Below the pieces are notes generated by a model. That model had not been told where the DNA came from and did not search any database. It saw nothing but the letters and a program-made list of their open reading frames with translations. This document shows, piece after piece, positions 1 through 64,000 of a stretch of DNA of 64,000 nucleotides. The DNA comes from Lentzea sp. NEAU-D7 (GTDB lineage Bacteria > Actinomycetota > Actinomycetes > Mycobacteriales > Pseudonocardiaceae). The position numbers and the translations under genes are program-made. Within the stretch, counting starts at the first letter, position 1, and every line of letters begins with the position of its first letter. The stretch spans positions 1 to 64,000 of the forward strand of contig NZ_JAPJDL010000011.1 of NCBI RefSeq assembly GCF_026242055.1, given 5' to 3'.

Positions 1-110
1 TCTGGCGGCCGCCGCCGCTGGCCGCCGCCGCCGCTGGCCGCCGCCGCCGCTGGCCGCCGCCGCTGGCCGCCGCCGCCGCTGGCCGCCGCCGCCGCTGGCC
101 GCCGCCGCCC
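1..110. repeat. GC-rich 16-bp tandem repeat
   Basis: About seven copies of a 16-base unit (CTGG followed by CCG triplets), one shortened to 13 bases, run from the window edge. A 16-base period cannot keep one reading frame, so this is not a protein repeat of the neighbouring gene. It looks like a slippage-prone simple repeat downstream of the LacI-type gene. I see no gene between it and that gene's stop. Confidence 0.75.
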
Positions 111-273
111 TCGACGAAACCTGCGTCCAGTGGCGCTGCGCTCTGCTGAAGCCGCGTCCCGGGGTGGCGCCGCATTCGCTGGCACCGCGTCGTGCACGCA
201 TTGCCGCCCTGCTGGTGCCGCGTCCAGCGGACACCGCCACCCAACAGACACCGCCTCCAGGGCGCGCGCCGGA

Positions 274-1305
274 TCAGGCGCTTGCGCGGCGCACCAGAGA
301 CGTCGGCAGCAGCAGCGAGGGCGGAAGACCGGCGTCGCCCGCCAGCTCGCCCAGCAGCCGCCACGTCATCGTGCGGCCGAGCTGCTCGACGTCCTGGCGG
401 ACGGTGGTGAGCGGCGGGGTCGCGGTCGACGCGAGCAGGGAGTCGTCGAACCCCACGACCGCCACGTCCTCGGGCACGCGCCTGCCTCGGGCGTGCAGCA
501 CCTTCAGCACGCCCAGGGCGATGATGTCGGCGGCGACGAACACGGCGTCGATCCCGGGGGCGCGGTCGAGCAGTTCCGACATGGCGATGGCGCCGCTCTC
601 CGGGGTGAAGTCGGCCTCCGCCACGAGGTCCGCGGACAGCTTCGCCTCGCCGAGGCCCCGTCGCCAGCCGCTGAGCCGGTCCAGGCCCGCCGCCATGTCG
701 CGCGGGCCCGCCACGGTCGCGATCCGGGTGCGTCCCAGTGAGACCAGGTGCCGCACGGCGTCGAGGCCGCCGGTGAAGTTGTCCGAGTCCACGAACGGGA
801 CCGAGCCCGCCGCGAGCGGGCGGCCGCCCGCCACCACCGGCAGGCCGAACTCCTGGAGTCGCAGCGGCAGCGGGTCGTCGCCGTGCAGGCTCACCAGCAG
901 CGCGCCGTCGACGTGACCGCTCGCCAGGTAGGCGAGGAGGTCGTCGTGGTCCTCCGGGCGGCTCAGCATCAGCAGCAGCTGGATGCGCCGGCCGGTCAGC
1001 TCCGCGTGCACGCCGCGCAGCACGCCCGCGAAGAACGGGTCGCCGAGCACCCTGCTGCCCTGCTCGGAGATGATCAGCGCGATGGCGTTCGCCCTGTTGC
1101 CCGCGAGGGAGCGGGCCGCCTGGTTCGGGCTGTACTTGAGATGGGTGATCGCCGTGCGCACGGCGTCGCGGGCCTTGGCGCTCACGTACTGCTCGCCGTT
1201 GATCACCCTGGAGACCGTCGACTTGGACACGCCGGCCAGCCGGGCGACCTCTTCGATCCGCGGGCCGGGCCGTCGTTGCCGGTCGATCTCCGTCATGACG
1301 CACAT
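274..1305 (-). CDS. LacI-family repressor, CelR-like
   Basis: A 343-residue LacI/GalR-type repressor. The N-terminal helix-turn-helix (about residues 14-40, with the hallmark VSKSTVSRVINGE) is followed by a hinge helix (SPNQAARSLAG) and a periplasmic-binding-protein-like effector domain to the C-terminus. Its gene lies just downstream of the GH9 cellulase gene, and two copies of the 14-base palindrome known as the CelR operator in Thermobifida lie between the two cellulase genes. I infer that it represses the cellulases and is released by a cello-oligosaccharide. No operator is visible at its own start. Neither the ATG at 1305 nor the one at 1296 has a strong ribosome binding site. Family is certain; effector is inferred. 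Confidence 0.88.
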   Translation of the reverse strand: MCVMTEIDRQRRPGPRIEEVARLAGVSKSTVSRVINGEQYVSAKARDAVRTAITHLKYSPNQAARSLAGNRANAIALIISEQGSRVLGDPFFAGVLRGVHAELTGRRIQLLLMLSRPEDHDDLLAYLASGHVDGALLVSLHGDDPLPLRLQEFGLPVVAGGRPLAAGSVPFVDSDNFTGGLDAVRHLVSLGRTRIATVAGPRDMAAGLDRLSGWRRGLGEAKLSADLVAEADFTPESGAIAMSELLDRAPGIDAVFVAADIIALGVLKVLHARGRRVPEDVAVVGFDDSLLASTATPPLTTVRQDVEQLGRTMTWRLLGELAGDAGLPPSLLLPTSLVRRASA

Positions 1306-1385
1306 CGTAGGAGTCCGCGACCGCCGGACCGGTGTGACGAAACGCTCGTGTCGCCCGTTCGTGAGAGCGCGACCGCGGTTGGGTA

Positions 1386-1425
1386 CGGGACGGGACGCCT
1401 GTGCCGTGCAGAACGTCCCGTCCCG
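1386..1425 (-). terminator. Hairpin terminator after GH9 gene
   Basis: A perfect 12-base inverted repeat (1386-1397 with 1414-1425, 16-base loop) begins 7 bases past the GH9 stop codon. It lacks a T run, as is usual for high-GC actinobacteria. It separates the cellulase transcript from the repressor gene. Confidence 0.7.
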
Positions 1426-1431
1426 AAGTCG

Positions 1432-6310
<4,879 letters not shown>

Positions 6311-6327
<17 letters not shown>

Positions 6328-7273
6328 CCTTCAGGCCGCGGCGCAACGCGTCCACCTCGTCGGCGAACATCCGGCGCGAGATCTCCGCGCTTTCGACGAG
6401 CGAGGAACCGTGGAACGTGCCGGGGTACAGGCGCAGCTCGGTCGGTACACCCGCGTGCGCGAGCCGTCGCGCGTACTCGACGCCCTCGTCGCGCAGTGGG
6501 TCGTACTGGCAGGTGGTGACGAACGCGGGCGGGAGCCCGGACAGGTCGGTGGCACGGGCCGGGGCGGCGTACGGCGAGACGTCGTCGCCGCCCGGTTCGG
6601 TGCCCAGGTAGGCGGTCCAGCTGTAGATCGCGTTGGGGCGGTTCCACAGCGGGGTGTCGACGTAGTCCCGCATCGAGTCGGTGTCGAGCCGGTCGTCGAG
6701 CTCGGGGATGCCGAGGAGCTGGAAGGCGAGTTCGGGACCGCCTCGATCGCGCGCGAGCAGCACGGTCCCGGCGGTGAGCCCGCCACCCGCGCTCTCGCCG
6801 CCGACGCCGAGCCGGGCGGGATCGATGCCGAGCTCGCCGGCCTTGGCAGCGACCCACGTGAGGGCCGCGTAGCAGTCCTCGACCGGTGCCGGGAACGGGT
6901 GCTCTGGAGCGAGCCGGTAGTCGACGGACACGACGACGACGTTCAGCTGGTCCACGACCTTCAGCACGTGAGCCTCGAACATCTCGACGCTGCCGATGAC
7001 GAACCCGCCGCCGTGGATGTACACCAGGCCGGGCACGGGGTTCTCGCGGCCGGCGCGGCCGTAGACGCGCACCCGCACGTCCGGTGCGCCGGACGGACCG
7101 GGAACCGTCTCGTCGCGGACGTCGATCGGGTGGGCCGGCTCGTACACCGGGATGAGGTTCGCCAGCTCCGACTGCTGGGTGCGGGCGGCGACCAGTGCCT
7201 TGTAGTCGGTCATGGTCACCTGCGGCAGCATGTCGAGCCAGGGCAGCAGTTCGGGATCCAGGTCGTAGCTCAT
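6311..7273 (-). CDS. Alpha/beta-hydrolase esterase, HSL (type IV) family
   Basis: A 320-residue cytoplasmic esterase or lipase of the hormone-sensitive-lipase family. The oxyanion-hole motif HGGGF is at 87-91, the nucleophile S161 in GESAGGG, the acid D258 in YDPLRDEG and the histidine H288 in GTFHGS, so the triad is complete. The ATG at 7273 is preferred because GAGG lies 9 bases upstream; an in-frame ATG at 7282 has GAGG directly abutting it. It converges on the GH5 gene with a 17-base tail overlap and diverges from a PucR-type regulator gene that may control it. The substrate is unknown, probably a short acyl ester. Confidence 0.92.
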
Positions 7274-7372
7274 GGGACCCATCCTCGGCTCGGAACGGCG
7301 GTGCGGGCAGCCGACACGTGGCGGGCTATTCGGACATCCGGCCAGCCACCTGTCGGGGGCTATGGTGACGGG

Positions 7373-8365
7373 ATGAAGGGCCTGCTGCTGAGGTTGTCCG
7401 GGCTGGACGCCGACGCCGAGAGCGCGGTGAGGGTGATCGGGTTCTTCGATCGCCTGATCACCGAACGCGCGGGCCTGGACGTGTTGGTGCGCAGCACGTC
7501 CGAGCTCGCCGGGTGCCCGGCCGGCCTGCACGCGCCCGCCCAGGGCCTCCTGCTGCGCGCCGACGCCGGGGGAGCGGTCACGGCGGGCCCGGTGCCCGCG
7601 AAGGCCTCGATCCGCGCACTTGAAGGCGGCGTGGAGGTCTGGGTGGCCCGGCAGGGCGCGCCCGCGCCGCTGGACGACATGCTGCTGGAACGGTTCGCGA
7701 TCGCCGCCGCCGTGCTGCTCGAACACTCCAGCGTGCCCCTGCCGGAACTGGGCGATCCCGCGCTGGTCGAGCTGGTCCTGTCCGAAGGTGCCGGCACGGC
7801 GGAACGTTCTCGCGCGCTGCACCTGCTCGGCGTCCCCGCCACGGCGCCGTTGCGCGTGCTGGCGGCCACCGGGGACGTTCCCGGACGTTCGGTGCTGCTG
7901 GGGGCCGTGCGTGCGGTGCTGGCCACCGAGGTCCCGGAGACCACCGGCCGTCTCGGCGTCGGCCCGTCGCTGCCCGCGATCGACGCGGCGAAGTCCTGGC
8001 AGGCCGCGCGGACGGCGTTGCGGTACACATCGGACAGTGAGCCGGTGGTGTGGTGGGAAAGGCTCGGGAGCCTGGCACTTCTGGCCGATCAGGTGGCCCT
8101 CGCCGACATCGATGCCTTGCCCGACGTGCGCGCGCTCGACCGGCTGGCCGCGGAGGCGGGCATGATCACGGTGCTGGACGCGTTGTGCGCCACGGGTTCG
8201 GTGCGCAAGGCCGCGGCGGCGTTGCACCGGCACCACAGCACCATGCCCGCACGGCTCGCCCGCGCCGAGTCGGTGCTCGGGTTCGAGCTCGACTCGGCGG
8301 CCGGTCGGTTCCGGCTCCACCTGGCGCTGATGTTGCGACGACTGCGGGAGAACGCCGCCGACTAA
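7373..8365 (+). CDS. PucR/CdaR-type transcriptional regulator
   Basis: A 330-residue protein whose last 60 residues (about 268-325) form the helix-turn-helix of PucR/CdaR-type regulators, recognisable in VLDALCATGSVRKAAAALHR followed by an RLARAESVLG helix. The N-terminal 260 residues would be the sensing region; I recognise no ligand motif there. It is divergent from the esterase gene with a 99-base gap, which suggests local control. TATGGT lies 6 bases before the ATG with no clear ribosome binding site, fitting a leaderless transcript. Confidence 0.75.
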   Translation: MKGLLLRLSGLDADAESAVRVIGFFDRLITERAGLDVLVRSTSELAGCPAGLHAPAQGLLLRADAGGAVTAGPVPAKASIRALEGGVEVWVARQGAPAPLDDMLLERFAIAAAVLLEHSSVPLPELGDPALVELVLSEGAGTAERSRALHLLGVPATAPLRVLAATGDVPGRSVLLGAVRAVLATEVPETTGRLGVGPSLPAIDAAKSWQAARTALRYTSDSEPVVWWERLGSLALLADQVALADIDALPDVRALDRLAAEAGMITVLDALCATGSVRKAAAALHRHHSTMPARLARAESVLGFELDSAAGRFRLHLALMLRRLRENAAD

Positions 8366-8375
8366 GCTCGATCGC

Positions 8376-9167
8376 ATGATCGATTCGACGGAAGCGCTGG
8401 AGTCGCTGGAGCAGCTCACTGTCGGGTGGCGCGCCATGGTGCTGGACCGGAACCCGGATGCCGACGTGCGCGATCTCCCCGGCATCGCGGTGCGGTGGGC
8501 GGACTGCCGGTTCCCGTTCTGGAACTGCGTGACGCTGACCGAGTCCGGCATCGGAGCCGACCTGCTCGCGCAGCGCTTCGCCGAAGCCGCCGACGTCATG
8601 CGGACGAAGCAGGAATTCGGTTTCCTGTGGGTGTTCGAGGGCCTGGCGGAGGGTGCCGACCTCGACGCGCTGGCCGGTCGTGCCGGCCTCGAGCACGCCT
8701 TCCCCGGCACCGGGATGGCGGGCGACCTGCTGCCGATCCCCGAGCCCTCGCACGCGGAGCTGACGTTCGAGCGGGTGACGACCGACGACCAGCTGCTGGC
8801 GTACGCGGACATCAACTCCCGTGCGTACGGCTTCGGCGTGGAGGCCGGGCGCGACGGCATCGCCGGTTCGGCGCTGTGGAAGAGCGGCGTGCACGCGTAC
8901 CTGGGCCTCCGGGACGGCGTGCCGGTGACCTGCGCGGGTGCGGTCGAGACCGCGGGCCGGCTCTTCGTGGTGCTGGTCGCGACCGAGCCGGGGTGGGAGC
9001 GCCGGGGTTACGGCGAGGCCGTGACGCGCAAGGCGTTGTACGAGGCCTGGCGGGCCACCGGGATCACCCGTGCCACGCTGCACGCCACGGCCGCCGGAGC
9101 GCCGGTCTACCCCCGGATCGGGTTCGAGCCGAACTCGCCGATCAGGTTCTACGCGCTCAAGGGCTAG
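8376..9167 (+). CDS. GNAT-family N-acetyltransferase
   Basis: A 263-residue protein. The GNAT fold occupies the C-terminal half (about 130-263), with the acetyl-CoA-binding signature LVATEPGWERRGYGEAV and the closing VYPRIGFEPNSPIRFY. The N-terminal half resembles a degenerate second GNAT domain. The acceptor substrate is not evident. It starts 10 bases after the PucR-type gene; TAAGCT sits 7 bases before the ATG and there is no ribosome binding site, so it may have its own leaderless start. It converges on the next gene with an 11-base tail overlap. Confidence 0.85.
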   Translation: MIDSTEALESLEQLTVGWRAMVLDRNPDADVRDLPGIAVRWADCRFPFWNCVTLTESGIGADLLAQRFAEAADVMRTKQEFGFLWVFEGLAEGADLDALAGRAGLEHAFPGTGMAGDLLPIPEPSHAELTFERVTTDDQLLAYADINSRAYGFGVEAGRDGIAGSALWKSGVHAYLGLRDGVPVTCAGAVETAGRLFVVLVATEPGWERRGYGEAVTRKALYEAWRATGITRATLHATAAGAPVYPRIGFEPNSPIRFYALKG

Positions 9168-9822
9168 TCCCGTGATCGGCTCGGGCTGCTGCCGGATCTG
9201 ACCAGCCCCGCGAGAGGGGGAGACGTTCGGATCGGAGCGCGTCGCGCTGCTGGACCACCCACTGCTCCACCTGGTCCGCGGACTCCGAGACGGACCGGTC
9301 CGTGGTGTCGAGCAGGTGGGTGCACCACCGCGGGTCGTCGGCTGTCCAGCCGGTCCAGCGGTCCCAGGCCATGTCCGGCCAGCCGTCGTCGACGACGGCG
9401 CCGGGCAGGTGCCGGGGGTTCGTGGCGTGCTCGCGGTGCCAGGCGGCCCAGCCGAGGAAGGCGCCGACCGCCCGCGCGTCCCACCGGCCCGCGTCGCGCG
9501 CGGTGAGCCTGCTGCGCCTGACCTCGTCGGACACGTCGACCAGGCACACCGCGATCCCGTCCAGCAGCGGGGCGCTCGGACAGGCCAGGACCTCGCCGAG
9601 CGGGGACTGGCCGGTGAGCAGGAGGTCGACCCCGCGGTCCTGGTACTCCAGCGCGCGGCGCACCCACCTCTCGGTCTCGCGGTGGCGCCAGTGGCGATCG
9701 GGGTTCTCGGGCACGCCGACCTCGTCGAAGTCGTGCACGGCGAGCCGCTCCAGCCGCTCGCCCGCGGCGAAGGCGAGCGTGGTCTTGCCCGCACAGCTGG
9801 ACCCGGTCAGCTTGAGCAGCAC
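9157..9822 (-). CDS. P-loop kinase/ATPase of unknown substrate
   Basis: A 221-residue single-domain P-loop protein. The Walker A motif GSSCAGKTT is at 7-15, and DVSDEVRRSRLTARD resembles the lid region of small-molecule kinases. It could be a nucleoside, shikimate-like or antibiotic kinase; the sequence does not decide. The GTG start at 9822 places the P-loop at the extreme N-terminus, as in that family. A TetR gene ends downstream on the same strand. Confidence 0.75.
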   Translation of the reverse strand: MLLKLTGSSCAGKTTLAFAAGERLERLAVHDFDEVGVPENPDRHWRHRETERWVRRALEYQDRGVDLLLTGQSPLGEVLACPSAPLLDGIAVCLVDVSDEVRRSRLTARDAGRWDARAVGAFLGWAAWHREHATNPRHLPGAVVDDGWPDMAWDRWTGWTADDPRWCTHLLDTTDRSVSESADQVEQWVVQQRDALRSERLPLSRGWSDPAAARADHGTSP

Positions 9823-9906
9823 CGCACCAGGGTGGCAGGTCAGGAAGGTGTGCTCGAACGTTTTCCAGGCCCGCGCCTGCCACCGGACGAACTCCCGGGA
9901 CGCGAC

Positions 9907-10557
9907 CTAGCCGCTGACGGGAGCGAGCCACATCCCGGCGAGGGCGTCGACCAGTCCTGTCGCGGCGTCGGGCCAGCTCGCCCGCGGGGTCGGGGTGCCG
10001 TCGGCGAGGGCACGCTCGCGTTCGGCGATCATGTGCACCAGCAGCTGGCGTGCCATGTCGTGGCGTTCGGCGCGCACGTCGTCCGGCAGGTCGGCGAGGC
10101 AGGCGTTCAGGCCCGCCAGGATGCGCACCTGGGACGGCGACGAGCGCGTCTCCTCCACGATGATCGGCCGCAGCGTCGGGTCGGTCATGACCTGCGCGCC
10201 GAACCGGGCGAACCAGGTGGGGCTGCCGACCGCTTCCAGGTGCTCGGTGACCGGGCGGACGAGGCAGTCGAGCCAGTCGCGCAGGCCGGGCGAGTCACCG
10301 AGGCCGGTGACCATCCGCTGCCTGATCTCCTCGATGTGCGCCAGGTGCTTGCGCGTGATGGCCCGCACGAGGTCGGCCTTGGTGCCGAAGTGGTAGCCGA
10401 CGGCGGTGTTGTTGCCCTGGCCGGCCGCCTCGCTGACCTGGCGGTTCGAGACGGCGACCACGCCGTGCTCGGCGAAGAGCCGCTCGGCCGCCGTGAGGAT
10501 CAGCTCGCGCGTGGCGTGCGCGCGCTCCGTCTTGGACTGGCTGTCCACCTTGGTCAT
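9907..10557 (-). CDS. TetR-family repressor
   Basis: A 216-residue TetR-type repressor with an N-terminal helix-turn-helix (about residues 12-58, ILTAAERLFAEHGV followed by NNTAVGYHFGTKADLV) and an all-helical ligand domain. The ATG at 10557 is chosen because GGAGG lies 5 bases upstream. It is divergent from an MFS efflux gene, and a clear dyad lies between them, so it most likely represses the pump and itself until a drug-like ligand binds. The ligand is unknown. Confidence 0.92.
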   Translation of the reverse strand: MTKVDSQSKTERAHATRELILTAAERLFAEHGVVAVSNRQVSEAAGQGNNTAVGYHFGTKADLVRAITRKHLAHIEEIRQRMVTGLGDSPGLRDWLDCLVRPVTEHLEAVGSPTWFARFGAQVMTDPTLRPIIVEETRSSPSQVRILAGLNACLADLPDDVRAERHDMARQLLVHMIAERERALADGTPTPRASWPDAATGLVDALAGMWLAPVSG

Positions 10558-10605
10558 CGTCACCTCCGCTTCGGACATCCGGGACATCCTCGCACCACCC
10601 GATGT

Positions 10606-10625
10606 TAAGTCAAGTGACTGACTTA
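10606..10625. promoter_or_regulatory. Predicted TetR operator
   Basis: TAAGTCA (10606-10612) and TGACTTA (10619-10625) form a perfect 7-base inverted repeat with a 6-base spacer in the tetR/MFS intergenic gap. Its right arm overlaps TAGACT (10624-10629), the predicted -10 element of the pump gene, so binding would block that promoter. Confidence 0.75.
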
Positions 10626-10636
10626 GACTCGGTGGC

Positions 10637-12007
10637 GTGCTCCTCGAAGAAACGCCCCCGGTGACCCGTCCGAACGTCGTCGTGGCCGTGCTGGCACTGG
10701 GCGGCATCACGGTGTCGCTGATGCAGACGCTGGTCATCCCGCTGCTGCCGAGGTTTCCCGCACTGCTGGGCTCCTCACCCGGCGACACCACCTGGGTGAT
10801 CACCTCGACACTGCTGGCCAGCGCGGTCGCGACCCCCGTCGTCGGCCGGCTCGGCGACATGTACGGCAAGCGCCGGATGCTGCTGGTCAGCCTGCTCATG
10901 CTGGTCGCGGGCTCGGTGATCGCCGCGCTGAGCTACTCGCTGGTGCCGCTGGTCGTCGGCCGCGTTGTGCAGGGACTGGCGGTGGGCGTCATCCCGCTCG
11001 GCATCAGCATCATGCGCGACGAGCTGCCGCTCGAACGGCTGGCCGGGGCGACGGCGCTGATGAGCGCCTCGCTGGGCGTCGGCGGAGCGCTCGGCCTGCC
11101 CGCGGCGGCGTTCCTGGTCGAGCAGAGCGACTGGCACATGCTGTTCTGGACGTCGGCCGCGGCCGGTGTTCTCGTGCTGGTGGCGGTCCTGGTCGTCGTG
11201 CCGGAGTCGCCGGTGCGGGGCGGCGGGCGGTTCGACGTCCTCGGCGCGCTGGGGCTGTCGGTCGCGCTGGTCTGCCTGCTGCTCGGCGTGTCGAAGGCGT
11301 CCACCTGGAGCGGCGCCACCACCGCGGGCCTGTTCGTCGCGGCCGCCGTCGTGCTCGGGCTGTGGGGCTGGTGGGAGCTGCGGTCACCGCAGCCGCTGGT
11401 CGACCTGCGCACCACGGCCCGGCGTCAGGTGCTGCTGACCAACATCGCCTCGGCGGTGTTCGCGTTCGCCATGTTCGCGCAGTCGCTGGTGCTGCCCCAG
11501 ATCCTGCAGCTGCCGGTCTCGACGGGCCACGGGCTCGGCCAGTCGCTGCTCGTCACGGGCCTGGTGCTGGTGCCGTCCGGCCTGGTGATGATGGCGACGG
11601 CGCCGGTGTCCGCGCGGATCTCGAACGCGCGGGGCCCGCGCGTCACGTTGGTCCTCGGCGCGCTCGTGGTCGCTCTTGGTTACGGCGCAGGGGTTTTCAT
11701 GCTGACCGCGGTGTGGCAGCTCGTCGTGGTCTCGGCCGTGATCGGCGCGGGAATCGGCCTGGGCTACGGCGCGATGCCCGCCCTGATCATGGGTGCCGTG
11801 CCGACGTCGGAGACGGCCGCGGCCAACAGCCTCAACACGCTGATGCGCGCGATCGGCACGTCGGTGTCGAGCGCGGTGGCGGGCGTCGTGCTCACGCAGG
11901 TGGGCGTGCCGTTCAGCTTCCAGCTGATCATGGGCCTGGGCGCCGCGACCGCGCTGCTGGCAGTCGTGATCGCGGCGTTCATCCCCTCGGCACGTCCGGT
12001 CAGCTGA
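10637..12007 (+). CDS. MFS drug efflux transporter, DHA2-like
   Basis: A 456-residue integral membrane protein with about 14 hydrophobic segments, the size and topology of the DHA2 (EmrB/QacA) drug:proton antiporter family. The loop motif GRLGDMYGKRRML follows the second segment, and there is a proline-rich segment near LGVGGALGLPAAAF. It starts with GTG; TAGACT sits 7 bases upstream and there is no ribosome binding site, suggesting a leaderless transcript. Control by the divergent TetR gene is inferred from the operator. The exported drug is unknown. Confidence 0.9.
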   Translation: MLLEETPPVTRPNVVVAVLALGGITVSLMQTLVIPLLPRFPALLGSSPGDTTWVITSTLLASAVATPVVGRLGDMYGKRRMLLVSLLMLVAGSVIAALSYSLVPLVVGRVVQGLAVGVIPLGISIMRDELPLERLAGATALMSASLGVGGALGLPAAAFLVEQSDWHMLFWTSAAAGVLVLVAVLVVVPESPVRGGGRFDVLGALGLSVALVCLLLGVSKASTWSGATTAGLFVAAAVVLGLWGWWELRSPQPLVDLRTTARRQVLLTNIASAVFAFAMFAQSLVLPQILQLPVSTGHGLGQSLLVTGLVLVPSGLVMMATAPVSARISNARGPRVTLVLGALVVALGYGAGVFMLTAVWQLVVVSAVIGAGIGLGYGAMPALIMGAVPTSETAAANSLNTLMRAIGTSVSSAVAGVVLTQVGVPFSFQLIMGLGAATALLAVVIAAFIPSARPVS

Positions 12008-12947
12008 AGAACCGCGTGAGCTCGCGGGCGACGAAGTCCGGCTGCTCCTCGGCGAGCCAGTGGCCGGACCCGTCGACGCGCACGACCTCGAACTGGTTCG
12101 CGACGTTCGGCAGCGCGCCCAGGAACTGGTCGTAGGACGAGATCGAGGCCAGGCCCAGCACCGGCGGCGTCAGCTTGGCGTACGTCTTGCCGTCCGCGAT
12201 GTCCTGGTGGAACGCCTGGTACCAGCCGTTGCTCGCGCGGATGGCGTCCGGCGAGTTGTAGTTCTGCGCGTAGATCCGCCGCGACCGCTCGTCGATGGCG
12301 GACGGCGTGAACGCGGTGTTGGCGAACAGCCAGTCGACCAGGTAGCGGAACCGGCCTGCCAGCAGCTGCTCGGGCAGGCCCATGACCTGGTTGAACGCGA
12401 ACCACCAGAGGCTGAACCCGCCCGGCGGGGGCAGCAGCGGGATCTGGTAGAAGCTCTCGTCGGGGTGCAGCACGTCCATGAACGCGACCTTCTTCGTCGC
12501 GGCGGGGAAGTTGGCCGCGAAGGCGAACGCGACCATGCTGCCCAGGTCGTGCCCGACGATGTTGACCTGGTCGTACCCGAGCTTCTTGACGAGCTCGTGG
12601 ATGTCGGTCGCCATCGTCTTCTTGTCGAACCCGCCCTGCGGCTTGTCCGATCCGCCCTGGCCGCGCATGTCCACCGCGATGACGCGGAACTTCGTCGCGA
12701 GCGCGGGCATGATCTTGTTGTACAGCCACCACGTCTGCGGCCATCCCGGCAGCAGGAGCAGCGGTTCTCCCCGCCCGCCGGTGACGTGGTGCAGGCGCAC
12801 GCCGTTCACCTCGGTGTAGTTGTGCTTGAAGCCGGGGAGGTTCGGCTCGGGTGCCGGCCTCCCGGTGTCGGCACCGGCGGTCCCCGTGCCCGCGGCGAGC
12901 GCGGCGCCCGCACCCAGCGCGAACACCCTGCGCCTGTTCAGCTCCAT
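12000..12947 (-). CDS. Tat-exported epoxide-hydrolase-like enzyme
   Basis: A 315-residue alpha/beta hydrolase. The N-terminus NRRRVFALGAGAALAAG is a twin-arginine-type signal. The mature part has PGWPQ in place of the HGXP motif, the nucleophile D134 in GHDLGS, and a late histidine (about 296) in GSGHWL. An aspartate nucleophile points to epoxide hydrolase or haloalkane dehalogenase rather than an esterase. The start at 12947 is preferred because AAGGA and a G run precede it; an in-frame ATG at 12962 is possible. It overlaps the MFS gene tail to tail by 8 bases. Confidence 0.85.
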   Translation of the reverse strand: MELNRRRVFALGAGAALAAGTGTAGADTGRPAPEPNLPGFKHNYTEVNGVRLHHVTGGRGEPLLLLPGWPQTWWLYNKIMPALATKFRVIAVDMRGQGGSDKPQGGFDKKTMATDIHELVKKLGYDQVNIVGHDLGSMVAFAFAANFPAATKKVAFMDVLHPDESFYQIPLLPPPGGFSLWWFAFNQVMGLPEQLLAGRFRYLVDWLFANTAFTPSAIDERSRRIYAQNYNSPDAIRASNGWYQAFHQDIADGKTYAKLTPPVLGLASISSYDQFLGALPNVANQFEVVRVDGSGHWLAEEQPDFVARELTRFFS

Positions 12948-13094
12948 GTTCCTTGCCCCCATCCGTTGCTCGGCGCGGACATCCGAACAAGCGGCGCTCG
13001 AGCACGAGTGGAGATCAGGGAACGAGGTGGTGGGCGACCTTCGGGCAGATACCGCCCTCGCTCTCGCGGTCCTCGGCGGTCCACCCGCGCGGCC

Positions 13095-13946
13095 TCACCC
13101 GAGTTCGGCGGAGTCGGTGAGCCGCAGCTTGCGCCGCGCCCGCTGGTAGAACGTCGTCATCCCGAGCCGCACCACCCGCGCGGCACCGGCACGGCCGCGC
13201 AACGACACCCGCTGTCCCGGCTCGACGTACCCCGCGACCATGCCGTCCACCTCCACGGCCAGGCGGCCGCTGGACGGCAGCAGGTCGAGGTCGACCTCGT
13301 CGTTCACCGACAGCACCACGCCCCGGCTGTAGGCGGAGTGGGGGGCGGCCGGGGTGACGAGCAGCGCTTCGACGGACGGGCTGGTGATCGGGCCGCCCGC
13401 GGAGAAGCTGTAGGCGGTGGAGCCGGTCGGCGTGGCCACGATGACGGCGTCGGCGGCGTAGCTGACGAACGGCTGGCCGGCCACCCGGACGGCGACGCGG
13501 GCGCTGCCCTCGCCGGGGATGCGGACCACGGCGACGTCGTTGAACGCGGTGACCGCCTGGTCGTTGAAGCGCGCGTCGACGGCGATGCGGGGTTCGACGG
13601 TGAAGTTCCGGGCGTCGATGGCGCTCAGCGCTGCGGGCAGGTCCGGGACGTCGACCTCGGCCAGGAAGCCGAGTCTGCCCAGGTTGACGCCGAGGACGGG
13701 CGCTCGTTCGCCGTCGGCCATGCGCATGGCGCGCAGCATCGTGCCGTCGCCGCCGAGGCTCACCAGCAGGTCGGCGCGGCGGCCCAGCTCCTCCGCGGTG
13801 ACCGGGGTGGCCTCGCAGCGCAGGCGCTGGATCTCGTCGGAGATGCCGAGGATCTCGACACCGCGCTTGGTCGCCCAGCCGAGGACGGCCTCGACGGCGG
13901 CGGCGGAGTCGCGTCGCGGGTGCAGCACCAGGCCGGCGGCGTGCAC
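13095..13946 (-). CDS. NAD kinase
   Basis: A 283-residue NAD kinase, which makes NADP from NAD and ATP or polyphosphate. The catalytic GGDGT is at 65-69, followed by LGVNLGRLGFL, FNDVAVVR and the TPTGSTAYSFSAGGP stretch that binds nucleotide. The length fits the family. The GTG start at 13946 has GAGGA about 10 bases upstream. In many actinobacteria the main NAD kinase gene lies in a recN/tlyA cluster; this copy stands alone beside an epoxide-hydrolase-like gene, so it may be a second copy. Confidence 0.92.
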   Translation of the reverse strand: MHAAGLVLHPRRDSAAAVEAVLGWATKRGVEILGISDEIQRLRCEATPVTAEELGRRADLLVSLGGDGTMLRAMRMADGERAPVLGVNLGRLGFLAEVDVPDLPAALSAIDARNFTVEPRIAVDARFNDQAVTAFNDVAVVRIPGEGSARVAVRVAGQPFVSYAADAVIVATPTGSTAYSFSAGGPITSPSVEALLVTPAAPHSAYSRGVVLSVNDEVDLDLLPSSGRLAVEVDGMVAGYVEPGQRVSLRGRAGAARVVRLGMTTFYQRARRKLRLTDSAELG

Positions 13947-14081
13947 GTCAGATCGTCCTCTGTCGGGTCACGGCACCAGTCTGCCGAATTCCCGCGCGCC
14001 GTGCGTCCCTCGTCCGAACGGCCGGTGCCCGCGCTCCCGATTCGTTCGGCGTGCGGGCGCGGCCTGGAGGAGGAGTCCTGG

Positions 14082-14296
14082 ATGGACGCACGTTCCCAGG
14101 TCGGCCGCATGACCATCCTGCTGGCCGATCCGATCGTGCGCGCCATCCGCGTGCTCGACAACGGGGACCCTTTGGTGCCGTTGGACTACGCGCCCTGAGT
14201 GCCGCCGGCCTGATCAACTACCCGGCCGAGTGGTGGCACTGGTCCTAGGGCGACCGCTACTGGGCGTTGCTGACCGGCGCCGGTCACGCCGTCTAA
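14082..14296 (+). pseudogene. Remnant of a VanX-like D-Ala-D-Ala dipeptidase (M15)
   Basis: The first 39 codons, behind GGAGGAGG, encode TILLADPIVRAIRVLDNGDP, the usual start of actinobacterial VanX-like dipeptidases, and end in TGA at 14196. In another frame, from about 14205 to 14296, the characteristic C-terminal block reads NYPAEWWHWS, a TAG stop, then GDRYWALLTG. EWWH carries a zinc ligand. Intact family members have about 200 residues, so roughly 350-400 bases of the middle are missing, with a frameshift and a stop. It cannot make an active enzyme. Confidence 0.75.
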
Positions 14297-14416
14297 GGAC
14301 CGGCGGAGGTGCCTGCATGGGTACGAGCGTGACGAGCCTGCGGCCTCGGAACCGGCGTTGCAGGTCGACCTTGCCGCGGTGCGGGAGTCCGGTGTGGACG
14401 TCCCGGTGCTCACGCG

Positions 14417-14529
14417 CTGACCTGCCTCGTGGCGGGTCCGGCGATCGCGGGCTGCACGGCGGTGCTCACGATCGTGGCGGCGGTCAGCCGACGTTGCGTC
14501 GAGGAACCGGTCGTGCGGCGAGGAACGCG
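14417..14529 (+). pseudogene. C-terminal remnant of a membrane acyltransferase
   Basis: One frame encodes a hydrophobic helix (VAGPAIAGCTAVLTIVAAVS) ending in RRCVEEPVVRR. This resembles the end of family 3 membrane acyltransferases, where a last transmembrane helix runs into a WRYVEEP-like motif. Nothing upstream in this frame encodes the rest, and the frame runs on without a sensible end. About 370 bases from 14297 to 14663 hold no intact gene; apart from this fragment I see only a 12-codon GTG frame at 14618 behind a G-rich stretch. Confidence 0.45.
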
Positions 14530-14663
14530 GTTGTTCACCTTTGTTTCTTCAGCTCACGGCGTCGACCGTGAAGAACCCCCTCCCGCTACACAGGGCGGCG
14601 AGGGAAGGGGGAACACCGTGAGTGACGAGGTGAAGCTGCCGAGATCGTCGATCTGACGACGGG

Positions 14664-17600
14664 TCATCGGCAGGGCGGGGTGAGGTCGACGTCCGGAAAG
14701 TGGCGGTTCCAGTCGGGGGCGGACAGGGGCGGCGACACCGCGGCGCAGATGCGTTCGGCGGCGTGCTCGACGTCGGCCTCCCACGCTCGGACGGTCCGGT
14801 CGCCGCCCGCGCTGAGCAGCGTGTGGCCGTCGGACGTGAACGCGAGCGCGTAGACCCGCTCGGCGTGGCCGGACAGGGTGGCGAGCGGGGTGCGGTCGCT
14901 CGTCCGCCACAGCCGGACGTCGTGGTCGGCGCTCGCGCTCGCCAGCGTCGCGCCGTCGGGGGAGAACGCGACGGCGTGCACGGTGTCGGTGTGGCCGGTG
15001 AGCTCGGCGTTGAGAGCACCGGTCGCGGCGTCCCACACGCGGACGGCGAAGTCGGTGCCCCCGGTGGCCAGGAGCGTGCCGTCGGGACTGAACGCGACGG
15101 ACTTGGCGACGTGCGACCCGCCGGCGAGGTGGGTGGTCACCCGGCGCTGGGCGACGTCCCAGATCCGGACGCTGAAGTCGTCGGAGCCGCTGGCCAGGCG
15201 GCGGCCGTCCGGGCTGAAGGCGAGCGACTGCACGGAGTCCGAGTGGCTGCGCAGCGTGCCGAGCGAGGCGCCGGTCGCCGCGTCCCACAGGACGATGGCG
15301 CGGTCGGTGCCGGCGGTGGCGATGGTGGCCCCGTCCTGGCTGATGGCCAGGGCGTTGACGGCGTCGGAGTGACCCGCGAGGTCCGGGAGCTTCACCGGTG
15401 TGCCGCTGACGTCCCAGCGGTGCACGCGGCGGTCGGCGCTCGCCGCGAGCAGGGTCCTGCCGTCCGGCGTGAACCTGACCGCGTTGACGGCGTCGCCCGG
15501 CCCGGTGAGGACCGCGAGGAGCCTGCCGTCCTGCCACAGCTTCACGGTGCGGTCGTAGCCGCCGGTCGCGATGATCTCGCCGTTCGTGGCCACGGCGTAG
15601 ACGGAGTCGTCGTGGGCCTGGAGGAGCTCACCGGGCAGGTCCCACAGCCGGACGGTGTGGTCGTCGCTCGCGGTGACCAGCGTCGTTCCGGCGAACGTGG
15701 CCGCGACGACGGCGGCGGTGTGGCCGGCCAGCACGAGCGGATCGGGCCGGGTCAGGTCCCAGACGCGGGCCGTGCGGTCGACCGAGGTGCTCGCGAGGCG
15801 GCCGTCGGGGCTGAACGCCAGGCCGCGCACGGCGTCGGTGTGCCCGGACAGCGTGCGCGGTTCGCCGCCGTTCGCCGGCCAGATCCGGACGTCGCGGTCG
15901 TGGCTGACGGCGATGCTCTGGCCGTCCGGGCTGACGGCGACCGCGTGGACCGGCCCTTTGCCCGCGAGCGTGCGCGAGGTGGTGCCGGCCAGGTCCCACA
16001 CCAGCGCGGCGCCGTCCCCGGTTCCGGCGACGAGCCGGTCCGCGCCGAACGCGAGCGAGATGACCGCGCCGGGGTGGGGCAGTTCGGCGATCCTGCGCGG
16101 GCTGCGCAGGTCGGTGAGGTCCCACAGCCGGACGAACCGGTCGGTGCTCGCGGTGGCCAGGATCCGGTCGTCGCCGCTGAACGCGACGGCGTTGACGTGG
16201 TCGGGGTGGGCGAGGGTGGCGAGCACGCCGCCGGTGCCCGGATCCCACAGCCGGGCCGTGCGGTCCCATCCGGCCGTGGCCAGGACCGCGCCGTCGGAGG
16301 TGAACGCGACCTTCGCGACGTTGTCGGTGTGACCGGTGAGCGTGGAGACCTCGCGCGGGTGGTGCGGGTCGGCGACGTCGACCACGTCGACCGTGTGGTC
16401 CCGGCTGGAGCTGGCCAGCAGCTTGCGTCCCGGCGAGTACGCGACGGAGTTGACGTTGTCGCCGTGGCCGGTCAGCCGGGTGGCGTAGAACGGCGTGAAC
16501 GCGCTGAGCACGGCGCTGCGGGCGTCGGGCGTGGGGGAGAGCCGGTAGGCGGCGAGCGCGAGCTGGGCGGCGAGCGCCGGATCGGTGCCGCGCAGCCGTT
16601 TCGCGTCCTGCGCGACCTTCTGCGACAGCGCGTTGTTGCGCTGCCTGGTCGCCTCGCCGCCGGCCCGCACCGCCAGGACGCTGATGCCGGTCGTGACGAC
16701 CAGGAGCAGGGTGAGCAGGCCGACGAGGACCTGCAACCGGCGCCGGCCCCGGCGGGCGTTCGCGAGCTCGGCCGACTCCGCGGCGACGCTGGTCGTGAGG
16801 AACTCGCGCTCGCGGGCGGTCAGCGGGTGCGGCGGGTCCGTCAGCCACGAGCGGAACGACTCCAGGCGCACCCCGCGCACGAGCGCGCCGGGATCGCGGT
16901 CGAGCGACTCCCACACCGCCGCCGACTCGGCGAGGTCGCGATGGGCGCGCAGGCCGTCGCGGTCGGCCGCCAGCCACTCGCGCAGCCTCGGCCAGCTGCG
17001 GATCAACGCCTCGTGCGTGATCTCGATCCGGTCGTGGTCGACCGTGATCAGCCGGTGCGTGGTGAGCGCCTCCAGCACGAGCGCGACGTCCGGTTCGTCG
17101 TCGAGCTCGGCGCGGCTGATGCGGCGTTTGGTGTCTTCGGTGCCGTCGCCGACCGCGGTGAGCCGGAGGAACAGCGACCGCACGAACTCCTGCTGCCCTC
17201 CGGTGAGCCCGGTGAACACCGACTCGGCCGTGCGGGTCAGCGCGCCCTCGAACCCACCCGCGGCGCGGAAGCCCTGCAGCGTCAGGGTGTTGCCCTTGCG
17301 GCGGTGCCACGTCTCCAGCAGCGCGTGCGAGAGCAACGGCAGCGCGCCGGCCTGCTCGGCGCAGTTCGCGACGAGCTCGGCGACCAGGGCGGTCTCGACG
17401 GTGTGCCCGATGCGCCTGGCCGGCTGGATGATCGCGGCGCGCAGCTCGTCGGTGCTCATCGGGCCGACGGTGACCTGGGCCCGGCCCATCGCCTCGACCA
17501 GCGCGGGGAAGTCCGTGCAGTGGCCGTAGAAGTCGGCCCGCACGCCCAGCACCACCCGGTGCGCGGTCAGCCGGTCGACGAACCGCCTGCGGGTGTCGCG

Positions 17601-18197
17601 GTCCTCGCAGAGGGTGAAGATCTCCTCGAACTGGTCGACCACGAGAACGGTGTCCTCGCCGGCGTCCCGCAGCGCTCTTTCGCACTCCCGCAGCGGACTG
17701 GGACCGGGTGTGAACAGCACGGCCCGGTCGCCGAGTCGGGGCATCAGACCGGCCCTGAGCAGCGACGACTTGCCCGCGCCCGACGCGCCGACCACCACGA
17801 CGACGCGTTCGTCCGCGGCCAGGCGGGTGAGCCGGTCGACCAGGCGGTCGCGGCCGAAGAACCGGTCGGCGTCCTGCTGCCCGAACGCGGTCAGCCCGGC
17901 GTAGGGCGAGCCGGGGTCCTGCTCGGGCCGGGGTTCGGCCTCGGCCGCGGCGTGCCAGCGGCGCTCCCACTCCTCCTCGGAACCGCCGCACGCGCGCACG
18001 TACGCGAGCGTGACCTGCAGCGTCGGCAGCTTGCGCCCGGCGGCGGCCTGGGACAGCGCCGCCTCCGAGTAGTGCGTCAGCGCACTGAGCCGGCGGTAGG
18101 TCGGGCTGCCCGCCCGCTCCCGCAACGACCTGAGCTCCCGCGCGAACGCGAGCACCGCCGAGTCACCCGCGTCGAGCGGCCGTTCCTTGCGTGGCAT
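14664..18197 (-). CDS. HTH-STAND ATPase-WD40 signalling protein
   Basis: An 1177-residue protein. An XRE-like helix-turn-helix lies at about 10-75. A STAND-type (nSTAND1-like) ATPase follows, with Walker A GASGAGKSS at 137-145, Walker B VLVVDQFEE at about 184-192, and a winged-helix stretch. One transmembrane helix lies at about 485-507. About 14 WD40 blades, many ending in DRTARLWD-type motifs, fill about 580-1150 and would form two propellers. By analogy with STAND proteins it should be an ATP-switched scaffold. The N-terminus lies on the cytoplasmic side, and the sense of the propeller depends on the single helix. The ligand and output are unknown. A second, related protein lies at 25.8-29.9 kb. 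Confidence 0.9.
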   Translation of the reverse strand: MPRKERPLDAGDSAVLAFARELRSLRERAGSPTYRRLSALTHYSEAALSQAAAGRKLPTLQVTLAYVRACGGSEEEWERRWHAAAEAEPRPEQDPGSPYAGLTAFGQQDADRFFGRDRLVDRLTRLAADERVVVVVGASGAGKSSLLRAGLMPRLGDRAVLFTPGPSPLRECERALRDAGEDTVLVVDQFEEIFTLCEDRDTRRRFVDRLTAHRVVLGVRADFYGHCTDFPALVEAMGRAQVTVGPMSTDELRAAIIQPARRIGHTVETALVAELVANCAEQAGALPLLSHALLETWHRRKGNTLTLQGFRAAGGFEGALTRTAESVFTGLTGGQQEFVRSLFLRLTAVGDGTEDTKRRISRAELDDEPDVALVLEALTTHRLITVDHDRIEITHEALIRSWPRLREWLAADRDGLRAHRDLAESAAVWESLDRDPGALVRGVRLESFRSWLTDPPHPLTAREREFLTTSVAAESAELANARRGRRRLQVLVGLLTLLLVVTTGISVLAVRAGGEATRQRNNALSQKVAQDAKRLRGTDPALAAQLALAAYRLSPTPDARSAVLSAFTPFYATRLTGHGDNVNSVAYSPGRKLLASSSRDHTVDVVDVADPHHPREVSTLTGHTDNVAKVAFTSDGAVLATAGWDRTARLWDPGTGGVLATLAHPDHVNAVAFSGDDRILATASTDRFVRLWDLTDLRSPRRIAELPHPGAVISLAFGADRLVAGTGDGAALVWDLAGTTSRTLAGKGPVHAVAVSPDGQSIAVSHDRDVRIWPANGGEPRTLSGHTDAVRGLAFSPDGRLASTSVDRTARVWDLTRPDPLVLAGHTAAVVAATFAGTTLVTASDDHTVRLWDLPGELLQAHDDSVYAVATNGEIIATGGYDRTVKLWQDGRLLAVLTGPGDAVNAVRFTPDGRTLLAASADRRVHRWDVSGTPVKLPDLAGHSDAVNALAISQDGATIATAGTDRAIVLWDAATGASLGTLRSHSDSVQSLAFSPDGRRLASGSDDFSVRIWDVAQRRVTTHLAGGSHVAKSVAFSPDGTLLATGGTDFAVRVWDAATGALNAELTGHTDTVHAVAFSPDGATLASASADHDVRLWRTSDRTPLATLSGHAERVYALAFTSDGHTLLSAGGDRTVRAWEADVEHAAERICAAVSPPLSAPDWNRHFPDVDLTPPCR

Positions 18198-18234
18198 CCC
18201 CGTTCTCCCCCCGTGCCTCCCCCGGGGAGTGAAC

Positions 18235-19356
18235 CTAGTGGCAGAAGGCGGTGATCGTGCCGGTCAGAACGTCGGTGAGCCGGTCGAGGGAGGCCAGGTC
18301 GACGTGCTCGGTGGCGGCGTGGGCGCCCGCGCCGTCGACGCCGAACAGCAGGCAGGGGATGCCGGCGCGGTCCAGCAACGCGCAGTCGGTCCAGAACGGC
18401 TCCGCGCGGATGATCGGCGGCGCGCCGAGGTGCGCGACGAGCGTGCGGACGATCTCGGCGTCGGGATCGGCCTCGAAGGGGTCCCTGGCGAGGCCTCGGG
18501 TGAGCGTGGCGGTGAAGTCCGGGACGGTCGCGGTGAGGTGGTCGAGGATCGTGCGCAGCTCGTCCTCGGTCTGCTGGGGTGACTCACCTGGGACCGTGCG
18601 GCGTTCGAGCGTGATCCGGCAGACCGACGGGTAGGTCGAGGCCTCCTCACCGCCGCTGATCAGCGACGCGTGGACCGTGCCGGTGCCGAGCAGGTGGTGC
18701 CGCGGGCCTTCGCGGAGGTCCTGGCCCAGCCGTTCCAGCGCCACGAGGAAGTGGCCTGCCTTGGCGATGGCGTCGATGCCGAGCTCCGGCCGCGAGCCGT
18801 GGGCCGCCCTGCCTCGGATCTCGACGTCGAACCAGACGAAGCCCTTGTGGGCCAGGGTGACTTCGAGGTGGCTGGGTTCGGTGACGATGGCGGCGTCGGC
18901 GGTGAAGTGGTCGAGCACCTCCTCCGTGCCGAAACTGCCGTGTTCCTCGTCGGCCACGCACGCAACGATGACGTCGCCGCGCAGCGGGCGCTCGGTGGCC
19001 CTGGCCGCGGCGACCATCATGGCCGCGATGCCGCCCTTCATGTCGAACGTGCCGCGGCCGAACATCTTGCCGTTCTCGACGTGCGGGTGCAGCGGGTCGC
19101 CGTTGTAGCCCGCGAGGCCGACCGTGTCGACGTGGCCGTTGAGCATCAGGGACTTCCCGCCACCGGTGCCCTTCCTGACGCCGACGAGCGAGGGTCTGCC
19201 CGGTCGTCGCTCCAGGCGGTGCACCTCGAAGTCGTGGGCGCGGAACCAGGTGGCGATGAAGTCCACTACCTCGTGTTCGCCGTTGCCGCCGGGGACGAGG
19301 TCGGGGTTCACCGAGTCGATGGAGACGAGTTGGGCCAGCAGGTCACGTGGGTTCAC
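18235..19356 (-). CDS. M20-family metallopeptidase/deacylase
   Basis: A 373-residue dinuclear zinc hydrolase of the M20 (ArgE/DapE/CPG2) family. Metal and catalytic residues are visible: H75 and D77 in NGHVDT, D105 in RGTFDMKGG, the E137-E138 pair in ADEEHG, and a late histidine in the DGAGAHAATEHV region. The GTG start overlaps the stop of the upstream ammonia-lyase gene by 4 bases (GTGA), so the two are translationally coupled. The Escherichia coli pair ygeX-ygeY has the same partners, which suggests this enzyme frees an amino acid, possibly diaminopropionate, from an acyl or peptide conjugate. The exact substrate is inference. Confidence 0.9.
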   Translation of the reverse strand: MNPRDLLAQLVSIDSVNPDLVPGGNGEHEVVDFIATWFRAHDFEVHRLERRPGRPSLVGVRKGTGGGKSLMLNGHVDTVGLAGYNGDPLHPHVENGKMFGRGTFDMKGGIAAMMVAAARATERPLRGDVIVACVADEEHGSFGTEEVLDHFTADAAIVTEPSHLEVTLAHKGFVWFDVEIRGRAAHGSRPELGIDAIAKAGHFLVALERLGQDLREGPRHHLLGTGTVHASLISGGEEASTYPSVCRITLERRTVPGESPQQTEDELRTILDHLTATVPDFTATLTRGLARDPFEADPDAEIVRTLVAHLGAPPIIRAEPFWTDCALLDRAGIPCLLFGVDGAGAHAATEHVDLASLDRLTDVLTGTITAFCH

Positions 19357-20330
19357 GGGCGTCCTTCGGTGCTGATGAGCACGACGGTGTCGAGCCGGCC
19401 GAAGTCGGCACGGATGGTACGGAGTCCGGCGAGAGATGCGGCGCCACACGGTCCTGAGTGGACGCCCAGCGCGTGGAGGTCCTTCATCGCTTGCGTGCAT
19501 TCGGCTTCGGAGATGGCCACGGCGGCGTCCAGGCCGTTGCGCAGATACGGCCAGGAGGTGGCGGACGGTGTGCCGCAGTTGAGCCCGGCCATGATCGTGT
19601 CGCCGGTCGGCACGGTCCTGAGCTCGTCCGCTTCGAGGCTTGCGAGGACGCACGCGGCGCTGTCCGGTTCGACGGCGAGGAGCCTCGTGCGGGAGCCGCG
19701 GCCGCGGTAGTGCGTGATCACGGCCTGCGCGAAGGACCCGACGCCGACCGGGACGACGACCAGGCCGGGATCCCCGTCGAGCTGCTCGTCGATCTCGTGG
19801 CAGAGCGTGCCGTAGCCCTCGACGATCCAGGCAGGAACCTCCTCGTAGCCGGGCCAGCCCATGTCCTGCACGAGGACCCCGTCCGCCCCGGCGGCTTTGG
19901 CGACCGCGTCGTCGTACGTGCCCTCGACCACCGTGACCTGGGCGTTCTCGGCCCGGATCGCCTCGATCGCCGGCTCGGGCACGGTGTGCGGCACGAAGAC
20001 GTGGGCGTGCTGGCCGCGCAGCCGGGCCATTCGCGCGACCGCCCTGCCGTGGTTGCCGTCGGTCGCGGTGGTGAGCGTGACCTGGTCCGATCGCCCCTCG
20101 AGAACGCGGTGAACGGCCCAGGACGCGCCGAGAGCCTTGAAAGCGGGCAGGCCGAGCCGGGAGGATTCGTCCTTGACGAACAGGCGGCCGATCCCGAGTT
20201 CCGCGGCGAGGGCCGGCAGCTCGGTCAGCGGAGTGGGCGCGTAGCCGGGCAGACCGGCGTGGAAGTCCCGCACCCCGGTGGGAGCGGGAGGGCATCGCCA
20301 GCTGCGGGCCTCCGGCCGTGAGAACTTCAT
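19353..20330 (-). CDS. dpaL: Diaminopropionate ammonia-lyase
   Basis: A 325-residue fold-type II PLP enzyme. K65 in LPAFKALGAS is the expected PLP lysine. KDES, TATDGNHGRAVA and the block EGTYDDAVAKA match diaminopropionate ammonia-lyase, which cleaves 2,3-diaminopropionate to pyruvate and ammonia. The enzyme is shorter than the E. coli one (398 residues). The ATG at 20330 is used; an in-frame ATG at 20360 is possible, and neither has a strong ribosome binding site. It is first in a two-gene operon with the M20 hydrolase. A threonine-dehydratase-like activity cannot be excluded. Confidence 0.82.
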   Translation of the reverse strand: MKFSRPEARSWRCPPAPTGVRDFHAGLPGYAPTPLTELPALAAELGIGRLFVKDESSRLGLPAFKALGASWAVHRVLEGRSDQVTLTTATDGNHGRAVARMARLRGQHAHVFVPHTVPEPAIEAIRAENAQVTVVEGTYDDAVAKAAGADGVLVQDMGWPGYEEVPAWIVEGYGTLCHEIDEQLDGDPGLVVVPVGVGSFAQAVITHYRGRGSRTRLLAVEPDSAACVLASLEADELRTVPTGDTIMAGLNCGTPSATSWPYLRNGLDAAVAISEAECTQAMKDLHALGVHSGPCGAASLAGLRTIRADFGRLDTVVLISTEGRP

Positions 20331-20427
20331 GCGGGACAGCGTGCGGGTGGCCCGGATCATCGGTCCAGCGCATGTTTTCGACGTGTACCGGTGGAAGAAT
20401 CCGACGAGTCGCGGGAGGAGGTGCGCG

Positions 20428-20658
20428 GTGAGCGACGAGGAGCTGCTCGTCGAGTTCGCCTTGACCCGCCTCGACCACCCCGGCCTCGACCTCGAGGAGG
20501 TCGCGGCGCTCGTGGTGCGGCGGGTCGGGCCGGAGCGGATGGTCGAGTTCGCCGGGCAGACCCTGGTGCACCGCGACGAGCTCAGGGGAGCGGTGTTCCC
20601 GGCGGCCGTCGAGCACGTGCTGCGTGTGGTGCTGACGTTGCGCGGGCCGCGCGACTAG
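20428..20658 (+). CDS. Small hypothetical acidic protein
   Basis: A 76-residue protein starting at a GTG with GGGAGGAGG upstream. It is helical by appearance, with no signal peptide, membrane segment or cysteine pair. I do not recognise the family. It is divergent from dpaL across about 100 bases and lies 130 bases before ligA on the same strand. Confidence 0.6.
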   Translation: MSDEELLVEFALTRLDHPGLDLEEVAALVVRRVGPERMVEFAGQTLVHRDELRGAVFPAAVEHVLRVVLTLRGPRD

Positions 20659-20788
20659 CGGCACGCCGAGCGCTTCGGGCGTCGCAGTCCGAAGTGGAGC
20701 GCCGTTCGAACCGGCTCCACCGCGACTCGAGCGCGGCTCCAGGCACGACCGTCCATTTTTGTCGGTGGTCCCCGGTAACGTCCCCTCC

Positions 20789-22783
20789 ATGAGTGCTGCT
20801 GGGGATCGGATTCAGGAGCTCGCCGGCCGGATCGTCGAGCTGCGTGACGCGTACTACCAGGGTGAGCCGCTGGTGGCGGACGCGGAGTACGACGCGATCG
20901 AGGACGAGTTCCGCGGCCTGGTCGCGAAGCACCCGGAGCTCGCGCCGGAGGACAACCCGCTGGACCACGTGGGCGCGCCGTCGGTGCTGCACGCGCCGGT
21001 GCGGCACTCGCGGCCGATGCTGTCCCTGGAGAAGGCGAACAAACCCGAGCAGGTCGAGTCGTTCTTCGCGCGGTTCCCCGGCCAGCCCGTGGTCGTCATG
21101 CCGAAGCTCGACGGCCTGTCGCTGGCGCTGGTGTACGAGAACGGGCGCCTTGCGCGCGCGGTCACCCGAGGCGACGGCACGACGGGCGACGACGTCACGT
21201 TCCTGACGCGCGCGTTGTGCGACGGCGTGCCGGACAAGGTCGAGGCGCCGGGGCGGGTCGAGGTGCGCGGCGAGTGCGTGATGCTGCGCTCGACGTTCGA
21301 CACGTACAACGCGGCGCACCCGGACAAGCCGCTGATCAACCCGCGCAACGCGGCCGCGGGCACGTTGCGCGCGAAGGACCCGAAGGCGGTCGAGGGCCGG
21401 CGCATGCAGTTCTTCGCGTTCGACCTGACGACCGAGCCGGAGAGCGCCGACTCCGACCTCGACGCGGGCCTGCGCAAGCTGGGGTTCAGCGTCGCGGAGA
21501 TGAAGCACTGCTCCACCGCGGCCGAGGCGCAGGAGCTGATCAGCGGCATCGAGCAGGCCCGCAACACGCTCGACTACGACCTCGACGGCGCCGTGCTGCG
21601 CCTGGCGAACCGCGACGCGTTCGCCGCCGCGGGCACCCGTTCGTCGTCGCCGCGCGGTGCCATCGCGTACAAGTTCGCCGCCGAGGAGAAGACGACGGTG
21701 CTCAAGGACGTCGTGTGGGACGTGGGCAAGACCGGCAAGATCGCCCCGGTCGCGTGGCTCGAGCCCGTGTTCGTCGGCGGCACGACCGTCACCCGCGCGA
21801 CGCTGGCCAACCAGGAGGTCATCCGCTCGCGCGGCATCAAGATCGGCGACACCGTCCTGGTCCGCCGCGCCGGCGACGTGATCCCGTTCGTCGCGGGCGT
21901 GCTCGACGAGTCGAAGCGCACCGGCGCCGAGCAGGAGATCGTCCCGCCGTCGGAGTGCCCGTCCTGCGCCCAGCCGCTGACCGAGCAGGGCAACAGCCGC
22001 GAGCTGTTCTGCACGAACTCGGCCTGCCCGGCCCAGACCGTGCGCCGCCTGATCCACTGGTCGTCCCGCGCCGCCGCCGACATCGACGCCATCGGCCAGG
22101 TGTGGATCGAGCGCCTCGCCGAGACGGGCGACCTGGTGAACCCCTCCGACTTCTACACGCTCACCAAGGAACGCCTGCTGGAGTTCGACCGGGTGGGCGA
22201 GGTCTCCGCGACCCGCATGATCGAGTCCATCGACCGCAGCCGCTCCGTGGGCCTGCGCCGCGCGTTGATCGGCCTGTCGATCCCGATGGCCTCCGAAGGC
22301 ACCGCGGCCCGCCTGTGCCGCGCGGGCTTCGGCTCCCTGGAGGCCGTCGCCGACGCGGGCGTCGAGAAGCTCGTGGCCGTGGAGGACATCGGCCAGAAGG
22401 TCGCCGAGTCGATCAACTTCCACCTGGCCCGCCTGCGCCCGGAGATCGAACGCCTGCGGGAACGCGGCGTCTCCCTGGAGGTGCGGGAGGAGGACCTGCC
22501 CCCGGTGGTGGTCGCCGGCGCACCCCTGGAGGGCAAGTCCGTCGTGATCACGGGCTCCATCAGCGACCCGCGATCCGGCGAGAAGGTCACCCGCCCGACG
22601 TTCCAGAAGATGTGCGAACGGGCCGGCGCCACCGCCGCCTCGTCGGTGTCGGCCACCACCGACCTGCTCATCACGGGCGAGGGCGTCGGCGCCGGCAAGC
22701 TCACGAAGGCGGAGAAGCTCGGCGTCGAGGTGGTCGACCAGGGCGAGATCTGGGCGAAGCTGATCGCCGCCGGAGTCGCCTGA
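20789..22783 (+). CDS. ligA: NAD-dependent DNA ligase
   Basis: A 664-residue NAD-dependent ligase that seals nicks between adjacent DNA strands. In order it has an Ia domain (DAYYQGEPLVADAEYD), an adenylation domain with K106 in MPKLDG, an OB fold, a four-cysteine zinc finger (CPSC and CTNSACP, about 390-415), a helix-hairpin-helix domain and a BRCT domain (about 585-664). All expected domains are present. The ATG at 20789 gives the standard N-terminus; TAACGT lies 7 bases upstream and no ribosome binding site is seen. The usual actinobacterial neighbours (gatCAB) are absent and the protein is somewhat short, so this may be a second ligase copy. Confidence 0.95.
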   Translation: MSAAGDRIQELAGRIVELRDAYYQGEPLVADAEYDAIEDEFRGLVAKHPELAPEDNPLDHVGAPSVLHAPVRHSRPMLSLEKANKPEQVESFFARFPGQPVVVMPKLDGLSLALVYENGRLARAVTRGDGTTGDDVTFLTRALCDGVPDKVEAPGRVEVRGECVMLRSTFDTYNAAHPDKPLINPRNAAAGTLRAKDPKAVEGRRMQFFAFDLTTEPESADSDLDAGLRKLGFSVAEMKHCSTAAEAQELISGIEQARNTLDYDLDGAVLRLANRDAFAAAGTRSSSPRGAIAYKFAAEEKTTVLKDVVWDVGKTGKIAPVAWLEPVFVGGTTVTRATLANQEVIRSRGIKIGDTVLVRRAGDVIPFVAGVLDESKRTGAEQEIVPPSECPSCAQPLTEQGNSRELFCTNSACPAQTVRRLIHWSSRAAADIDAIGQVWIERLAETGDLVNPSDFYTLTKERLLEFDRVGEVSATRMIESIDRSRSVGLRRALIGLSIPMASEGTAARLCRAGFGSLEAVADAGVEKLVAVEDIGQKVAESINFHLARLRPEIERLRERGVSLEVREEDLPPVVVAGAPLEGKSVVITGSISDPRSGEKVTRPTFQKMCERAGATAASSVSATTDLLITGEGVGAGKLTKAEKLGVEVVDQGEIWAKLIAAGVA

Positions 22784-22800
22784 CCCCACGAACGCGGGAA

Positions 22801-22839
22801 GCCCCCACGCTGCCTGGGGGAGGACGGCAGCCTGGGGGC
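22801..22839 (+). terminator. Terminator of ligA
   Basis: A 14-base stem with a single mismatch (22801-22814 with 22826-22839) and an 11-base loop lies 17 bases after the ligA stop. It also occupies the place where the first unit of the following repeat array would carry its long hairpin. Confidence 0.65.
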
Positions 22840-22849
22840 GAGTAGAGGT

Positions 22850-23990
22850 GGTCGGTGCGGCGGTCGCCTCTCGGCGGTGTGCGCGACGCGGCTCCGGGTG
22901 AACGGTGTTCCGCGAGGGCTGTTGTGTTGGGGCCTGGGGACTCGTTCGGCGCCGACCGTCCTGTGCAACGGTGCGGGGTTCCGTTGTGTTTCCTGGTGAT
23001 CTGTGTGCTCGGTCACCGGGTGTTGTTGCTGTGCAAGGGGATGCTGAGAAGGGAAGGCCCTCGGGACGTCTGGGGGGTGTACGGCCCGAGGGCGTGGCGT
23101 GTGGGTGGTGCGGCGGCCGTCCTTCGGCGATAGGCGCGGGGGAGCGTTGTGCCGCAACGGCGTTGGTGTTGCGGTGCCACAGGTTGCTGGAGAGGGAAAG
23201 CCCTCGGACCGTCTGGGGGTGTACGGCCCGAGGGCGTGGCGTGTGGGTGGTGCGGCGGTCGCCTTGCGGCGATAGGTGCGCGCAGGTTCCGGGTGTGCGG
23301 CGTTCCGCACGGGCCCTGGTGTGCGGTGTAACGGTATTGCTCGGGTAGGGAACGCCCTCGGGCAGTGTCGGGGTGTACGGCCCGAGGGCGTGGCTTGTGT
23401 GGTGCTGCGGTCACCTTTCGGTGATGCACGCGGGCGAGCGGTGTGCCGCAACGACGTTGATGTCGCGGTCCCAGGTGTTGCTGGAGAGGGAAGGCCCTCG
23501 GGTCGTCTGGGGGGTGTACGGCCCGAGGGCGTGGTCTGCAGGTCGGTGCGGCGGTCGCCTCTCGGCGGTGGGCACGACGCGGCTCCTGCCGGACGGTGTT
23601 CCGCGAAGGCTGTTCTGTTGGGGCCCGGGGACTCGTTCCGCACCGACCAACTCTTACAACGGCGCGGGGATCTGTTGTGTTCCAGGAGGATCTGTGTGGC
23701 CGGTCACCGTCGGTCAAGACGAAGGCCTTGTGGGACAAAGAACAGGTGGTCGGCGCGGCAGGAGAGGTCCGCGCCGACCGGACGCCCGAGAGCCGGGCGG
23801 CGGGGGGGAGTGGCGGGTCGCGGGGGGGGACGGGAGGCCGATGCGATCGGTCGCCTCTCGGCGAGTTGCTCGACGCGGTACCAGCTGTGCGGTCTTCCGC
23901 GAAGGCGATGAGGTGAGGCCCGGGGGGACACGGACCGCACCGACCAACCTGTACAACGGCCGCGGTGCCCGGCGTGTTTCCGGACGGGCT
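22850..23990. repeat. Tandem array of about 145-bp hairpin-forming repeats
   Basis: There is no gene between ligA and 24217; the space is filled by diverged repeats. Four copies of a long hairpin, GCCCTCGGG pairing with CCCGAGGGC around a 19-base G/T-rich loop, begin at 23057, 23200, 23354 and 23494. The third has an 11-base stem and the second one mismatch. A short hairpin, TCGCC-4 bases-GGCGA, follows each long one by 57-61 bases (about 23118, 23259, 23411, 23555), with further copies at 22864 and 23851. In the third unit the short stem changes to TCACC/GGTGA, preserving pairing. Flanking units carry a dyad GGTCGGTGCGG (23541) with CCGCACCGACC (23638) and a tight hairpin at 23748-23779. Reading frames shift between units, so the array is not a protein repeat. 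The plus strand is strongly G/T-rich. Confidence 0.8.
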
Positions 23991-24103
23991 GTGGGGTCGC
24001 TCACCGCTGTGCCGGGAGCTCGCACGGAACGCGCGGTCCACCCGGCGCGTCCGCGCGAACGTCGGCGCGTTCCTGCGCCCCAACTCGGAGCGACTCGAAA
24101 CGC

Positions 24104-24191
24104 GGCAGGGCCACCGGGGACCGCACGATGTCGCGCGGCATTGACCCGGTGGCCCTGCCCCGAGTTCGCCAAGAGCGCTCGACGAACTCGG
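24104..24191. terminator. Nested strong hairpins between the repeat array and the M23 gene
   Basis: A perfect 15-base stem (24104-24118 with 24145-24159, 26-base loop) is followed at once by a 9-base stem (24160-24168 with 24183-24191). They lie just past the stop of the minus-strand M23 gene and could terminate transcription from both sides. The long first stem is unusually stable. Confidence 0.65.
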
Positions 24192-24216
24192 AAAGGTGTC
24201 GCAGTAGCGTTGTGCG

Positions 24217-25140
24217 TCAGTAGAAGCAGCCCGTGCGGGGCAGCGACGACGGCGCCGGCGGCGTCCGTCCGTCGTACACGGCGAGCAGGAAGTTCTGCGG
24301 GCAGTAGGACGTCCCGCTGATCTTGATCGCGATGTGCAGGTGCGGGCCCGTCGAGTTGCCGGTGTTGCCGGTCGTGCCGACTCGGTCACCGGCCTTGACG
24401 GCGGCGCCGTTCGAGACCGACCACGACGAGAAGTGGCAGTAGATGTAGTCGACGCCGCTCTTGACGATCCGCAGGCCGTTGCCGCAGCCGTTGGGCTCGT
24501 TGATGCGGTAGGCGGTGCCGGTGACCATCGCGTACGCCGGCTTGCTGTTCACCGGCAGGTCGATGGCGGGGTAGTCGTGGTGCGGGTCGTCGTACTCGCT
24601 GCGCGGCAGGGCGCTCTTGGCCAGCGGCAGGCTGTAGGTGCCGCCGCCACCGCCGCCGGAGCCCGATCCGCCGACCAGGGTCTGCCACGTGTTCGGGCCG
24701 ACGATGCCGTCCGCGGTCAGGCTCTTCGAACGCTGGAACGCGACGGCGGCGTTGTGGGTGCCGCTGCCGAAGTCGCCGTCCTCGTCCAGGCCGTAGCCGT
24801 AGCGGTTGAGCTGCACCTGGGCGGCGCGCACGGCGTTGCTGTTGTTGCCCTGCTTGACGCTGACGATCAGCTTCGGCCAGGTGTTGGGGCCGATCTGGCC
24901 GTCCGCCGACAGGCCGTTGGCGCTCTGGAACTGCTTGACCGCCGTCTCGGTGGCCGGGCCGAAGTCGCCGTCGGCGCTGATGTTGTAGCCGCGGTGGCGC
25001 AGCAGGTGCTGGGCGGTCAGCACGGTCGCGCCGTTCTGGCCCTCCTTGACGTTCGGCCACGCCGGCAGCGCCGCCTGGGCGGGGCTGACGACTCCTATCA
25101 GAACCCCGAACGAGATCAGGGCGGCAACGAGGATTCTCAT
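24217..25140 (-). CDS. Secreted M23 peptidase with two peptidoglycan-binding domains
   Basis: A 307-residue exported protein. It has a signal peptide (1 to about 24, ending in SPAQA), two PG_binding_1 domains (about 30-90 and 95-155, each with a DGDFG and IGPNTW/VGPNTW core), a Gly/Ser linker, and an M23 LytM-like domain (about 185-290). The zinc motifs HHDYPAID and HLHI are present, so it is probably an active endopeptidase. It would cut cell-wall cross-bridges of its own or a competitor's wall. The ATG at 25140 is used; GTG at 25149 is an alternative. A LuxR-type gene ends 10 bases upstream on the same strand, so the two probably form an operon. Confidence 0.92.
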   Translation of the reverse strand: MRILVAALISFGVLIGVVSPAQAALPAWPNVKEGQNGATVLTAQHLLRHRGYNISADGDFGPATETAVKQFQSANGLSADGQIGPNTWPKLIVSVKQGNNSNAVRAAQVQLNRYGYGLDEDGDFGSGTHNAAVAFQRSKSLTADGIVGPNTWQTLVGGSGSGGGGGGTYSLPLAKSALPRSEYDDPHHDYPAIDLPVNSKPAYAMVTGTAYRINEPNGCGNGLRIVKSGVDYIYCHFSSWSVSNGAAVKAGDRVGTTGNTGNSTGPHLHIAIKISGTSYCPQNFLLAVYDGRTPPAPSSLPRTGCFY

Positions 25141-25150
25141 GGCCTGCACG

Positions 25151-25675
25151 CTAGGAACGCACCGCCGACGGGCGCCCTAGTCGTGAGACCAGTTGTGTGC
25201 GGTCACGGCAGCCGAACTTCCTCAGCAGGTTCGACACGTGGTACTTCACCGCGCTCACGGTGATGAACATGGCCGCGGCGATCTCCGCGTTCTCCCGCCC
25301 CTCGGCGACCAGCCGCAACGTCTCCCGCTCGCGGACGGTCAGCGACGCCGGTGGCGGGCCGGGCAGCAGCGAGGGCACGAGCCGCGGCGACACCCAGCCG
25401 CCGAACCGGTGCACGTCGTGGACCGCCCGCACGATGTCCTCCGGCGGGTCGTCGGCGAGCACGAGCCCGGTCACCCCCAGCCGCACCAGGCCTTCCACGG
25501 CGTCGAACGACGGCAGCACCGCGACGGTCCGCGGCCCGGTGGCCCGCGCGGCGTCCGCCACGGTCACGTCGGCGGGAGCGCCTGGGCGAGCCCACGGAAC
25601 GGAGGAGAGGCCGGCCGAGATCCGGTCGGCCAGCGAAGCGTTGCACAGCGACAGCGAGACGAGGATGGTTCGCAC
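25151..25675 (-). CDS. LuxR-type regulator with degenerate receiver
   Basis: A 174-residue protein. The C-terminal 65 residues form a LuxR/NarL helix-turn-helix (TVRERETLRLVAEGRENAEIA followed by VKYHVSNLLRKFG). The first 100 resemble a response-regulator receiver but lack the N-terminal acidic pair and the phosphorylated aspartate, so control by standard phosphorylation is unlikely. The GTG start at 25675 is my choice; the region has no strong ribosome binding site. It is upstream of the M23 gene on the same strand and divergent from the SARP-WD40 gene, so it may regulate either. Confidence 0.8.
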   Translation of the reverse strand: MRTILVSLSLCNASLADRISAGLSSVPWARPGAPADVTVADAARATGPRTVAVLPSFDAVEGLVRLGVTGLVLADDPPEDIVRAVHDVHRFGGWVSPRLVPSLLPGPPPASLTVRERETLRLVAEGRENAEIAAAMFITVSAVKYHVSNLLRKFGCRDRTQLVSRLGRPSAVRS

Positions 25676-25771
25676 ATCCCGGAACAGTCGGCACAGGGCC
25701 GTATTTCCGCGTATCTGCTGCGTATAACGCCAGGTCGTTGTTACCGTTCCGCCGATCACGGGGGAGGGTGC

Positions 25772-28700
25772 GTGCGGTTCCGGGTGCTCGGTCCGATCGT
25801 CGTCGCGGCCGGCGAGGAGGAGACCCCGTTGCGGTCGGCGAAGCAGCGGATCCTGCTCGCGATGCTGGTGCGGCACGCCAACACGCCGGTCTCCCCGCAC
25901 CGGCTGATCGAGACGCTGTGGGAGGTTCCGCCCGCCTCCGCGCAGGAGAACGTCCGGCTGTACGTGTACCAGCTCAAGCGCACTCTCGGCCTCGGCGACC
26001 GGATCACGCGCGAGCCGGGCGGGTACGCGCTCGCGGTCGAACCCGGTGAGCTCGACGCGGACCTGTTCGACCAGTTGGCCGCGGACGGCGAACGGGCCCT
26101 CGCGGACGGCGACCCGCACAAGGCCGCCGATCTGCTCGCCGAGGCGCTCGGCCTGTGGCGCGGTCCCGCCTACCCCGACCTGCCCGGCCAGTACGCCGCG
26201 CGGCTGGAGGAGGCCCGGCTGCGTGCCGTGGAGGCGCGTGCCGCGGCCGAACTGGCACTGGGCCGGCACGCCGGGGTCATCGGCTGGCTGGCCGAGCTGG
26301 CCGAGGCGAACCCGTACCGGGAGCCGTTGCACGCCAGGCTGATGACCGCCCTCTACGGCGCGTCCCGCCAGGCGGAGGCGCTGGAGGTGTTCCGGCGGGC
26401 CCGCGAACGGCTCGTGGACGACCTCGGCATCGAGCCCGGCGCCGAGCTGCGCGGCCTGCACGAGACGATGCTGCAGGGCGCGCCACCGCCGGAGCCCGCG
26501 CCGCCGAGACCCGGCCGTGCGGCCTGCCCGTACCGCGGCCTGATGGCCTACCAGCCGGAGCACCACCCGTGGTTCTTCGGCCGCGACCACCTCGTCGACC
26601 TGGTCACGCGCCGGATCGACCGCCACCCCGTCGTCGGCGTGTTCGGCGCGTCCGGCAGCGGCAAGTCCTCGTTGCTGCGGGCCGGTGTCGTCGGCGGGCT
26701 CGGCGCGACCTGGCGGCCGGTCGTCATCACGCCGGGCGCGCATCCGATGGCCGCGCTCACGAACGCCCTCGCGGCGTTCACCGGCAAGCGGCCCGACCTC
26801 GGCGCGGACCCGGCGGCGTTCGACGTCGAGGTGCGCAACGCACTCGCCAACGGCCCGGACGACGTCCGCCTGCTGCTCGTCGTGGACCAGCTGGAAGAGC
26901 TGTTCACGTTGTGCGCCGACGAAAGCGAGCGCTCGCAGTTCATCGGGGTGCTGCTGGACGCCGCCCAGGGGCCGCACCGCCGCACTCGGGTCGTGCTGGG
27001 CGTCCGGGCCGACTTCCTCGCCCACGTCACGCAGCACGCCGGTCTGGTGAAGGCGCTGGCGGACGAGGCGACAGTCCTGGTCGGGCCGCCCTCGGGCGCG
27101 GACCTGCGCGACATCGTGCTGCGCCCCGCCTCGATGAGCGGGTTGTCCGTCGCCCCCGACCTGCTCGCGACCGTGCTCGCCGACGTGGACGCCGAACCGG
27201 GCGCGCTTCCGCTGCTGTCCCACGCGCTCGTCGAGACGTGGCAGCGCTCGGGCACCGAGCTGACCCTGGCCGCCTACCGGGCCGGTGGCGGGGTCCGCGG
27301 GGCGATCGCGCAGACCGCCGAACGCGCCCACGCCGACCTCGCGGACGCCGAACAGCGGGCCATGCGCCGGATCCTGGTGCGGCTCACCGCGCTCGGCGAC
27401 GGCACCGAGGACACCCGCCGACCGATCCGCCGCGCCGAGCTCGACGGCGTCGCCGAGCACCACGTGATCGACGGCGTGCTCGGCCGTCTGGTCACCGAGC
27501 GGCTGGTCGTGGTGGACGAGGGCACCGCCGAGATCGCGCACGAAGCGCTGATCCGGGCGTGGCCCCGGCTGCAGCGCTGGCTGTCCGACGACCGCTCGAC
27601 GCTGCTGGTGCACCGCAGGCTGACGGCCGCCGCCCACACGTGGAGCGAGCTGGACCGCGACGAGGGCGCGCTCTACCGGGGCGCCCAGCTGCTCAGCGCG
27701 TCGGCCTGGGCGCAGGACCACCCCGGCGAGCTGAACGCGGCGGAGGAGGCGTTCCTCCGGGCGAGCCGCGAGCGCGACGAGGCCGAGCAGGTGGCGGTGA
27801 AGCGCCGCAACCGGCTCCTCACCAGGCTCGTCTCGATCATGGGCGTGCTGCTCCTGCTCGCCGCGGGCGGGGGCGGCGTCGCGTGGTGGCAGTCGCGGGA
27901 AGCCCAGCTGCGGCAACGGATCGAGCAGGCGCACCAGATCGCGCTGTCCGCGCGTGGCCTCGTCGACACCGCACCCGACCTCGCTGGACCGCTCGCCATG
28001 TCGGCCTACCGGCTGCACGCGGACGGCGACACCCGAGGCGCACTGCTGAGCACCGCCTCCGCGCCGCGCCGGCGCATCGAGCTGAACGCCGACGGCCCGC
28101 CCGTGCTCGACGTGAGCGTGTCACACCGGGGTGACGTGATCGCGACGGCCGACCGGGACGGCCACGTCACGCTGTGGGAGCCGCGGACCCGGTCGCGCAA
28201 GCTGCTGCTCGCGGACCACAACGCGTTCACCGACGGCGGCTACGCCAGGCAGGCCGAGTTCAGCGCCGACGACAGGTTCCTCGCGTCGAACGCGTCGCTG
28301 CCCGCGCTGGGCGGGAGCCGTGGCGACGTGGTGGTGTGGGACCTCGGGACCGGGAAGGCCGTGTTCTCCCGCCAGTTCGACGTGATCACCGCCGGGCTCG
28401 CGTTCCACCCGGCCGGGACGTCGTTCGCGGTCGGCGTCGCCGGTGGGGCCGTCGAGGTCTGGGACGTCGCCGCCCGGACCAGCCGGACCTTCCGGGGGCA
28501 CACCGGGGAGGTGGACGCGCTCGCGTTCAGCCCGGACGGGTCGCTGCTCGTCACCGCGAACGGGGAGGAGCACCCGCTGGTGTGGGACGTCGCTTCCGGC
28601 GCCCGGATCGGCGAGATCCCGTCCCTGGAGGTCAGCAACGTCGTCTTCGACGGCACGAGGATCGGCACCGCGACGTTGCGCGACGGGGTGAAGTTCTGGG

Positions 28701-29887
28701 ACGTGAGCGGAAAGCTGCTGTCCGAACTGCCGAAGCAGGGCGCCTACGCGTGGGAGGCCTCGGAGCCGGTGGGCGGCCGCATGGCGGTGGCGGACGAGGA
28801 CGGGCTCATCACCATCTGGGACGTCCGGACCGGTCGCCCGATCACGACCTACCGCGACCGCGGCCGCACCGAGTCGAGGGCGATCGCCCTGGGACGTGAC
28901 GGCACCCTGCTCGTCTCCGGGGGCTACGGCCGGATCGTGGCGGTGCGCGAGGACGCCGTGCCGCCGTTCACCGGGCATTCCGGCGGCATCAACGACATCG
29001 ACGTGTCCCACGGCACGGTCGCGTCCGCCGGTGACGACACGACCGTGCGGCTGTGGAACCTCGACGGCACCGCACTGGCCACTTTGGACGGTCATTCCGA
29101 CCGGGTGGAGTCCGTGTCGTTCAGCCCGGACGGCACCCGGCTGGCCGCGCTGACCCGCGACCACACCATCTCGATCTGGGACGTGGCTCGGCGGGAGCGG
29201 CTGTCGTCGTTGTCCTACAGCGGCCTGGGGGCGTCGACCGACATCGCCTTCCAGCCGGACGGGCGCGGCATCGTCACGGCCTCGCTCGGCCGGTTCCGGT
29301 GGAGCCTGCCGGAACTGGCGCAGGGCGCGTTCTCCGGTGGGCCGCACATCGCGAGCGCCGTCGAGTTCACCCCGGACGGCCGCCTGCTGGTCTCCACCGA
29401 CCCGGCCGGCGGCGCAATGTTGTGGGACCTGGCCCGCGACAGGCTGGAACGGCGGGTCAGCACGGGCCAGGGCGATGTGCGCGACGTCGCGGTCAGCCCG
29501 GACGGCACCCGGTTCGCGACGGCGGGCGCCAACCGGACGGTGAAGGTCTGGGACGTGGCCACCGGCGCCGAACTGATGACGCTGACCGGCCACTCCGCGC
29601 CCGTGGTCGCGCTGGCCTTCAGCCCGTCCGGCACCGCGCTGGCATCCGGGGGAGAGGACGACGCGGTCGTCGTGTGGGACCTGGGCACCCGCTCCGGCAC
29701 CACGCTGACCGGGCACACCGGTCCGGTGCAGGCCGTGGCGTTCACGCGGGAGGACGAGCTGGTGACCGGCGCCAACGACGCGCGGATCATCCGCTGGTCG
29801 CTGTCCGTCGCGGACGCCGAGAACCGGATCTGCGCGGAGGCCTACCCGCGCTCGGAGGTCTGCGGGACCACCAGGCCCGACTCGTAG
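25772..29887 (+). CDS. SARP/BTAD-STAND ATPase-WD40 regulator
   Basis: A 1371-residue protein. A winged-helix DNA-binding domain (1 to about 95) and a bacterial transcriptional activation domain (about 100-240) make a SARP head. A STAND ATPase follows, with Walker A GASGSGKSS near 292-300 and VVDQLEELFTLC as Walker B. One transmembrane helix lies near 690-712 and about 14 WD40-like blades fill about 770-1350. SARPs activate secondary-metabolite and other genes by binding direct repeats. The ATPase and propeller would gate that activity. The transmembrane helix would tether the DNA-binding domain at the membrane. The GTG start has GGGGGAGGG upstream. It shares the ATPase-TM-WD40 core with the protein at 14.7-18.2 kb. 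It converges on the response-regulator gene with a 46-base overlap. Confidence 0.92.
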   Translation: MRFRVLGPIVVAAGEEETPLRSAKQRILLAMLVRHANTPVSPHRLIETLWEVPPASAQENVRLYVYQLKRTLGLGDRITREPGGYALAVEPGELDADLFDQLAADGERALADGDPHKAADLLAEALGLWRGPAYPDLPGQYAARLEEARLRAVEARAAAELALGRHAGVIGWLAELAEANPYREPLHARLMTALYGASRQAEALEVFRRARERLVDDLGIEPGAELRGLHETMLQGAPPPEPAPPRPGRAACPYRGLMAYQPEHHPWFFGRDHLVDLVTRRIDRHPVVGVFGASGSGKSSLLRAGVVGGLGATWRPVVITPGAHPMAALTNALAAFTGKRPDLGADPAAFDVEVRNALANGPDDVRLLLVVDQLEELFTLCADESERSQFIGVLLDAAQGPHRRTRVVLGVRADFLAHVTQHAGLVKALADEATVLVGPPSGADLRDIVLRPASMSGLSVAPDLLATVLADVDAEPGALPLLSHALVETWQRSGTELTLAAYRAGGGVRGAIAQTAERAHADLADAEQRAMRRILVRLTALGDGTEDTRRPIRRAELDGVAEHHVIDGVLGRLVTERLVVVDEGTAEIAHEALIRAWPRLQRWLSDDRSTLLVHRRLTAAAHTWSELDRDEGALYRGAQLLSASAWAQDHPGELNAAEEAFLRASRERDEAEQVAVKRRNRLLTRLVSIMGVLLLLAAGGGGVAWWQSREAQLRQRIEQAHQIALSARGLVDTAPDLAGPLAMSAYRLHADGDTRGALLSTASAPRRRIELNADGPPVLDVSVSHRGDVIATADRDGHVTLWEPRTRSRKLLLADHNAFTDGGYARQAEFSADDRFLASNASLPALGGSRGDVVVWDLGTGKAVFSRQFDVITAGLAFHPAGTSFAVGVAGGAVEVWDVAARTSRTFRGHTGEVDALAFSPDGSLLVTANGEEHPLVWDVASGARIGEIPSLEVSNVVFDGTRIGTATLRDGVKFWDVSGKLLSELPKQGAYAWEASEPVGGRMAVADEDGLITIWDVRTGRPITTYRDRGRTESRAIALGRDGTLLVSGGYGRIVAVREDAVPPFTGHSGGINDIDVSHGTVASAGDDTTVRLWNLDGTALATLDGHSDRVESVSFSPDGTRLAALTRDHTISIWDVARRERLSSLSYSGLGASTDIAFQPDGRGIVTASLGRFRWSLPELAQGAFSGGPHIASAVEFTPDGRLLVSTDPAGGAMLWDLARDRLERRVSTGQGDVRDVAVSPDGTRFATAGANRTVKVWDVATGAELMTLTGHSAPVVALAFSPSGTALASGGEDDAVVVWDLGTRSGTTLTGHTGPVQAVAFTREDELVTGANDARIIRWSLSVADAENRICAEAYPRSEVCGTTRPDS

Positions 29888-30507
29888 GCGATCACCACGA
29901 GCTGGGCCCGATCCCGGGCGTGCAGCTTCGTCATCGCGCGGTTGACGTGGGTCTTCGCGGTGAGCGGGCTGATCACCATGCTCGCGGCGATCTCGTCGTT
30001 CGACAGGCCGCGGGCGACCAGCACGACGGCTTCGCGTTCCCTGGTGGTGAGGTCGGCGAGGCTCAGTTCCCGCCGCGGCGGCTGGCTCACGTACCGGTCG
30101 ATCAGCCTGCGGGTGATCGACGGGGCCAGGAGGGCGTCGCCGCGGGCCGCGACCCGGACGGCGTGCAGGAAGTCCTCCGGCTCCACGTCCTTGACGAGGA
30201 ACCCGGCCGCGCCCGCCTTCAGGGCGTGGAAGACGTACTCGTCCAGGCCGTAGTTGGTGAGGATCACGACGTGAGTGCCGGCCAGGGACGGATCGGCGGC
30301 GATGTGCCTGGTGGCCTCGATGCCGTCCATCTCCGGCATCTGGATGTCGATCAGGGCGATGTCCGGGAGGTGTTCGCGGGCCTGGTCGAGGCCTTCCCGG
30401 CCGGTCCCGGCCTCGGCGACGACCTCGATGTCGTCCTCGGCTTCCAGCAACGCGCGGAAACCGCGGCGCATCAGCGGCTGGTCGTCGACCAGCAGGACGC
30501 GGATCAC
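29842..30507 (-). CDS. NarL/LuxR-family response regulator
   Basis: A 221-residue two-component response regulator. The receiver (1 to about 120) keeps the acidic pair D8-D9, the phospho-acceptor D54 in IALIDIQMPE and a lysine in LVKD. A LuxR-type helix-turn-helix fills about 150-212. It overlaps the upstream histidine kinase gene by 4 bases, so the pair is co-translated. The target is unknown; the convergent SARP-WD40 gene and the divergent small membrane protein gene are candidates. Confidence 0.95.
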   Translation of the reverse strand: MIRVLLVDDQPLMRRGFRALLEAEDDIEVVAEAGTGREGLDQAREHLPDIALIDIQMPEMDGIEATRHIAADPSLAGTHVVILTNYGLDEYVFHALKAGAAGFLVKDVEPEDFLHAVRVAARGDALLAPSITRRLIDRYVSQPPRRELSLADLTTREREAVVLVARGLSNDEIAASMVISPLTAKTHVNRAMTKLHARDRAQLVVIAYESGLVVPQTSERG

Positions 30508-31586
30508 GGCTGTACCACGGGAAGTTCGGCCTGCACGCGGAAACCGCCCTCAGTCCGGGGCGCCGCCTGGAGGTGGCCGCCCAGCGCGGTGACGCGTTCG
30601 CGCATGCCGAGCAGCCCGACGCCCGGCGCGGTGGTCCCCGGTGCCGCCGTGCCGTCGTCGTCCACCTCGATGACCACGGTGTCCTCGCGGTAGCCGATGT
30701 GGATCCGCGCGCTCGCGGCGGCGGCGTGGCGGGCGATGTTCGTGAGCGACTCCTGCACGATCCGGTACGCCGTGCGCTCCACGGCCGCCGGCACGTCGTC
30801 GTGGCGGCCTTCGATCGTGAGCCTGGCGTCCAGGCCGGTGGCCCTGGCGCGTTCGACGAGCTCGGGGACGTCCTTGATGCTGTGCGGCGGGTTCTTGCCG
30901 TCGTCCCGCAGGGCTTCGAGCGTGGCGCGCAGCTCCCTGGACGCCTCCCGGCCCGCGTCGCGGATGACCAGGAGAGGTTCGGGCACGTCCTCGCCGCGCT
31001 TGCGGGCGAGGTGGACGGCGACCTCGGCCTGCAGCTTGATCACCGAGATCTGGTGGGTGAGCGAGTCGTGCAGCTCGCGGGCGATGTGCAGGCGTTCCTC
31101 GCCGGCCCGCCTGCGCGCCGCCTCCTCCTTGGTGCGCTCGGCCTCGTCGGCTCGCCGCTCGGCCTGCCTCAGCGCCTCGCCCGCGGCCGCGGCGGCGATC
31201 AGCCACGCGATCTGCAGGACGTCGCGGGTCTGCGCGAACGCCTCGTACGTGGTGAGGTCGCGCGGCGAGGCGAGGGCGGCGAGGGGGAGCGTGGCGAGCA
31301 TCAGGACGGAGCCGGCGAGCGTGAACATGCGGTGGCCCGCCCGCATCGCCGAGTAGACGGCGAACAGGAAGGCGATCACCGGCACGTCCGCGCCGGTGGC
31401 CTGGTAGCCGAGCGCGAGGAGTCCGGTCGCCGCGAGCACGGCTCTGGGCGCTCGTTGGCGCGCGATGAGCGCCAGGCCGCTCGCGGCGAGCAGCGCGTAG
31501 CCCGGACCGGTGGCGGGGTGGCCCGCCACGACGAGACTCGTCGCGACCCCCGCGGCGATCACCCAGTCCAGCCAGCGCTTGCTCAT
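30504..31586 (-). CDS. Sensor histidine kinase, HisKA_3 type
   Basis: A 360-residue membrane kinase. About four to five hydrophobic helices fill the first 140 residues with no extracellular domain, and a coiled coil follows. The dimerisation/phosphotransfer motif is ARELHDSLTHQ with H173. The HATPase_c domain includes VQESLTNIARHA and GLLGMRERV. With so little outside the membrane, it probably senses a membrane or internal signal. It is paired with the overlapping NarL-type regulator. Confidence 0.94.
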   Translation of the reverse strand: MSKRWLDWVIAAGVATSLVVAGHPATGPGYALLAASGLALIARQRAPRAVLAATGLLALGYQATGADVPVIAFLFAVYSAMRAGHRMFTLAGSVLMLATLPLAALASPRDLTTYEAFAQTRDVLQIAWLIAAAAAGEALRQAERRADEAERTKEEAARRRAGEERLHIARELHDSLTHQISVIKLQAEVAVHLARKRGEDVPEPLLVIRDAGREASRELRATLEALRDDGKNPPHSIKDVPELVERARATGLDARLTIEGRHDDVPAAVERTAYRIVQESLTNIARHAAAASARIHIGYREDTVVIEVDDDGTAAPGTTAPGVGLLGMRERVTALGGHLQAAPRTEGGFRVQAELPVVQP

Positions 31587-31719
31587 CCGTGCACCTTAAT
31601 CCCCCGTTCGCGCTGGTAGATCCTTCAGCGGCGGCATTGTCGGACTACTGCGCCCGCGGTACAGCGGTGTCTGCGCCCGCACGACGACGCGGGCCGGTCC
31701 GGCGGGTTGGCTGGTGCCC

Positions 31720-32016
31720 ATGTTGCTTTCCGCTGCTTATGAGATGTCCGCCGGCCGCACTTTGTCGCTGATCGGTGTCGTCATCGGGGTGCTCGGCCTG
31801 GTCGCGCTCACCCGGCGAGGTCTGTGGGCCGTCGTGCTGGGTGCGGCAGGGGCGGTGATCGGTGTCGCGGTCGTGGTGATGGCGAAGGGCGGCCCCGGCA
31901 CCGGCTACGGCATCGTCGGTGGCTACGTGTCGCTCGCCGTGGGTGTGGCCGGAGTGGTCCTGGGCGGCCTGGCTATGCGAAGAGCCGCTCGGGCTGCTGC
32001 ACCGCGCGCCTCGTGA
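31720..32016 (+). CDS. Small membrane protein, DUF6223-like
   Basis: A 98-residue protein with three predicted hydrophobic helices and an alanine-rich basic tail. It resembles the small actinobacterial membrane proteins grouped as DUF6223, of unknown function; that assignment is from memory of the pattern. It is divergent from the histidine kinase gene and converges on the ROK gene with a 44-base overlap. The ATG at 31720 follows an in-frame GTG at 31714. Confidence 0.6.
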   Translation: MLLSAAYEMSAGRTLSLIGVVIGVLGLVALTRRGLWAVVLGAAGAVIGVAVVVMAKGGPGTGYGIVGGYVSLAVGVAGVVLGGLAMRRAARAAAPRAS

Positions 32017-33118
32017 TCAGCCCGGCCGCGCCCCGCACCACCGCGAACTCGCCGAGGGGCGAGGCGAGCAGCCGGGTGTGCCGTTCGCCGCCCGCGAGCA
32101 CCCTGCCGTCCAGTTCGGACTGCACGGCCTCGCGGAGGTGGTCGTACAGCACGGCGTAGCTGCCGCCGAGCACGACCGTCGGGACGTCGAAGAGGTTCAT
32201 CAGCGTCGCGATGCCGACTCCCAGCGCCTCGCCGGCCGTCCGCACGGCCGCCGCGGCCCTGGGGTCGCCCGCTTCGAGCGCCTTGCGCAACGAGTCGAGC
32301 CGGCGTCGGCCCGCCTCGCGCAGGATGACGTCGAGCCCCGCGTACCGCTCGACACACCCGCGGCTGCCGCACGTGCAGCGGATGCCGTTGCGCTCGATCA
32401 CGACGTGGCCGAGCTCGCCCGCGAACCCGCTGACCCCGCGGTAGACCTCGCCGCCCAGCACGACGCCCGCGCCGATGCCGACGTCGGCCGTCACGTGCAC
32501 GAAGTCCTCGCCCGCCAGGTGCCGGGGCCACAGGTGGGCGAGCGCGGCGAGGTTCGCCTCGTTGTCGAGCTGGACGTCGAGACCGGTGCGCTCGCCTAGC
32601 CTCTCGGCCAGCCGCTCGCCGACGAACTCGGGCAGGTTGGGCGCTCGGACGATGGTGCCCTCGTGCACGACACCGGGGATCGCGAGACCCGCCCCGAGAA
32701 CCGTGCGCTCGGAACCCCCGGTGACCTCGCGGATCAGACCGGCTATCCGGTCGAGCACCTCGTCCGCGGTGGCCTTGCGCATGTCGGCGGGGACGAGACG
32801 GCGTTCGAGCGTCGCGCCGTCGAGCCCGAGCGTCTCGACGGCGAGGTGGCTGACGTTGATCTCCGCACCCACCGCGACCGGCCCGGCGGGGTGGAAGCGC
32901 AACGGCTTGGACGGCCTGCCCATGCCCGCGAGCGTGGCGGGCTCCTCCACCAGGATCCCGCCCGCCAGCAACGGCTCGGCGAGGTTGGACAGCGTGGCCT
33001 TCGTCAGCCCGGTGCGCGCCGCGAGGTCGGCGCGCGAACCGGGCCGGTCGACGAGGGCGAGCAGCACCGTGCGCAGGTTGCCGAGGCGAACCTGACGCAG
33101 GTGGTCGACGGTGGTCAT
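31973..33118 (-). CDS. ROK-family xylose repressor
   Basis: A 381-residue ROK protein of the NagC/XylR type. An N-terminal winged helix (about 12-65, [19 protein letters not shown]) is followed by a ROK sugar-kinase-like domain with the zinc motif [12 protein letters not shown]. It is the last gene of the xylA-xylB-rok operon; its ATG overlaps the xylB stop (ATGA). By analogy with XylR regulators, it should repress the operon until xylose binds. A palindrome upstream of xylA is the likely site. Confidence 0.9.
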
Positions 33119-34497
33119 CGACTCAAGTATCGCTGTGCCGCGTCTCCGTACCGCGCCCGGATCTCCGGCACCGCGTCCGCCTCGTACCGCGTGCTTTCCG
33201 CCAGCGTCCACTCCGGAGGCGTCGTCCCGTTCGTGAGCGTCCACGCGGCCTGCCGTGCCGCACCGTTCGCCACGTACTCGTCCGGCGCGGGCACCGTCAC
33301 GGGCACACCGAACACCGTCGGCGCGATCTCCCGCACCGCGGGAGAAACCGCTGCTCCTCCGACGAGCCGCACGCCGGTGACGTCCGCACCTTGCTCGGCG
33401 AGCGCGTCGAGGCCCACCGCAAGACCGCACAGCATGCCTTCGACGGCCGCACGCGCGATGTTCGCGGGCGTGGCGTTGGTGAGCGTCAGTCCGTGCAACG
33501 CACCCGTCGCGTCCGGCAGGTTCGGCGTCCGTTCGCCTTCCAGGTACGGAACCAGCACCACGCCTTCCGCACCCGGTTTCGCGGACAGCGCGAGGTCGCT
33601 GAGCCGGGCCAGGTCGACGCCCAGCATCCGGGCGGTCGCGTCCAGCACGCGGGCGGCGTTCAAGGTGCAGGCCAGCGGGAGGTACCGGCCCGTGGCGTCG
33701 GCGAACCCCGCCACGATGCCGGACGGGTCTTCCGCGCGGACGTCGCTGGTCGCGGTGACGACGCCGGACGTGCCGAGCGACACCACGACGTCGGTGCCGC
33801 CGCCGACCCCGAGCATGGCCGCCGCGTTGTCGCCCGCGCCCGCACCGAGGCGGACCGGTCCGTCCACGAACTCCGCCGGGCCCAGGACACGGGGGAGCAC
33901 CACGTCGGAGCGGCCGAGGCCGAGAGCGAGCAGGTCGGGCACGTACTCGTTCGACACCGAGTCGAAGTAGCCGGTGCCGGAGGCGTCCGAACGGTCGGTG
34001 ACCAGGTCGGAGAGCACGCCGGTGCCGCGCAGCCTCCACGTCAGCCAGTCGTGCGGCAGGCAGACGGCGGCGGTGCGCTTCGCGTTGGCCGGTTCGTGCT
34101 GGGCGAGCCAGCGCAGCTTCGTGATCGTGAACGACGCGACCGGCACGAGACCGATCCGCGCCGCCCACGTGTCCGCGCCGAGCTCGCCGGTCAGCGAGGC
34201 GGCAGCCGCCGCGGAACGGGTGTCGTTCCACAGCAACGCCTCGCGCACGACCTCGCCGTCCTCGTCGAGGCAGACCATGCCGTGCTGCTGCCCGCCGACG
34301 CTCAGCGCCGCGACGTCGGACAGTCCGCCGGCGTCGGCGAGCGCGGACTGCAGAGCCGACCACCAGTGCGAGGGGTGCACCTCGGTGCCGTCCGGGTGGG
34401 CCGCGCGGCCCTCCCGGACGAGCCTGCCGGTCTCCGCGTCGCGAACCACGACCTTGCACGACTGCGTCGAGGAGTCGACGCCGGCGACGAGCGTCAT
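33115..34497 (-). CDS. xylB: Xylulokinase
   Basis: A 460-residue FGGY-family kinase that phosphorylates D-xylulose to xylulose 5-phosphate. The N-terminal sugar-kinase motif [12 protein letters not shown], the substrate region [10 protein letters not shown] and the C-terminal LVGGAAVSP are characteristic, and the length fits actinobacterial enzymes. It starts one base after the xylA stop and overlaps the ROK gene by 4 bases, so the three are one operon. Confidence 0.95.
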
Positions 34498-34498
34498 G

Positions 34499-35647
34499 TC
34501 AGCGCGCTCCCGTGAGGTGCTCGAGGGCGAGCTGGTTGAGCCGGACGAAGCCGTAGCCCCGTTCGCCCGCCTGGTCGGGGTCGAAGCCGGTGTCCTTGAT
34601 CAGGTCGTCGTAGGACTCGCCGGCGTTGAGCGTCGGCTGCGAGAGCTCCGCGACACCCGCCACGGCCAGCGCCTCCTGGACCTCCGGGTCCGCGCGGAAC
34701 GCGGCTGCGCGGTCGCGGAGCAGCAGGTACGTGGCCATGTTCGCCTTGGCCGAGTCCCAGACGCCCGTGATGTCCTCGGTGCGCGACGGCTTGTAGTCGA
34801 AGTGCCGGGGCCCGTCGTAGCCGGCGGTCTCCAGCAGGTCGACCAGCGCGAACGCGTTCATCAGGTCGCCGTGCCCGAACACCAGGTCCTGGTCGTACTT
34901 GATGCTGCGCTGACCGTTGAGGTCGATGTGGAACAGCTTGCCGTGCCACAGCGCCTGCGCGATGCCGTGCACGAAGTTCAGCCCGGCCATCTGCTCGTGC
35001 CCGACCTCGGGGTTCAGGCCGACCAGCTCGGGCCGGTCGAGCGAGGTGATGAACGCGAGCGCGTGCCCGACCGTCGGCAGCAGGATGTCACCGCGCGGCT
35101 CGTTCGGCTTCGGCTCGAGCGCGAACCGGATGTCGTAGCCGCGGTCCGTGACGAACTGCGTCAGCAGGTTCATGGCCTCGCGGTACCGGTCGAGCGCCGC
35201 ACGCACGTCCTTGGCCACGTCGTACTCGGAGCCCTCGCGGCCGCCCCACAGCACGAACGTCTTGGCGCCGAGCTCCGCCGCCAGCTCGACGTTGCGCAGC
35301 ACCTTCTGCAGCGCGAACCGCCGCACGCCGCGGTCGTTGCTGGTGAAGCCGCCGTCCTTGAAGACGGGGTGGCTGAACAGGTTCGTCGTCACCATCGGGA
35401 TGACGAGACCGGTTTCGGCCAGCGCGCCCTGCAGCCGGCTGATCTGCTGGTCACGGTGCGTCGCCTCGAAGCCGAACAGGTCGTCGTCGTGGAACGTCAG
35501 GCCGTAGGCGCCCAGCTCGGCGAGCCGGTGCACGGCCTCGACCACGTCGAGCTCGGGTCGCGTGGCCTCGCCGAACGGGTCGCGTCCCTGCCAGCCCACG
35601 GTCCACAGACCGAAGGAGAACTTGTCCGCCGGAGTGGGCGTGCTCAT
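34499..35647 (-). CDS. xylA: Xylose isomerase
   Basis: A 382-residue class I (actinobacterial-type) xylose isomerase that converts D-xylose to D-xylulose. The catalytic H53 lies in TFHDDD with D56, the metal region includes [12 protein letters not shown] and [11 protein letters not shown], and [11 protein letters not shown] closes the active site. The length is typical. The second of two adjacent ATGs (35647) is chosen because GAGG lies 6 bases upstream. A well-matched promoter and a palindrome lie directly upstream. Confidence 0.97.
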
Positions 35648-35661
35648 CATCCACCTCATTC

Positions 35662-35676
35662 GTTCAATGCTTGAAC
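35662..35676. promoter_or_regulatory. Predicted xylose operator
   Basis: GTTCAA, three bases and TTGAAC form a perfect 15-base dyad, 14 bases upstream of the xylA ATG and just downstream of the predicted transcription start. Its place fits a repressor site for the ROK protein of this operon. Confidence 0.65.
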
Positions 35677-35685
35677 TTAGTGCGG

Positions 35686-35714
35686 ACAGTACGACGCCAC
35701 GGCGTTGATCGCAA
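35686..35714 (-). promoter_or_regulatory. Predicted xylA promoter
   Basis: Read on the minus strand, TTGCGA (35714-35709) and TACTGT (35691-35686) are 17 bases apart, a good fit to a vegetative sigma promoter. Transcription would start about 10 bases before the operator and run through it. Confidence 0.6.
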
Positions 35715-35727
35715 CGTCGGAGTTCGC

Positions 35728-36321
35728 TCAGCCGAGCCGGTCCGCGGCGGCCTCGACCGCGGGCGCCAGGGCCTCGGCGATCGCGCGGTAGCCGGCGGCG
35801 GAGGGGTGGAAGCGGTCGGCGGCGAACAGCGAGGGGTCGGCGGCGAACCGCGGCGTGACGGCGCGTTCGACGTGGGCGACGACCCCGCCGGCCCGGATGA
35901 CGGCCTGCTGCTGCACCTGGGCGTAGTCGCGGCTCACGGCCGACACGACGTTGCGCAACGCGGGCGGCACGTGCGAGACGATGCTCAGGTCCGGCGCCGT
36001 GGCGACGACGACCTCGGCCCCCGCCGCGCGCAGGTCCGCGACGGCGTCGTGCAGCTGCTGGGCTCCGACGTGCGCCGGGACGAACCTGGTCAGGTCGTTC
36101 GCGCCGATGACCACCACCGCGACGTCGGCTCCGCTCGCTACGGCGGTGCGCACCTGGGCGCGCAGATCGGCCGAGCGAGCGCCGGCGAACGCGTGCACGG
36201 CGAGTTCGACTCGATGTCCCGCCTTTCGCAGGCGTTCGGCGAGCAACGGGCCGAGTGTGTCCTCCCGGCGCGTGCTGCCCACTCCGGCGGCGATCGAGTC
36301 GCCGAGCAAACACAGGCGCAT
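35728..36321 (-). CDS. SGNH/GDSL-family hydrolase
   Basis: A 197-residue single-domain SGNH hydrolase. Block I is LLGDSIAAG with S9, block III is VVIGANDL, and block V is DRFHPS with the D and H of the triad. There is no signal peptide, so it acts in the cytoplasm, probably as an esterase or acyl-ester hydrolase of unknown substrate. The start at 36321 puts block I at the N-terminus; an in-frame ATG at 36378 would add 19 residues without homology. Confidence 0.85.
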
Positions 36322-36367
36322 ACCCGGTGAACGAAGGGCGTCGTGGAGGTGTTCCGCCTCAAATGCG

Positions 36368-36396
36368 TTGTGAGGCAACGCTCATGTGTCTACACT
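36368..36396 (+). promoter_or_regulatory. Predicted promoter of the leader/EF-G unit
   Basis: TTGTGA (36368-36373) and TACACT (36391-36396) with a 17-base spacer match a vegetative sigma promoter. It would give a transcript starting near 36403, about 30 bases before the leader ORF and about 200 bases before the EF-G-like gene. Confidence 0.65.
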
Positions 36397-36433
36397 CCAC
36401 GATCATCATCACCGAGGCGAGAGGAGACCGGCC

Positions 36434-36532
36434 GTGCGTACCGCCGCCGTCGTCCTCCCGTCCCGTTTCGACGTGATCCTCGTGTCCTCGCACCCCGGTC
36501 GCCTGCTGCGCGCCGGGCGCCGGACTGTCTGA
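36434..36532 (+). CDS. Leader peptide upstream of the EF-G paralogue
   Basis: A 32-codon ORF starts at GTG behind GAGGAGA, an excellent ribosome binding site. The peptide is basic and hydrophobic (begins MRTAAVVLPSRFDVILVSS, ends GRRTV). It ends exactly one base before a perfect hairpin. It has no homology I recognise. Its position between a promoter and a translation-factor gene, with hairpins between, suggests a regulatory leader whose translation tunes the downstream gene. Confidence 0.6.
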   Translation: MRTAAVVLPSRFDVILVSSHPGRLLRAGRRTV

Positions 36533-36573
36533 CGAACTCCCGGGCGGAGTTCGCCGGGTCATCGCGCTGACCC
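36533..36573 (+). promoter_or_regulatory. Two hairpins between the leader ORF and the EF-G paralogue
   Basis: CGAACTCC/GGAGTTCG (36533-36540 with 36546-36553, 5-base loop) starts right after the leader stop codon. GGGTCA/TGACCC (36556-36561 with 36568-36573, 6-base loop) follows. A ribosome stalled on the leader ORF would cover or free the first stem, so this looks like an attenuator or ribosome-sensitive switch. No T run follows. Confidence 0.55.
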
Positions 36574-36605
36574 CCGCAAGTCCTTGACACCAAAGGCATC
36601 GAACC

Positions 36606-38591
36606 ATGCGCACGATCACGTTGAACGCTGTCCGCAACCTCGGCATCCTCGCCCACGTCGACGCGGGCAAGACCACGCTCACCGAACGCGTCCTGTTCGC
36701 GACCGGGAGCACCCACAAGCGCGGCGAGGTGCACGACGGCACCACCGTCACCGACTTCGACCCGCAGGAACGCGATCGCGGCATCACGATCTTCGCCGCG
36801 GCCGTGACCTGCACGTGGGACTCCCATCGCGTCAACCTCATCGACACGCCGGGACACGTCGACTTCGCCGACGAGGTCGAACGGTCCCTGCGCGTGCTCG
36901 ACGGGGCCGTCGCGGTGTTCGACGGTGTGGCCGGCGTGGAGCCGCAGAGCGAATCGGTGTGGCGGCAGGCGGATCGGTACGGCGTGCCCAGGATCGCGTT
37001 CGTCAACAAGCTCGACCGGGCGGGCGCGGACCTCGACCAGGTCGTCGAGTCGATCCGCACGCGGCTGCACACCGTGCCGCTCGTCGTGCAGCTGCCGATC
37101 GGCGTGGAGGACGGGTTCCACGGCGTCGTCGACCTGGTGCGCATGCGCGCGCTGATCTGGGACGACGGCATGACCGAGGGACCCGTACCGGAAACGCTGC
37201 TGGCAGAGGCGCGACGACGGCGCCGCCTCCTGGAGGAGGCGGTGGCGGAGCTGCACCCCGACGCGTTGGAGGAGTTCTTCGCACAGGGCCTGTCCGAGCA
37301 GACTTTGCGAGACGCTCTGCGCGACCTGACCAGGCAGGGCGGGGCCACCGTCGTGCTGTGCGGCTCGGCGTACCGCAACCGCGGTGTCGAGGCGTTGCTG
37401 GACGCGGTGATCGCGTACCTGCCGTCCCCTGTGGACGTTCCGCCGGTGCGGGGCGTCGACGGCCAGGAACGGCAGCCGGACCCGGACGCACCGTTCGCGG
37501 CGCTGGTGTTCAAGGTGAACGCCACCGCCACCGGACGGCTCGCGTACGTCCGCGTCTACTCGGGCACCCTCCACAAGGGAGACACGGTCCAGGTGGGCGG
37601 CCGCACCGAGCGCATCGGCCGGATCCTGCGCGTCCAGGCCGACCGGCACACGCCGGTCGACCAGGCCGTCGCGGGGGACATCGTGGCGGTGGTGGGGCTG
37701 AAGTCGGCTCGTACCGGGACGACCCTGTGCGCGCCGTCGGCTCCGTTGTTGCTCGAACCCCCGGTGCCGCCGGAGCCGGTCGTGTCGGTGGCCGTGGAAA
37801 CGCGGACCAGCGCGGACAACGCGCGGCTGACCGAGGCACTGGCGCACCTGGTCGACGAGGACCCGTCCCTGAGGTTCGGGACGGACCCGGAGACCGGTCA
37901 GACGGTGCTGTCCGGTCAGGGCGAGCTGCACCTGGAGGTCTCGGTGGAGAAGGCGCGCACGCTGCACCGCATCGAGCTCACCATGGGACGGCCACGCGTC
38001 TCGTACCGCGAGACCGTGAGCACGGGCGTCACGGGATTCGTCCACAGGCACGCCAAGCAGGACGGAGGACAGGGGCAGTTCGCTCACATCGTGCTCGACA
38101 CCGAGCCGCTGGAGACCGGTTTCGAGTTCCGCTCGGCCGTGACCGGCGGGCGCGTGCCGCAGGAGTTCGTCCGCGCGGTCGAACAGGGCTGCCGGGACGC
38201 GCTGGCCGAGGGACCTCTCGGCCACCCGGTGACCGGGGTGCGGGTGACGCTCACCGACGGGTCCACGCACGTCAAGGACTCCTCGGAGATGGCGTTCCGC
38301 ACGGCGGGCAGGCTCGGGCTGCGCGAGGCGCTGAAGGCCGGCGCCATGACGTTGCTCGAACCGATCGCCGAGGTCGCGGTGACCGTGCCGGAGGAGTACC
38401 TCGGTGGCGTGCTGGGTGATCTGGCGACGCGCCGGGGCAGGATCCTCGGTTCGGAGGCCAGGCCCGGTGCGACCGTGGTGACGGCGAGCGTGCCGTTGGC
38501 CGAGATGTTCGGCTACGTCACGAGGTTGCGCAGCCGGACGCAGGGCCGTGGCAGCTTCACCGCCACCCCGACCGGCTACGCGCCGGCATGA
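36606..38591 (+). CDS. Elongation factor G paralogue (translational GTPase)
   Basis: A 661-residue translational GTPase. GTP motifs are AHVDAGKTT (G1), the switch region [16 protein letters not shown] (G3) and NKLDR (G4). Domains II-V follow, with the EF-G signatures [30 protein letters not shown] and [20 protein letters not shown]. It is shorter than standard EF-G (about 700 residues) and stands alone rather than in the rpsL-rpsG-fusA-tuf cluster, so it is a paralogue. It might protect ribosomes from an inhibitor or serve a special growth phase. Domain IV sequences are EF-G-like, so I do not call it a tetracycline-resistance protein. A promoter, leader ORF and hairpins precede it; a strong terminator follows. 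Confidence 0.9.
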
Positions 38592-38597
38592 CATGAG

Positions 38598-38626
38598 CAG
38601 GCCCGCCCCGACCTGGGGCGGGCCTG
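38598..38626 (+). terminator. Terminator of the EF-G paralogue
   Basis: A perfect 12-base GC-rich stem (38598-38609 with 38615-38626) with a 5-base loop lies 6 bases after the stop codon. It isolates the EF-G-like transcript from the next gene. Confidence 0.85.
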
Positions 38627-38642
38627 TGCCATGCTCGGACAG

Positions 38643-39404
38643 ATGTCGACCTTGAACGTCATGTCGTTCAACCTGCGGTACGCCTCGGACGCCGAGCCGA
38701 ACTCGTGGGCGGCCCGGCGTCCGGTCATGGCCCAGTTCCTGCTCCGGGAACGCCCGGCCCTGCTCGGCACGCAGGAAGGCCTGTACGGGCAGATCAACGA
38801 CATCGCGCACGACCTGCCCGACCACTACGACTGGATCGGCCTCGGCCGCGCGGGCGGCAGCCACGACGAGTTCGTGGCGATCTTCTTCGACACGCTCCGC
38901 CTGCAGCCGCTGGAGTTCGACCACCACTGGCTGTCCGCCACCCCGGACGTCATCGGCTCCCGGTCGTGGGGCAACAACGTGATCCGCATGGTCACGTGGG
39001 TCCGGTTCGCGGACCGCCTGACCGGCAAGCAGTTCGTGGCCGTCAACACGCACTTCGACCACGAGTCGGCGCACTCCCGCCTGTGCAGCGCGGAGTTCGT
39101 CCGCGACCGCCTCCAGGCCCAGGCGCTCCCGGTCGTGCTCACCGGCGACTTCAACGACGTCCCCGGCTCACCGGCGTACACCACCCTGACGTCCGGGCTG
39201 GCCGACACGTGGCTCGCGGGCCCGCGGACGACCCCGGCGTACGGGACGTTCCACGGGTACGGCCCGCTCGTCCCGGACGGGCCGCGCATCGACTGGATCC
39301 TGACCCGCGGCGCCGCGGTCGAGGCCGCCGCGATCAACACCTTCCACCTGAACGGCCAGTACCCGTCCGACCACCTGGCCGTCCAGGCGTCGATCAGCTT
39401 CTAG
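38643..39404 (+). CDS. Endonuclease/exonuclease/phosphatase-family protein
   Basis: A 253-residue EEP-fold metal-dependent phosphodiesterase. Motifs in order are MSFNLRY, LGTQEGL (metal glutamate), VNTHFDHES, LTGDFNDVPGSPAY, RIDWIL and a closing SDHLAV with the catalytic histidine. No signal peptide is present, so it is cytoplasmic. Bacterial relatives act on nucleic acids, phosphoinositides or sugar phosphates; the substrate is open. It overlaps the M28 peptidase gene tail to tail by 11 bases. Confidence 0.88.
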   Translation: MSTLNVMSFNLRYASDAEPNSWAARRPVMAQFLLRERPALLGTQEGLYGQINDIAHDLPDHYDWIGLGRAGGSHDEFVAIFFDTLRLQPLEFDHHWLSATPDVIGSRSWGNNVIRMVTWVRFADRLTGKQFVAVNTHFDHESAHSRLCSAEFVRDRLQAQALPVVLTGDFNDVPGSPAYTTLTSGLADTWLAGPRTTPAYGTFHGYGPLVPDGPRIDWILTRGAAVEAAAINTFHLNGQYPSDHLAVQASISF

Positions 39405-40860
39405 GCGCCCACTCGGGCGGCAGGTCGTGGGGGCAGGTCGGCGCACCGGCCGCCCGCGCCCGCCGCAGGTCGAGGTACGGCCCGGCTATCTGCTCGCGCG
39501 GCAACGGCGCCAGCGCGGTGATCGCGTCACCCGCGGCCAGCACCTGGCGCCGCATGTGGTCGTGGTCGACCGCCGCCGCGCCGAACGACGGCGCCCAGAG
39601 CGTCCACGGTCCGGAGATCATCGCCATCGCCGGGACCAGGTGCGAGTGGAAGTGCGTGCCGATGCCGCCGAACGAGCACTGCGCCGGCACCCGGCCCGGT
39701 ACCGGCGGATCACTGCCCGGCAGGACGAAGGTGCGCTCGACCGAACGCCCGGCCAGCGCCGTCGCCGCCGTCCGCGCCAGCACCGGACTGCCCGCGAACC
39801 AGCCGGACGGCTCGGCCAGGCCCGTCGGTTGCAGAGAGCCGTCACGAGGCAGGAACTCCCGCGTCCCGAGGTGTTCCAGCACGAACGCGAACGCGACGGA
39901 GCCCGAGTCGTACTCGGCGTCGAGCGCGCGGGCGCGGAACTCGCTGCCCTCCGCCGGGCGGTGCAGGTGACCTGTCGCGAAGACGAACTCCAGCGTGCGC
40001 GGCCGGCAGCGCAACGGCTGGCGCGCGAAGTGCTCGGCCAGCGCCAGCAGCGCGACTGTCCCGTTCTCCTGCACCCACCCCACGCCGTCGGTGTTGGTGT
40101 CGAGGACGATCCGCTCGCTGCTCAGGCCCGGCAGCGTCGCGACCAGCGAGCGCGTGACGGCGGGGGCGCGCGCGGCGAGGACGCCGATGGTCGTCCGCGT
40201 TCCCGGCACGAGCTTCGCGGCCGCGTCGGAGCCGACGAACACGCCCGGCACGCGGTAGTGGGTGCCGAGGTGCGGGTCCCAGTAGCCCTTCACCTGCTCG
40301 TGCGGGAACGGGAAGGCGACGACGACCCCGGCGGCGCCGGCCCTGCCCGCGTCGACCATGTCCCTGTCCAGCAGCGGTTCGGCGAGGTAGCCGCGGTCGA
40401 GGGCGGGGAAGTCGCGCAGCACGATCCTGCCGGCGGCGTTCGCGGCGGTGATCGGGGTGCCGGCGGGCAGGCGGACCAGCTCGCCGGAACGCAGGCCGGG
40501 ATCGGAGTAGGGGATCGCGCCGGCGACCGGTACGACACCGCCCGAGAACAGCAGTCCGGGACCTGGCCGCCAGCGCTCGATCGCGAAGGGCTCGGACCGC
40601 ACGGACACCCCCGGCAGCCGGTCCACACGGCGTTCCAGCCAGGAGATCAGGCGGTTGTGCGCAGGGCTGCCGGTCGCGCGGACGCCGAACCCGGCGACGG
40701 TGGCGTTGAGAGCGCGGAGCTGGGAGGCCGTGGCGAACGACCGCGCGCCGACCGCGGGGGAGCAGCCGGCCGACGCCAGGGCCGGAGTGGTGAGTTGGAG
40801 GGCGAAAACCGCTACGACACCTATGGATGCGATGCATCTGGCAGGCTGCACGAGGCTCAC
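39394..40860 (-). CDS. Secreted M28-like peptidase with PA-type domain
   Basis: A 488-residue exported protein. A signal peptide (1 to about 31) is followed by a lid/PA-like insertion (about 95-235) and an M28-like zinc peptidase domain. Likely metal-binding elements are VLDTNTDGVGW, FATGHLHRPAEGSE and a late histidine in GTHFHSHLVP. The usual M28 string HxDS is altered to DTNTDG, so full catalytic competence is uncertain. The GTG start has GAGGGA at a good distance. It is divergent from a secreted protein gene. Confidence 0.7.
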   Translation of the reverse strand: MSLVQPARCIASIGVVAVFALQLTTPALASAGCSPAVGARSFATASQLRALNATVAGFGVRATGSPAHNRLISWLERRVDRLPGVSVRSEPFAIERWRPGPGLLFSGGVVPVAGAIPYSDPGLRSGELVRLPAGTPITAANAAGRIVLRDFPALDRGYLAEPLLDRDMVDAGRAGAAGVVVAFPFPHEQVKGYWDPHLGTHYRVPGVFVGSDAAAKLVPGTRTTIGVLAARAPAVTRSLVATLPGLSSERIVLDTNTDGVGWVQENGTVALLALAEHFARQPLRCRPRTLEFVFATGHLHRPAEGSEFRARALDAEYDSGSVAFAFVLEHLGTREFLPRDGSLQPTGLAEPSGWFAGSPVLARTAATALAGRSVERTFVLPGSDPPVPGRVPAQCSFGGIGTHFHSHLVPAMAMISGPWTLWAPSFGAAAVDHDHMRRQVLAAGDAITALAPLPREQIAGPYLDLRRARAAGAPTCPHDLPPEWAPRS

Positions 40861-40934
40861 TGTGTCCCTCGCGGGAGGCCCTCACAATCCGCTGTCCAGG
40901 TAGCCGGCTGAGACCTGTCAACGGTGAAGAGAAA

Positions 40935-40946
40935 TGGTTTAAACCA
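40935..40946. promoter_or_regulatory. Palindromic operator candidate
   Basis: TGGTTTAAACCA is a perfect 12-base palindrome, A/T-rich against a very GC-rich background. It covers the expected -35 region of the next gene, whose -10 (TACGGT, 40955-40960) lies 7 bases before its ATG. It is also 75 bases from the divergent M28 gene. LacI-family operators often have this form. Confidence 0.55.
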
Positions 40947-40967
40947 ATCTCCGCTACGGTCCGCCAG

Positions 40968-41576
40968 ATGCGCCTGAAATCGACGTTCGGCCGCGTCGCG
41001 GTGATCGCGTGCGCGGTGCTGTTCACGCTCAGCTCGACGGCGGTGGCGAACGCCTCGCGCGGCCGCGAGTGCGCCACCCCGTCCATCGACCGGTTGCAGC
41101 AGTGGATCGCCAGTGGTGAGGGTGCCACGGAGCCCGCGACCGGCAGCATCCTCGTGCCCAAGGGACGGCACGGGTACACGGCGAAGATCAGGTTCCTGGC
41201 CGACGACTGGGCGGTGATGGTCGTCTGGCTGGGGAACAGGTTCGAGGCCGAGGCGGACCTGTCCGAGTCGGCCGGCTTCTGGATGACCTACCGCGCCACC
41301 AACGACCTCCACGTCCAGCTGCGGCCCGCGTCGTTCTGGAGCGGTGGCGACAAGTGGGTCACCAAGGTGCCGTCCACCGGCGGCAGGCTCGTGAAGCGGT
41401 TCTTCAGCTTCAGGACAGGTGACTGGACATATCTGCCCGCGCTCGGCAAGCCGTCCTACCCGCTGGCCGACGCGCTCGACGACGCCCGTGGCCTGGTGTT
41501 CGTCGGCAACACCAAGAACGACCTGGAGTTCCAGGGCCTCAAGATCGACGGCTACCGGCCACCCTGCGTTCACTGA
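40968..41576 (+). CDS. Secreted protein of unknown function
   Basis: A 202-residue protein with a signal peptide (1 to about 29, ending AVANA) and two cysteines in the mature part (EC near the N-terminus, PPC at the C-terminus) that could pair. It is rich in tryptophan and aromatic residues, with a beta-sandwich feel (FLADDWAVMVVWLGNRF), so a binding or wall-associated role is possible. I do not recognise the family. It precedes the GH92 gene by 21 bases and may be co-expressed. Confidence 0.7.
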   Translation: MRLKSTFGRVAVIACAVLFTLSSTAVANASRGRECATPSIDRLQQWIASGEGATEPATGSILVPKGRHGYTAKIRFLADDWAVMVVWLGNRFEAEADLSESAGFWMTYRATNDLHVQLRPASFWSGGDKWVTKVPSTGGRLVKRFFSFRTGDWTYLPALGKPSYPLADALDDARGLVFVGNTKNDLEFQGLKIDGYRPPCVH

Positions 41577-41597
41577 GAACCGGTTAGTGTCCGGGAC

Positions 41598-43835
41598 GTG
41601 AGAGCGCTCCCGGTCTTCCTGGTCACTGTCCTCACCGCCGCGCTGGCGACCCCCGCGAGTGCGGCGGTGAGGGACGACACCCGCTACGTCGACCCGCTGA
41701 TCGGCTCGGCGGGCGGTGGCAACACCTATCCGGGCGCGGTGCGGCCGTTCGGGATGATCTCGTGGAGCCCGACGTCGACGCGTGGCGACCAGACGAACAC
41801 AGGCGCCGCCAACGGTTACGCCTACGACGCGACGAGGGTGCGCGGCTTCAGCCTCACGCACGTCAACGGCGCCGGCTGCCATCCCGGTGCCGCCGGGGAC
41901 ATCCCGATCATGCCGCACGTCGGTGAGATCACCTCGTCGCCGACCGCGGACACCAAGGACCAGATCTTCGCGAGCGACTTCTCCCACGCCGACGAGAAGG
42001 CCGAGGCCGGCCGCTACCGGGTGGGCCTGAAGTCCGGTGCCACGGCGGACCTCTCCGTGACGACCCGCGCCGGCATCGGCGAGTTCACCTTCCCGGTGAA
42101 CGGCTCGCTGCTGTTCCGCACCTCGAACTCGCTCAACGGCAGCGAGGACGCCGACATCACGATCGACCCGGCGACCAGCTCCGTCTCGGGCTCGGTGCTC
42201 ACCGGTGCGTTCTGCGGCCGCCGGGCGAACGGCGGCACGAACAACCAGAAGACCTACTACCGCCTGCACTTCACGGCGTCGTTCGACCGCCCGATCTCGG
42301 CGCACGGCACGTGGGTCGACAGCGAGCTCAGGCCCGGCAGCACCACCGCGCGCGGTGGCGAGGGCTACCTGACCGGAAGTGCGCGCGCGGGCAGGGGATC
42401 CGGCGGCTACGTGTCCTTCGCGGACAAGCAGGTCCGGATGCGCGTCGGCATCTCCTACACCAGCCTCGACGCGGCCGAGCGCAACCTCGCGGCGGAGATC
42501 CCGAAGCGCGCGACCGTCGCGGACGTGGCCGAGGAAGCGAAGAAGGACTGGGCGAAGCGGTTGCGCGCGGTCGAGGTCGACGGCGGCACCGCCGACGAGC
42601 GCACGATCTTCTACACCGCGCTCTACCACGCCTTCCTGCAGCCCAACGTGATCAGCGACGCCGGCCGCGAGGTGCGGTACGGCAACTTCTCGGGCTGGGA
42701 CCAGTACCGCGCCCAGACCCAGCTGCTGGCCCTGCTCGCACCGGACGTCGCGAGCGGGTACGCCCAGTCGTTGCTGGAGATCTCGCGCGAGAACGGCGGC
42801 GTGTGGGACCGCTGGGTGCACATCACCGGCCCGACGCACGTGATGACCGGTGACCCGTCCGCCCCGGCCGTCGCGGGCATGTACGCCATGGGCGCCAGGG
42901 ACTTCGACGTGCGGGCGGCCTACGACTCGCTGCTGCGCCAGGCGACCGTCCCGCACCCGGACGGGCTGTCCGACAAGGGCTGTCCCGGTCAGTGCGAGGG
43001 CCAGCGCCCGAACCTCGCCGAGTACGTGCGGTTCGGCTACGCCCCGCACGACACCTGCCACTGCTGGGGAGGTGCCGCCGAGACCCTCGAGGACTCCGTC
43101 GCCGACCAGGCCCTCGCCGACCTGGGCCGCAGGCTCGGCCGCCCCAGCGAGGAGATGCAGGAGCGCGCGGGCTGGTGGCGCAACACGTTCAACCCGGCCA
43201 CCGGCCACCAGCAGGCCCGCAAGGCCGACGGCACGTGGGTGACGCCGTTCAACCCGGCCTCCGACCTGGGCTTCGCGCAGGGCAGCAGTGCCACCTACAC
43301 GTGGATGGTGCCGCACGACGTCCAAGGCCTGGCCGAGGCGATGGGCGGCAAGGACGTCGCGGTCTCCAGGCTGGACGGGTTCTTCAAGCGCGCGGACGGC
43401 TCGTGGGCGACCGGCGGCGACGCGCTGCGGTACGACCCGACGAACGAGCCGGGCATCCACACGCCGTGGATCTACAACGAGCTCGGGCAGCCGCGCAGAA
43501 CCCAGGAGACGGTGCGGGCGATGGCGAGGCTGGTCTACCGGACCGGCCCGTCCGGCCTGCCCGGCAACGACGACCTCGGCACCATGTCGTCCTGGTACGT
43601 CTTCGCCGCGCTCGGCCTGTACCCGCGCACGCCGAGCAGCGCCGAGCTGCACGTCTCCAGCCCGATGTTCCCGAAGACCCGGATCACCGCGAAGAACATC
43701 ACGATCCTCGCGACCGGCACACCGGGCATCTACGTGCAGGAGACGAGGTGGAACGGCCGCAAGCTCGACCAGCCGTGGTTGCCCGAGTCGTTCGTCGAGC
43801 GCGGAGGGGTCCTCGTCTCCCGTCTCGAAGGGTGA
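41598..43835 (+). CDS. Secreted GH92 alpha-mannosidase
   Basis: A 745-residue exported enzyme with a signal peptide (1 to about 23). The GH92 signature opens as YVDPLIGSAGGGNTYPGA, followed by RGFSLTHVNGAGCHPG, FYTALYHAFLQPNV, the GNFSGWDQYRAQ block and GNDDLGTMSSWYVFAALG. GH92 enzymes are calcium-dependent inverting exo-alpha-mannosidases that trim mannans or N-glycans. It starts with GTG; TAGTGT lies 7 bases upstream and no ribosome binding site is visible. Bases 41599-41612 match the CelR operator at 12 of 14 positions and overlap the start codon. Confidence 0.93.
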   Translation: MRALPVFLVTVLTAALATPASAAVRDDTRYVDPLIGSAGGGNTYPGAVRPFGMISWSPTSTRGDQTNTGAANGYAYDATRVRGFSLTHVNGAGCHPGAAGDIPIMPHVGEITSSPTADTKDQIFASDFSHADEKAEAGRYRVGLKSGATADLSVTTRAGIGEFTFPVNGSLLFRTSNSLNGSEDADITIDPATSSVSGSVLTGAFCGRRANGGTNNQKTYYRLHFTASFDRPISAHGTWVDSELRPGSTTARGGEGYLTGSARAGRGSGGYVSFADKQVRMRVGISYTSLDAAERNLAAEIPKRATVADVAEEAKKDWAKRLRAVEVDGGTADERTIFYTALYHAFLQPNVISDAGREVRYGNFSGWDQYRAQTQLLALLAPDVASGYAQSLLEISRENGGVWDRWVHITGPTHVMTGDPSAPAVAGMYAMGARDFDVRAAYDSLLRQATVPHPDGLSDKGCPGQCEGQRPNLAEYVRFGYAPHDTCHCWGGAAETLEDSVADQALADLGRRLGRPSEEMQERAGWWRNTFNPATGHQQARKADGTWVTPFNPASDLGFAQGSSATYTWMVPHDVQGLAEAMGGKDVAVSRLDGFFKRADGSWATGGDALRYDPTNEPGIHTPWIYNELGQPRRTQETVRAMARLVYRTGPSGLPGNDDLGTMSSWYVFAALGLYPRTPSSAELHVSSPMFPKTRITAKNITILATGTPGIYVQETRWNGRKLDQPWLPESFVERGGVLVSRLEG

Positions 43836-43887
43836 CCCGGGAAGACCGCGTCGCGCAGGAACGACCGGGGCACACCGCCAGCGGGTG

Positions 43888-44349
43888 TCAGTCCCTTGCC
43901 GCGATCAACGCCTGCGGGGCGCCCTGCTTGATCCGCGTCTTCAACCACGCCAGCTGCCGTGCCGTGTCCTGCTCGCAGGCGTTGACGACGTCGATGAGCT
44001 CCTGGTCGCGGAGGCCCTGCGCCGCCTGGCCGACGACGGTCCAGGTGATGTCGGTGAACGACGACAGCGCGTACAGGTCCTGCAGGTCGCGCAGCAGGCC
44101 GACACCGCCGGTGCGGGTCTGCTCGAACTCCGCGGCGTGCAGGCGTTCCGGCTCGGCCTCGCGGTGCTCGCCGTACCGGTCGACGACCGGTGCGAGCTTC
44201 TCGGCCTGGCCGTCGATCCGCGACGCGAGCACCTCGCAGGTGCGCCGCACGTCCGGCTCGTCGCCGTGACCGCTCGCGACCTCGCGGAACGCGCCGGCGA
44301 GCGTGCGCAGCGAGGTCTGCAGCAGCCCCAGGTAGGTGGCGAGGTGCAT
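43888..44349 (-). CDS. Helical protein coupled to the molybdopterin oxidoreductase
   Basis: A 153-residue, almost wholly helical protein with His/Glu residues spaced as in ferritin-like four-helix bundles. I see no firm metal site and do not assign a family. Its ATG overlaps the oxidoreductase stop codon (TGATG), so the two are translationally coupled. It could be a chaperone, electron carrier or ferritin-like partner of that enzyme. Confidence 0.7.
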   Translation of the reverse strand: MHLATYLGLLQTSLRTLAGAFREVASGHGDEPDVRRTCEVLASRIDGQAEKLAPVVDRYGEHREAEPERLHAAEFEQTRTGGVGLLRDLQDLYALSSFTDITWTVVGQAAQGLRDQELIDVVNACEQDTARQLAWLKTRIKQGAPQALIAARD

Positions 44350-46604
44350 CAGACCCTCCTGATCCGCACGGCGCTGATCTTGAACAAGGGCTGCTTGGAG
44401 ACCGGGTCCCACTCGGTCGCCGTCAGCTCGTTGGCGGCCTGGAAGCCGTAGTGGAACGGCAGGAACGCCACGCCGTCACGGCACCGTCCGATGTGGACCG
44501 GCACCTCGACGGACCCCCGCCGGGACTCGACCCGGACGACGTCGCCCTCGCCCAGGCCGAGCTCGTCCGCGTCGGCGGGGGAGAGCTCGACCCACGGGTC
44601 CGGGGCCGCCTTCTGCAGCTCCGGGGCGCGACGGGTCTTGGTGCGGGTGTGGAAGTGGTAGACCGAGCGGCCGGTCGTGCAGAGCAACGGGTACTCGTCG
44701 TCCGGCTGCTCCCGCGCGGGCGTGTACTCGGCCGCCTTCAGGAACGCCCGCCCGTCCGGGCGCCGTGCCCGGTAGTCGGCCGGCGTGGTCGAGGCGCCGG
44801 TCAGCAGGTCGTGGCCGTAGTCCTCGCAGTACTCGGCGGCGGTGGGGAACACGCCGTCGGCGTAGAGCCTTTCCCCGCCCCAGGGAATTCCGCTGCCGCC
44901 GCGCAACCGTTCGTAGGAGAGCTCGCTGTAGTCGCACGGCCTGCCGCGACTGCACTCGCGCCACGCGTCGAACGCGCCCTCCGCGTCCTTCCACTTGATC
45001 AGCGGATCACCGGCGCGGTCGCGGAAACCCATGCGGCTCGCGTAGTCCAGGAAGATGTCGAGGTCGCTGCGGGCGCCGGCGGGCGGTTCGACGGCCTGCT
45101 CGGACAGGTGCACCACCCGCGACAGGTTCGTGAACGTGCCCTGCTTCTCGCCCCACAGCGCGGCCGGCAGCACGACGTCCGCCAGTTCGGTCGTCTCGGT
45201 GCGGAACGCGTCCTGCGCGACGACGAACAGGTCCTCCCGGCGCAGGATCTCCCTGACGCGGGCCAGCTCCGGCAGCGAGACGGCGGGGTTGGTCGCGGAG
45301 ATCCAGAGGAACCTGATCGAACCCTGCTCGGCGTACCGCCAGATCTGCATCGCGTGCGTCGGTGGCGCCCAGTGCGGGATGGTCAGCGGATCGACGTTCC
45401 ACAGCCGCGCGAGCTCCTCGACGTGCTCGGGGTTGTCCCAGTTGCGGAAGCCGGGCAGGTCACCGTCGGCGCCGCACTCGCGGGTGTTCTGGGCGGTCGG
45501 CTGGCCGTTCATCTGCAGCACACCGCTGCCGGGCCGGCCGATCTGGCCGCGCAGCAGGTGCAGGTTGTTGACCTGGCACGACGCCGCGGTCGCCTGGTGC
45601 GACTGGTAGAAGCCCTGCAGCACGGTCGAGAGCACCCGGTCCGACGTCCCGAAGATCTCCGCGGCCCGCACCAGGTCGGCGGGGGAGACGCGGCAGATCT
45701 CCGCCACGCGTTCCGGTGTGTACGGCGCGACGGTGGCCTTGAGCTCCTCGAAACCGAGGGTGTGCCGGTCGACGTACTCGCGGTCGAACCAGCCGCGCTC
45801 GACCACCTCGCGCACCAGGCCGTTCAGCAACGCCTGGTTCGTGCCGGGCAACGGCGCCAGGTGCACGTCGGCGGCCTCGGCGGTCGGTGTGCGCCGGGGG
45901 TCGACGACGACCAGCCGGGGCCTGCCGGGTCCCTCCAGCCGGTCGAGCACCCGCGCCCACATCACGGTCTGAGTGGCCGCCATGTTGTGCCCGTACAGGA
46001 ACAGGGCGTCGCAGAGGTCGATGTCCGCGTGGCAGGCGGGCTGGCCGTCCGAGCCGAACGACTCCTTGAGCGCCGCCGCGGCCGTCGCGGTGCAGAGCCG
46101 GGTGTTGCCGTCCATGTGCGGGGTGCCGATGCCGGCCTTCCCGATCACGCCGAGCGTGTAGTACTCCTCCAGGAACAGCTGCCCGCTGGTGTAGAAGCCG
46201 TGCGACAGCGGCCCGGTGTCGGCGAGGAGGTCCTGGGAACGGCGGACGATGGCGCTCATCGCGGTGTCCCAGTCGGTCTCCCGCAGTTCGCCGTCCCGGC
46301 GGATCAACGGCGTGGTGAGCCGGTCCTTGCCGTGCGCCTGCCACGAGCCGTGAAGGCCTTTCGGTCCAAGCCTGCCGCGGTTGACGATGTCGTCCGCGCG
46401 TCCGCGAACACCGACGATCCTGCCGTCCCTGACCGCGATGTCGCAGCCGCACCCGTTGCTGCACAGCACACACGCCGACTGGACCCAGCGGTCCACATCG
46501 GACTCCTCGACGCCGTCCGCGAGCCGCTGGTCGACCCGGACCGGCCACCGCGTCCCGCGTCCGTGCGGCGTGCGTGATCCCCATATGTCGGCGATGCGAT
46601 CCAC
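44349..46604 (-). CDS. Molybdopterin oxidoreductase, formate dehydrogenase/nitrate reductase-like
   Basis: A 751-residue DMSO-reductase-superfamily catalytic subunit. The N-terminal iron-sulfur motif is CVLCSNGCGC (C45, C48, C52, C54). The usual fourth ligand, in a CVKG/CPKG motif about 27 residues later, is a glycine here (LGPKG, residue 80). C54 may substitute. Molybdopterin-binding blocks follow (GHNMAATQTVMWARVL, VVVDPRRTPTAEAA, QGFYQSHQATAA), and a C-terminal cofactor-capping domain ends in PFHYGFQAANELT. No Tat signal is seen, so it is cytoplasmic. The GTG at 46604 is chosen as the first plausible start. The substrate could be formate, nitrate or another small molecule. Confidence 0.85.
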   Translation of the reverse strand: MDRIADIWGSRTPHGRGTRWPVRVDQRLADGVEESDVDRWVQSACVLCSNGCGCDIAVRDGRIVGVRGRADDIVNRGRLGPKGLHGSWQAHGKDRLTTPLIRRDGELRETDWDTAMSAIVRRSQDLLADTGPLSHGFYTSGQLFLEEYYTLGVIGKAGIGTPHMDGNTRLCTATAAAALKESFGSDGQPACHADIDLCDALFLYGHNMAATQTVMWARVLDRLEGPGRPRLVVVDPRRTPTAEAADVHLAPLPGTNQALLNGLVREVVERGWFDREYVDRHTLGFEELKATVAPYTPERVAEICRVSPADLVRAAEIFGTSDRVLSTVLQGFYQSHQATAASCQVNNLHLLRGQIGRPGSGVLQMNGQPTAQNTRECGADGDLPGFRNWDNPEHVEELARLWNVDPLTIPHWAPPTHAMQIWRYAEQGSIRFLWISATNPAVSLPELARVREILRREDLFVVAQDAFRTETTELADVVLPAALWGEKQGTFTNLSRVVHLSEQAVEPPAGARSDLDIFLDYASRMGFRDRAGDPLIKWKDAEGAFDAWRECSRGRPCDYSELSYERLRGGSGIPWGGERLYADGVFPTAAEYCEDYGHDLLTGASTTPADYRARRPDGRAFLKAAEYTPAREQPDDEYPLLCTTGRSVYHFHTRTKTRRAPELQKAAPDPWVELSPADADELGLGEGDVVRVESRRGSVEVPVHIGRCRDGVAFLPFHYGFQAANELTATEWDPVSKQPLFKISAVRIRRV

Positions 46605-46710
46605 CTCGGGGCGGTACCCGCCTTCGTTCGAACGAAACACGTGCCCAGGCTGCTTTGTCCGTTCTGGCGGACATCGTCGGCAAATCCGTCGCGACGGCAG
46701 GCTGAAGACG

Positions 46711-46736
46711 GTTCTCACCGTCACCTGAACGGGTAT
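46711..46736 (+). promoter_or_regulatory. SigB-type promoter of the epimerase gene
   Basis: GTTC, 16 bases, GGGTAT matches the actinobacterial SigB/SigF consensus GTTT-N14-16-GGGTAT in three of four -35 bases and all -10 bases. It ends 31 bases before the epimerase ATG. Confidence 0.65.
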
Positions 46737-46767
46737 CCGGCAGCACAGGCCGACACCCGGAGGAACC

Positions 46768-47775
46768 ATGCCCGCACGCAGGATCGTCGTCACCGGAGCG
46801 AGTGGCAACGTGGGAACGGCGCTCTTGCGCAGGCTGGCCGAGGAACCGGACGTCGAGGTGCACGGCATCTCGCGCCGCCCGCCGGCCGACGCGCCGCCCT
46901 ACCGCGGCGTGCTCTGGACGCCCGTCGAGATCGGCCGTGCCGGCGCGGAGGAGGTGCTGCGCACCGCGTTCGCGAAGGCCGACGCCGTCGTGCACCTGGC
47001 CTGGCTCATCCAGCCCTCGCGGGACGAACGGGCGCTGTACCGGACGAACGTGGCCGGGTCCGCCCAGGTCTTCAGCGCGGCGGTGAAGGCCGATGTGCCA
47101 CACCTGGTCCACATGTCGTCGGTCGGCGCGTACTCACCCGGCAGCAAGGACCGTCGGGTCGACGAGTCGTGGCCGGTCGACGGGGTGAGGACGTCCTTCT
47201 ACAGCAGGCACAAGGCGGCTGTGGAGCACATGCTGAACAAGTTCGAGTCGGACCTGCTCATCTCCCGGCCGCGGCCCGGCCTGATCCTGCAGTCCGACGC
47301 CGGATCCGAGATCCGCGACTACTTCCTCGGCAGCCTGGTGCCGAGAGCCGTGTTCCGGCACCGGATCCCCGTCCTGCCGATCCCGCGCGACCTGGTGCTG
47401 CAGTTCGTGCACGCGGACGACGTCGCCGACGCAGTCGCGCGGATCCTGAAGCAGCGGCTGCACGGCGGGATCAACCTCGTGGCCGACCCCGTCATCACGC
47501 CCCGAGCGATGGCCGAGGTCCTCGGAAGCCGGCACGTCACCGTTCCGCCGAAGCTGATGCGGTCACTGGCGAACGTCAGCTGGAGGCTGCACCTGCAGCC
47601 CACGCCGCCCGGATGGGTCGACCTCGCCCTGAAGTCACCGCTGCTGGACGCCTCGCGCGCCAGGACGGAGCTCGGCTGGAAGCCCGAGTTCGACGCGCAG
47701 GAGGCCCTCAAGGCGATCGTGGTCGGGCTGGGACAGGGCAGGGAGGTTCCAGCCAGCCCGGTTCTGGGTAGATGA
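46768..47775 (+). CDS. NAD-dependent epimerase/dehydratase family protein
   Basis: A 335-residue extended short-chain dehydrogenase. The Rossmann motif TGASGNVGTAL is at about 9-19, and VVHLAW, NVAGSAQV and a catalytic stretch SSVGAYSPGS with a later YSRHKAAVE follow the NAD-epimerase pattern. The substrate is probably a sugar nucleotide or lipid-linked compound. CGGAGGAA precedes the ATG. The next gene overlaps by 4 bases (ATGA). A SigB-type promoter suggests induction by stress. Confidence 0.88.
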   Translation: MPARRIVVTGASGNVGTALLRRLAEEPDVEVHGISRRPPADAPPYRGVLWTPVEIGRAGAEEVLRTAFAKADAVVHLAWLIQPSRDERALYRTNVAGSAQVFSAAVKADVPHLVHMSSVGAYSPGSKDRRVDESWPVDGVRTSFYSRHKAAVEHMLNKFESDLLISRPRPGLILQSDAGSEIRDYFLGSLVPRAVFRHRIPVLPIPRDLVLQFVHADDVADAVARILKQRLHGGINLVADPVITPRAMAEVLGSRHVTVPPKLMRSLANVSWRLHLQPTPPGWVDLALKSPLLDASRARTELGWKPEFDAQEALKAIVVGLGQGREVPASPVLGR

Positions 47776-48368
47776 GCGGGATGACAGGTGAGGACGAATT
47801 AGAAGAACTCGACGAGGACTCGCTGCACAACAGCGAGGCGCTGCCCACCCGGCGTCCGCACCCGATCATCATCGCCGCCAGCCTGACCGCGCGGGGCGGC
47901 CTGCTGTGGCTGCCCGTCGCCGGGCTGCTCGCGTTGTGCGGCAGGAAGAAGACCGCGAAGCGCGCGTTCACCGCGGCCGTGGTCGCCATGCCGCTGGGGC
48001 ACCTGGTGAGCGTGGTCGTGCACCGGCGCCGGCCCCAGGTCGCGAGCATGCCGGCGCGGCAGGAGCTGCCGGAGCACCCCGACTCGTCGTCGTTCCCGTC
48101 CAAGCACGCGGTGACGGCGGCCGCGTTCGGCACCGCCACCGCGCTGACGGACCGCGAGGCCGCCTTCTTCGTGACACCGCTGGTGTTGCTGGTCGCCTAC
48201 AGCCGCCTCAGGACCCGTGTGCACTGGCCCACGGACGTCCTGGGCGGCTTGGCGATCGGCGCGCTCGTGGCGCTGGTTCAGGCCGGGATCGGGCGTTCTG
48301 CCAGGGCCAGGGCGACGGCGTGCAGGTTGGCGGCCATCGTGCGGCCGGTCTTCTCCGACCACTCGTGA
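47772..48368 (+). CDS. PAP2-family membrane phosphatase
   Basis: A 198-residue protein with three to four membrane helices. The PAP2 motifs are HRRRPQ, SFPSKHAV (first catalytic histidine) and SRLRTRVHWPTDVLGG (second histidine and aspartate). Such enzymes dephosphorylate phosphatidate or undecaprenyl diphosphate outside the membrane. The acidic N-terminus is poorly conserved in appearance, and a later start is possible. It is coupled to the epimerase gene and runs 91 bases into the convergent flavin reductase gene. Confidence 0.88.
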   Translation: MSGMTGEDELEELDEDSLHNSEALPTRRPHPIIIAASLTARGGLLWLPVAGLLALCGRKKTAKRAFTAAVVAMPLGHLVSVVVHRRRPQVASMPARQELPEHPDSSSFPSKHAVTAAAFGTATALTDREAAFFVTPLVLLVAYSRLRTRVHWPTDVLGGLAIGALVALVQAGIGRSARARATACRLAAIVRPVFSDHS

Positions 48369-48874
48369 CCCTCGTCGGTGTCGGAGTAGCTCGGGCCGGG
48401 GCCGGGACCCCGGTTCCAGTACGTCCACGCCTGGCCGGGGATCGTGTAGCCGATGTCGCCGAGGCCGCCGCAGATCTCGCTGATCACGTGGTGCGCGCCG
48501 TCCTCGTTGCCGGTCACCACGACGCCCGCGACCCGGTTGTAGGCGACCGGCCGGTCCTGGTCGTCGGTCTCGGAGATCATGGCGTCCATCCGTTCCAGCG
48601 CCCGTTGCGCGAGCGACGAAGGCCGGCCGACCCATGTCGGGGTCGCGAACACCAGGATCTCGGCGTCGAGCAGCAGCCGGTGGACGTTCGGCCACTCGTC
48701 GCCGCCGCCGAGGTCGGTCACGACGCCGGGCGGGATCTCGTGGTCGGCCAGCCGGAACGAGGTGACCTCGACGTCCCTCTTGGTCAGCTCGTCGATCACC
48801 ACCTGGGCGAGCAGGTCGGTGTTGGACTGCTCCGGCGACTTCTTCAAGGTGCAGTTGAGCACCACGGCACGCAT
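48278..48874 (-). CDS. NAD(P)H-dependent FMN reductase/flavodoxin-like protein
   Basis: A 198-residue flavodoxin-fold oxidoreductase of the NADPH-dependent FMN reductase type. The FMN phosphate loop is LNCTLKKSPEQSNT near the N-terminus, and ATPTWVGRPSSLAQ and VVVTGNEDGAHHV are further flavin contacts. Its ATG overlaps the SDR stop (TGATG). As third gene of a P450-SDR-reductase operon, it could supply electrons or reduced flavin, or act on the product. Confidence 0.88.
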   Translation of the reverse strand: MRAVVLNCTLKKSPEQSNTDLLAQVVIDELTKRDVEVTSFRLADHEIPPGVVTDLGGGDEWPNVHRLLLDAEILVFATPTWVGRPSSLAQRALERMDAMISETDDQDRPVAYNRVAGVVVTGNEDGAHHVISEICGGLGDIGYTIPGQAWTYWNRGPGPGPSYSDTDEGHEWSEKTGRTMAANLHAVALALAERPIPA

Positions 48875-49668
48875 CAGGTCTGCCTCCAATTCTCGTCGGT
48901 CATGAGCTGGCTGGCCTGCGGCCCCATCAGCGACATCCCGCCGTCCACGACGAACGACGACCCGGTCACGTAGCTCGCGGCCGGGGTCGCCAGGAACGCC
49001 ACCACGGCGGCCACCTCGTGCGCGCTGCCCGGCCTGCCGAGCGGCACGCCCGGACGCGACCGCGTGTGCGGGTCGACGTCCTCCTGGCCGGTCATCGGCG
49101 TCGAGATCTCGCCCGGTGCCACCGAGTTGACCGTGATGCCGTGCTCGGACAGTTCGAGGGCGAGCACCTCGGTGAGCGCGCCGAGCCCGGCCTTCGCGGC
49201 GCAGTACGGCGCGGCGCCCACGCGCGGCAGGTGCTCGTGTACGGACGTGATGTTGATGATGCGTCCACCACGTCCGGCCTCGATCATGTGCCTGGCCGCG
49301 CGCTGACAGCACAGGAACGCGCCGTCGAGGTCGACCGAGAGCACCGATCGCCAGGTGTCGAACGGCATGTCCAGCGCCTTCTGGCTGCTCCCGGTGCCGG
49401 CGCAGTTCACCAGGACGTCGACGCCGCCCAGTTCGGCGGCCAGCTCGTCGACGACACCGGCGGCGTCCGGCAGGTCGGTGAGGTCCAGTTGCCGCACCGC
49501 GCAGCGCGCACCGGCCTCGCGAACCTCCTGAGCCGTCTCCTCGGCGCCGGCGGCGTCCTCGTGGTACGTGACGCCGACGTCGACGCCACCACGGGCCAGC
49601 GCGACGGCCACGGCCTTGCCGATGCCGGAGTCCGAGCCTGTGACCACGGCGTAGCGGGGTGTGTTCAT
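48874..49668 (-). CDS. Short-chain dehydrogenase/reductase
   Basis: A 264-residue classical SDR. The cofactor motif TGSDSGIG lies near residue 10-17, NCAG in the middle, and the catalytic YCAAK with a serine before it; PGEIST follows. It is probably NADP-specific and a ketone or alcohol oxidoreductase. The ATG overlaps the P450 stop by 4 bases. Substrate unknown, likely the P450 product. Confidence 0.93.
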   Translation of the reverse strand: MNTPRYAVVTGSDSGIGKAVAVALARGGVDVGVTYHEDAAGAEETAQEVREAGARCAVRQLDLTDLPDAAGVVDELAAELGGVDVLVNCAGTGSSQKALDMPFDTWRSVLSVDLDGAFLCCQRAARHMIEAGRGGRIINITSVHEHLPRVGAAPYCAAKAGLGALTEVLALELSEHGITVNSVAPGEISTPMTGQEDVDPHTRSRPGVPLGRPGSAHEVAAVVAFLATPAASYVTGSSFVVDGGMSLMGPQASQLMTDENWRQT

Positions 49669-50849
49669 GAAACGCGAGTACCCGTCGGCTGGGCCGGCAT
49701 GCGGATGCCGAAGTGGTTCAGCGTGCCCGGCAGCGGAGCACTCAGCGCCGGGAACGAGAGGTGCTCGGAGAGCGTGTCCAGCATCGTCGCCGCGGTGGTC
49801 AGCACCAGGTCGCGGCCGGGGCACTCACCGGGTCCCGCGCTGAACGGCACGATCGCCGGGTCGCGCGGCCCGTCCCAGATCTCCGGGGCGTACCGGTCGG
49901 CGAACGGCAGCCTGTCCGGGTCGCGGTGGAAGAAAGGCGTGAACACGACGAACTCGGTGTTCTCCGGCAACCACGTGCCGTGCCAGCGGGTGGCGATCGT
50001 GCTCTCGCGCAGGATCACCGGCGTCGTCGGCCACAACCGCGCGGACTCCAGGATGCCGTTCATGCCGCGCGCACCGATGGCCAGTGCTCGCAGCGTGACG
50101 ATCCCGGCCGCGTCGAACGCGAACAGCCAGTGCGGCACCTGGCCGGACAGGTCGCCGGGCTGCGCGGCCAGACTGCCCTCCTCTCGCCGGGCCAGGTGTC
50201 CGTCGAGCCGGCGCTGGAAGCGTTCGCGCAGAGCACGCTGCTTCGGGTGCAGGAACGCCCAGTTGGCGTTCTCGCGCAGCGCCTTCAGGTCGTCGGTGAG
50301 CTGGTCGTCGCCGCGGGCGCCGCCGCCGAGGACGATCCTGCGCGCGACGCGCCACCACGCCTGGTTGAACGCCTCCCACGTCAGTTCGCCGGTGCTCATC
50401 ACGTGCCGGGTGAGCAGGTCGGCCTCGTCGCGCACGATCGCCTCCGCCGGCACGTTCTCCGGTCGCAGCGCGCGTTCGTTGAGCTGGCGCAGCCGATCCC
50501 GTTGCGGCCCCTCGGAGATGAGCACCCCGTGCGGCTGGAAGTGCTTCAGGGCGGCCTTCTTCTCCTTCGTGGCCAGCGCGAACGGCTCCGGCGACCCGGC
50601 GAGCAGTCTGCCGACGTCCGTGGGGTCGACCAGCACCGCGACGCTGCGGCCGGTGATGCGCAGGCGCACCGGTTCCGGGCCGTAGCGGTCGCGCAGCTTC
50701 CGCATCGTGTCTATCGCGCGCGTGTCGGACTGGAGCTTCTCGGCGGCTGCCATCACGCCGGGCCTGCGGACGATGACGCCCTTGGCGAGGGTGGGCAGCA
50801 GCACCGTCGCGAGCACGCGGGCGGTGTCGAGTCGGGTGGAGATCGCCAT
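49665..50849 (-). CDS. Cytochrome P450
   Basis: A 394-residue soluble cytochrome P450. The heme-binding loop is FSAGPGECPGRD with the axial cysteine, and the ExxR motif is ESAR in GILESARLWP. The I-helix region (FAFDAAGIVTLRALAIG) lacks the typical acid-threonine pair, so it may be an atypical oxidase or a peroxygenase-like enzyme. GGGGAC precedes the ATG. It is first in a tightly coupled operon with an SDR and a flavin reductase. Confidence 0.9.
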   Translation of the reverse strand: MAISTRLDTARVLATVLLPTLAKGVIVRRPGVMAAAEKLQSDTRAIDTMRKLRDRYGPEPVRLRITGRSVAVLVDPTDVGRLLAGSPEPFALATKEKKAALKHFQPHGVLISEGPQRDRLRQLNERALRPENVPAEAIVRDEADLLTRHVMSTGELTWEAFNQAWWRVARRIVLGGGARGDDQLTDDLKALRENANWAFLHPKQRALRERFQRRLDGHLARREEGSLAAQPGDLSGQVPHWLFAFDAAGIVTLRALAIGARGMNGILESARLWPTTPVILRESTIATRWHGTWLPENTEFVVFTPFFHRDPDRLPFADRYAPEIWDGPRDPAIVPFSAGPGECPGRDLVLTTAATMLDTLSEHLSFPALSAPLPGTLNHFGIRMPAQPTGTRVS

Positions 50850-50873
50850 GTCCCCGGCTACCCGGTCGATCGG

Positions 50874-50899
50874 GTGTGAATCGTCCTGACCGGGGGTAT
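50874..50899 (+). promoter_or_regulatory. SigB-type promoter of the Rho-N-like/hemerythrin unit
   Basis: GTGT, 16 bases, GGGTAT fits the SigB/SigF consensus. It ends 31 bases before the ATG at 50931, the same distance as at the epimerase gene. Confidence 0.6.
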
Positions 50900-50930
50900 T
50901 CGCGGACCAGCATCGAGTCAGGAGGTCGTG

Positions 50931-51257
50931 ATGCCCGCGGGATCGAACGCGAAACGGGAACGCCAGTACGAGCACATCAAGGACTCCGCCGAGGACCGAG
51001 GCGCCTCGCCGAAGCGCGCGAAGGAGATCGCGGCGCGGACGGTGAACAAGAACCGGGCCCAGGCCGGTGAGTCGAAGACGGCGAGCAAGTCGTCCACTCA
51101 GGACATGTCACCGCAGAAGCGCGGTGGCCGGCGGTCGGGCACGAACCGCCCGAAGGGCCTCACCAAGGAACAGCTCTACAACGAGGCCAAGAAGAAGAAC
51201 ATCAAGGGCCGTTCCACGATGACGAAGAAGGAACTTGCCAACGCGCTCGGCCGCTGA
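50931..51257 (+). CDS. Basic protein with Rho-N/SAP-like tail
   Basis: A 108-residue, highly basic protein. The C-terminal 35 residues (LTKEQLYNEAKKKNIKGRS followed by TKKELANALGR) form a Rho-N/SAP-like nucleic-acid-binding helix-extension-helix. The first half is a KRE/KRA-rich helix. Relatives are often labelled plasmid stabilisation protein without evidence. GGAGG precedes the ATG. It heads a likely stress transcript with the next two genes. Confidence 0.75.
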   Translation: MPAGSNAKRERQYEHIKDSAEDRGASPKRAKEIAARTVNKNRAQAGESKTASKSSTQDMSPQKRGGRRSGTNRPKGLTKEQLYNEAKKKNIKGRSTMTKKELANALGR

Positions 51258-51258
51258 C

Positions 51259-51921
51259 GTGGCGGAAGTGGACAAGGCGTCGGCGCTCACGATCCTCACG
51301 ATGGAACACAACACGCTGCAGATGATCCGCACGGCGACGATCACCGACGCGACCGGACGCGCGGGCCACCTGCTGACGACGATCTCCGCGTCCATGATCG
51401 CCCTCGGGTTCGTCGCGCAGGTGGTGCCGCGCACGGTGCTGCTCACGTTGCTGCTCGTCGTCTTCACCGCGCTGTTCCTGATCGGGCTCGCCACCCTCTT
51501 CCGCACGGTCGAGCTGACCATCGAGGACGTCCAGGCGGGCCTGGGGATCAACCGCATCAGGGCCGTCTACGCCGAACTCGAGCCGTCCACGAGGGACGTG
51601 TTCGTCCGCCAGCTGCACGACGACACCCTGGGCGTCGAGGCCGACGCCGGTCAGACCGGCTGGCGCAACGCCAGGCGCCCACGGCTGATCGGCACCGCGC
51701 TCGGGGTCGCCGGCCTCGTGAACCTCGTCAACGGACTCGTCGCCGGCGTCATCGCCGGTGCGGCCTCCGGTCTGCTCGGCACCACGCTGACCTGGTCGAT
51801 CGTCATCGCCGTGGTCGTCGCGATCGCCGTCATCAGTGCTTTCGGCGTCGCGCTCGGCCGAATCGGACGGCGCGGCATCGCGCCCATCTCCACGCGCTAT
51901 CCGAGGAACAACCCGAACTGA
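51259..51921 (+). CDS. Membrane protein of unknown function
   Basis: A 220-residue protein with about four hydrophobic helices in two pairs (about 40-85 and 150-205) and a helical soluble part between them. It starts at GTG one base after the preceding stop; a second GTG at 51268 is possible. I do not recognise the family. Its position between two stress-type genes suggests shared expression. Confidence 0.7.
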   Translation: MAEVDKASALTILTMEHNTLQMIRTATITDATGRAGHLLTTISASMIALGFVAQVVPRTVLLTLLLVVFTALFLIGLATLFRTVELTIEDVQAGLGINRIRAVYAELEPSTRDVFVRQLHDDTLGVEADAGQTGWRNARRPRLIGTALGVAGLVNLVNGLVAGVIAGAASGLLGTTLTWSIVIAVVVAIAVISAFGVALGRIGRRGIAPISTRYPRNNPN

Positions 51922-51933
51922 AGGAGAACCACC

Positions 51934-52488
51934 ATGCAGTACGACGTCGTCGACCTGATCATGCAGGACCACCGCGAGGTGGAGCGCCTGTTCGACGAGC
52001 TGAAGAACCACCCGGAGAAACGGCCGCTGCTCACCCCGGTGCTCTGCGGCCTGCTGGTCGCCCACAGCCGCGCGGAGGAGGCCGAGGTCTACCCGGTCGC
52101 CAAGGACGCGGGTGGGGAGGACGAGGTCGAGCACAGCCAGGAGGAGCACGCCGAGGCCGAGCAGCTGCTCGCCAAGCTCCTCGACGCCGAGTACGACTCC
52201 CCGCAGTACGAAAAGGCGCTGCAGGACGTCGTCGACTCCATCACCCACCACGTGGAGGAAGAGGAGAAGACCGTCCTGCCGGGCATGCGCCAGCGGCTCA
52301 GCGCGGAACGCCGGTACGAGCTCGGCGAGGCGTTCGCGCGCAGCCGGGCCGATCACCTCGGCGAGATGCCGGGGCAGGCGACGCGTGAGGAACTGCTCCT
52401 GCAGGCCAAGAACCTGGGGCTGGACGGCGCCTCGAGCATGTCGAAGGAGCAGCTGCGCCGGGAGCTGCAGAAGGCTGCTTCCTCCTGA
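51934..52488 (+). CDS. Hemerythrin HHE-domain protein
   Basis: A 184-residue protein. The HHE domain (about 1-125) has the metal-ligand pattern QDHREVERLF, HSRAEEAEVYP, EEHAEAEQ and HHVEEEEKTVLP. The C-terminus carries a Rho-N/SAP-like segment (about 140-180), like the gene two places upstream. Such proteins bind a di-iron centre and oxygen or nitric oxide. AAGGAG precedes the ATG. The shared tail domain in one operon is notable. Confidence 0.9.
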   Translation: MQYDVVDLIMQDHREVERLFDELKNHPEKRPLLTPVLCGLLVAHSRAEEAEVYPVAKDAGGEDEVEHSQEEHAEAEQLLAKLLDAEYDSPQYEKALQDVVDSITHHVEEEEKTVLPGMRQRLSAERRYELGEAFARSRADHLGEMPGQATREELLLQAKNLGLDGASSMSKEQLRRELQKAASS

Positions 52489-52495
52489 TGACGTC

Positions 52496-52535
52496 CGGAA
52501 GCGGGGTCGCGGTGCACGCCGCGGCCCCGCTTCCG
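52496..52535 (+). terminator. Terminator after the hemerythrin gene
   Basis: A 17-base stem with one G-T pair (52496-52512 with 52519-52535) and a 6-base loop starts 8 bases after the stop. Confidence 0.8.
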
Positions 52536-52581
52536 CGTGCGGCGGTGAAAGCCGGCGCCTGCGCCCGTCAGGAAGAAGCCG

Positions 52582-52761
52582 TCACCCGGCCGAACCCGTT
52601 CGCTTCCTGAACGACAACTGCGCCAGCACGGCCACCGCGCGCTGGCGCAGGTTCCTCTGCGAGAGGGGGCCTTCGCTCAGCGCGCGGGCCAGGTCGGGGT
52701 CACAGGCGCGGAGGTGCTCCTCGATGTCGACGAGCCGCTGGTGTTCCTCTCGACTGAGCAT
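52582..52761 (-). CDS. DUF3040-like short protein
   Basis: A 59-residue protein. Its start (MLSREEHQRLVDIEEHL, DPDLARAL) is the conserved head of DUF3040 proteins, which normally continue into two membrane helices. Here the protein stops before any membrane segment, so it is a short or truncated member. GGAG lies 6 bases before the ATG. Confidence 0.65.
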   Translation of the reverse strand: MLSREEHQRLVDIEEHLRACDPDLARALSEGPLSQRNLRQRAVAVLAQLSFRKRTGSAG

Positions 52762-52830
52762 GGCGTGCTCCAGGGGTGAGGTCCGGCAGTGCCACGACAC
52801 CCGTACCCGGCTTTCCGGCCGTTCAAACCG

Positions 52831-52998
52831 CTAGATCGGCTTCGGTTCCGGCGGCAGGGGGTCGGGGTCCGGACCGGGCGGGCGGAGGGGATCCGGGTCC
52901 GGTCCGGGCGGCTGGGGCTGGTCAGGTCCTGTGGGGCGCGGCTGGTCCGGGCCCGGCGTGGTCGGCACGGGCTCCGCCGGCGGTACTGGTTGGCTCAT
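52831..52998 (-). CDS. Proline-rich short protein
   Basis: A 55-residue protein made almost entirely of Pro, Asp, Gly and Gln in a PPGPDPDPL-type repeat. It could be a disordered protein or a chance frame in repetitive DNA. The ribosome binding site is weak. Confidence 0.35.
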   Translation of the reverse strand: MSQPVPPAEPVPTTPGPDQPRPTGPDQPQPPGPDPDPLRPPGPDPDPLPPEPKPI

Positions 52999-53040
52999 GA
53001 CGACGGGGTACCCGCCGGTCAAACCCCGCTCCCCGGCAGG

Positions 53041-53436
53041 TCAGCATTCCGCGCCCAGGACAGGCTTGACGTCGACGATCGGCGTGCCGTCGACGGCCTC
53101 CAGGTGTGCCACCCGCACGCCCAGGCCGTCCACCGCCGTGATCCGGACGTGGTGCAGGCCGATGGGGTTCGGCCGGTCCGGCGACCGCGTGGAGAACACG
53201 CCCGTCTCCGGCCGGTCCGGGTCGCTGCGGGGGTGCACGGCCAGCACCGACCTGTCGGCGCGGTCGAGCCAGGTGAGGACCAGGACGTCCTGGCCCGGTC
53301 GCAGTTCGCGCATCGCCCGTGCGTACTCGGGCGCGAACACGAGCAAGGCCTCCGGCGCTCCCTCGTCCGGCTGCTTGGGCGCGGCGGAGCGGTCGGTGAG
53401 GGGCGATTCGACGTGGCCGATCGGCTGCAGCTTCAT
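53041..53436 (-). CDS. TrmO/TsaA-family tRNA methyltransferase-like protein
   Basis: A 131-residue protein of the TsaA/TrmO (YaeB) family. The motifs IGHVESPLTDR, FAPEYARAMREL, FSTRSPDRPNPIGL and VDGTPIVDVKPVL are characteristic. TrmO uses S-adenosylmethionine to methylate t6A37 in tRNA-Thr. This copy lacks the C-terminal extension of E. coli TrmO. Its ATG overlaps the SelO stop (TGATG), so the two are co-translated. Confidence 0.88.
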   Translation of the reverse strand: MKLQPIGHVESPLTDRSAAPKQPDEGAPEALLVFAPEYARAMRELRPGQDVLVLTWLDRADRSVLAVHPRSDPDRPETGVFSTRSPDRPNPIGLHHVRITAVDGLGVRVAHLEAVDGTPIVDVKPVLGAEC

Positions 53437-54833
53437 CAAGTCCCGCAGTAGGTCCGGTAGGTGGCACTGAAGTCCTGCGGTGCAGGAGCCGCGAAGTATT
53501 CCAGGCCGGGCCTTTCGCCGAACGGGGAGGTAACCGCTTTCAGCAACCGGTCGAACGGGCCCATGTCCCCGTCCGCCCCGGCAGCCAGCGCCTCCTCCAC
53601 CAGGTGGTTGCGCGGCACGTAGACGGGGTTGACCCGGTCCATCGCCTCGCCGTCGGGTCCGAGCTCCCGCCAGCGGGCGAGCCACGCGTCGGCGGCCGCC
53701 AGGTCCAGGAACAGGGAGCGGACCGGCTCCGCGTCACCCCGGGCGGCCTTGCCGAGCAGGTGGAAGAACGACGTGAAGTCGACATTGTTCTCGTGCATCA
53801 GCGCGAGCAGGTCCTGCAGCAGGGGCTTGACGTCGCCGGACACGCCGAGCTTCGCCCTCATGCCGCCGATCCAGGCCTCCTGGAAGTGCTCGTCGAACGT
53901 CCGCAGCGTCGCGAGGGCGAGCGAGACGGCCTCGTCCTCGTCGTCGGCGAACAGCGGCAGGAGGGCTTCGGCGAGGCGGGCGAGGTTCCACTCGGCGATG
54001 ATCGGCTGGTTGCCGTACGCGTAACGGCCCCGGTGGTCGATGGAGCTGTACTTCGTCGTCGGGTCGTAGGCCTCCATGAACGCGCACGGACCGTAGTCGA
54101 TGGTCTCGCCGGAGATCGTCATGTTGTCGGTGTTCATCACGCCGTGGATGAAGCCGACGAGCATCCACCGCGCGACCAGGGACGCCTGGGCGGCGACCAC
54201 GTGCGAGAAGAGCTCCAGGCAGGTGCTGCCGGGGTGGTGGCGGGCGATCGCGTGGCCGGCGAGGCGGCGCAACAGGTCCAGGTCGCCGGTGTTGCGGGCG
54301 TACTGGAAGCTGCCGACGCGCAGGTGCGAGGCGGCGACCCTGGCCAGGACGGCACCCGCCAGCGGTTCCTCGCGCTGCACGACGTGGCCGGTGGAGACGA
54401 CGGCCAGCGCGCGGGTCGTGGGGATGCCCAAGGCGTGCATGGCCTCGCTGACGAGGTACTCCCGCAGCATCGGGCCGACGGCGGCCAGCCCGTCGCCGCC
54501 GCGGGCGAACGGGGTGCGGCCCGAGCCCTTGAGGTGCAGGTCGAGGAGGCGGCCCCCGGCGTCGGTCAGTTCACCGAGCAGGAGCGCGCGGCCGTCGCCG
54601 AGCCTGGGGGAGTAGCCGCCGAACTGGTGGCCCGCGTAGGCCTGGGCGACGCCTTTGCTGCTCACGAGGAAGGACAGCCCGCCGGCTCGGAGCCAGGCCG
54701 GGTCGAGTCCCAGCTCCCGCGCGAGCGGCTCGTTGAGCGCCAGGAGTTCCGGTTCGACGACCGGGACGGCCTCCCACGAGACCGCCATCTCCGGCACCGC
54801 GTCGGCGAAGTCGCTGCTCAGGCTGATGTTCAC
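53436..54833 (-). CDS. SelO/YdiU-family protein adenylyltransferase
   Basis: A 465-residue pseudokinase-fold AMPylase (YdiU/SelO). Characteristic blocks are [57 protein letters not shown] and [19 protein letters not shown] (metal and base region). SelO transfers AMP to proteins and is linked to redox stress. The GTG start at 54833 gives the typical N-terminus, with GGAG only two bases away. It is coupled to the TrmO-like gene. Confidence 0.93.
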
Positions 54834-54959
54834 ACCTCCAACGGTACCGGGTGGGCGCGGCGGGGCGTGTGATCGCGCTCTCAACCCGAACTCCGCTGAA
54901 CCGATCGGAGGGGGCGTACGTGATGGGAGGTGAACAGGTTGGCGAAAGTCCACTCAGGA

Positions 54960-55889
54960 ATGAGAAAAACAATGCGTCGCAAGCAAGTTGGGTTCGTTGC
55001 TGCCCTTTTCGCGGTCGGTGTCGTCGCTCTGACGGCCTGCGGTCAGGGTGCCGCGCAGAGCGGATCCGCTTCCCCCGCAACGGAACAGGCCGGTGAGACG
55101 CGGCAGGCGCCCACCGATGAGTCCGGTGTGGACTTCCTGCGCGGATCGGCCGGCTCCAACAAGGCGGACCGGAGCACCGGTGACCGCGCGCCGGCGTCCG
55201 CATCCCTCGAGGTGAAGCAGAAGTGGGTCGAGCTGCGTGTCGCGAACGCCGGCGGTCTGGAGCCCGCGGTGGTCAACGGGAAGGGGCTCTCGGTCTACTG
55301 GTTCAGCGACGACCCGGTGAACGGCGGGGTGTCCAACTGCAACGGTGACTGCGCGAAGACGTGGCCGCCCATCACGGTCACGAAGGGCACCAAGCTCTTC
55401 TTCCCCGGCATCAAGCGGGAGAACATCGGTTTCGTCAAGCGCCAGGACGGTGCGACCCAGGTGACGATCGGCGGCCGCCCCGTCTACCTGTTCAGCAAGG
55501 ACGAGAAGGCCGGAGACATCAAGGGCCAGAACGTCGGCAACAAGTGGTTCGTGATCAACCCCGAGGGCAAACGCGCCGTCGCCCCCGCCGAGGCCCCGGT
55601 CACCCAGCCCGCTCCGCCGGCTCCCGGCGCCAAGCCCGCGAACTCGGTGACGTTCTTCTCCGGCAAGAACTTCGACGACTTCAGCGGCGACAACTTCGCG
55701 ACCGGCGTCAAGGTCGAGGCCCGGTGCGCCGACCTCCGCGGCGGCTTCCGGTCCCTCTCCCCGGACGGCGCGGTCAAGATCTGGTCCGAGCCGGGCTGCA
55801 AGGGCAAGTCCGCCGTCGTGAGCGCTGACGTCGCCGACACGGCCGCGCTCGGCTTCCCGGACGGCGTGAAGTCCTACATCCGCGCGTGA
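54960..55889 (+). CDS. Lipoprotein with repeat-type domain and crystallin-like tail
   Basis: A 309-residue exported lipoprotein. The lipobox is LTAC, about 27 residues in. Two related COG4315-type secreted-lipoprotein repeats follow (GLSVYWFSDDP with NCNGDCAKTWPP, and RPVYLFSKDEKAGDIKGQ). A Pro/Ala linker leads to a C-terminal domain (SVTFFSGKNFDDFSGDN, about 230-309) resembling beta/gamma-crystallin or I36 inhibitor folds. The role is unknown, probably at the cell surface. Other in-frame starts at 54930 (GTG) and 54972 (ATG) are possible. Confidence 0.8.
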   Translation: MRKTMRRKQVGFVAALFAVGVVALTACGQGAAQSGSASPATEQAGETRQAPTDESGVDFLRGSAGSNKADRSTGDRAPASASLEVKQKWVELRVANAGGLEPAVVNGKGLSVYWFSDDPVNGGVSNCNGDCAKTWPPITVTKGTKLFFPGIKRENIGFVKRQDGATQVTIGGRPVYLFSKDEKAGDIKGQNVGNKWFVINPEGKRAVAPAEAPVTQPAPPAPGAKPANSVTFFSGKNFDDFSGDNFATGVKVEARCADLRGGFRSLSPDGAVKIWSEPGCKGKSAVVSADVADTAALGFPDGVKSYIRA

Positions 55890-55910
55890 ACCTGATCGGG
55901 TGAACGACAG

Positions 55911-55941
55911 GCCGCCAGAGCCTCCCCGGCTCTGGCGGCCT
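55911..55941 (+). terminator. Terminator after the lipoprotein gene
   Basis: A perfect 13-base stem (55911-55923 with 55929-55941) and a 5-base loop lie 21 bases after the stop. Confidence 0.85.
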
Positions 55942-55965
55942 CGTCGTCTCGCTACGCTGCTCGGC

Positions 55966-56412
55966 ATGCGCTACTCCGCCATTGCGCTGGCTTTCCTCCT
56001 GCTCGGGTGCGGCACCGGGACGTCGTCCCTGCCCAAGATCACCCCGGCCGCGACCTCGGCCACCGGCTCACCGCTGCCGGACCTGCAGCCCAGGCTCGAC
56101 GCCATCGGCGTCCTGCTCACGGACTGCGCCGCCCGCCTGCGCGGCGAACCCGTCGCCCCGGCCGACAACTGCAGCCACGTCATGCCGGACGTGACGGGGG
56201 TGGTCGACGAGGTCGAGAAGCAGGCCGCCAAGCTGCCGCCCGCGGGCCAGGCCGCGCTCACCGACGTGCGCCGCCAGCTCGCCGAGATCGGGCCGTGCGA
56301 GCCGTGGTTCGCGGCCGGTGGCGTCAGCGGGGACGGGCAGCTCCACGCCCGCTGCAAGAAGGCGTGGGACGCGCTCTACAAGGGGTACAACGCCGTTCGC
56401 AACTCCGCCTGA
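55966..56412 (+). CDS. Small lipoprotein of unknown function
   Basis: A 148-residue lipoprotein with lipobox LLGC about 16 residues in and a Ser/Thr/Pro-rich spacer. The helical domain has paired cysteines (LTDCAA, DNCSH, GPCEP, ARCKKAW). I do not recognise the family. TACGCT lies 8 bases before the ATG, with no ribosome binding site. Confidence 0.75.
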   Translation: MRYSAIALAFLLLGCGTGTSSLPKITPAATSATGSPLPDLQPRLDAIGVLLTDCAARLRGEPVAPADNCSHVMPDVTGVVDEVEKQAAKLPPAGQAALTDVRRQLAEIGPCEPWFAAGGVSGDGQLHARCKKAWDALYKGYNAVRNSA

Positions 56413-56434
56413 GCCCGCCGTTTAGAGTCTCCGC

Positions 56435-57349
56435 ATGCTCGAGATCGTGGTGGAGACGGAGAACGGGGAGCGGCACGTGCGCGTGTCCGCCGAGGAGCTG
56501 GCCGATCTGGTGCGGCGCATCGGTGGCGCGGGTGACCGGTTCCTGGTCGTCCAGCGGGTGCCCGACCTGCCCGGCGTGTTCGCCCAGATCTGGCACGAGA
56601 ACGGTGGCGACTACGCGGTCGAGCACCGCGACGGTGGCGCCGACCGGCACTTCGCGGCGACGGCAGGGCTCGACGGTGCCATCGCGGCGCTGACCGGCTG
56701 GGCGCGCCAGGACGCCGGGTGGGACAGCGGTCTCGCGTGGTCGTCGCTGGGTCTGCCACCCGAGCCCGCGGTGCCGCCACTCGACCTCGCCGACGCCGAC
56801 CGCGAGCAGCTGGAGGAACGCGTTCGCGAGGTGCTGGCCGGCGGCTACTCCTCCCGCGCCCAGCTCACGGAGCTCGCCGAGGACTACCTCGTCAGCGGCG
56901 ACAGCCGGCCCGTGTCGCGGGAGCAGGCGGCGGCGCTCGTCGACCGGTTGTGGCTGGAGCGGGTCGCGGAACAGGCCACCTGGCAGGGCGAGACCGATCC
57001 CGAACGCCTCACCCGCGCGTTCGCGGCGCTGGAGCAGGCCGGCATCACGGCCCGCGAGAACTTCACCTGCTGCCGCACCTGCGGCCAGGACGAGATCGGC
57101 GGCGAGAGCGCGCCGGGTGCGCGCGGTTTCGTCTACTTCCACAGCCAGTGCACGGATTCCGCCGCGGCGGGTCACGGCCTGGCGCTGCTGTACGGCGGGT
57201 TCGACGGAACGGCCGAGACCACCACCGCCATCGGTGACGAGGTCGTGGCGGCGCTGGAGGCGGCAGGCCTCCGGACGAGCTGGAACCGCGATCCCGGCCG
57301 GTCCATCAGCGTCACGCCTCTGGACTGGCGACGGCGTCTGGTGGGGTAG
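56435..57349 (+). CDS. DUF6891-like protein
   Basis: A 304-residue cytoplasmic protein. The C-terminal domain has a conserved cysteine cluster (FTCCRTCGQDEIG, about residue 209) and GFVYFHSQCTD, as in the DUF6891 family of unknown function. A metal or redox centre is possible. The N-terminal half is acidic and helical. TAGAGT lies 6 bases before the ATG. It overlaps the HNH gene tail to tail by 38 bases. Confidence 0.7.
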   Translation: MLEIVVETENGERHVRVSAEELADLVRRIGGAGDRFLVVQRVPDLPGVFAQIWHENGGDYAVEHRDGGADRHFAATAGLDGAIAALTGWARQDAGWDSGLAWSSLGLPPEPAVPPLDLADADREQLEERVREVLAGGYSSRAQLTELAEDYLVSGDSRPVSREQAAALVDRLWLERVAEQATWQGETDPERLTRAFAALEQAGITARENFTCCRTCGQDEIGGESAPGARGFVYFHSQCTDSAAAGHGLALLYGGFDGTAETTTAIGDEVVAALEAAGLRTSWNRDPGRSISVTPLDWRRRLVG

Positions 57350-57695
57350 CGAAGCGGGTGGTCAGCTCGGCCGAGATCTCGTAGTGGCGCACCAGGAACG
57401 TGCGCTCGTCGAGCTTCTTGCGCCGCAGCCAGCCCGTCACCTCGGCGTTGCACTTGCTGGCGTTGCACGATCCGCACGCGGGCACGACGTTGCCCAGCGT
57501 GTAGCGGCCGCCGCGCGAGATGGCCTGCACGCAGTCCTTCTGCAGCGACCCGGCCGGAGCCGCGCAGTACGCGCAGCCGCCCCACGACGTCTTGAGGGCG
57601 TCCCACTGCGCGTCGGTGAGGTCGTGGACGACGCGAGCCATGCGCTTCTTGCGCTTGCGCGCGGCGCGAACCTGTTTGCTACCGCCGGTCGGCAC
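57312..57695 (-). CDS. HNH-type nuclease domain protein
   Basis: A 127-residue protein with a basic N-terminus and an HNH/zinc fold: CAYC, then GGRYTLGNVVPACGSCNASK, in which two CxxC pairs bind structural zinc. The usual catalytic histidine before the second strand is not obvious (DCVQAIS in place of DHV), so activity is uncertain. The GTG start overlaps the 3' end of the LysR gene by 17 bases. Confidence 0.8.
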   Translation of the reverse strand: MPTGGSKQVRAARKRKKRMARVVHDLTDAQWDALKTSWGGCAYCAAPAGSLQKDCVQAISRGGRYTLGNVVPACGSCNASKCNAEVTGWLRRKKLDERTFLVRHYEISAELTTRFATPPDAVASPEA

Positions 57696-58608
57696 GGTGG
57701 GTGAGAGTACGCGTCGCGATGGTCAACAGGTCGGAGGCGGGCCCCCGGGGTGTCCGGCCGGACGGCCAGACCGCCCGCAACGCGCGGTGCAGGTCCACCT
57801 CGCCGACCTCGACGCGGACGAGCGTGCGGGCGGCGATGTCCGCTGCCACGGTGTGGAGGCTGAGCACGGCCGGGCCGATGCCGCCGATCGCGGCCGCCTT
57901 GATCGCGGTGGTCGACGACATCTCCAGCAACGGGACCGCGGACTCGGTGATGCCCGCGACCCGCAGCGCGTGCTCCCAGGCCTGCCGGGTGCCCGAACCG
58001 GACTCCCTGCTGACCATCGGCGTCGCGGCGGCCTTCGCGGCGGCGACCCGGCGGCGCCTGGCCCAGGGATGGGCGGGCGCGACGACGAGGACGAGCTCGT
58101 CCGTGGCGACGACGCGGCTGGCGAGACCCGCCGGCACGTCGGTGCTCTCGACGAACCCCAGGTCGGCCTTCCCTGCCAGCACCTGCTCGGCGACGTGCAC
58201 CGAGTTGCCCGCCGACAGCACGGTCGCGGTGTCCGGGCTGACGGACCGCAGCGCGATCAGCCACGCGGGCAGCAGGTATTCGGCCACGGTGAGGCTCGCG
58301 GCGATCCTGAGGTGGCTCTGCCGGTCCGCGCGCAGGCTGGTGATGCCGGCGTCGAGGTCCGCCGCGCGGACGATCACCTGCGCCGCCCAGCCGGCCACCA
58401 GCTGACCCGCCGTGGTGAGCCGCGCACCGCGCGGGGTGCGTTCCAGCAACGCGACGCCGACGCGGGCCTCGAGGGTCCGCAGCCGCTCGCTGGCGCTGGG
58501 CTGCGACATGCCGTGCGCCTTGGCCGCCCGGCCGATGCTGCCCAGCTCGGCGACGCTCAGCAGGAGGTCGAAGCTGGTCAGGTCGGTGACCCTGGACGGA
58601 AGAGGCAT
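57679..58608 (-). CDS. LysR-family regulator
   Basis: A 309-residue LysR-type regulator. The N-terminal winged helix (about 8-65, SIGRAAKAHGMSQPSASERLRTLEARVG) is followed by a periplasmic-binding-like effector domain. It is divergent from a TDT-family transporter gene and very likely controls it. A T-N11-A dyad covers its own start codon. Confidence 0.93.
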   Translation of the reverse strand: MPLPSRVTDLTSFDLLLSVAELGSIGRAAKAHGMSQPSASERLRTLEARVGVALLERTPRGARLTTAGQLVAGWAAQVIVRAADLDAGITSLRADRQSHLRIAASLTVAEYLLPAWLIALRSVSPDTATVLSAGNSVHVAEQVLAGKADLGFVESTDVPAGLASRVVATDELVLVVAPAHPWARRRRVAAAKAAATPMVSRESGSGTRQAWEHALRVAGITESAVPLLEMSSTTAIKAAAIGGIGPAVLSLHTVAADIAARTLVRVEVGEVDLHRALRAVWPSGRTPRGPASDLLTIATRTLTHRADRR

Positions 58609-58622
58609 AGGGCCAGCCTATG
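58606..58622. promoter_or_regulatory. LysR T-N11-A box
   Basis: CATAGG, five bases and CCTATG form a perfect dyad that includes T58608-N11-A58620, the LysR-box form. It overlaps the LysR start codon and lies 57 bases before the transporter start. Confidence 0.65.
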
Positions 58623-58678
58623 TCCACATCGGCGATCGGTGTCTACCGAGGCGGGCCCCGCCCGAGGATTGTCATGTC

Positions 58679-59497
58679 GTGACCGCTCTCGCACCTCGAC
58701 CACACCGTGCCCCAGAGGTGCGACGAGCGGCGCCCTTCGGCCCGAACCTCTTCGCGTCCGTGATGGGGACGGGGATCGTCGCCACGGCCGGTGCCTCGAT
58801 GCCCGGCCTGCACACCGCCGCCACGTACGTGTGGGCGCTGGACGCCGCCCTGCTGGCCTTCCTCGTGGCCGCCGCCCTGCGCCGCTGGACGTGGGCGACG
58901 GTGCGCGCTCAGCTCGCCGACCCCGTGATGGCCCAGTTCTGGGGCGCGCCGCCGATGGCGTTGATGACCGTCGGCACCGGGGCGTTGCTGCTCGGGAAGG
59001 ACTGGATCGGGCTGCCCGCCGCGCTGGCCGTCGACTGGACGCTGTGGGTCGCCGGCACGGTGCTCGGGCTCGCGACGTCGGTGCTGGTGCCGCTGCGGAT
59101 GATAGGCAGCGGCGAACGCGCGTTTGCCGGGTGGCTGATGCCCGTGGTGCCGCCGATGGTGTCCGCCGCCTCCGGTGCCCTGCTGGCGCAGCACCTGCCC
59201 GAAGGCTCGTCGCGGCAGGCGATGGTGCTCGGCTGCTACGCGCTGTTCGGCGTCAGCCTGTTCGCGACGATGGTCGCTCTCGCGGCGGCCGTCACCGTGC
59301 GGACCGCGCGGCGCGGGCTGCCGTTCGCGTTGACGTGGTGGAGTTTCGTGTTCCCGCTCGGCACGTTGGTGACCGGCACGAGCGCGCTCGCGGTCCGGGT
59401 GCCGTCGGTGTTGTTCTCCGCGGTGGCCGTGGTGTTGTACGGCGCGCTGGTGGCCGCGTGGACCACGGTGGCCGTTCGCACGCTCCTGCAGCGGTAG
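58679..59497 (+). CDS. TDT/SLAC1-family transporter
   Basis: A 272-residue membrane protein with about eight to ten helices. The signature FASVMGTGIVA near the N-terminus belongs to the tellurite-resistance/dicarboxylate transporter (TDT) family, which exports anions such as sulfite, tellurite or malate. The usual size is about 320 residues, so it is slightly short. The GTG start is used; GAGGA lies about 11 bases upstream. It is probably regulated by the divergent LysR gene. Confidence 0.8.
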   Translation: MTALAPRPHRAPEVRRAAPFGPNLFASVMGTGIVATAGASMPGLHTAATYVWALDAALLAFLVAAALRRWTWATVRAQLADPVMAQFWGAPPMALMTVGTGALLLGKDWIGLPAALAVDWTLWVAGTVLGLATSVLVPLRMIGSGERAFAGWLMPVVPPMVSAASGALLAQHLPEGSSRQAMVLGCYALFGVSLFATMVALAAAVTVRTARRGLPFALTWWSFVFPLGTLVTGTSALAVRVPSVLFSAVAVVLYGALVAAWTTVAVRTLLQR

Positions 59498-59509
59498 AGT
59501 GTCCCCGCT

Positions 59510-60852
59510 ATGGGGGACCACCACGCGAGCGAAGCAGGCCCGGACATCCGCTACGTCGTCATCCACGTTGAGGGGCAACGGCTTCCGTTCGCCGTCGTGC
59601 GGCTGACGGGTGCCGTCGAGGAAGCCTTCACGCACGACCTGCGCTGGGAGCCGTCGGACCTGCTGAGCCGCGTTCCGTCCGAACCGGACTGGCGGGCCCG
59701 TGACGCGGACGTCCGCCACGCCAACGGGTTGCTGGTCGAGATGACCAAGGCGATCCGCGCGCGGAGGCACGAGTCGGAGCTGACCGACTACACCTACTAC
59801 GCCTCGTTCAAGCAGGCCCTCGGTGTGCTCGATCTGACCACTGTGGACCGGTTGATCCGCCGGCCGGAGGGCCGGGTCGAGGAGGAGTACGCCGGGCACG
59901 AGACGTGGGAACCCAGCGACAAGCTCCGCCGCATCGACCTCGGCCACGACGCGAACGAGGAGTACGTCGCGCTGAGCCTCACCGAGGCCGCGCACGTCAA
60001 GCGGCTGGTGGACGCGCAGTGGGACCGCGGCTGCTCCCACCACGTCGTCCTCGTGGACGGCCTGCCGGTGGCTGCGGTCACCAGGGTGGTGGACAACCCG
60101 GACGGCGAGCTCGCCGAGCTGGCCTTCACCGGCGAGCCGGAGCCGCAGCCGTCGAGACTGCTCGCCCAGGCCACCCGCGAACCGCGCATGACCGCCGTCC
60201 AGACGTCCATGGCGCGCGTCGTCGAGACGATGGCGCGCCTCACCGTGCGCTGGCGGACCGCGGCACGGGCGCAGGACACCGCCGGGTACGCGGTCTTCCA
60301 CCGGCTGACCGACGTCCTCGACCTCGACTCGGCGTACGACGTCGTGCCGAAGCTCCAGCGCCGGCACGAGTTCTCCGTTCCGCTCGACAGCTCCGAGCGG
60401 GACGACCTCGCCGCGCGCCTGCGCGTCCGCGCCGCCCGCCGGGCCGCCCGGCCTGTCGGCGGCCACTTCTACTTCGCCGCCTTCCGGCGGCTGCGCGAGG
60501 TCGCGAACCTCGACAACGCGTACTCGCTCGTCCGCGTCCCCGCTGACGGCTCCGAGCGGTGGGAGATGTTCCTGCGCGAAGGCCAGTGGCTGCCCACGGG
60601 CAAGCCGCGCACGCTGATCACCCTGCCGCTCACCGGCTCCGGCCTGAAGCGCGTCACGCGCAGGATCGCCTCGACGGAGCCCCGCTTCCTCGAGATCCAC
60701 GACGAGCAGGGCCGGGTCGCGCCGGAGGCGTCGAGGAGACCTCGCAGGGCTCCGGCTGGGTGCCGTCCGAGTCGCTGGACCGGTGGCGGGACGAACCCGA
60801 ATGGGTGATCTCCGACGCGGCGGAGGCGGACGCGGTCATGGCTCTGCACTGA
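59510..60852 (+). CDS. Hypothetical protein with 3' frameshift
   Basis: The frame opened by the ATG at 59510 encodes three similar blocks of about 125 residues (WEPSDLLSRV, WEPSDKLRRI, and a later copy), unknown to me. After about 60720 it turns into an unnatural Arg/Pro/Gly-rich tail and stops at 60808. The overlapping frame continues naturally (SGWVPSESLDRWRDEPEWV) to a stop at 60852. A single missing base near 60700-60735, or a -1 frameshift, would join them. The intended protein would be about 447 residues. TAGAGT lies 9 bases before the ATG. Confidence 0.6.
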
Positions 60853-60927
60853 GCCGTCCCCTCGTCAGGGCGAGCGTGCGCGCCGTGCGCGCGAATCCCG
60901 CCTCACCGTACGAACGTTCTGAGAAGC

Positions 60928-60953
60928 GTTTGGCCTACACCCCGCGTGGGTAT
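60928..60953 (+). promoter_or_regulatory. SigB-type promoter of the DUF6292-like gene
   Basis: GTTT, 16 bases, GGGTAT is a perfect match to the SigB/SigF consensus, ending 49 bases before the ATG at 61003. Confidence 0.75.
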
Positions 60954-61002
60954 TCGACCTGCGCAGCACTGGGTGTGTACGGCTGACGGAGGCACGGCTC
61001 GC

Positions 61003-61434
61003 ATGGACCGCGACATGACGATCGACTTCGGCTTCGACTTTCCCTTCGACATCGACTTCGACGACTCGGCGGCGCTCGAGGTCCAGCGCTACGTCCGCGA
61101 CGTCGTCTCCAAGCTCGGACTGAGCGGCGACAGCTCGTGCGTCGAGATGACGCCGCGGGTGAACGCGTACGTGGCGCTGGACGGGCGCCTGACCAACTTC
61201 CCCGAGCACTACGTGGCGCTGGTGTGGCACGAGCAGAGCGGCTGGTCGGTCGCGGTCGAGGACCGGCTGGGCGAGCTGGTGGAGGTGGCCCGGCTCGACG
61301 GTGACCCGCGCCCGGCGCCGGCCGTGGTGGCCGCGTGGGTCGAGCGGGTGCTGCACGAGGAGCAGGTGCGGGAGCAGGTCAACCGCGACTTCGCCGCGTT
61401 CGTGCCCGCGCAGCGCGCCAACGTCCTGTCGTAG
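61003..61434 (+). CDS. DUF6292-like protein
   Basis: A 143-residue protein resembling the actinobacterial DUF6292 family (YVRDVVSKLGL, then AYVALDGR, then HYVALVWHEQSGWSVAVE). The N-terminus is unusually rich in Phe and Asp. No function is known. It has a consensus SigB-type promoter and GGAGG upstream; an ATG at 61015 is an alternative start. Confidence 0.75.
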   Translation: MDRDMTIDFGFDFPFDIDFDDSAALEVQRYVRDVVSKLGLSGDSSCVEMTPRVNAYVALDGRLTNFPEHYVALVWHEQSGWSVAVEDRLGELVEVARLDGDPRPAPAVVAAWVERVLHEEQVREQVNRDFAAFVPAQRANVLS

Positions 61435-61460
61435 GCGCGGAGAAAAATTCAAGTTCGGTG

Positions 61461-61486
61461 GTTTGGCCGCCGGACGGCGCGGGTAG
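61461..61486 (+). promoter_or_regulatory. SigB-type promoter of the 91-residue protein gene
   Basis: GTTT, 16 bases, GGGTAG matches the consensus except for the last base, with the same spacing as the other three sites. Confidence 0.6.
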
Positions 61487-61545
61487 CCGGTGGCGCGTCA
61501 AGCAGTCGGCGCGCCCCGATCCCGACTGTCTGCAAGGCGGAGCAC

Positions 61546-61821
61546 ATGAACACCAACGCGTTCGACCGGGCTATCTGCGACGCGCTCGTCCACCTGCGCA
61601 CCACGGCCGGAGCGGATCTCGCCGAGCAGGCGGAGCAGGCGCGCAAGTGCCTGGCGCAAGCCGTGATGGACGCACCGGACGTGCCCGCGAGGGCGTTGGA
61701 GCACGTCGCCGCGGCCGACGAGCACCTGGAGTACGGGGAGCTCATGGAGGCCCGGATGCTGCTGACCGCGGCGCGCGGGTTCCTGCCCGGCAGGCGGGCC
61801 GTCGTGCCGGCCCGCGCGTGA
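61546..61821 (+). CDS. Small helical hypothetical protein
   Basis: A 91-residue, mostly helical protein with HLRTTAGADLAEQAEQARKC and EHVAAADEHLEYGELMEARM. The family is unknown to me. A SigB-type promoter upstream suggests stress expression. Confidence 0.65.
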   Translation: MNTNAFDRAICDALVHLRTTAGADLAEQAEQARKCLAQAVMDAPDVPARALEHVAAADEHLEYGELMEARMLLTAARGFLPGRRAVVPARA

Positions 61822-61826
61822 CGCCG

Positions 61827-61991
61827 CTACTGGTCCATTCCGCCCTCGTCGTGGGGCTCTGACTCGTCGCGTCCCCGGTGCGGGCCACCGGGGTTCTCGT
61901 CGGCGTAGGTCGGCCTGGTGTGCTCGCCGCCGATGTCGGCGTCCTCCAGCTCGCTCTCCGCTGTCGCGCGGTCGGGTTCCGGCGTGCTCAT
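61827..61991 (-). CDS. Small acidic disordered protein
   Basis: A 54-residue protein rich in Glu, Asp, Gly and Pro, without hydrophobic core. Its ATG overlaps the stop of the upstream gene (ATGA), so it is translated with it. Function unknown. Confidence 0.55.
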   Translation of the reverse strand: MSTPEPDRATAESELEDADIGGEHTRPTYADENPGGPHRGRDESEPHDEGGMDQ

Positions 61992-62305
61992 CGCCATTCC
62001 TCCTGCCAGTCGTGGTGGGTGTCGTAGGCCTCGGCGAGCAGTCGCAGCAACGCCTCGTCGTCGCCGCGTTCGACCTCGGTGCGGAGCTGGGTGAGCTTCT
62101 CGGGGAACGGCACGGGGTGGCGTTCCTCCGCGGCCTGGATCGGACCGGGCAGCAGGAGCAGGCCGGCGCCGTCGTCGGAACGCGTGATGCGCAGCCTGCC
62201 CCGGCCCTCGGCCTCGTCGAGCAGCGGCAACTCTCCTCGCGCCAGGCGCTGTTCGTCCTCGGTCAGCCGATCGAGGACGAAGCGCCGGAGTTCCTCGGTG
62301 TCCAT
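61988..62305 (-). CDS. Hypothetical protein, DUF6221-like
   Basis: A 105-residue helical acidic protein starting LRRFVLDRLTEDEQRLARGE, reminiscent of the DUF6221 group. It is weakly supported beyond its composition and its coupling to the small acidic protein. No ribosome binding site is visible. Confidence 0.6.
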   Translation of the reverse strand: MDTEELRRFVLDRLTEDEQRLARGELPLLDEAEGRGRLRITRSDDGAGLLLLPGPIQAAEERHPVPFPEKLTQLRTEVERGDDEALLRLLAEAYDTHHDWQEEWR

Positions 62306-62339
62306 GGTGCGGGGGTATCCACTGGACGGCCGGCCATGC

Positions 62340-62465
62340 TCAGTCCGGCGGCTCGCTCTCGTCCTCGGTCGTCTCCTGCGTGACTTCGGGTTCCTCGACG
62401 TCCAGGTCGTCGAGGCTCGGCGTGCCCGGCGAGTGCGGTGCTTCAGGGTTGACGGGATCGGTCAT
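62340..62465 (-). CDS. Small acidic protein
   Basis: A 41-residue protein, Glu/Asp/Pro-rich (LDDLDVEEPEVTQETTEDE). Minus-strand GCTT, 15 bases, GGGTAA (62499-62475) lies just upstream and loosely resembles a SigB-type promoter. Function unknown; the frame is short. Confidence 0.5.
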   Translation of the reverse strand: MTDPVNPEAPHSPGTPSLDDLDVEEPEVTQETTEDESEPPD

Positions 62466-62508
62466 GTCCAGCGGTTACCCACGCCGCCTGGCCTCAAGCG
62501 CCGGAACG

Positions 62509-62540
62509 GGAAGACCGGTGTCTGCGGACACCGGTCTTCC
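62509..62540 (-). terminator. Terminator of the GH30 gene
   Basis: A perfect 14-base stem (62509-62522 with 62527-62540) with a 4-base loop lies 7 bases past the GH30 stop codon. Confidence 0.9.
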
Positions 62541-62547
62541 GCTCAAC

Positions 62548-64000
62548 CTACGCGGGCACCGTCCACCGCTGGTTGGCCCCGCCGGTGCAGGACCAGATCT
62601 GCAGCTTCGCACCGTCCGCGGTGTTGCCGCCGATGACGTCCAGGCACTTGTTGCTGCCCACGTTCACCAGCGTGCCGCCGGACGCCGTCCACCTCTGGTT
62701 GGGCCCGCCGAAGCAGTCCCAGAGCTGGACCGCCGCACCGTCCGCCGTGCCGTTCGCGGTCACGTCGAGGCACTTGCCCAGGCCGCGCACCGTGCCGTCC
62801 GACTGCAGGGTCCACGTCTGGTTCGGGCCGCCGAAGCAGGTCCACAGCTGCGGCAGGGTGCCGTTCGCGGTCGAGCCGTCGGTGACGTCGAGGCACTTGC
62901 CGCCCAGGCCCGTGATGGCACCCGTGCGCCCGCCGGGCTGGCCTGGGTCGAGCGTGCCGGGCCAGGTGAACGTCGCCATCGCCCCCGCCGGGAGGGTGTA
63001 GCCGAACGTCTGGCCGCTGTAGGAGACGCGGAAGTCCTGCTGACCGCCGGTGTTCAGGGCGACGAGCACGATCTGGCCGTTCGGGTTGCGGAACGCGACG
63101 TTCTGCACGCCACCCTCGCCGAAGCCGGTCGAGTCGATGCGGACCGCGCCGGGCTGCACGAACTTGGACAGGTGGCCGAGGACGTAGTACTCGGCGTTGT
63201 AGGTGACGTTGCCGCCGTTGGTCGTGACGACACCCGTGCAGTTGGTGCAGCTGCCGATCACCGGACCGTTGTTCTGGTCCAGCGCCATGTTCCAGATGGC
63301 GACGGTCCGCGCGTGGTTGCGCGTGGCGCCGATCGCCAGGTTCATGCCCTGCCAGCGCAACGTGTCGCGGAACGTCGCGGCGTCGTCGGCCGACCTCGTG
63401 CCGGAGCACTCGGTGAAGAAGACGTCCTTGCCGGGCTGGTTGTTCTTCACGATGGACTGCCGGCTGGGGTCACCGCCGTAGCAGTGCCACGCGGACCCGA
63501 TCACGTTGCCGCCCGCGCCGTTGTTGACGGTCTGCGCGTAGTCGACGTTGTCCCAGTTGTGGTCGTAGCCCAGCAGGCGGGCCTGCTCACCGGCGGCGCG
63601 CAGCTTCGGCACCAGGGTGTTGATGACGTTGACCTGCTGCTGCGGCGACATGTACATGCCGGGGTAGCCCGGCGGCTCGAAGAGCGGCTCGTTCTGCACG
63701 CTCAGGTAGTCGATCGGGATGCCCGCGGCCCTGTACGCCTGGGCGAACTTGACCAGGTAGTCGACGTAGACCCCGATGCGGCTGTCGTTGAGCGAGCCCC
63801 GGATGAGGTTGTTGTTGTTCTTCATCCACGCCGGCGCGCTCCACGGCGTCGCCATCACGGCGAGCTGCGGGTTGATCTGCTTGGCCTGCTGCAACAGCGG
63901 CAGGATGTACGGCCTGTCGTGGTCGATGGAGAACCGCGAGAGCGACGGATCCGCCGCGCCGTCGTTGTAGGTGTAGAAGCTCCTGGAGAAGTCGCTCGCG
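62548..64000 (-). CDS. GH30-family glycosidase with ricin-type lectin domain (partial)
   Basis: At least 484 residues, with the 5' end beyond the window. The GH30 catalytic domain has the acid/base in LSVQNEPLFEPPGYPGMYM and the nucleophile in VFFTECSGT, and TPWSAPAWMK is typical. A beta-sandwich follows (LNTGGQQDFRVSYSG, about 120 residues), then three ricin B-type repeats, each with a QLW/QIW and NQ-WT core. Related enzymes act on beta-1,6-glucan, glucosylceramide or xylan. It fits the polysaccharide-degrading content of the window. Confidence 0.93.
   Translation of the reverse strand, partial: ASDFSRSFYTYNDGAADPSLSRFSIDHDRPYILPLLQQAKQINPQLAVMATPWSAPAWMKNNNNLIRGSLNDSRIGVYVDYLVKFAQAYRAAGIPIDYLSVQNEPLFEPPGYPGMYMSPQQQVNVINTLVPKLRAAGEQARLLGYDHNWDNVDYAQTVNNGAGGNVIGSAWHCYGGDPSRQSIVKNNQPGKDVFFTECSGTRSADDAATFRDTLRWQGMNLAIGATRNHARTVAIWNMALDQNNGPVIGSCTNCTGVVTTNGGNVTYNAEYYVLGHLSKFVQPGAVRIDSTGFGEGGVQNVAFRNPNGQIVLVALNTGGQQDFRVSYSGQTFGYTLPAGAMATFTWPGTLDPGQPGGRTGAITGLGGKCLDVTDGSTANGTLPQLWTCFGGPNQTWTLQSDGTVRGLGKCLDVTANGTADGAAVQLWDCFGGPNQRWTASGGTLVNVGSNKCLDVIGGNTADGAKLQIWSCTGGANQRWTVPA

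Follow-up and report, generated by a model that had tools for sequence, protein, structure and literature searches.

A predicted cluster of small structured RNA genes beside ligA in Lentzea suggests an RNA family without an Rfam entry

Three predicted RNA genes between ligA and an M23 peptidase gene

Sequence comparison strongly supports reading the array at 22.8-24.0 kb of the window (the whole 64,000-nt stretch of Lentzea DNA that was analysed) as a cluster of three genes, all on the minus strand, that encode a single small structured RNA. Covariance-model matches place three full genes there, and the searches described below gave no credible Rfam match and no description in the literature searched. 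The array is flanked by ligA (20759-22783, plus strand; DNA ligase domains) and by a peptidoglycan-binding/M23 peptidase gene (24217-25149, minus strand). Each full gene comprises, in order, an upstream box, a promoter-like element, an RNA body of ~110-125 nt and a downstream hairpin. Copy 3, in which two closing-stem pairs and two other pairs are broken, points toward the end of the convergent ligA, and the other copies point into further copies. The whole genome of this Lentzea holds four copies. A strong 18-base inverted repeat (94%), perhaps a terminator, lies at 24101-24162, in the gap that separates the array from the M23 gene. The features of the array, along the direction of transcription, are as follows.

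23989..24005, minus: upstream box of copy 1, GTGA-N6-(T/A)CAC-like, by sequence register
23976..23981, minus: -35-like GGAAAC of copy 1, 18 bases ahead of GTT at 23957
23835..23958, minus: full sRNA gene copy 1 (5'-most along transcription); R1/R2 covariance model match, 109.7 bits with R2
23748..23779, minus: strong hairpin downstream of copy 1, followed by a T-rich stretch (minus); candidate terminator, not called by the consensus scan
23692..23708, minus: upstream box of copy 2, by sequence register
23679..23683, minus: -35-like GGAAC of copy 2, 18 bases ahead of GTT at 23660
23540..23661, minus: full sRNA gene copy 2; covariance model match, 121.7 bits with R2
23494..23530, minus: C-rich-loop hairpin directly downstream of copy 2 (fourth long hairpin); repeat/hairpin scans
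23396..23480 (approximate limits), minus: diverged partial copy with a CACC-GAAA-GGTG 3' GNRA-type hairpin; weak model match at 23408-23471 (9.5 bits, E 0.078)
23352..23391, minus: third long hairpin, with a C-rich loop, in a partial module; repeat/hairpin scans
23249..23330, minus: diverged partial copy with a CGCC-GCAA-GGCG hairpin; weak matches of 17.5 and 16.9 bits
23200..23235, minus: second long hairpin, with a C-rich loop, in a partial module; repeat/hairpin scans
23105..23160, minus: diverged partial copy, short hairpin only; model match at 23109-23156 (5.1 bits, E 0.88)
23057..23093, minus: first long hairpin, with a C-rich loop, in a partial module; repeat/hairpin scans
23001..23017, minus: upstream box of copy 3, by sequence register
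22988..22993, minus: -35-like GGAAAC of copy 3, 18 bases ahead of GTT at 22969
22849..22970, minus: full sRNA gene copy 3 (ligA side); covariance model match, 89.8 bits with R2
22801..22839, minus: C-rich-loop hairpin downstream of copy 3, adjoining the end of ligA; hairpin scans

An earlier note on this DNA described an array of about 145-bp units, each with a long and a short hairpin. The elements themselves are as described: the repeat family in which the four long hairpins lie is spaced by 142, 154 and 141 bases, a short hairpin follows each, two extra short hairpins lie outside (inside 22851-22970 and 23837-23958), and the double change from TCGCC/GGCGA to TCACC/GGTGA is found near 23412-23425. 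The unit, by contrast, was mis-cut: it fuses the hairpin lying downstream of one gene with the 3' half of a diverged copy. The array consists of three full RNA genes and, between them, diverged partial copies that account for the 145-bp units. The true unit was indicated by an additional match of 82 bases to window 23553-23632, which 21 of 24 Lentzea genomes have at one other place in the genome. This single copy sits, in the genome under study, between a major facilitator-type (MFS) gene and an AlgH-like (yqgE) gene, and a strong terminator-like hairpin there ends just ahead of the same-sense MFS gene. The element is 91-100% identical across 21 loci, and its flanks align across the 8 loci compared. 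The remaining three Lentzea genomes (G005, G016 and G019) have model matches on other contigs.

Fold, covariation and strand

The fold was derived from an alignment of 78 rows (A2), in which 19 of 21 single-copy rows were used and identical-sequence rows removed. It has a 10-bp closing stem around a hairpin of 4 bp, a second, interrupted one and a third with a GNRA cap; together these give 26 pairs, nine of them with changes on both sides. Covariance model R1 yielded 61 matches in 55 loci of other genera; counts over 59 copies from these genera, used throughout, exclude L206 and L208 as duplicates of L191 and L184. A second alignment (A3) holds 58 distinct rows from other genera with 1474 cells, of which 99.0% pair, and 14 of its pairs have changes on both sides. 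Both sides are changed in 192 cells, against 45.1 expected in shuffles. The earlier note had made its case depend on covariation among more aligned units, and here 0 of 500 shuffles attain any of five covariation measures; sliding the partners by 1-3 columns lowers pairing to 34-46%. The A3 rows were aligned to the model, which biases them toward its structure, and despite this guidance all ten closing-stem pairs have double changes, as is expected of a structured RNA gene.

Several features place the RNA on the minus strand rather than on the plus strand, along which the units had first been read. On the minus reading G-U cells far outnumber A-C cells (131 versus 2 in A3 and 211 versus 14 in A2), so the RNA is assigned to that strand; the GNRA tetraloops and the promoters likewise indicate it. 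A GNRA tetraloop is found in 78 of 78 A2 rows (GAGA in 58, GTGA in 18, GCGA in 2) and in 46 of 59 copies elsewhere, the other 13 being without it. The GNRA hairpin shows no covariation of its own, since it is invariant in A3. Single sequences fold weakly better than shuffles (z of -1.07, -1.03 and -0.68 for the three window copies and -2.03 for the copy at the single-copy locus), and two single-copy folds depart from the consensus. A plus-strand RNA was rejected although its lower predicted free energy (-51.9 and -58.3 for two copies, versus -38 and -45 when these are read on the minus strand) is the strongest argument in its favour: the plus-strand folds have z of 0.26, no better than shuffles, and -1.71, and sequence comparison decides for the minus strand. 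Three stretches of the RNA are near-constant, GUGUCCCC(C)GGGCC, GGAAUACCG..CUGGAGCC and GCCGAGAGGCGACCG, and could serve to base-pair with mRNAs or to bind a protein. No tRNA or tmRNA identity was found in three single-copy loci.

Promoter-like element and upstream box

All three window copies are preceded, in the same register, by a box GGTGA(G/C)CG..CACAG and by GGAAAC/GGAAC-N18-GTT. Among the copies from other genera, 46 of 59 have the strict pattern GGAA[CT]-N16..19-GTT, with a spacer of 18 in 45 (shuffle control over 200 shuffles: mean 0.5, maximum 3), and 13 of 59 are without it. GGAAC-N18-GTT is also present at 21 of 21 single-copy loci. Counts for Lentzea array copies rest on 57 rows, two copies with N runs upstream being left out; the strict GGAA[CT] pattern occurs in 18 of 57 and a relaxed pattern in 55 of 57, the latter count standing without a shuffle control. 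Two Lentzea genomes (L125 and L126) have one RNA copy each with a GGAAT promoter region, and the ligA end is absent from the fetched stretch. The consensus scan found no sigma-70 promoter at the array.

An ECF-type promoter at fixed distance is what an sRNA dependent on an ECF sigma factor should have. The factor would be of the SigE/SigH/SigR type, to judge by the consensus sequences of these sigma factors. The sigma-E sites of S. coelicolor have a -35 near GGAACTT and a spacer of mostly 18 bp (PMC10771440). Control of the RNA genes may differ between families, as hinted by copies of family f19 (L178, L180, L182 and L204), in which TAGAGT overlaps the GTT and fits a housekeeping -10 too.

Measured against GTGA-N6-TCAC, the upstream box agrees at 7 or all 8 of the 8 positions in 54 of 57 copies from Lentzea arrays, and in 11 of 59 from other genera, with shuffle means of 0.53 and 0.24, respectively; the copies are related, so these counts are not independent. 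Its two halves resemble CRP half sites.

Downstream hairpins and partial modules

A first table of the C-rich downstream hairpins demanded CCCC in the loop and, because this was its selection criterion, cannot count C-rich loops; a recount was done without that demand. A hairpin with a CCCC loop lies downstream in 55 of 59 Lentzea array copies versus 15 of 59 copies elsewhere, and the rest of the latter have other loops downstream. Within the window, strong minus-strand hairpins have a CCCC-type loop in five of six cases in the array and in 0 of 40 outside it; on the plus strand the figures are 0 of 6 and 3 of 49. The C-rich hairpins have no T run, and the consensus scan found no canonical terminator at the array. 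They are proposed to act as terminators or as target-seeking loops. In L124 (1567-1893, minus reading), five C-rich-loop hairpins, counted under the CCCC-in-loop filter, stand in a row after one RNA copy, which looks as if the hairpin alone had multiplied.

The three partial modules that separate copy 2 from copy 3 retain C-rich-loop hairpins and, in addition, the RNA's 3' hairpin. They score 5-17.5 bits with the model, and no ECF-type promoter was seen at any of them. The match at 23105..23160 is not significant alone; a repeat family (D6) ties it to 23396-23513 at 81%.

Distribution and history of the array

The RNA was found with R1 in 24 of 24 Lentzea genomes searched, the genome under study included, at 1-5 copies each. 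A DNA search matched the array, whole or in part, in 23 of 24, so the repeats are not due to chance. Model matches in 23 Lentzea array stretches number 61, comprising 59 full and two partial copies. The search of related genomes that the earlier note had proposed was productive: at a threshold of E 0.001 or better, R1 matches 259 of 297 genomes of the family, spread over 36 of the 46 genera sampled, and 92 of 394 genomes of the class, from 44 of 138 sampled genera, in searches whose stricter large-scale filters lose weak matches. Family f2 had no match in the 19 genomes listed from the class search. A sample drawn from the phylum, which itself includes class members, gave matches in 4 of 149 genomes, all four in the class. 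Covariation over many genera, conserved promoters and presence throughout most of the family support one of the possibilities raised at the outset, a family of small structured RNAs.

Plasmids carry the RNA as well. A search with a Streptomyces-type copy as query returned 50 plasmid records and one with another query 67, mainly from Streptomyces, Rhodococcus and Prescottella; the named carriers include Streptomyces, Rhodococcus and Nonomuraea records. The Nonomuraea carrier is filed as an 11.85-Mb 'plasmid' and, given this size, is probably a chromosome. All six fetched carrier stretches were confirmed by R2, five of them with GGAA[CT]-N18-GTT, and the RNA is intergenic in all four that have a gene table. 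Conjugative MOBF plasmids of Rhodococcus hold one intergenic copy with GGAAT-N18-GTT (L235 5001-5093; L236 5001-5100), and 15 Prescottella records stand in the same plasmid listing. A phage origin was considered and rejected, there being no match in 50,697 phage records.

Lentzea arrays hold 1-4 copies. The end of ligA lies beside the array in at least 18 of 22 other Lentzea stretches and the M23 gene in at least three, both lower bounds because the fetched stretches are short. Of the 57 copies in arrays with two or more, 42 have as nearest neighbour a same-class copy (first, or not first, in the array) from another species and 12 have one from their own array; neither applies to the other 3. 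The array is therefore mostly old, with its paralogues mostly kept apart. The earlier suggestion of amplification in place holds to the extent that tandem copies also occur in other genera (L202, L203, L209 and L231), but not for most Lentzea copies, given these nearest neighbours.

Comparison with known RNAs

Rfam 15 gave no match in the window at gathering score, and for the window and 11 further loci no match was credible; at relaxed E-values, related loci drew only microRNA-like or other scores far below gathering. The 6C RNA of Actinobacteria, which is in Rfam and has hairpins with C runs in the loop, shares these loops with the Lentzea RNA and differs in that the Rfam search matches it to neither the window nor the 11 further loci. 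MicA and RybB are short, Hfq-bound, sigma-E dependent sRNAs of enterobacteria. They offer a working likeness, in which an ECF sigma factor switches on a trans-acting sRNA in envelope stress, with no kinship in sequence or structure, and the Lentzea RNA has a closed, highly conserved fold.

Ms1 RNA is ~300 nt long. Like the Lentzea RNA, it is a widely conserved, intergenic structured sRNA of actinobacteria, and it is described as RNAP-binding (PMC9130861). Ms1 adjoins a HAD-type hydrolase gene with a synteny of its own, whereas the Lentzea array lies beside ligA and the single copy beside the MFS and AlgH-like (yqgE) genes. The Lentzea RNA is moreover multi-copy and much shorter, differences drawn from the description of Ms1, and it has no Rfam match. 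The conserved Streptomyces sRNAs scr5583 and scr1434 share C-rich apical loops, proposed by their source as a possible route to mRNAs; it presents them as lone stem-loops of high stability or as having one distinctive C-rich terminal loop, and the comparison with the Lentzea RNA is by description (PMC3765725). A CRISPR array, with identical short repeats and unique spacers, had been discounted by the earlier note, and rightly so: the units are ~140-154 bases long and diverged throughout.

Proposed function and alternative explanations

The genes are probably paralogous, stress-inducible and trans-acting sRNA genes on the minus strand. Their identity as RNA genes is strongly supported; transcription, sigma factor and target we infer from sequence. 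An ECF sigma factor (SigE/SigH/SigR type) would activate these genes during envelope or oxidative stress, probably assisted by a regulator at the upstream box. The RNAs would then act in trans on mRNA translation starts through their conserved C-rich and CUCACC-like stretches or, alternatively, through a bound protein. The copies would persist as separate paralogues, either raising the RNA dosage or broadening the set of targets, and, as part of the same probable reading, the partial modules that lie from copy 2 to copy 3 would be decaying duplicates that keep their C-rich-loop hairpins.

There is an appreciable chance, short of an even one, that the RNA corresponds to a Streptomyces sRNA already seen in RNA-seq and never made into a family; its Streptomyces member may have appeared as an unnamed or numbered sRNA. 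The RNA is present in Streptomyces with a GGAAC-N18-GTT promoter. SCR7204, a possible candidate, is a sigma-E ChIP site and among the sRNAs of the published sigma-E set (PMC10771440). The literature search that found no description covered sources other than the original S. coelicolor sRNA listing (PMC3218513).

More tentatively, the RNA might be a new class-wide actinobacterial riboregulator, amplified in tandem on chromosomes and also on conjugative plasmids, that acts as a folded ribonucleoprotein and not by plain antisense pairing. The idea arises because the inner loops and the GNRA hairpin stay near-unchanged from family to family across many of them, whereas the stems vary freely. Were it true, a plasmid could feed its own RNA copy into the stress network of its host.

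A cis-acting leader (riboswitch or attenuator) of downstream genes is unlikely. The hairpin just ahead of the MFS gene at the single-copy locus would suit it, as would several copies elsewhere with a same-sense gene downstream, and at such loci a leader role may apply; however, the array copies run into further copies and then into convergent ligA, and by crude gene calls the neighbours vary from place to place, some being antisense, so that no constant same-sense downstream gene is found. We give very little weight to a DNA-level element, whether an array of protein-binding sites or a palindromic mobile repeat (REP/BIME-like) spread in place, both of which the earlier note had entertained. 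Tandem copies, duplicates in several genera, copies on plasmids and the G/T bias of the plus strand could be read in this way, but compensatory changes, a one-strand G-U bias and a promoter at fixed distance are not expected of such elements; the genome under study, moreover, holds four copies only, not many dispersed ones, and most copies are positionally kept between species. That the stretch encodes small proteins is scarcely credible: long open frames exist on both strands (e.g., 496 aa at 22153-23643, minus) but are expected because the DNA is G+C-rich, and the copies differ inside the conserved part by one- and two-base indels, which no frame could survive.

Significance

To our knowledge, a function has been established for few of the trans-acting sRNAs in Actinomycetia. 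An RNA found in 36 of 46 sampled genera of the family and 44 of 138 of the class, with an ECF-type promoter and no Rfam entry, would offer a direct handle on post-transcriptional stress control in producers of antibiotics; its stems, its promoter and its copy number all lend themselves to clear tests. The copies on conjugative Rhodococcus plasmids raise the question of whether host stress genes may come under plasmid-borne control.
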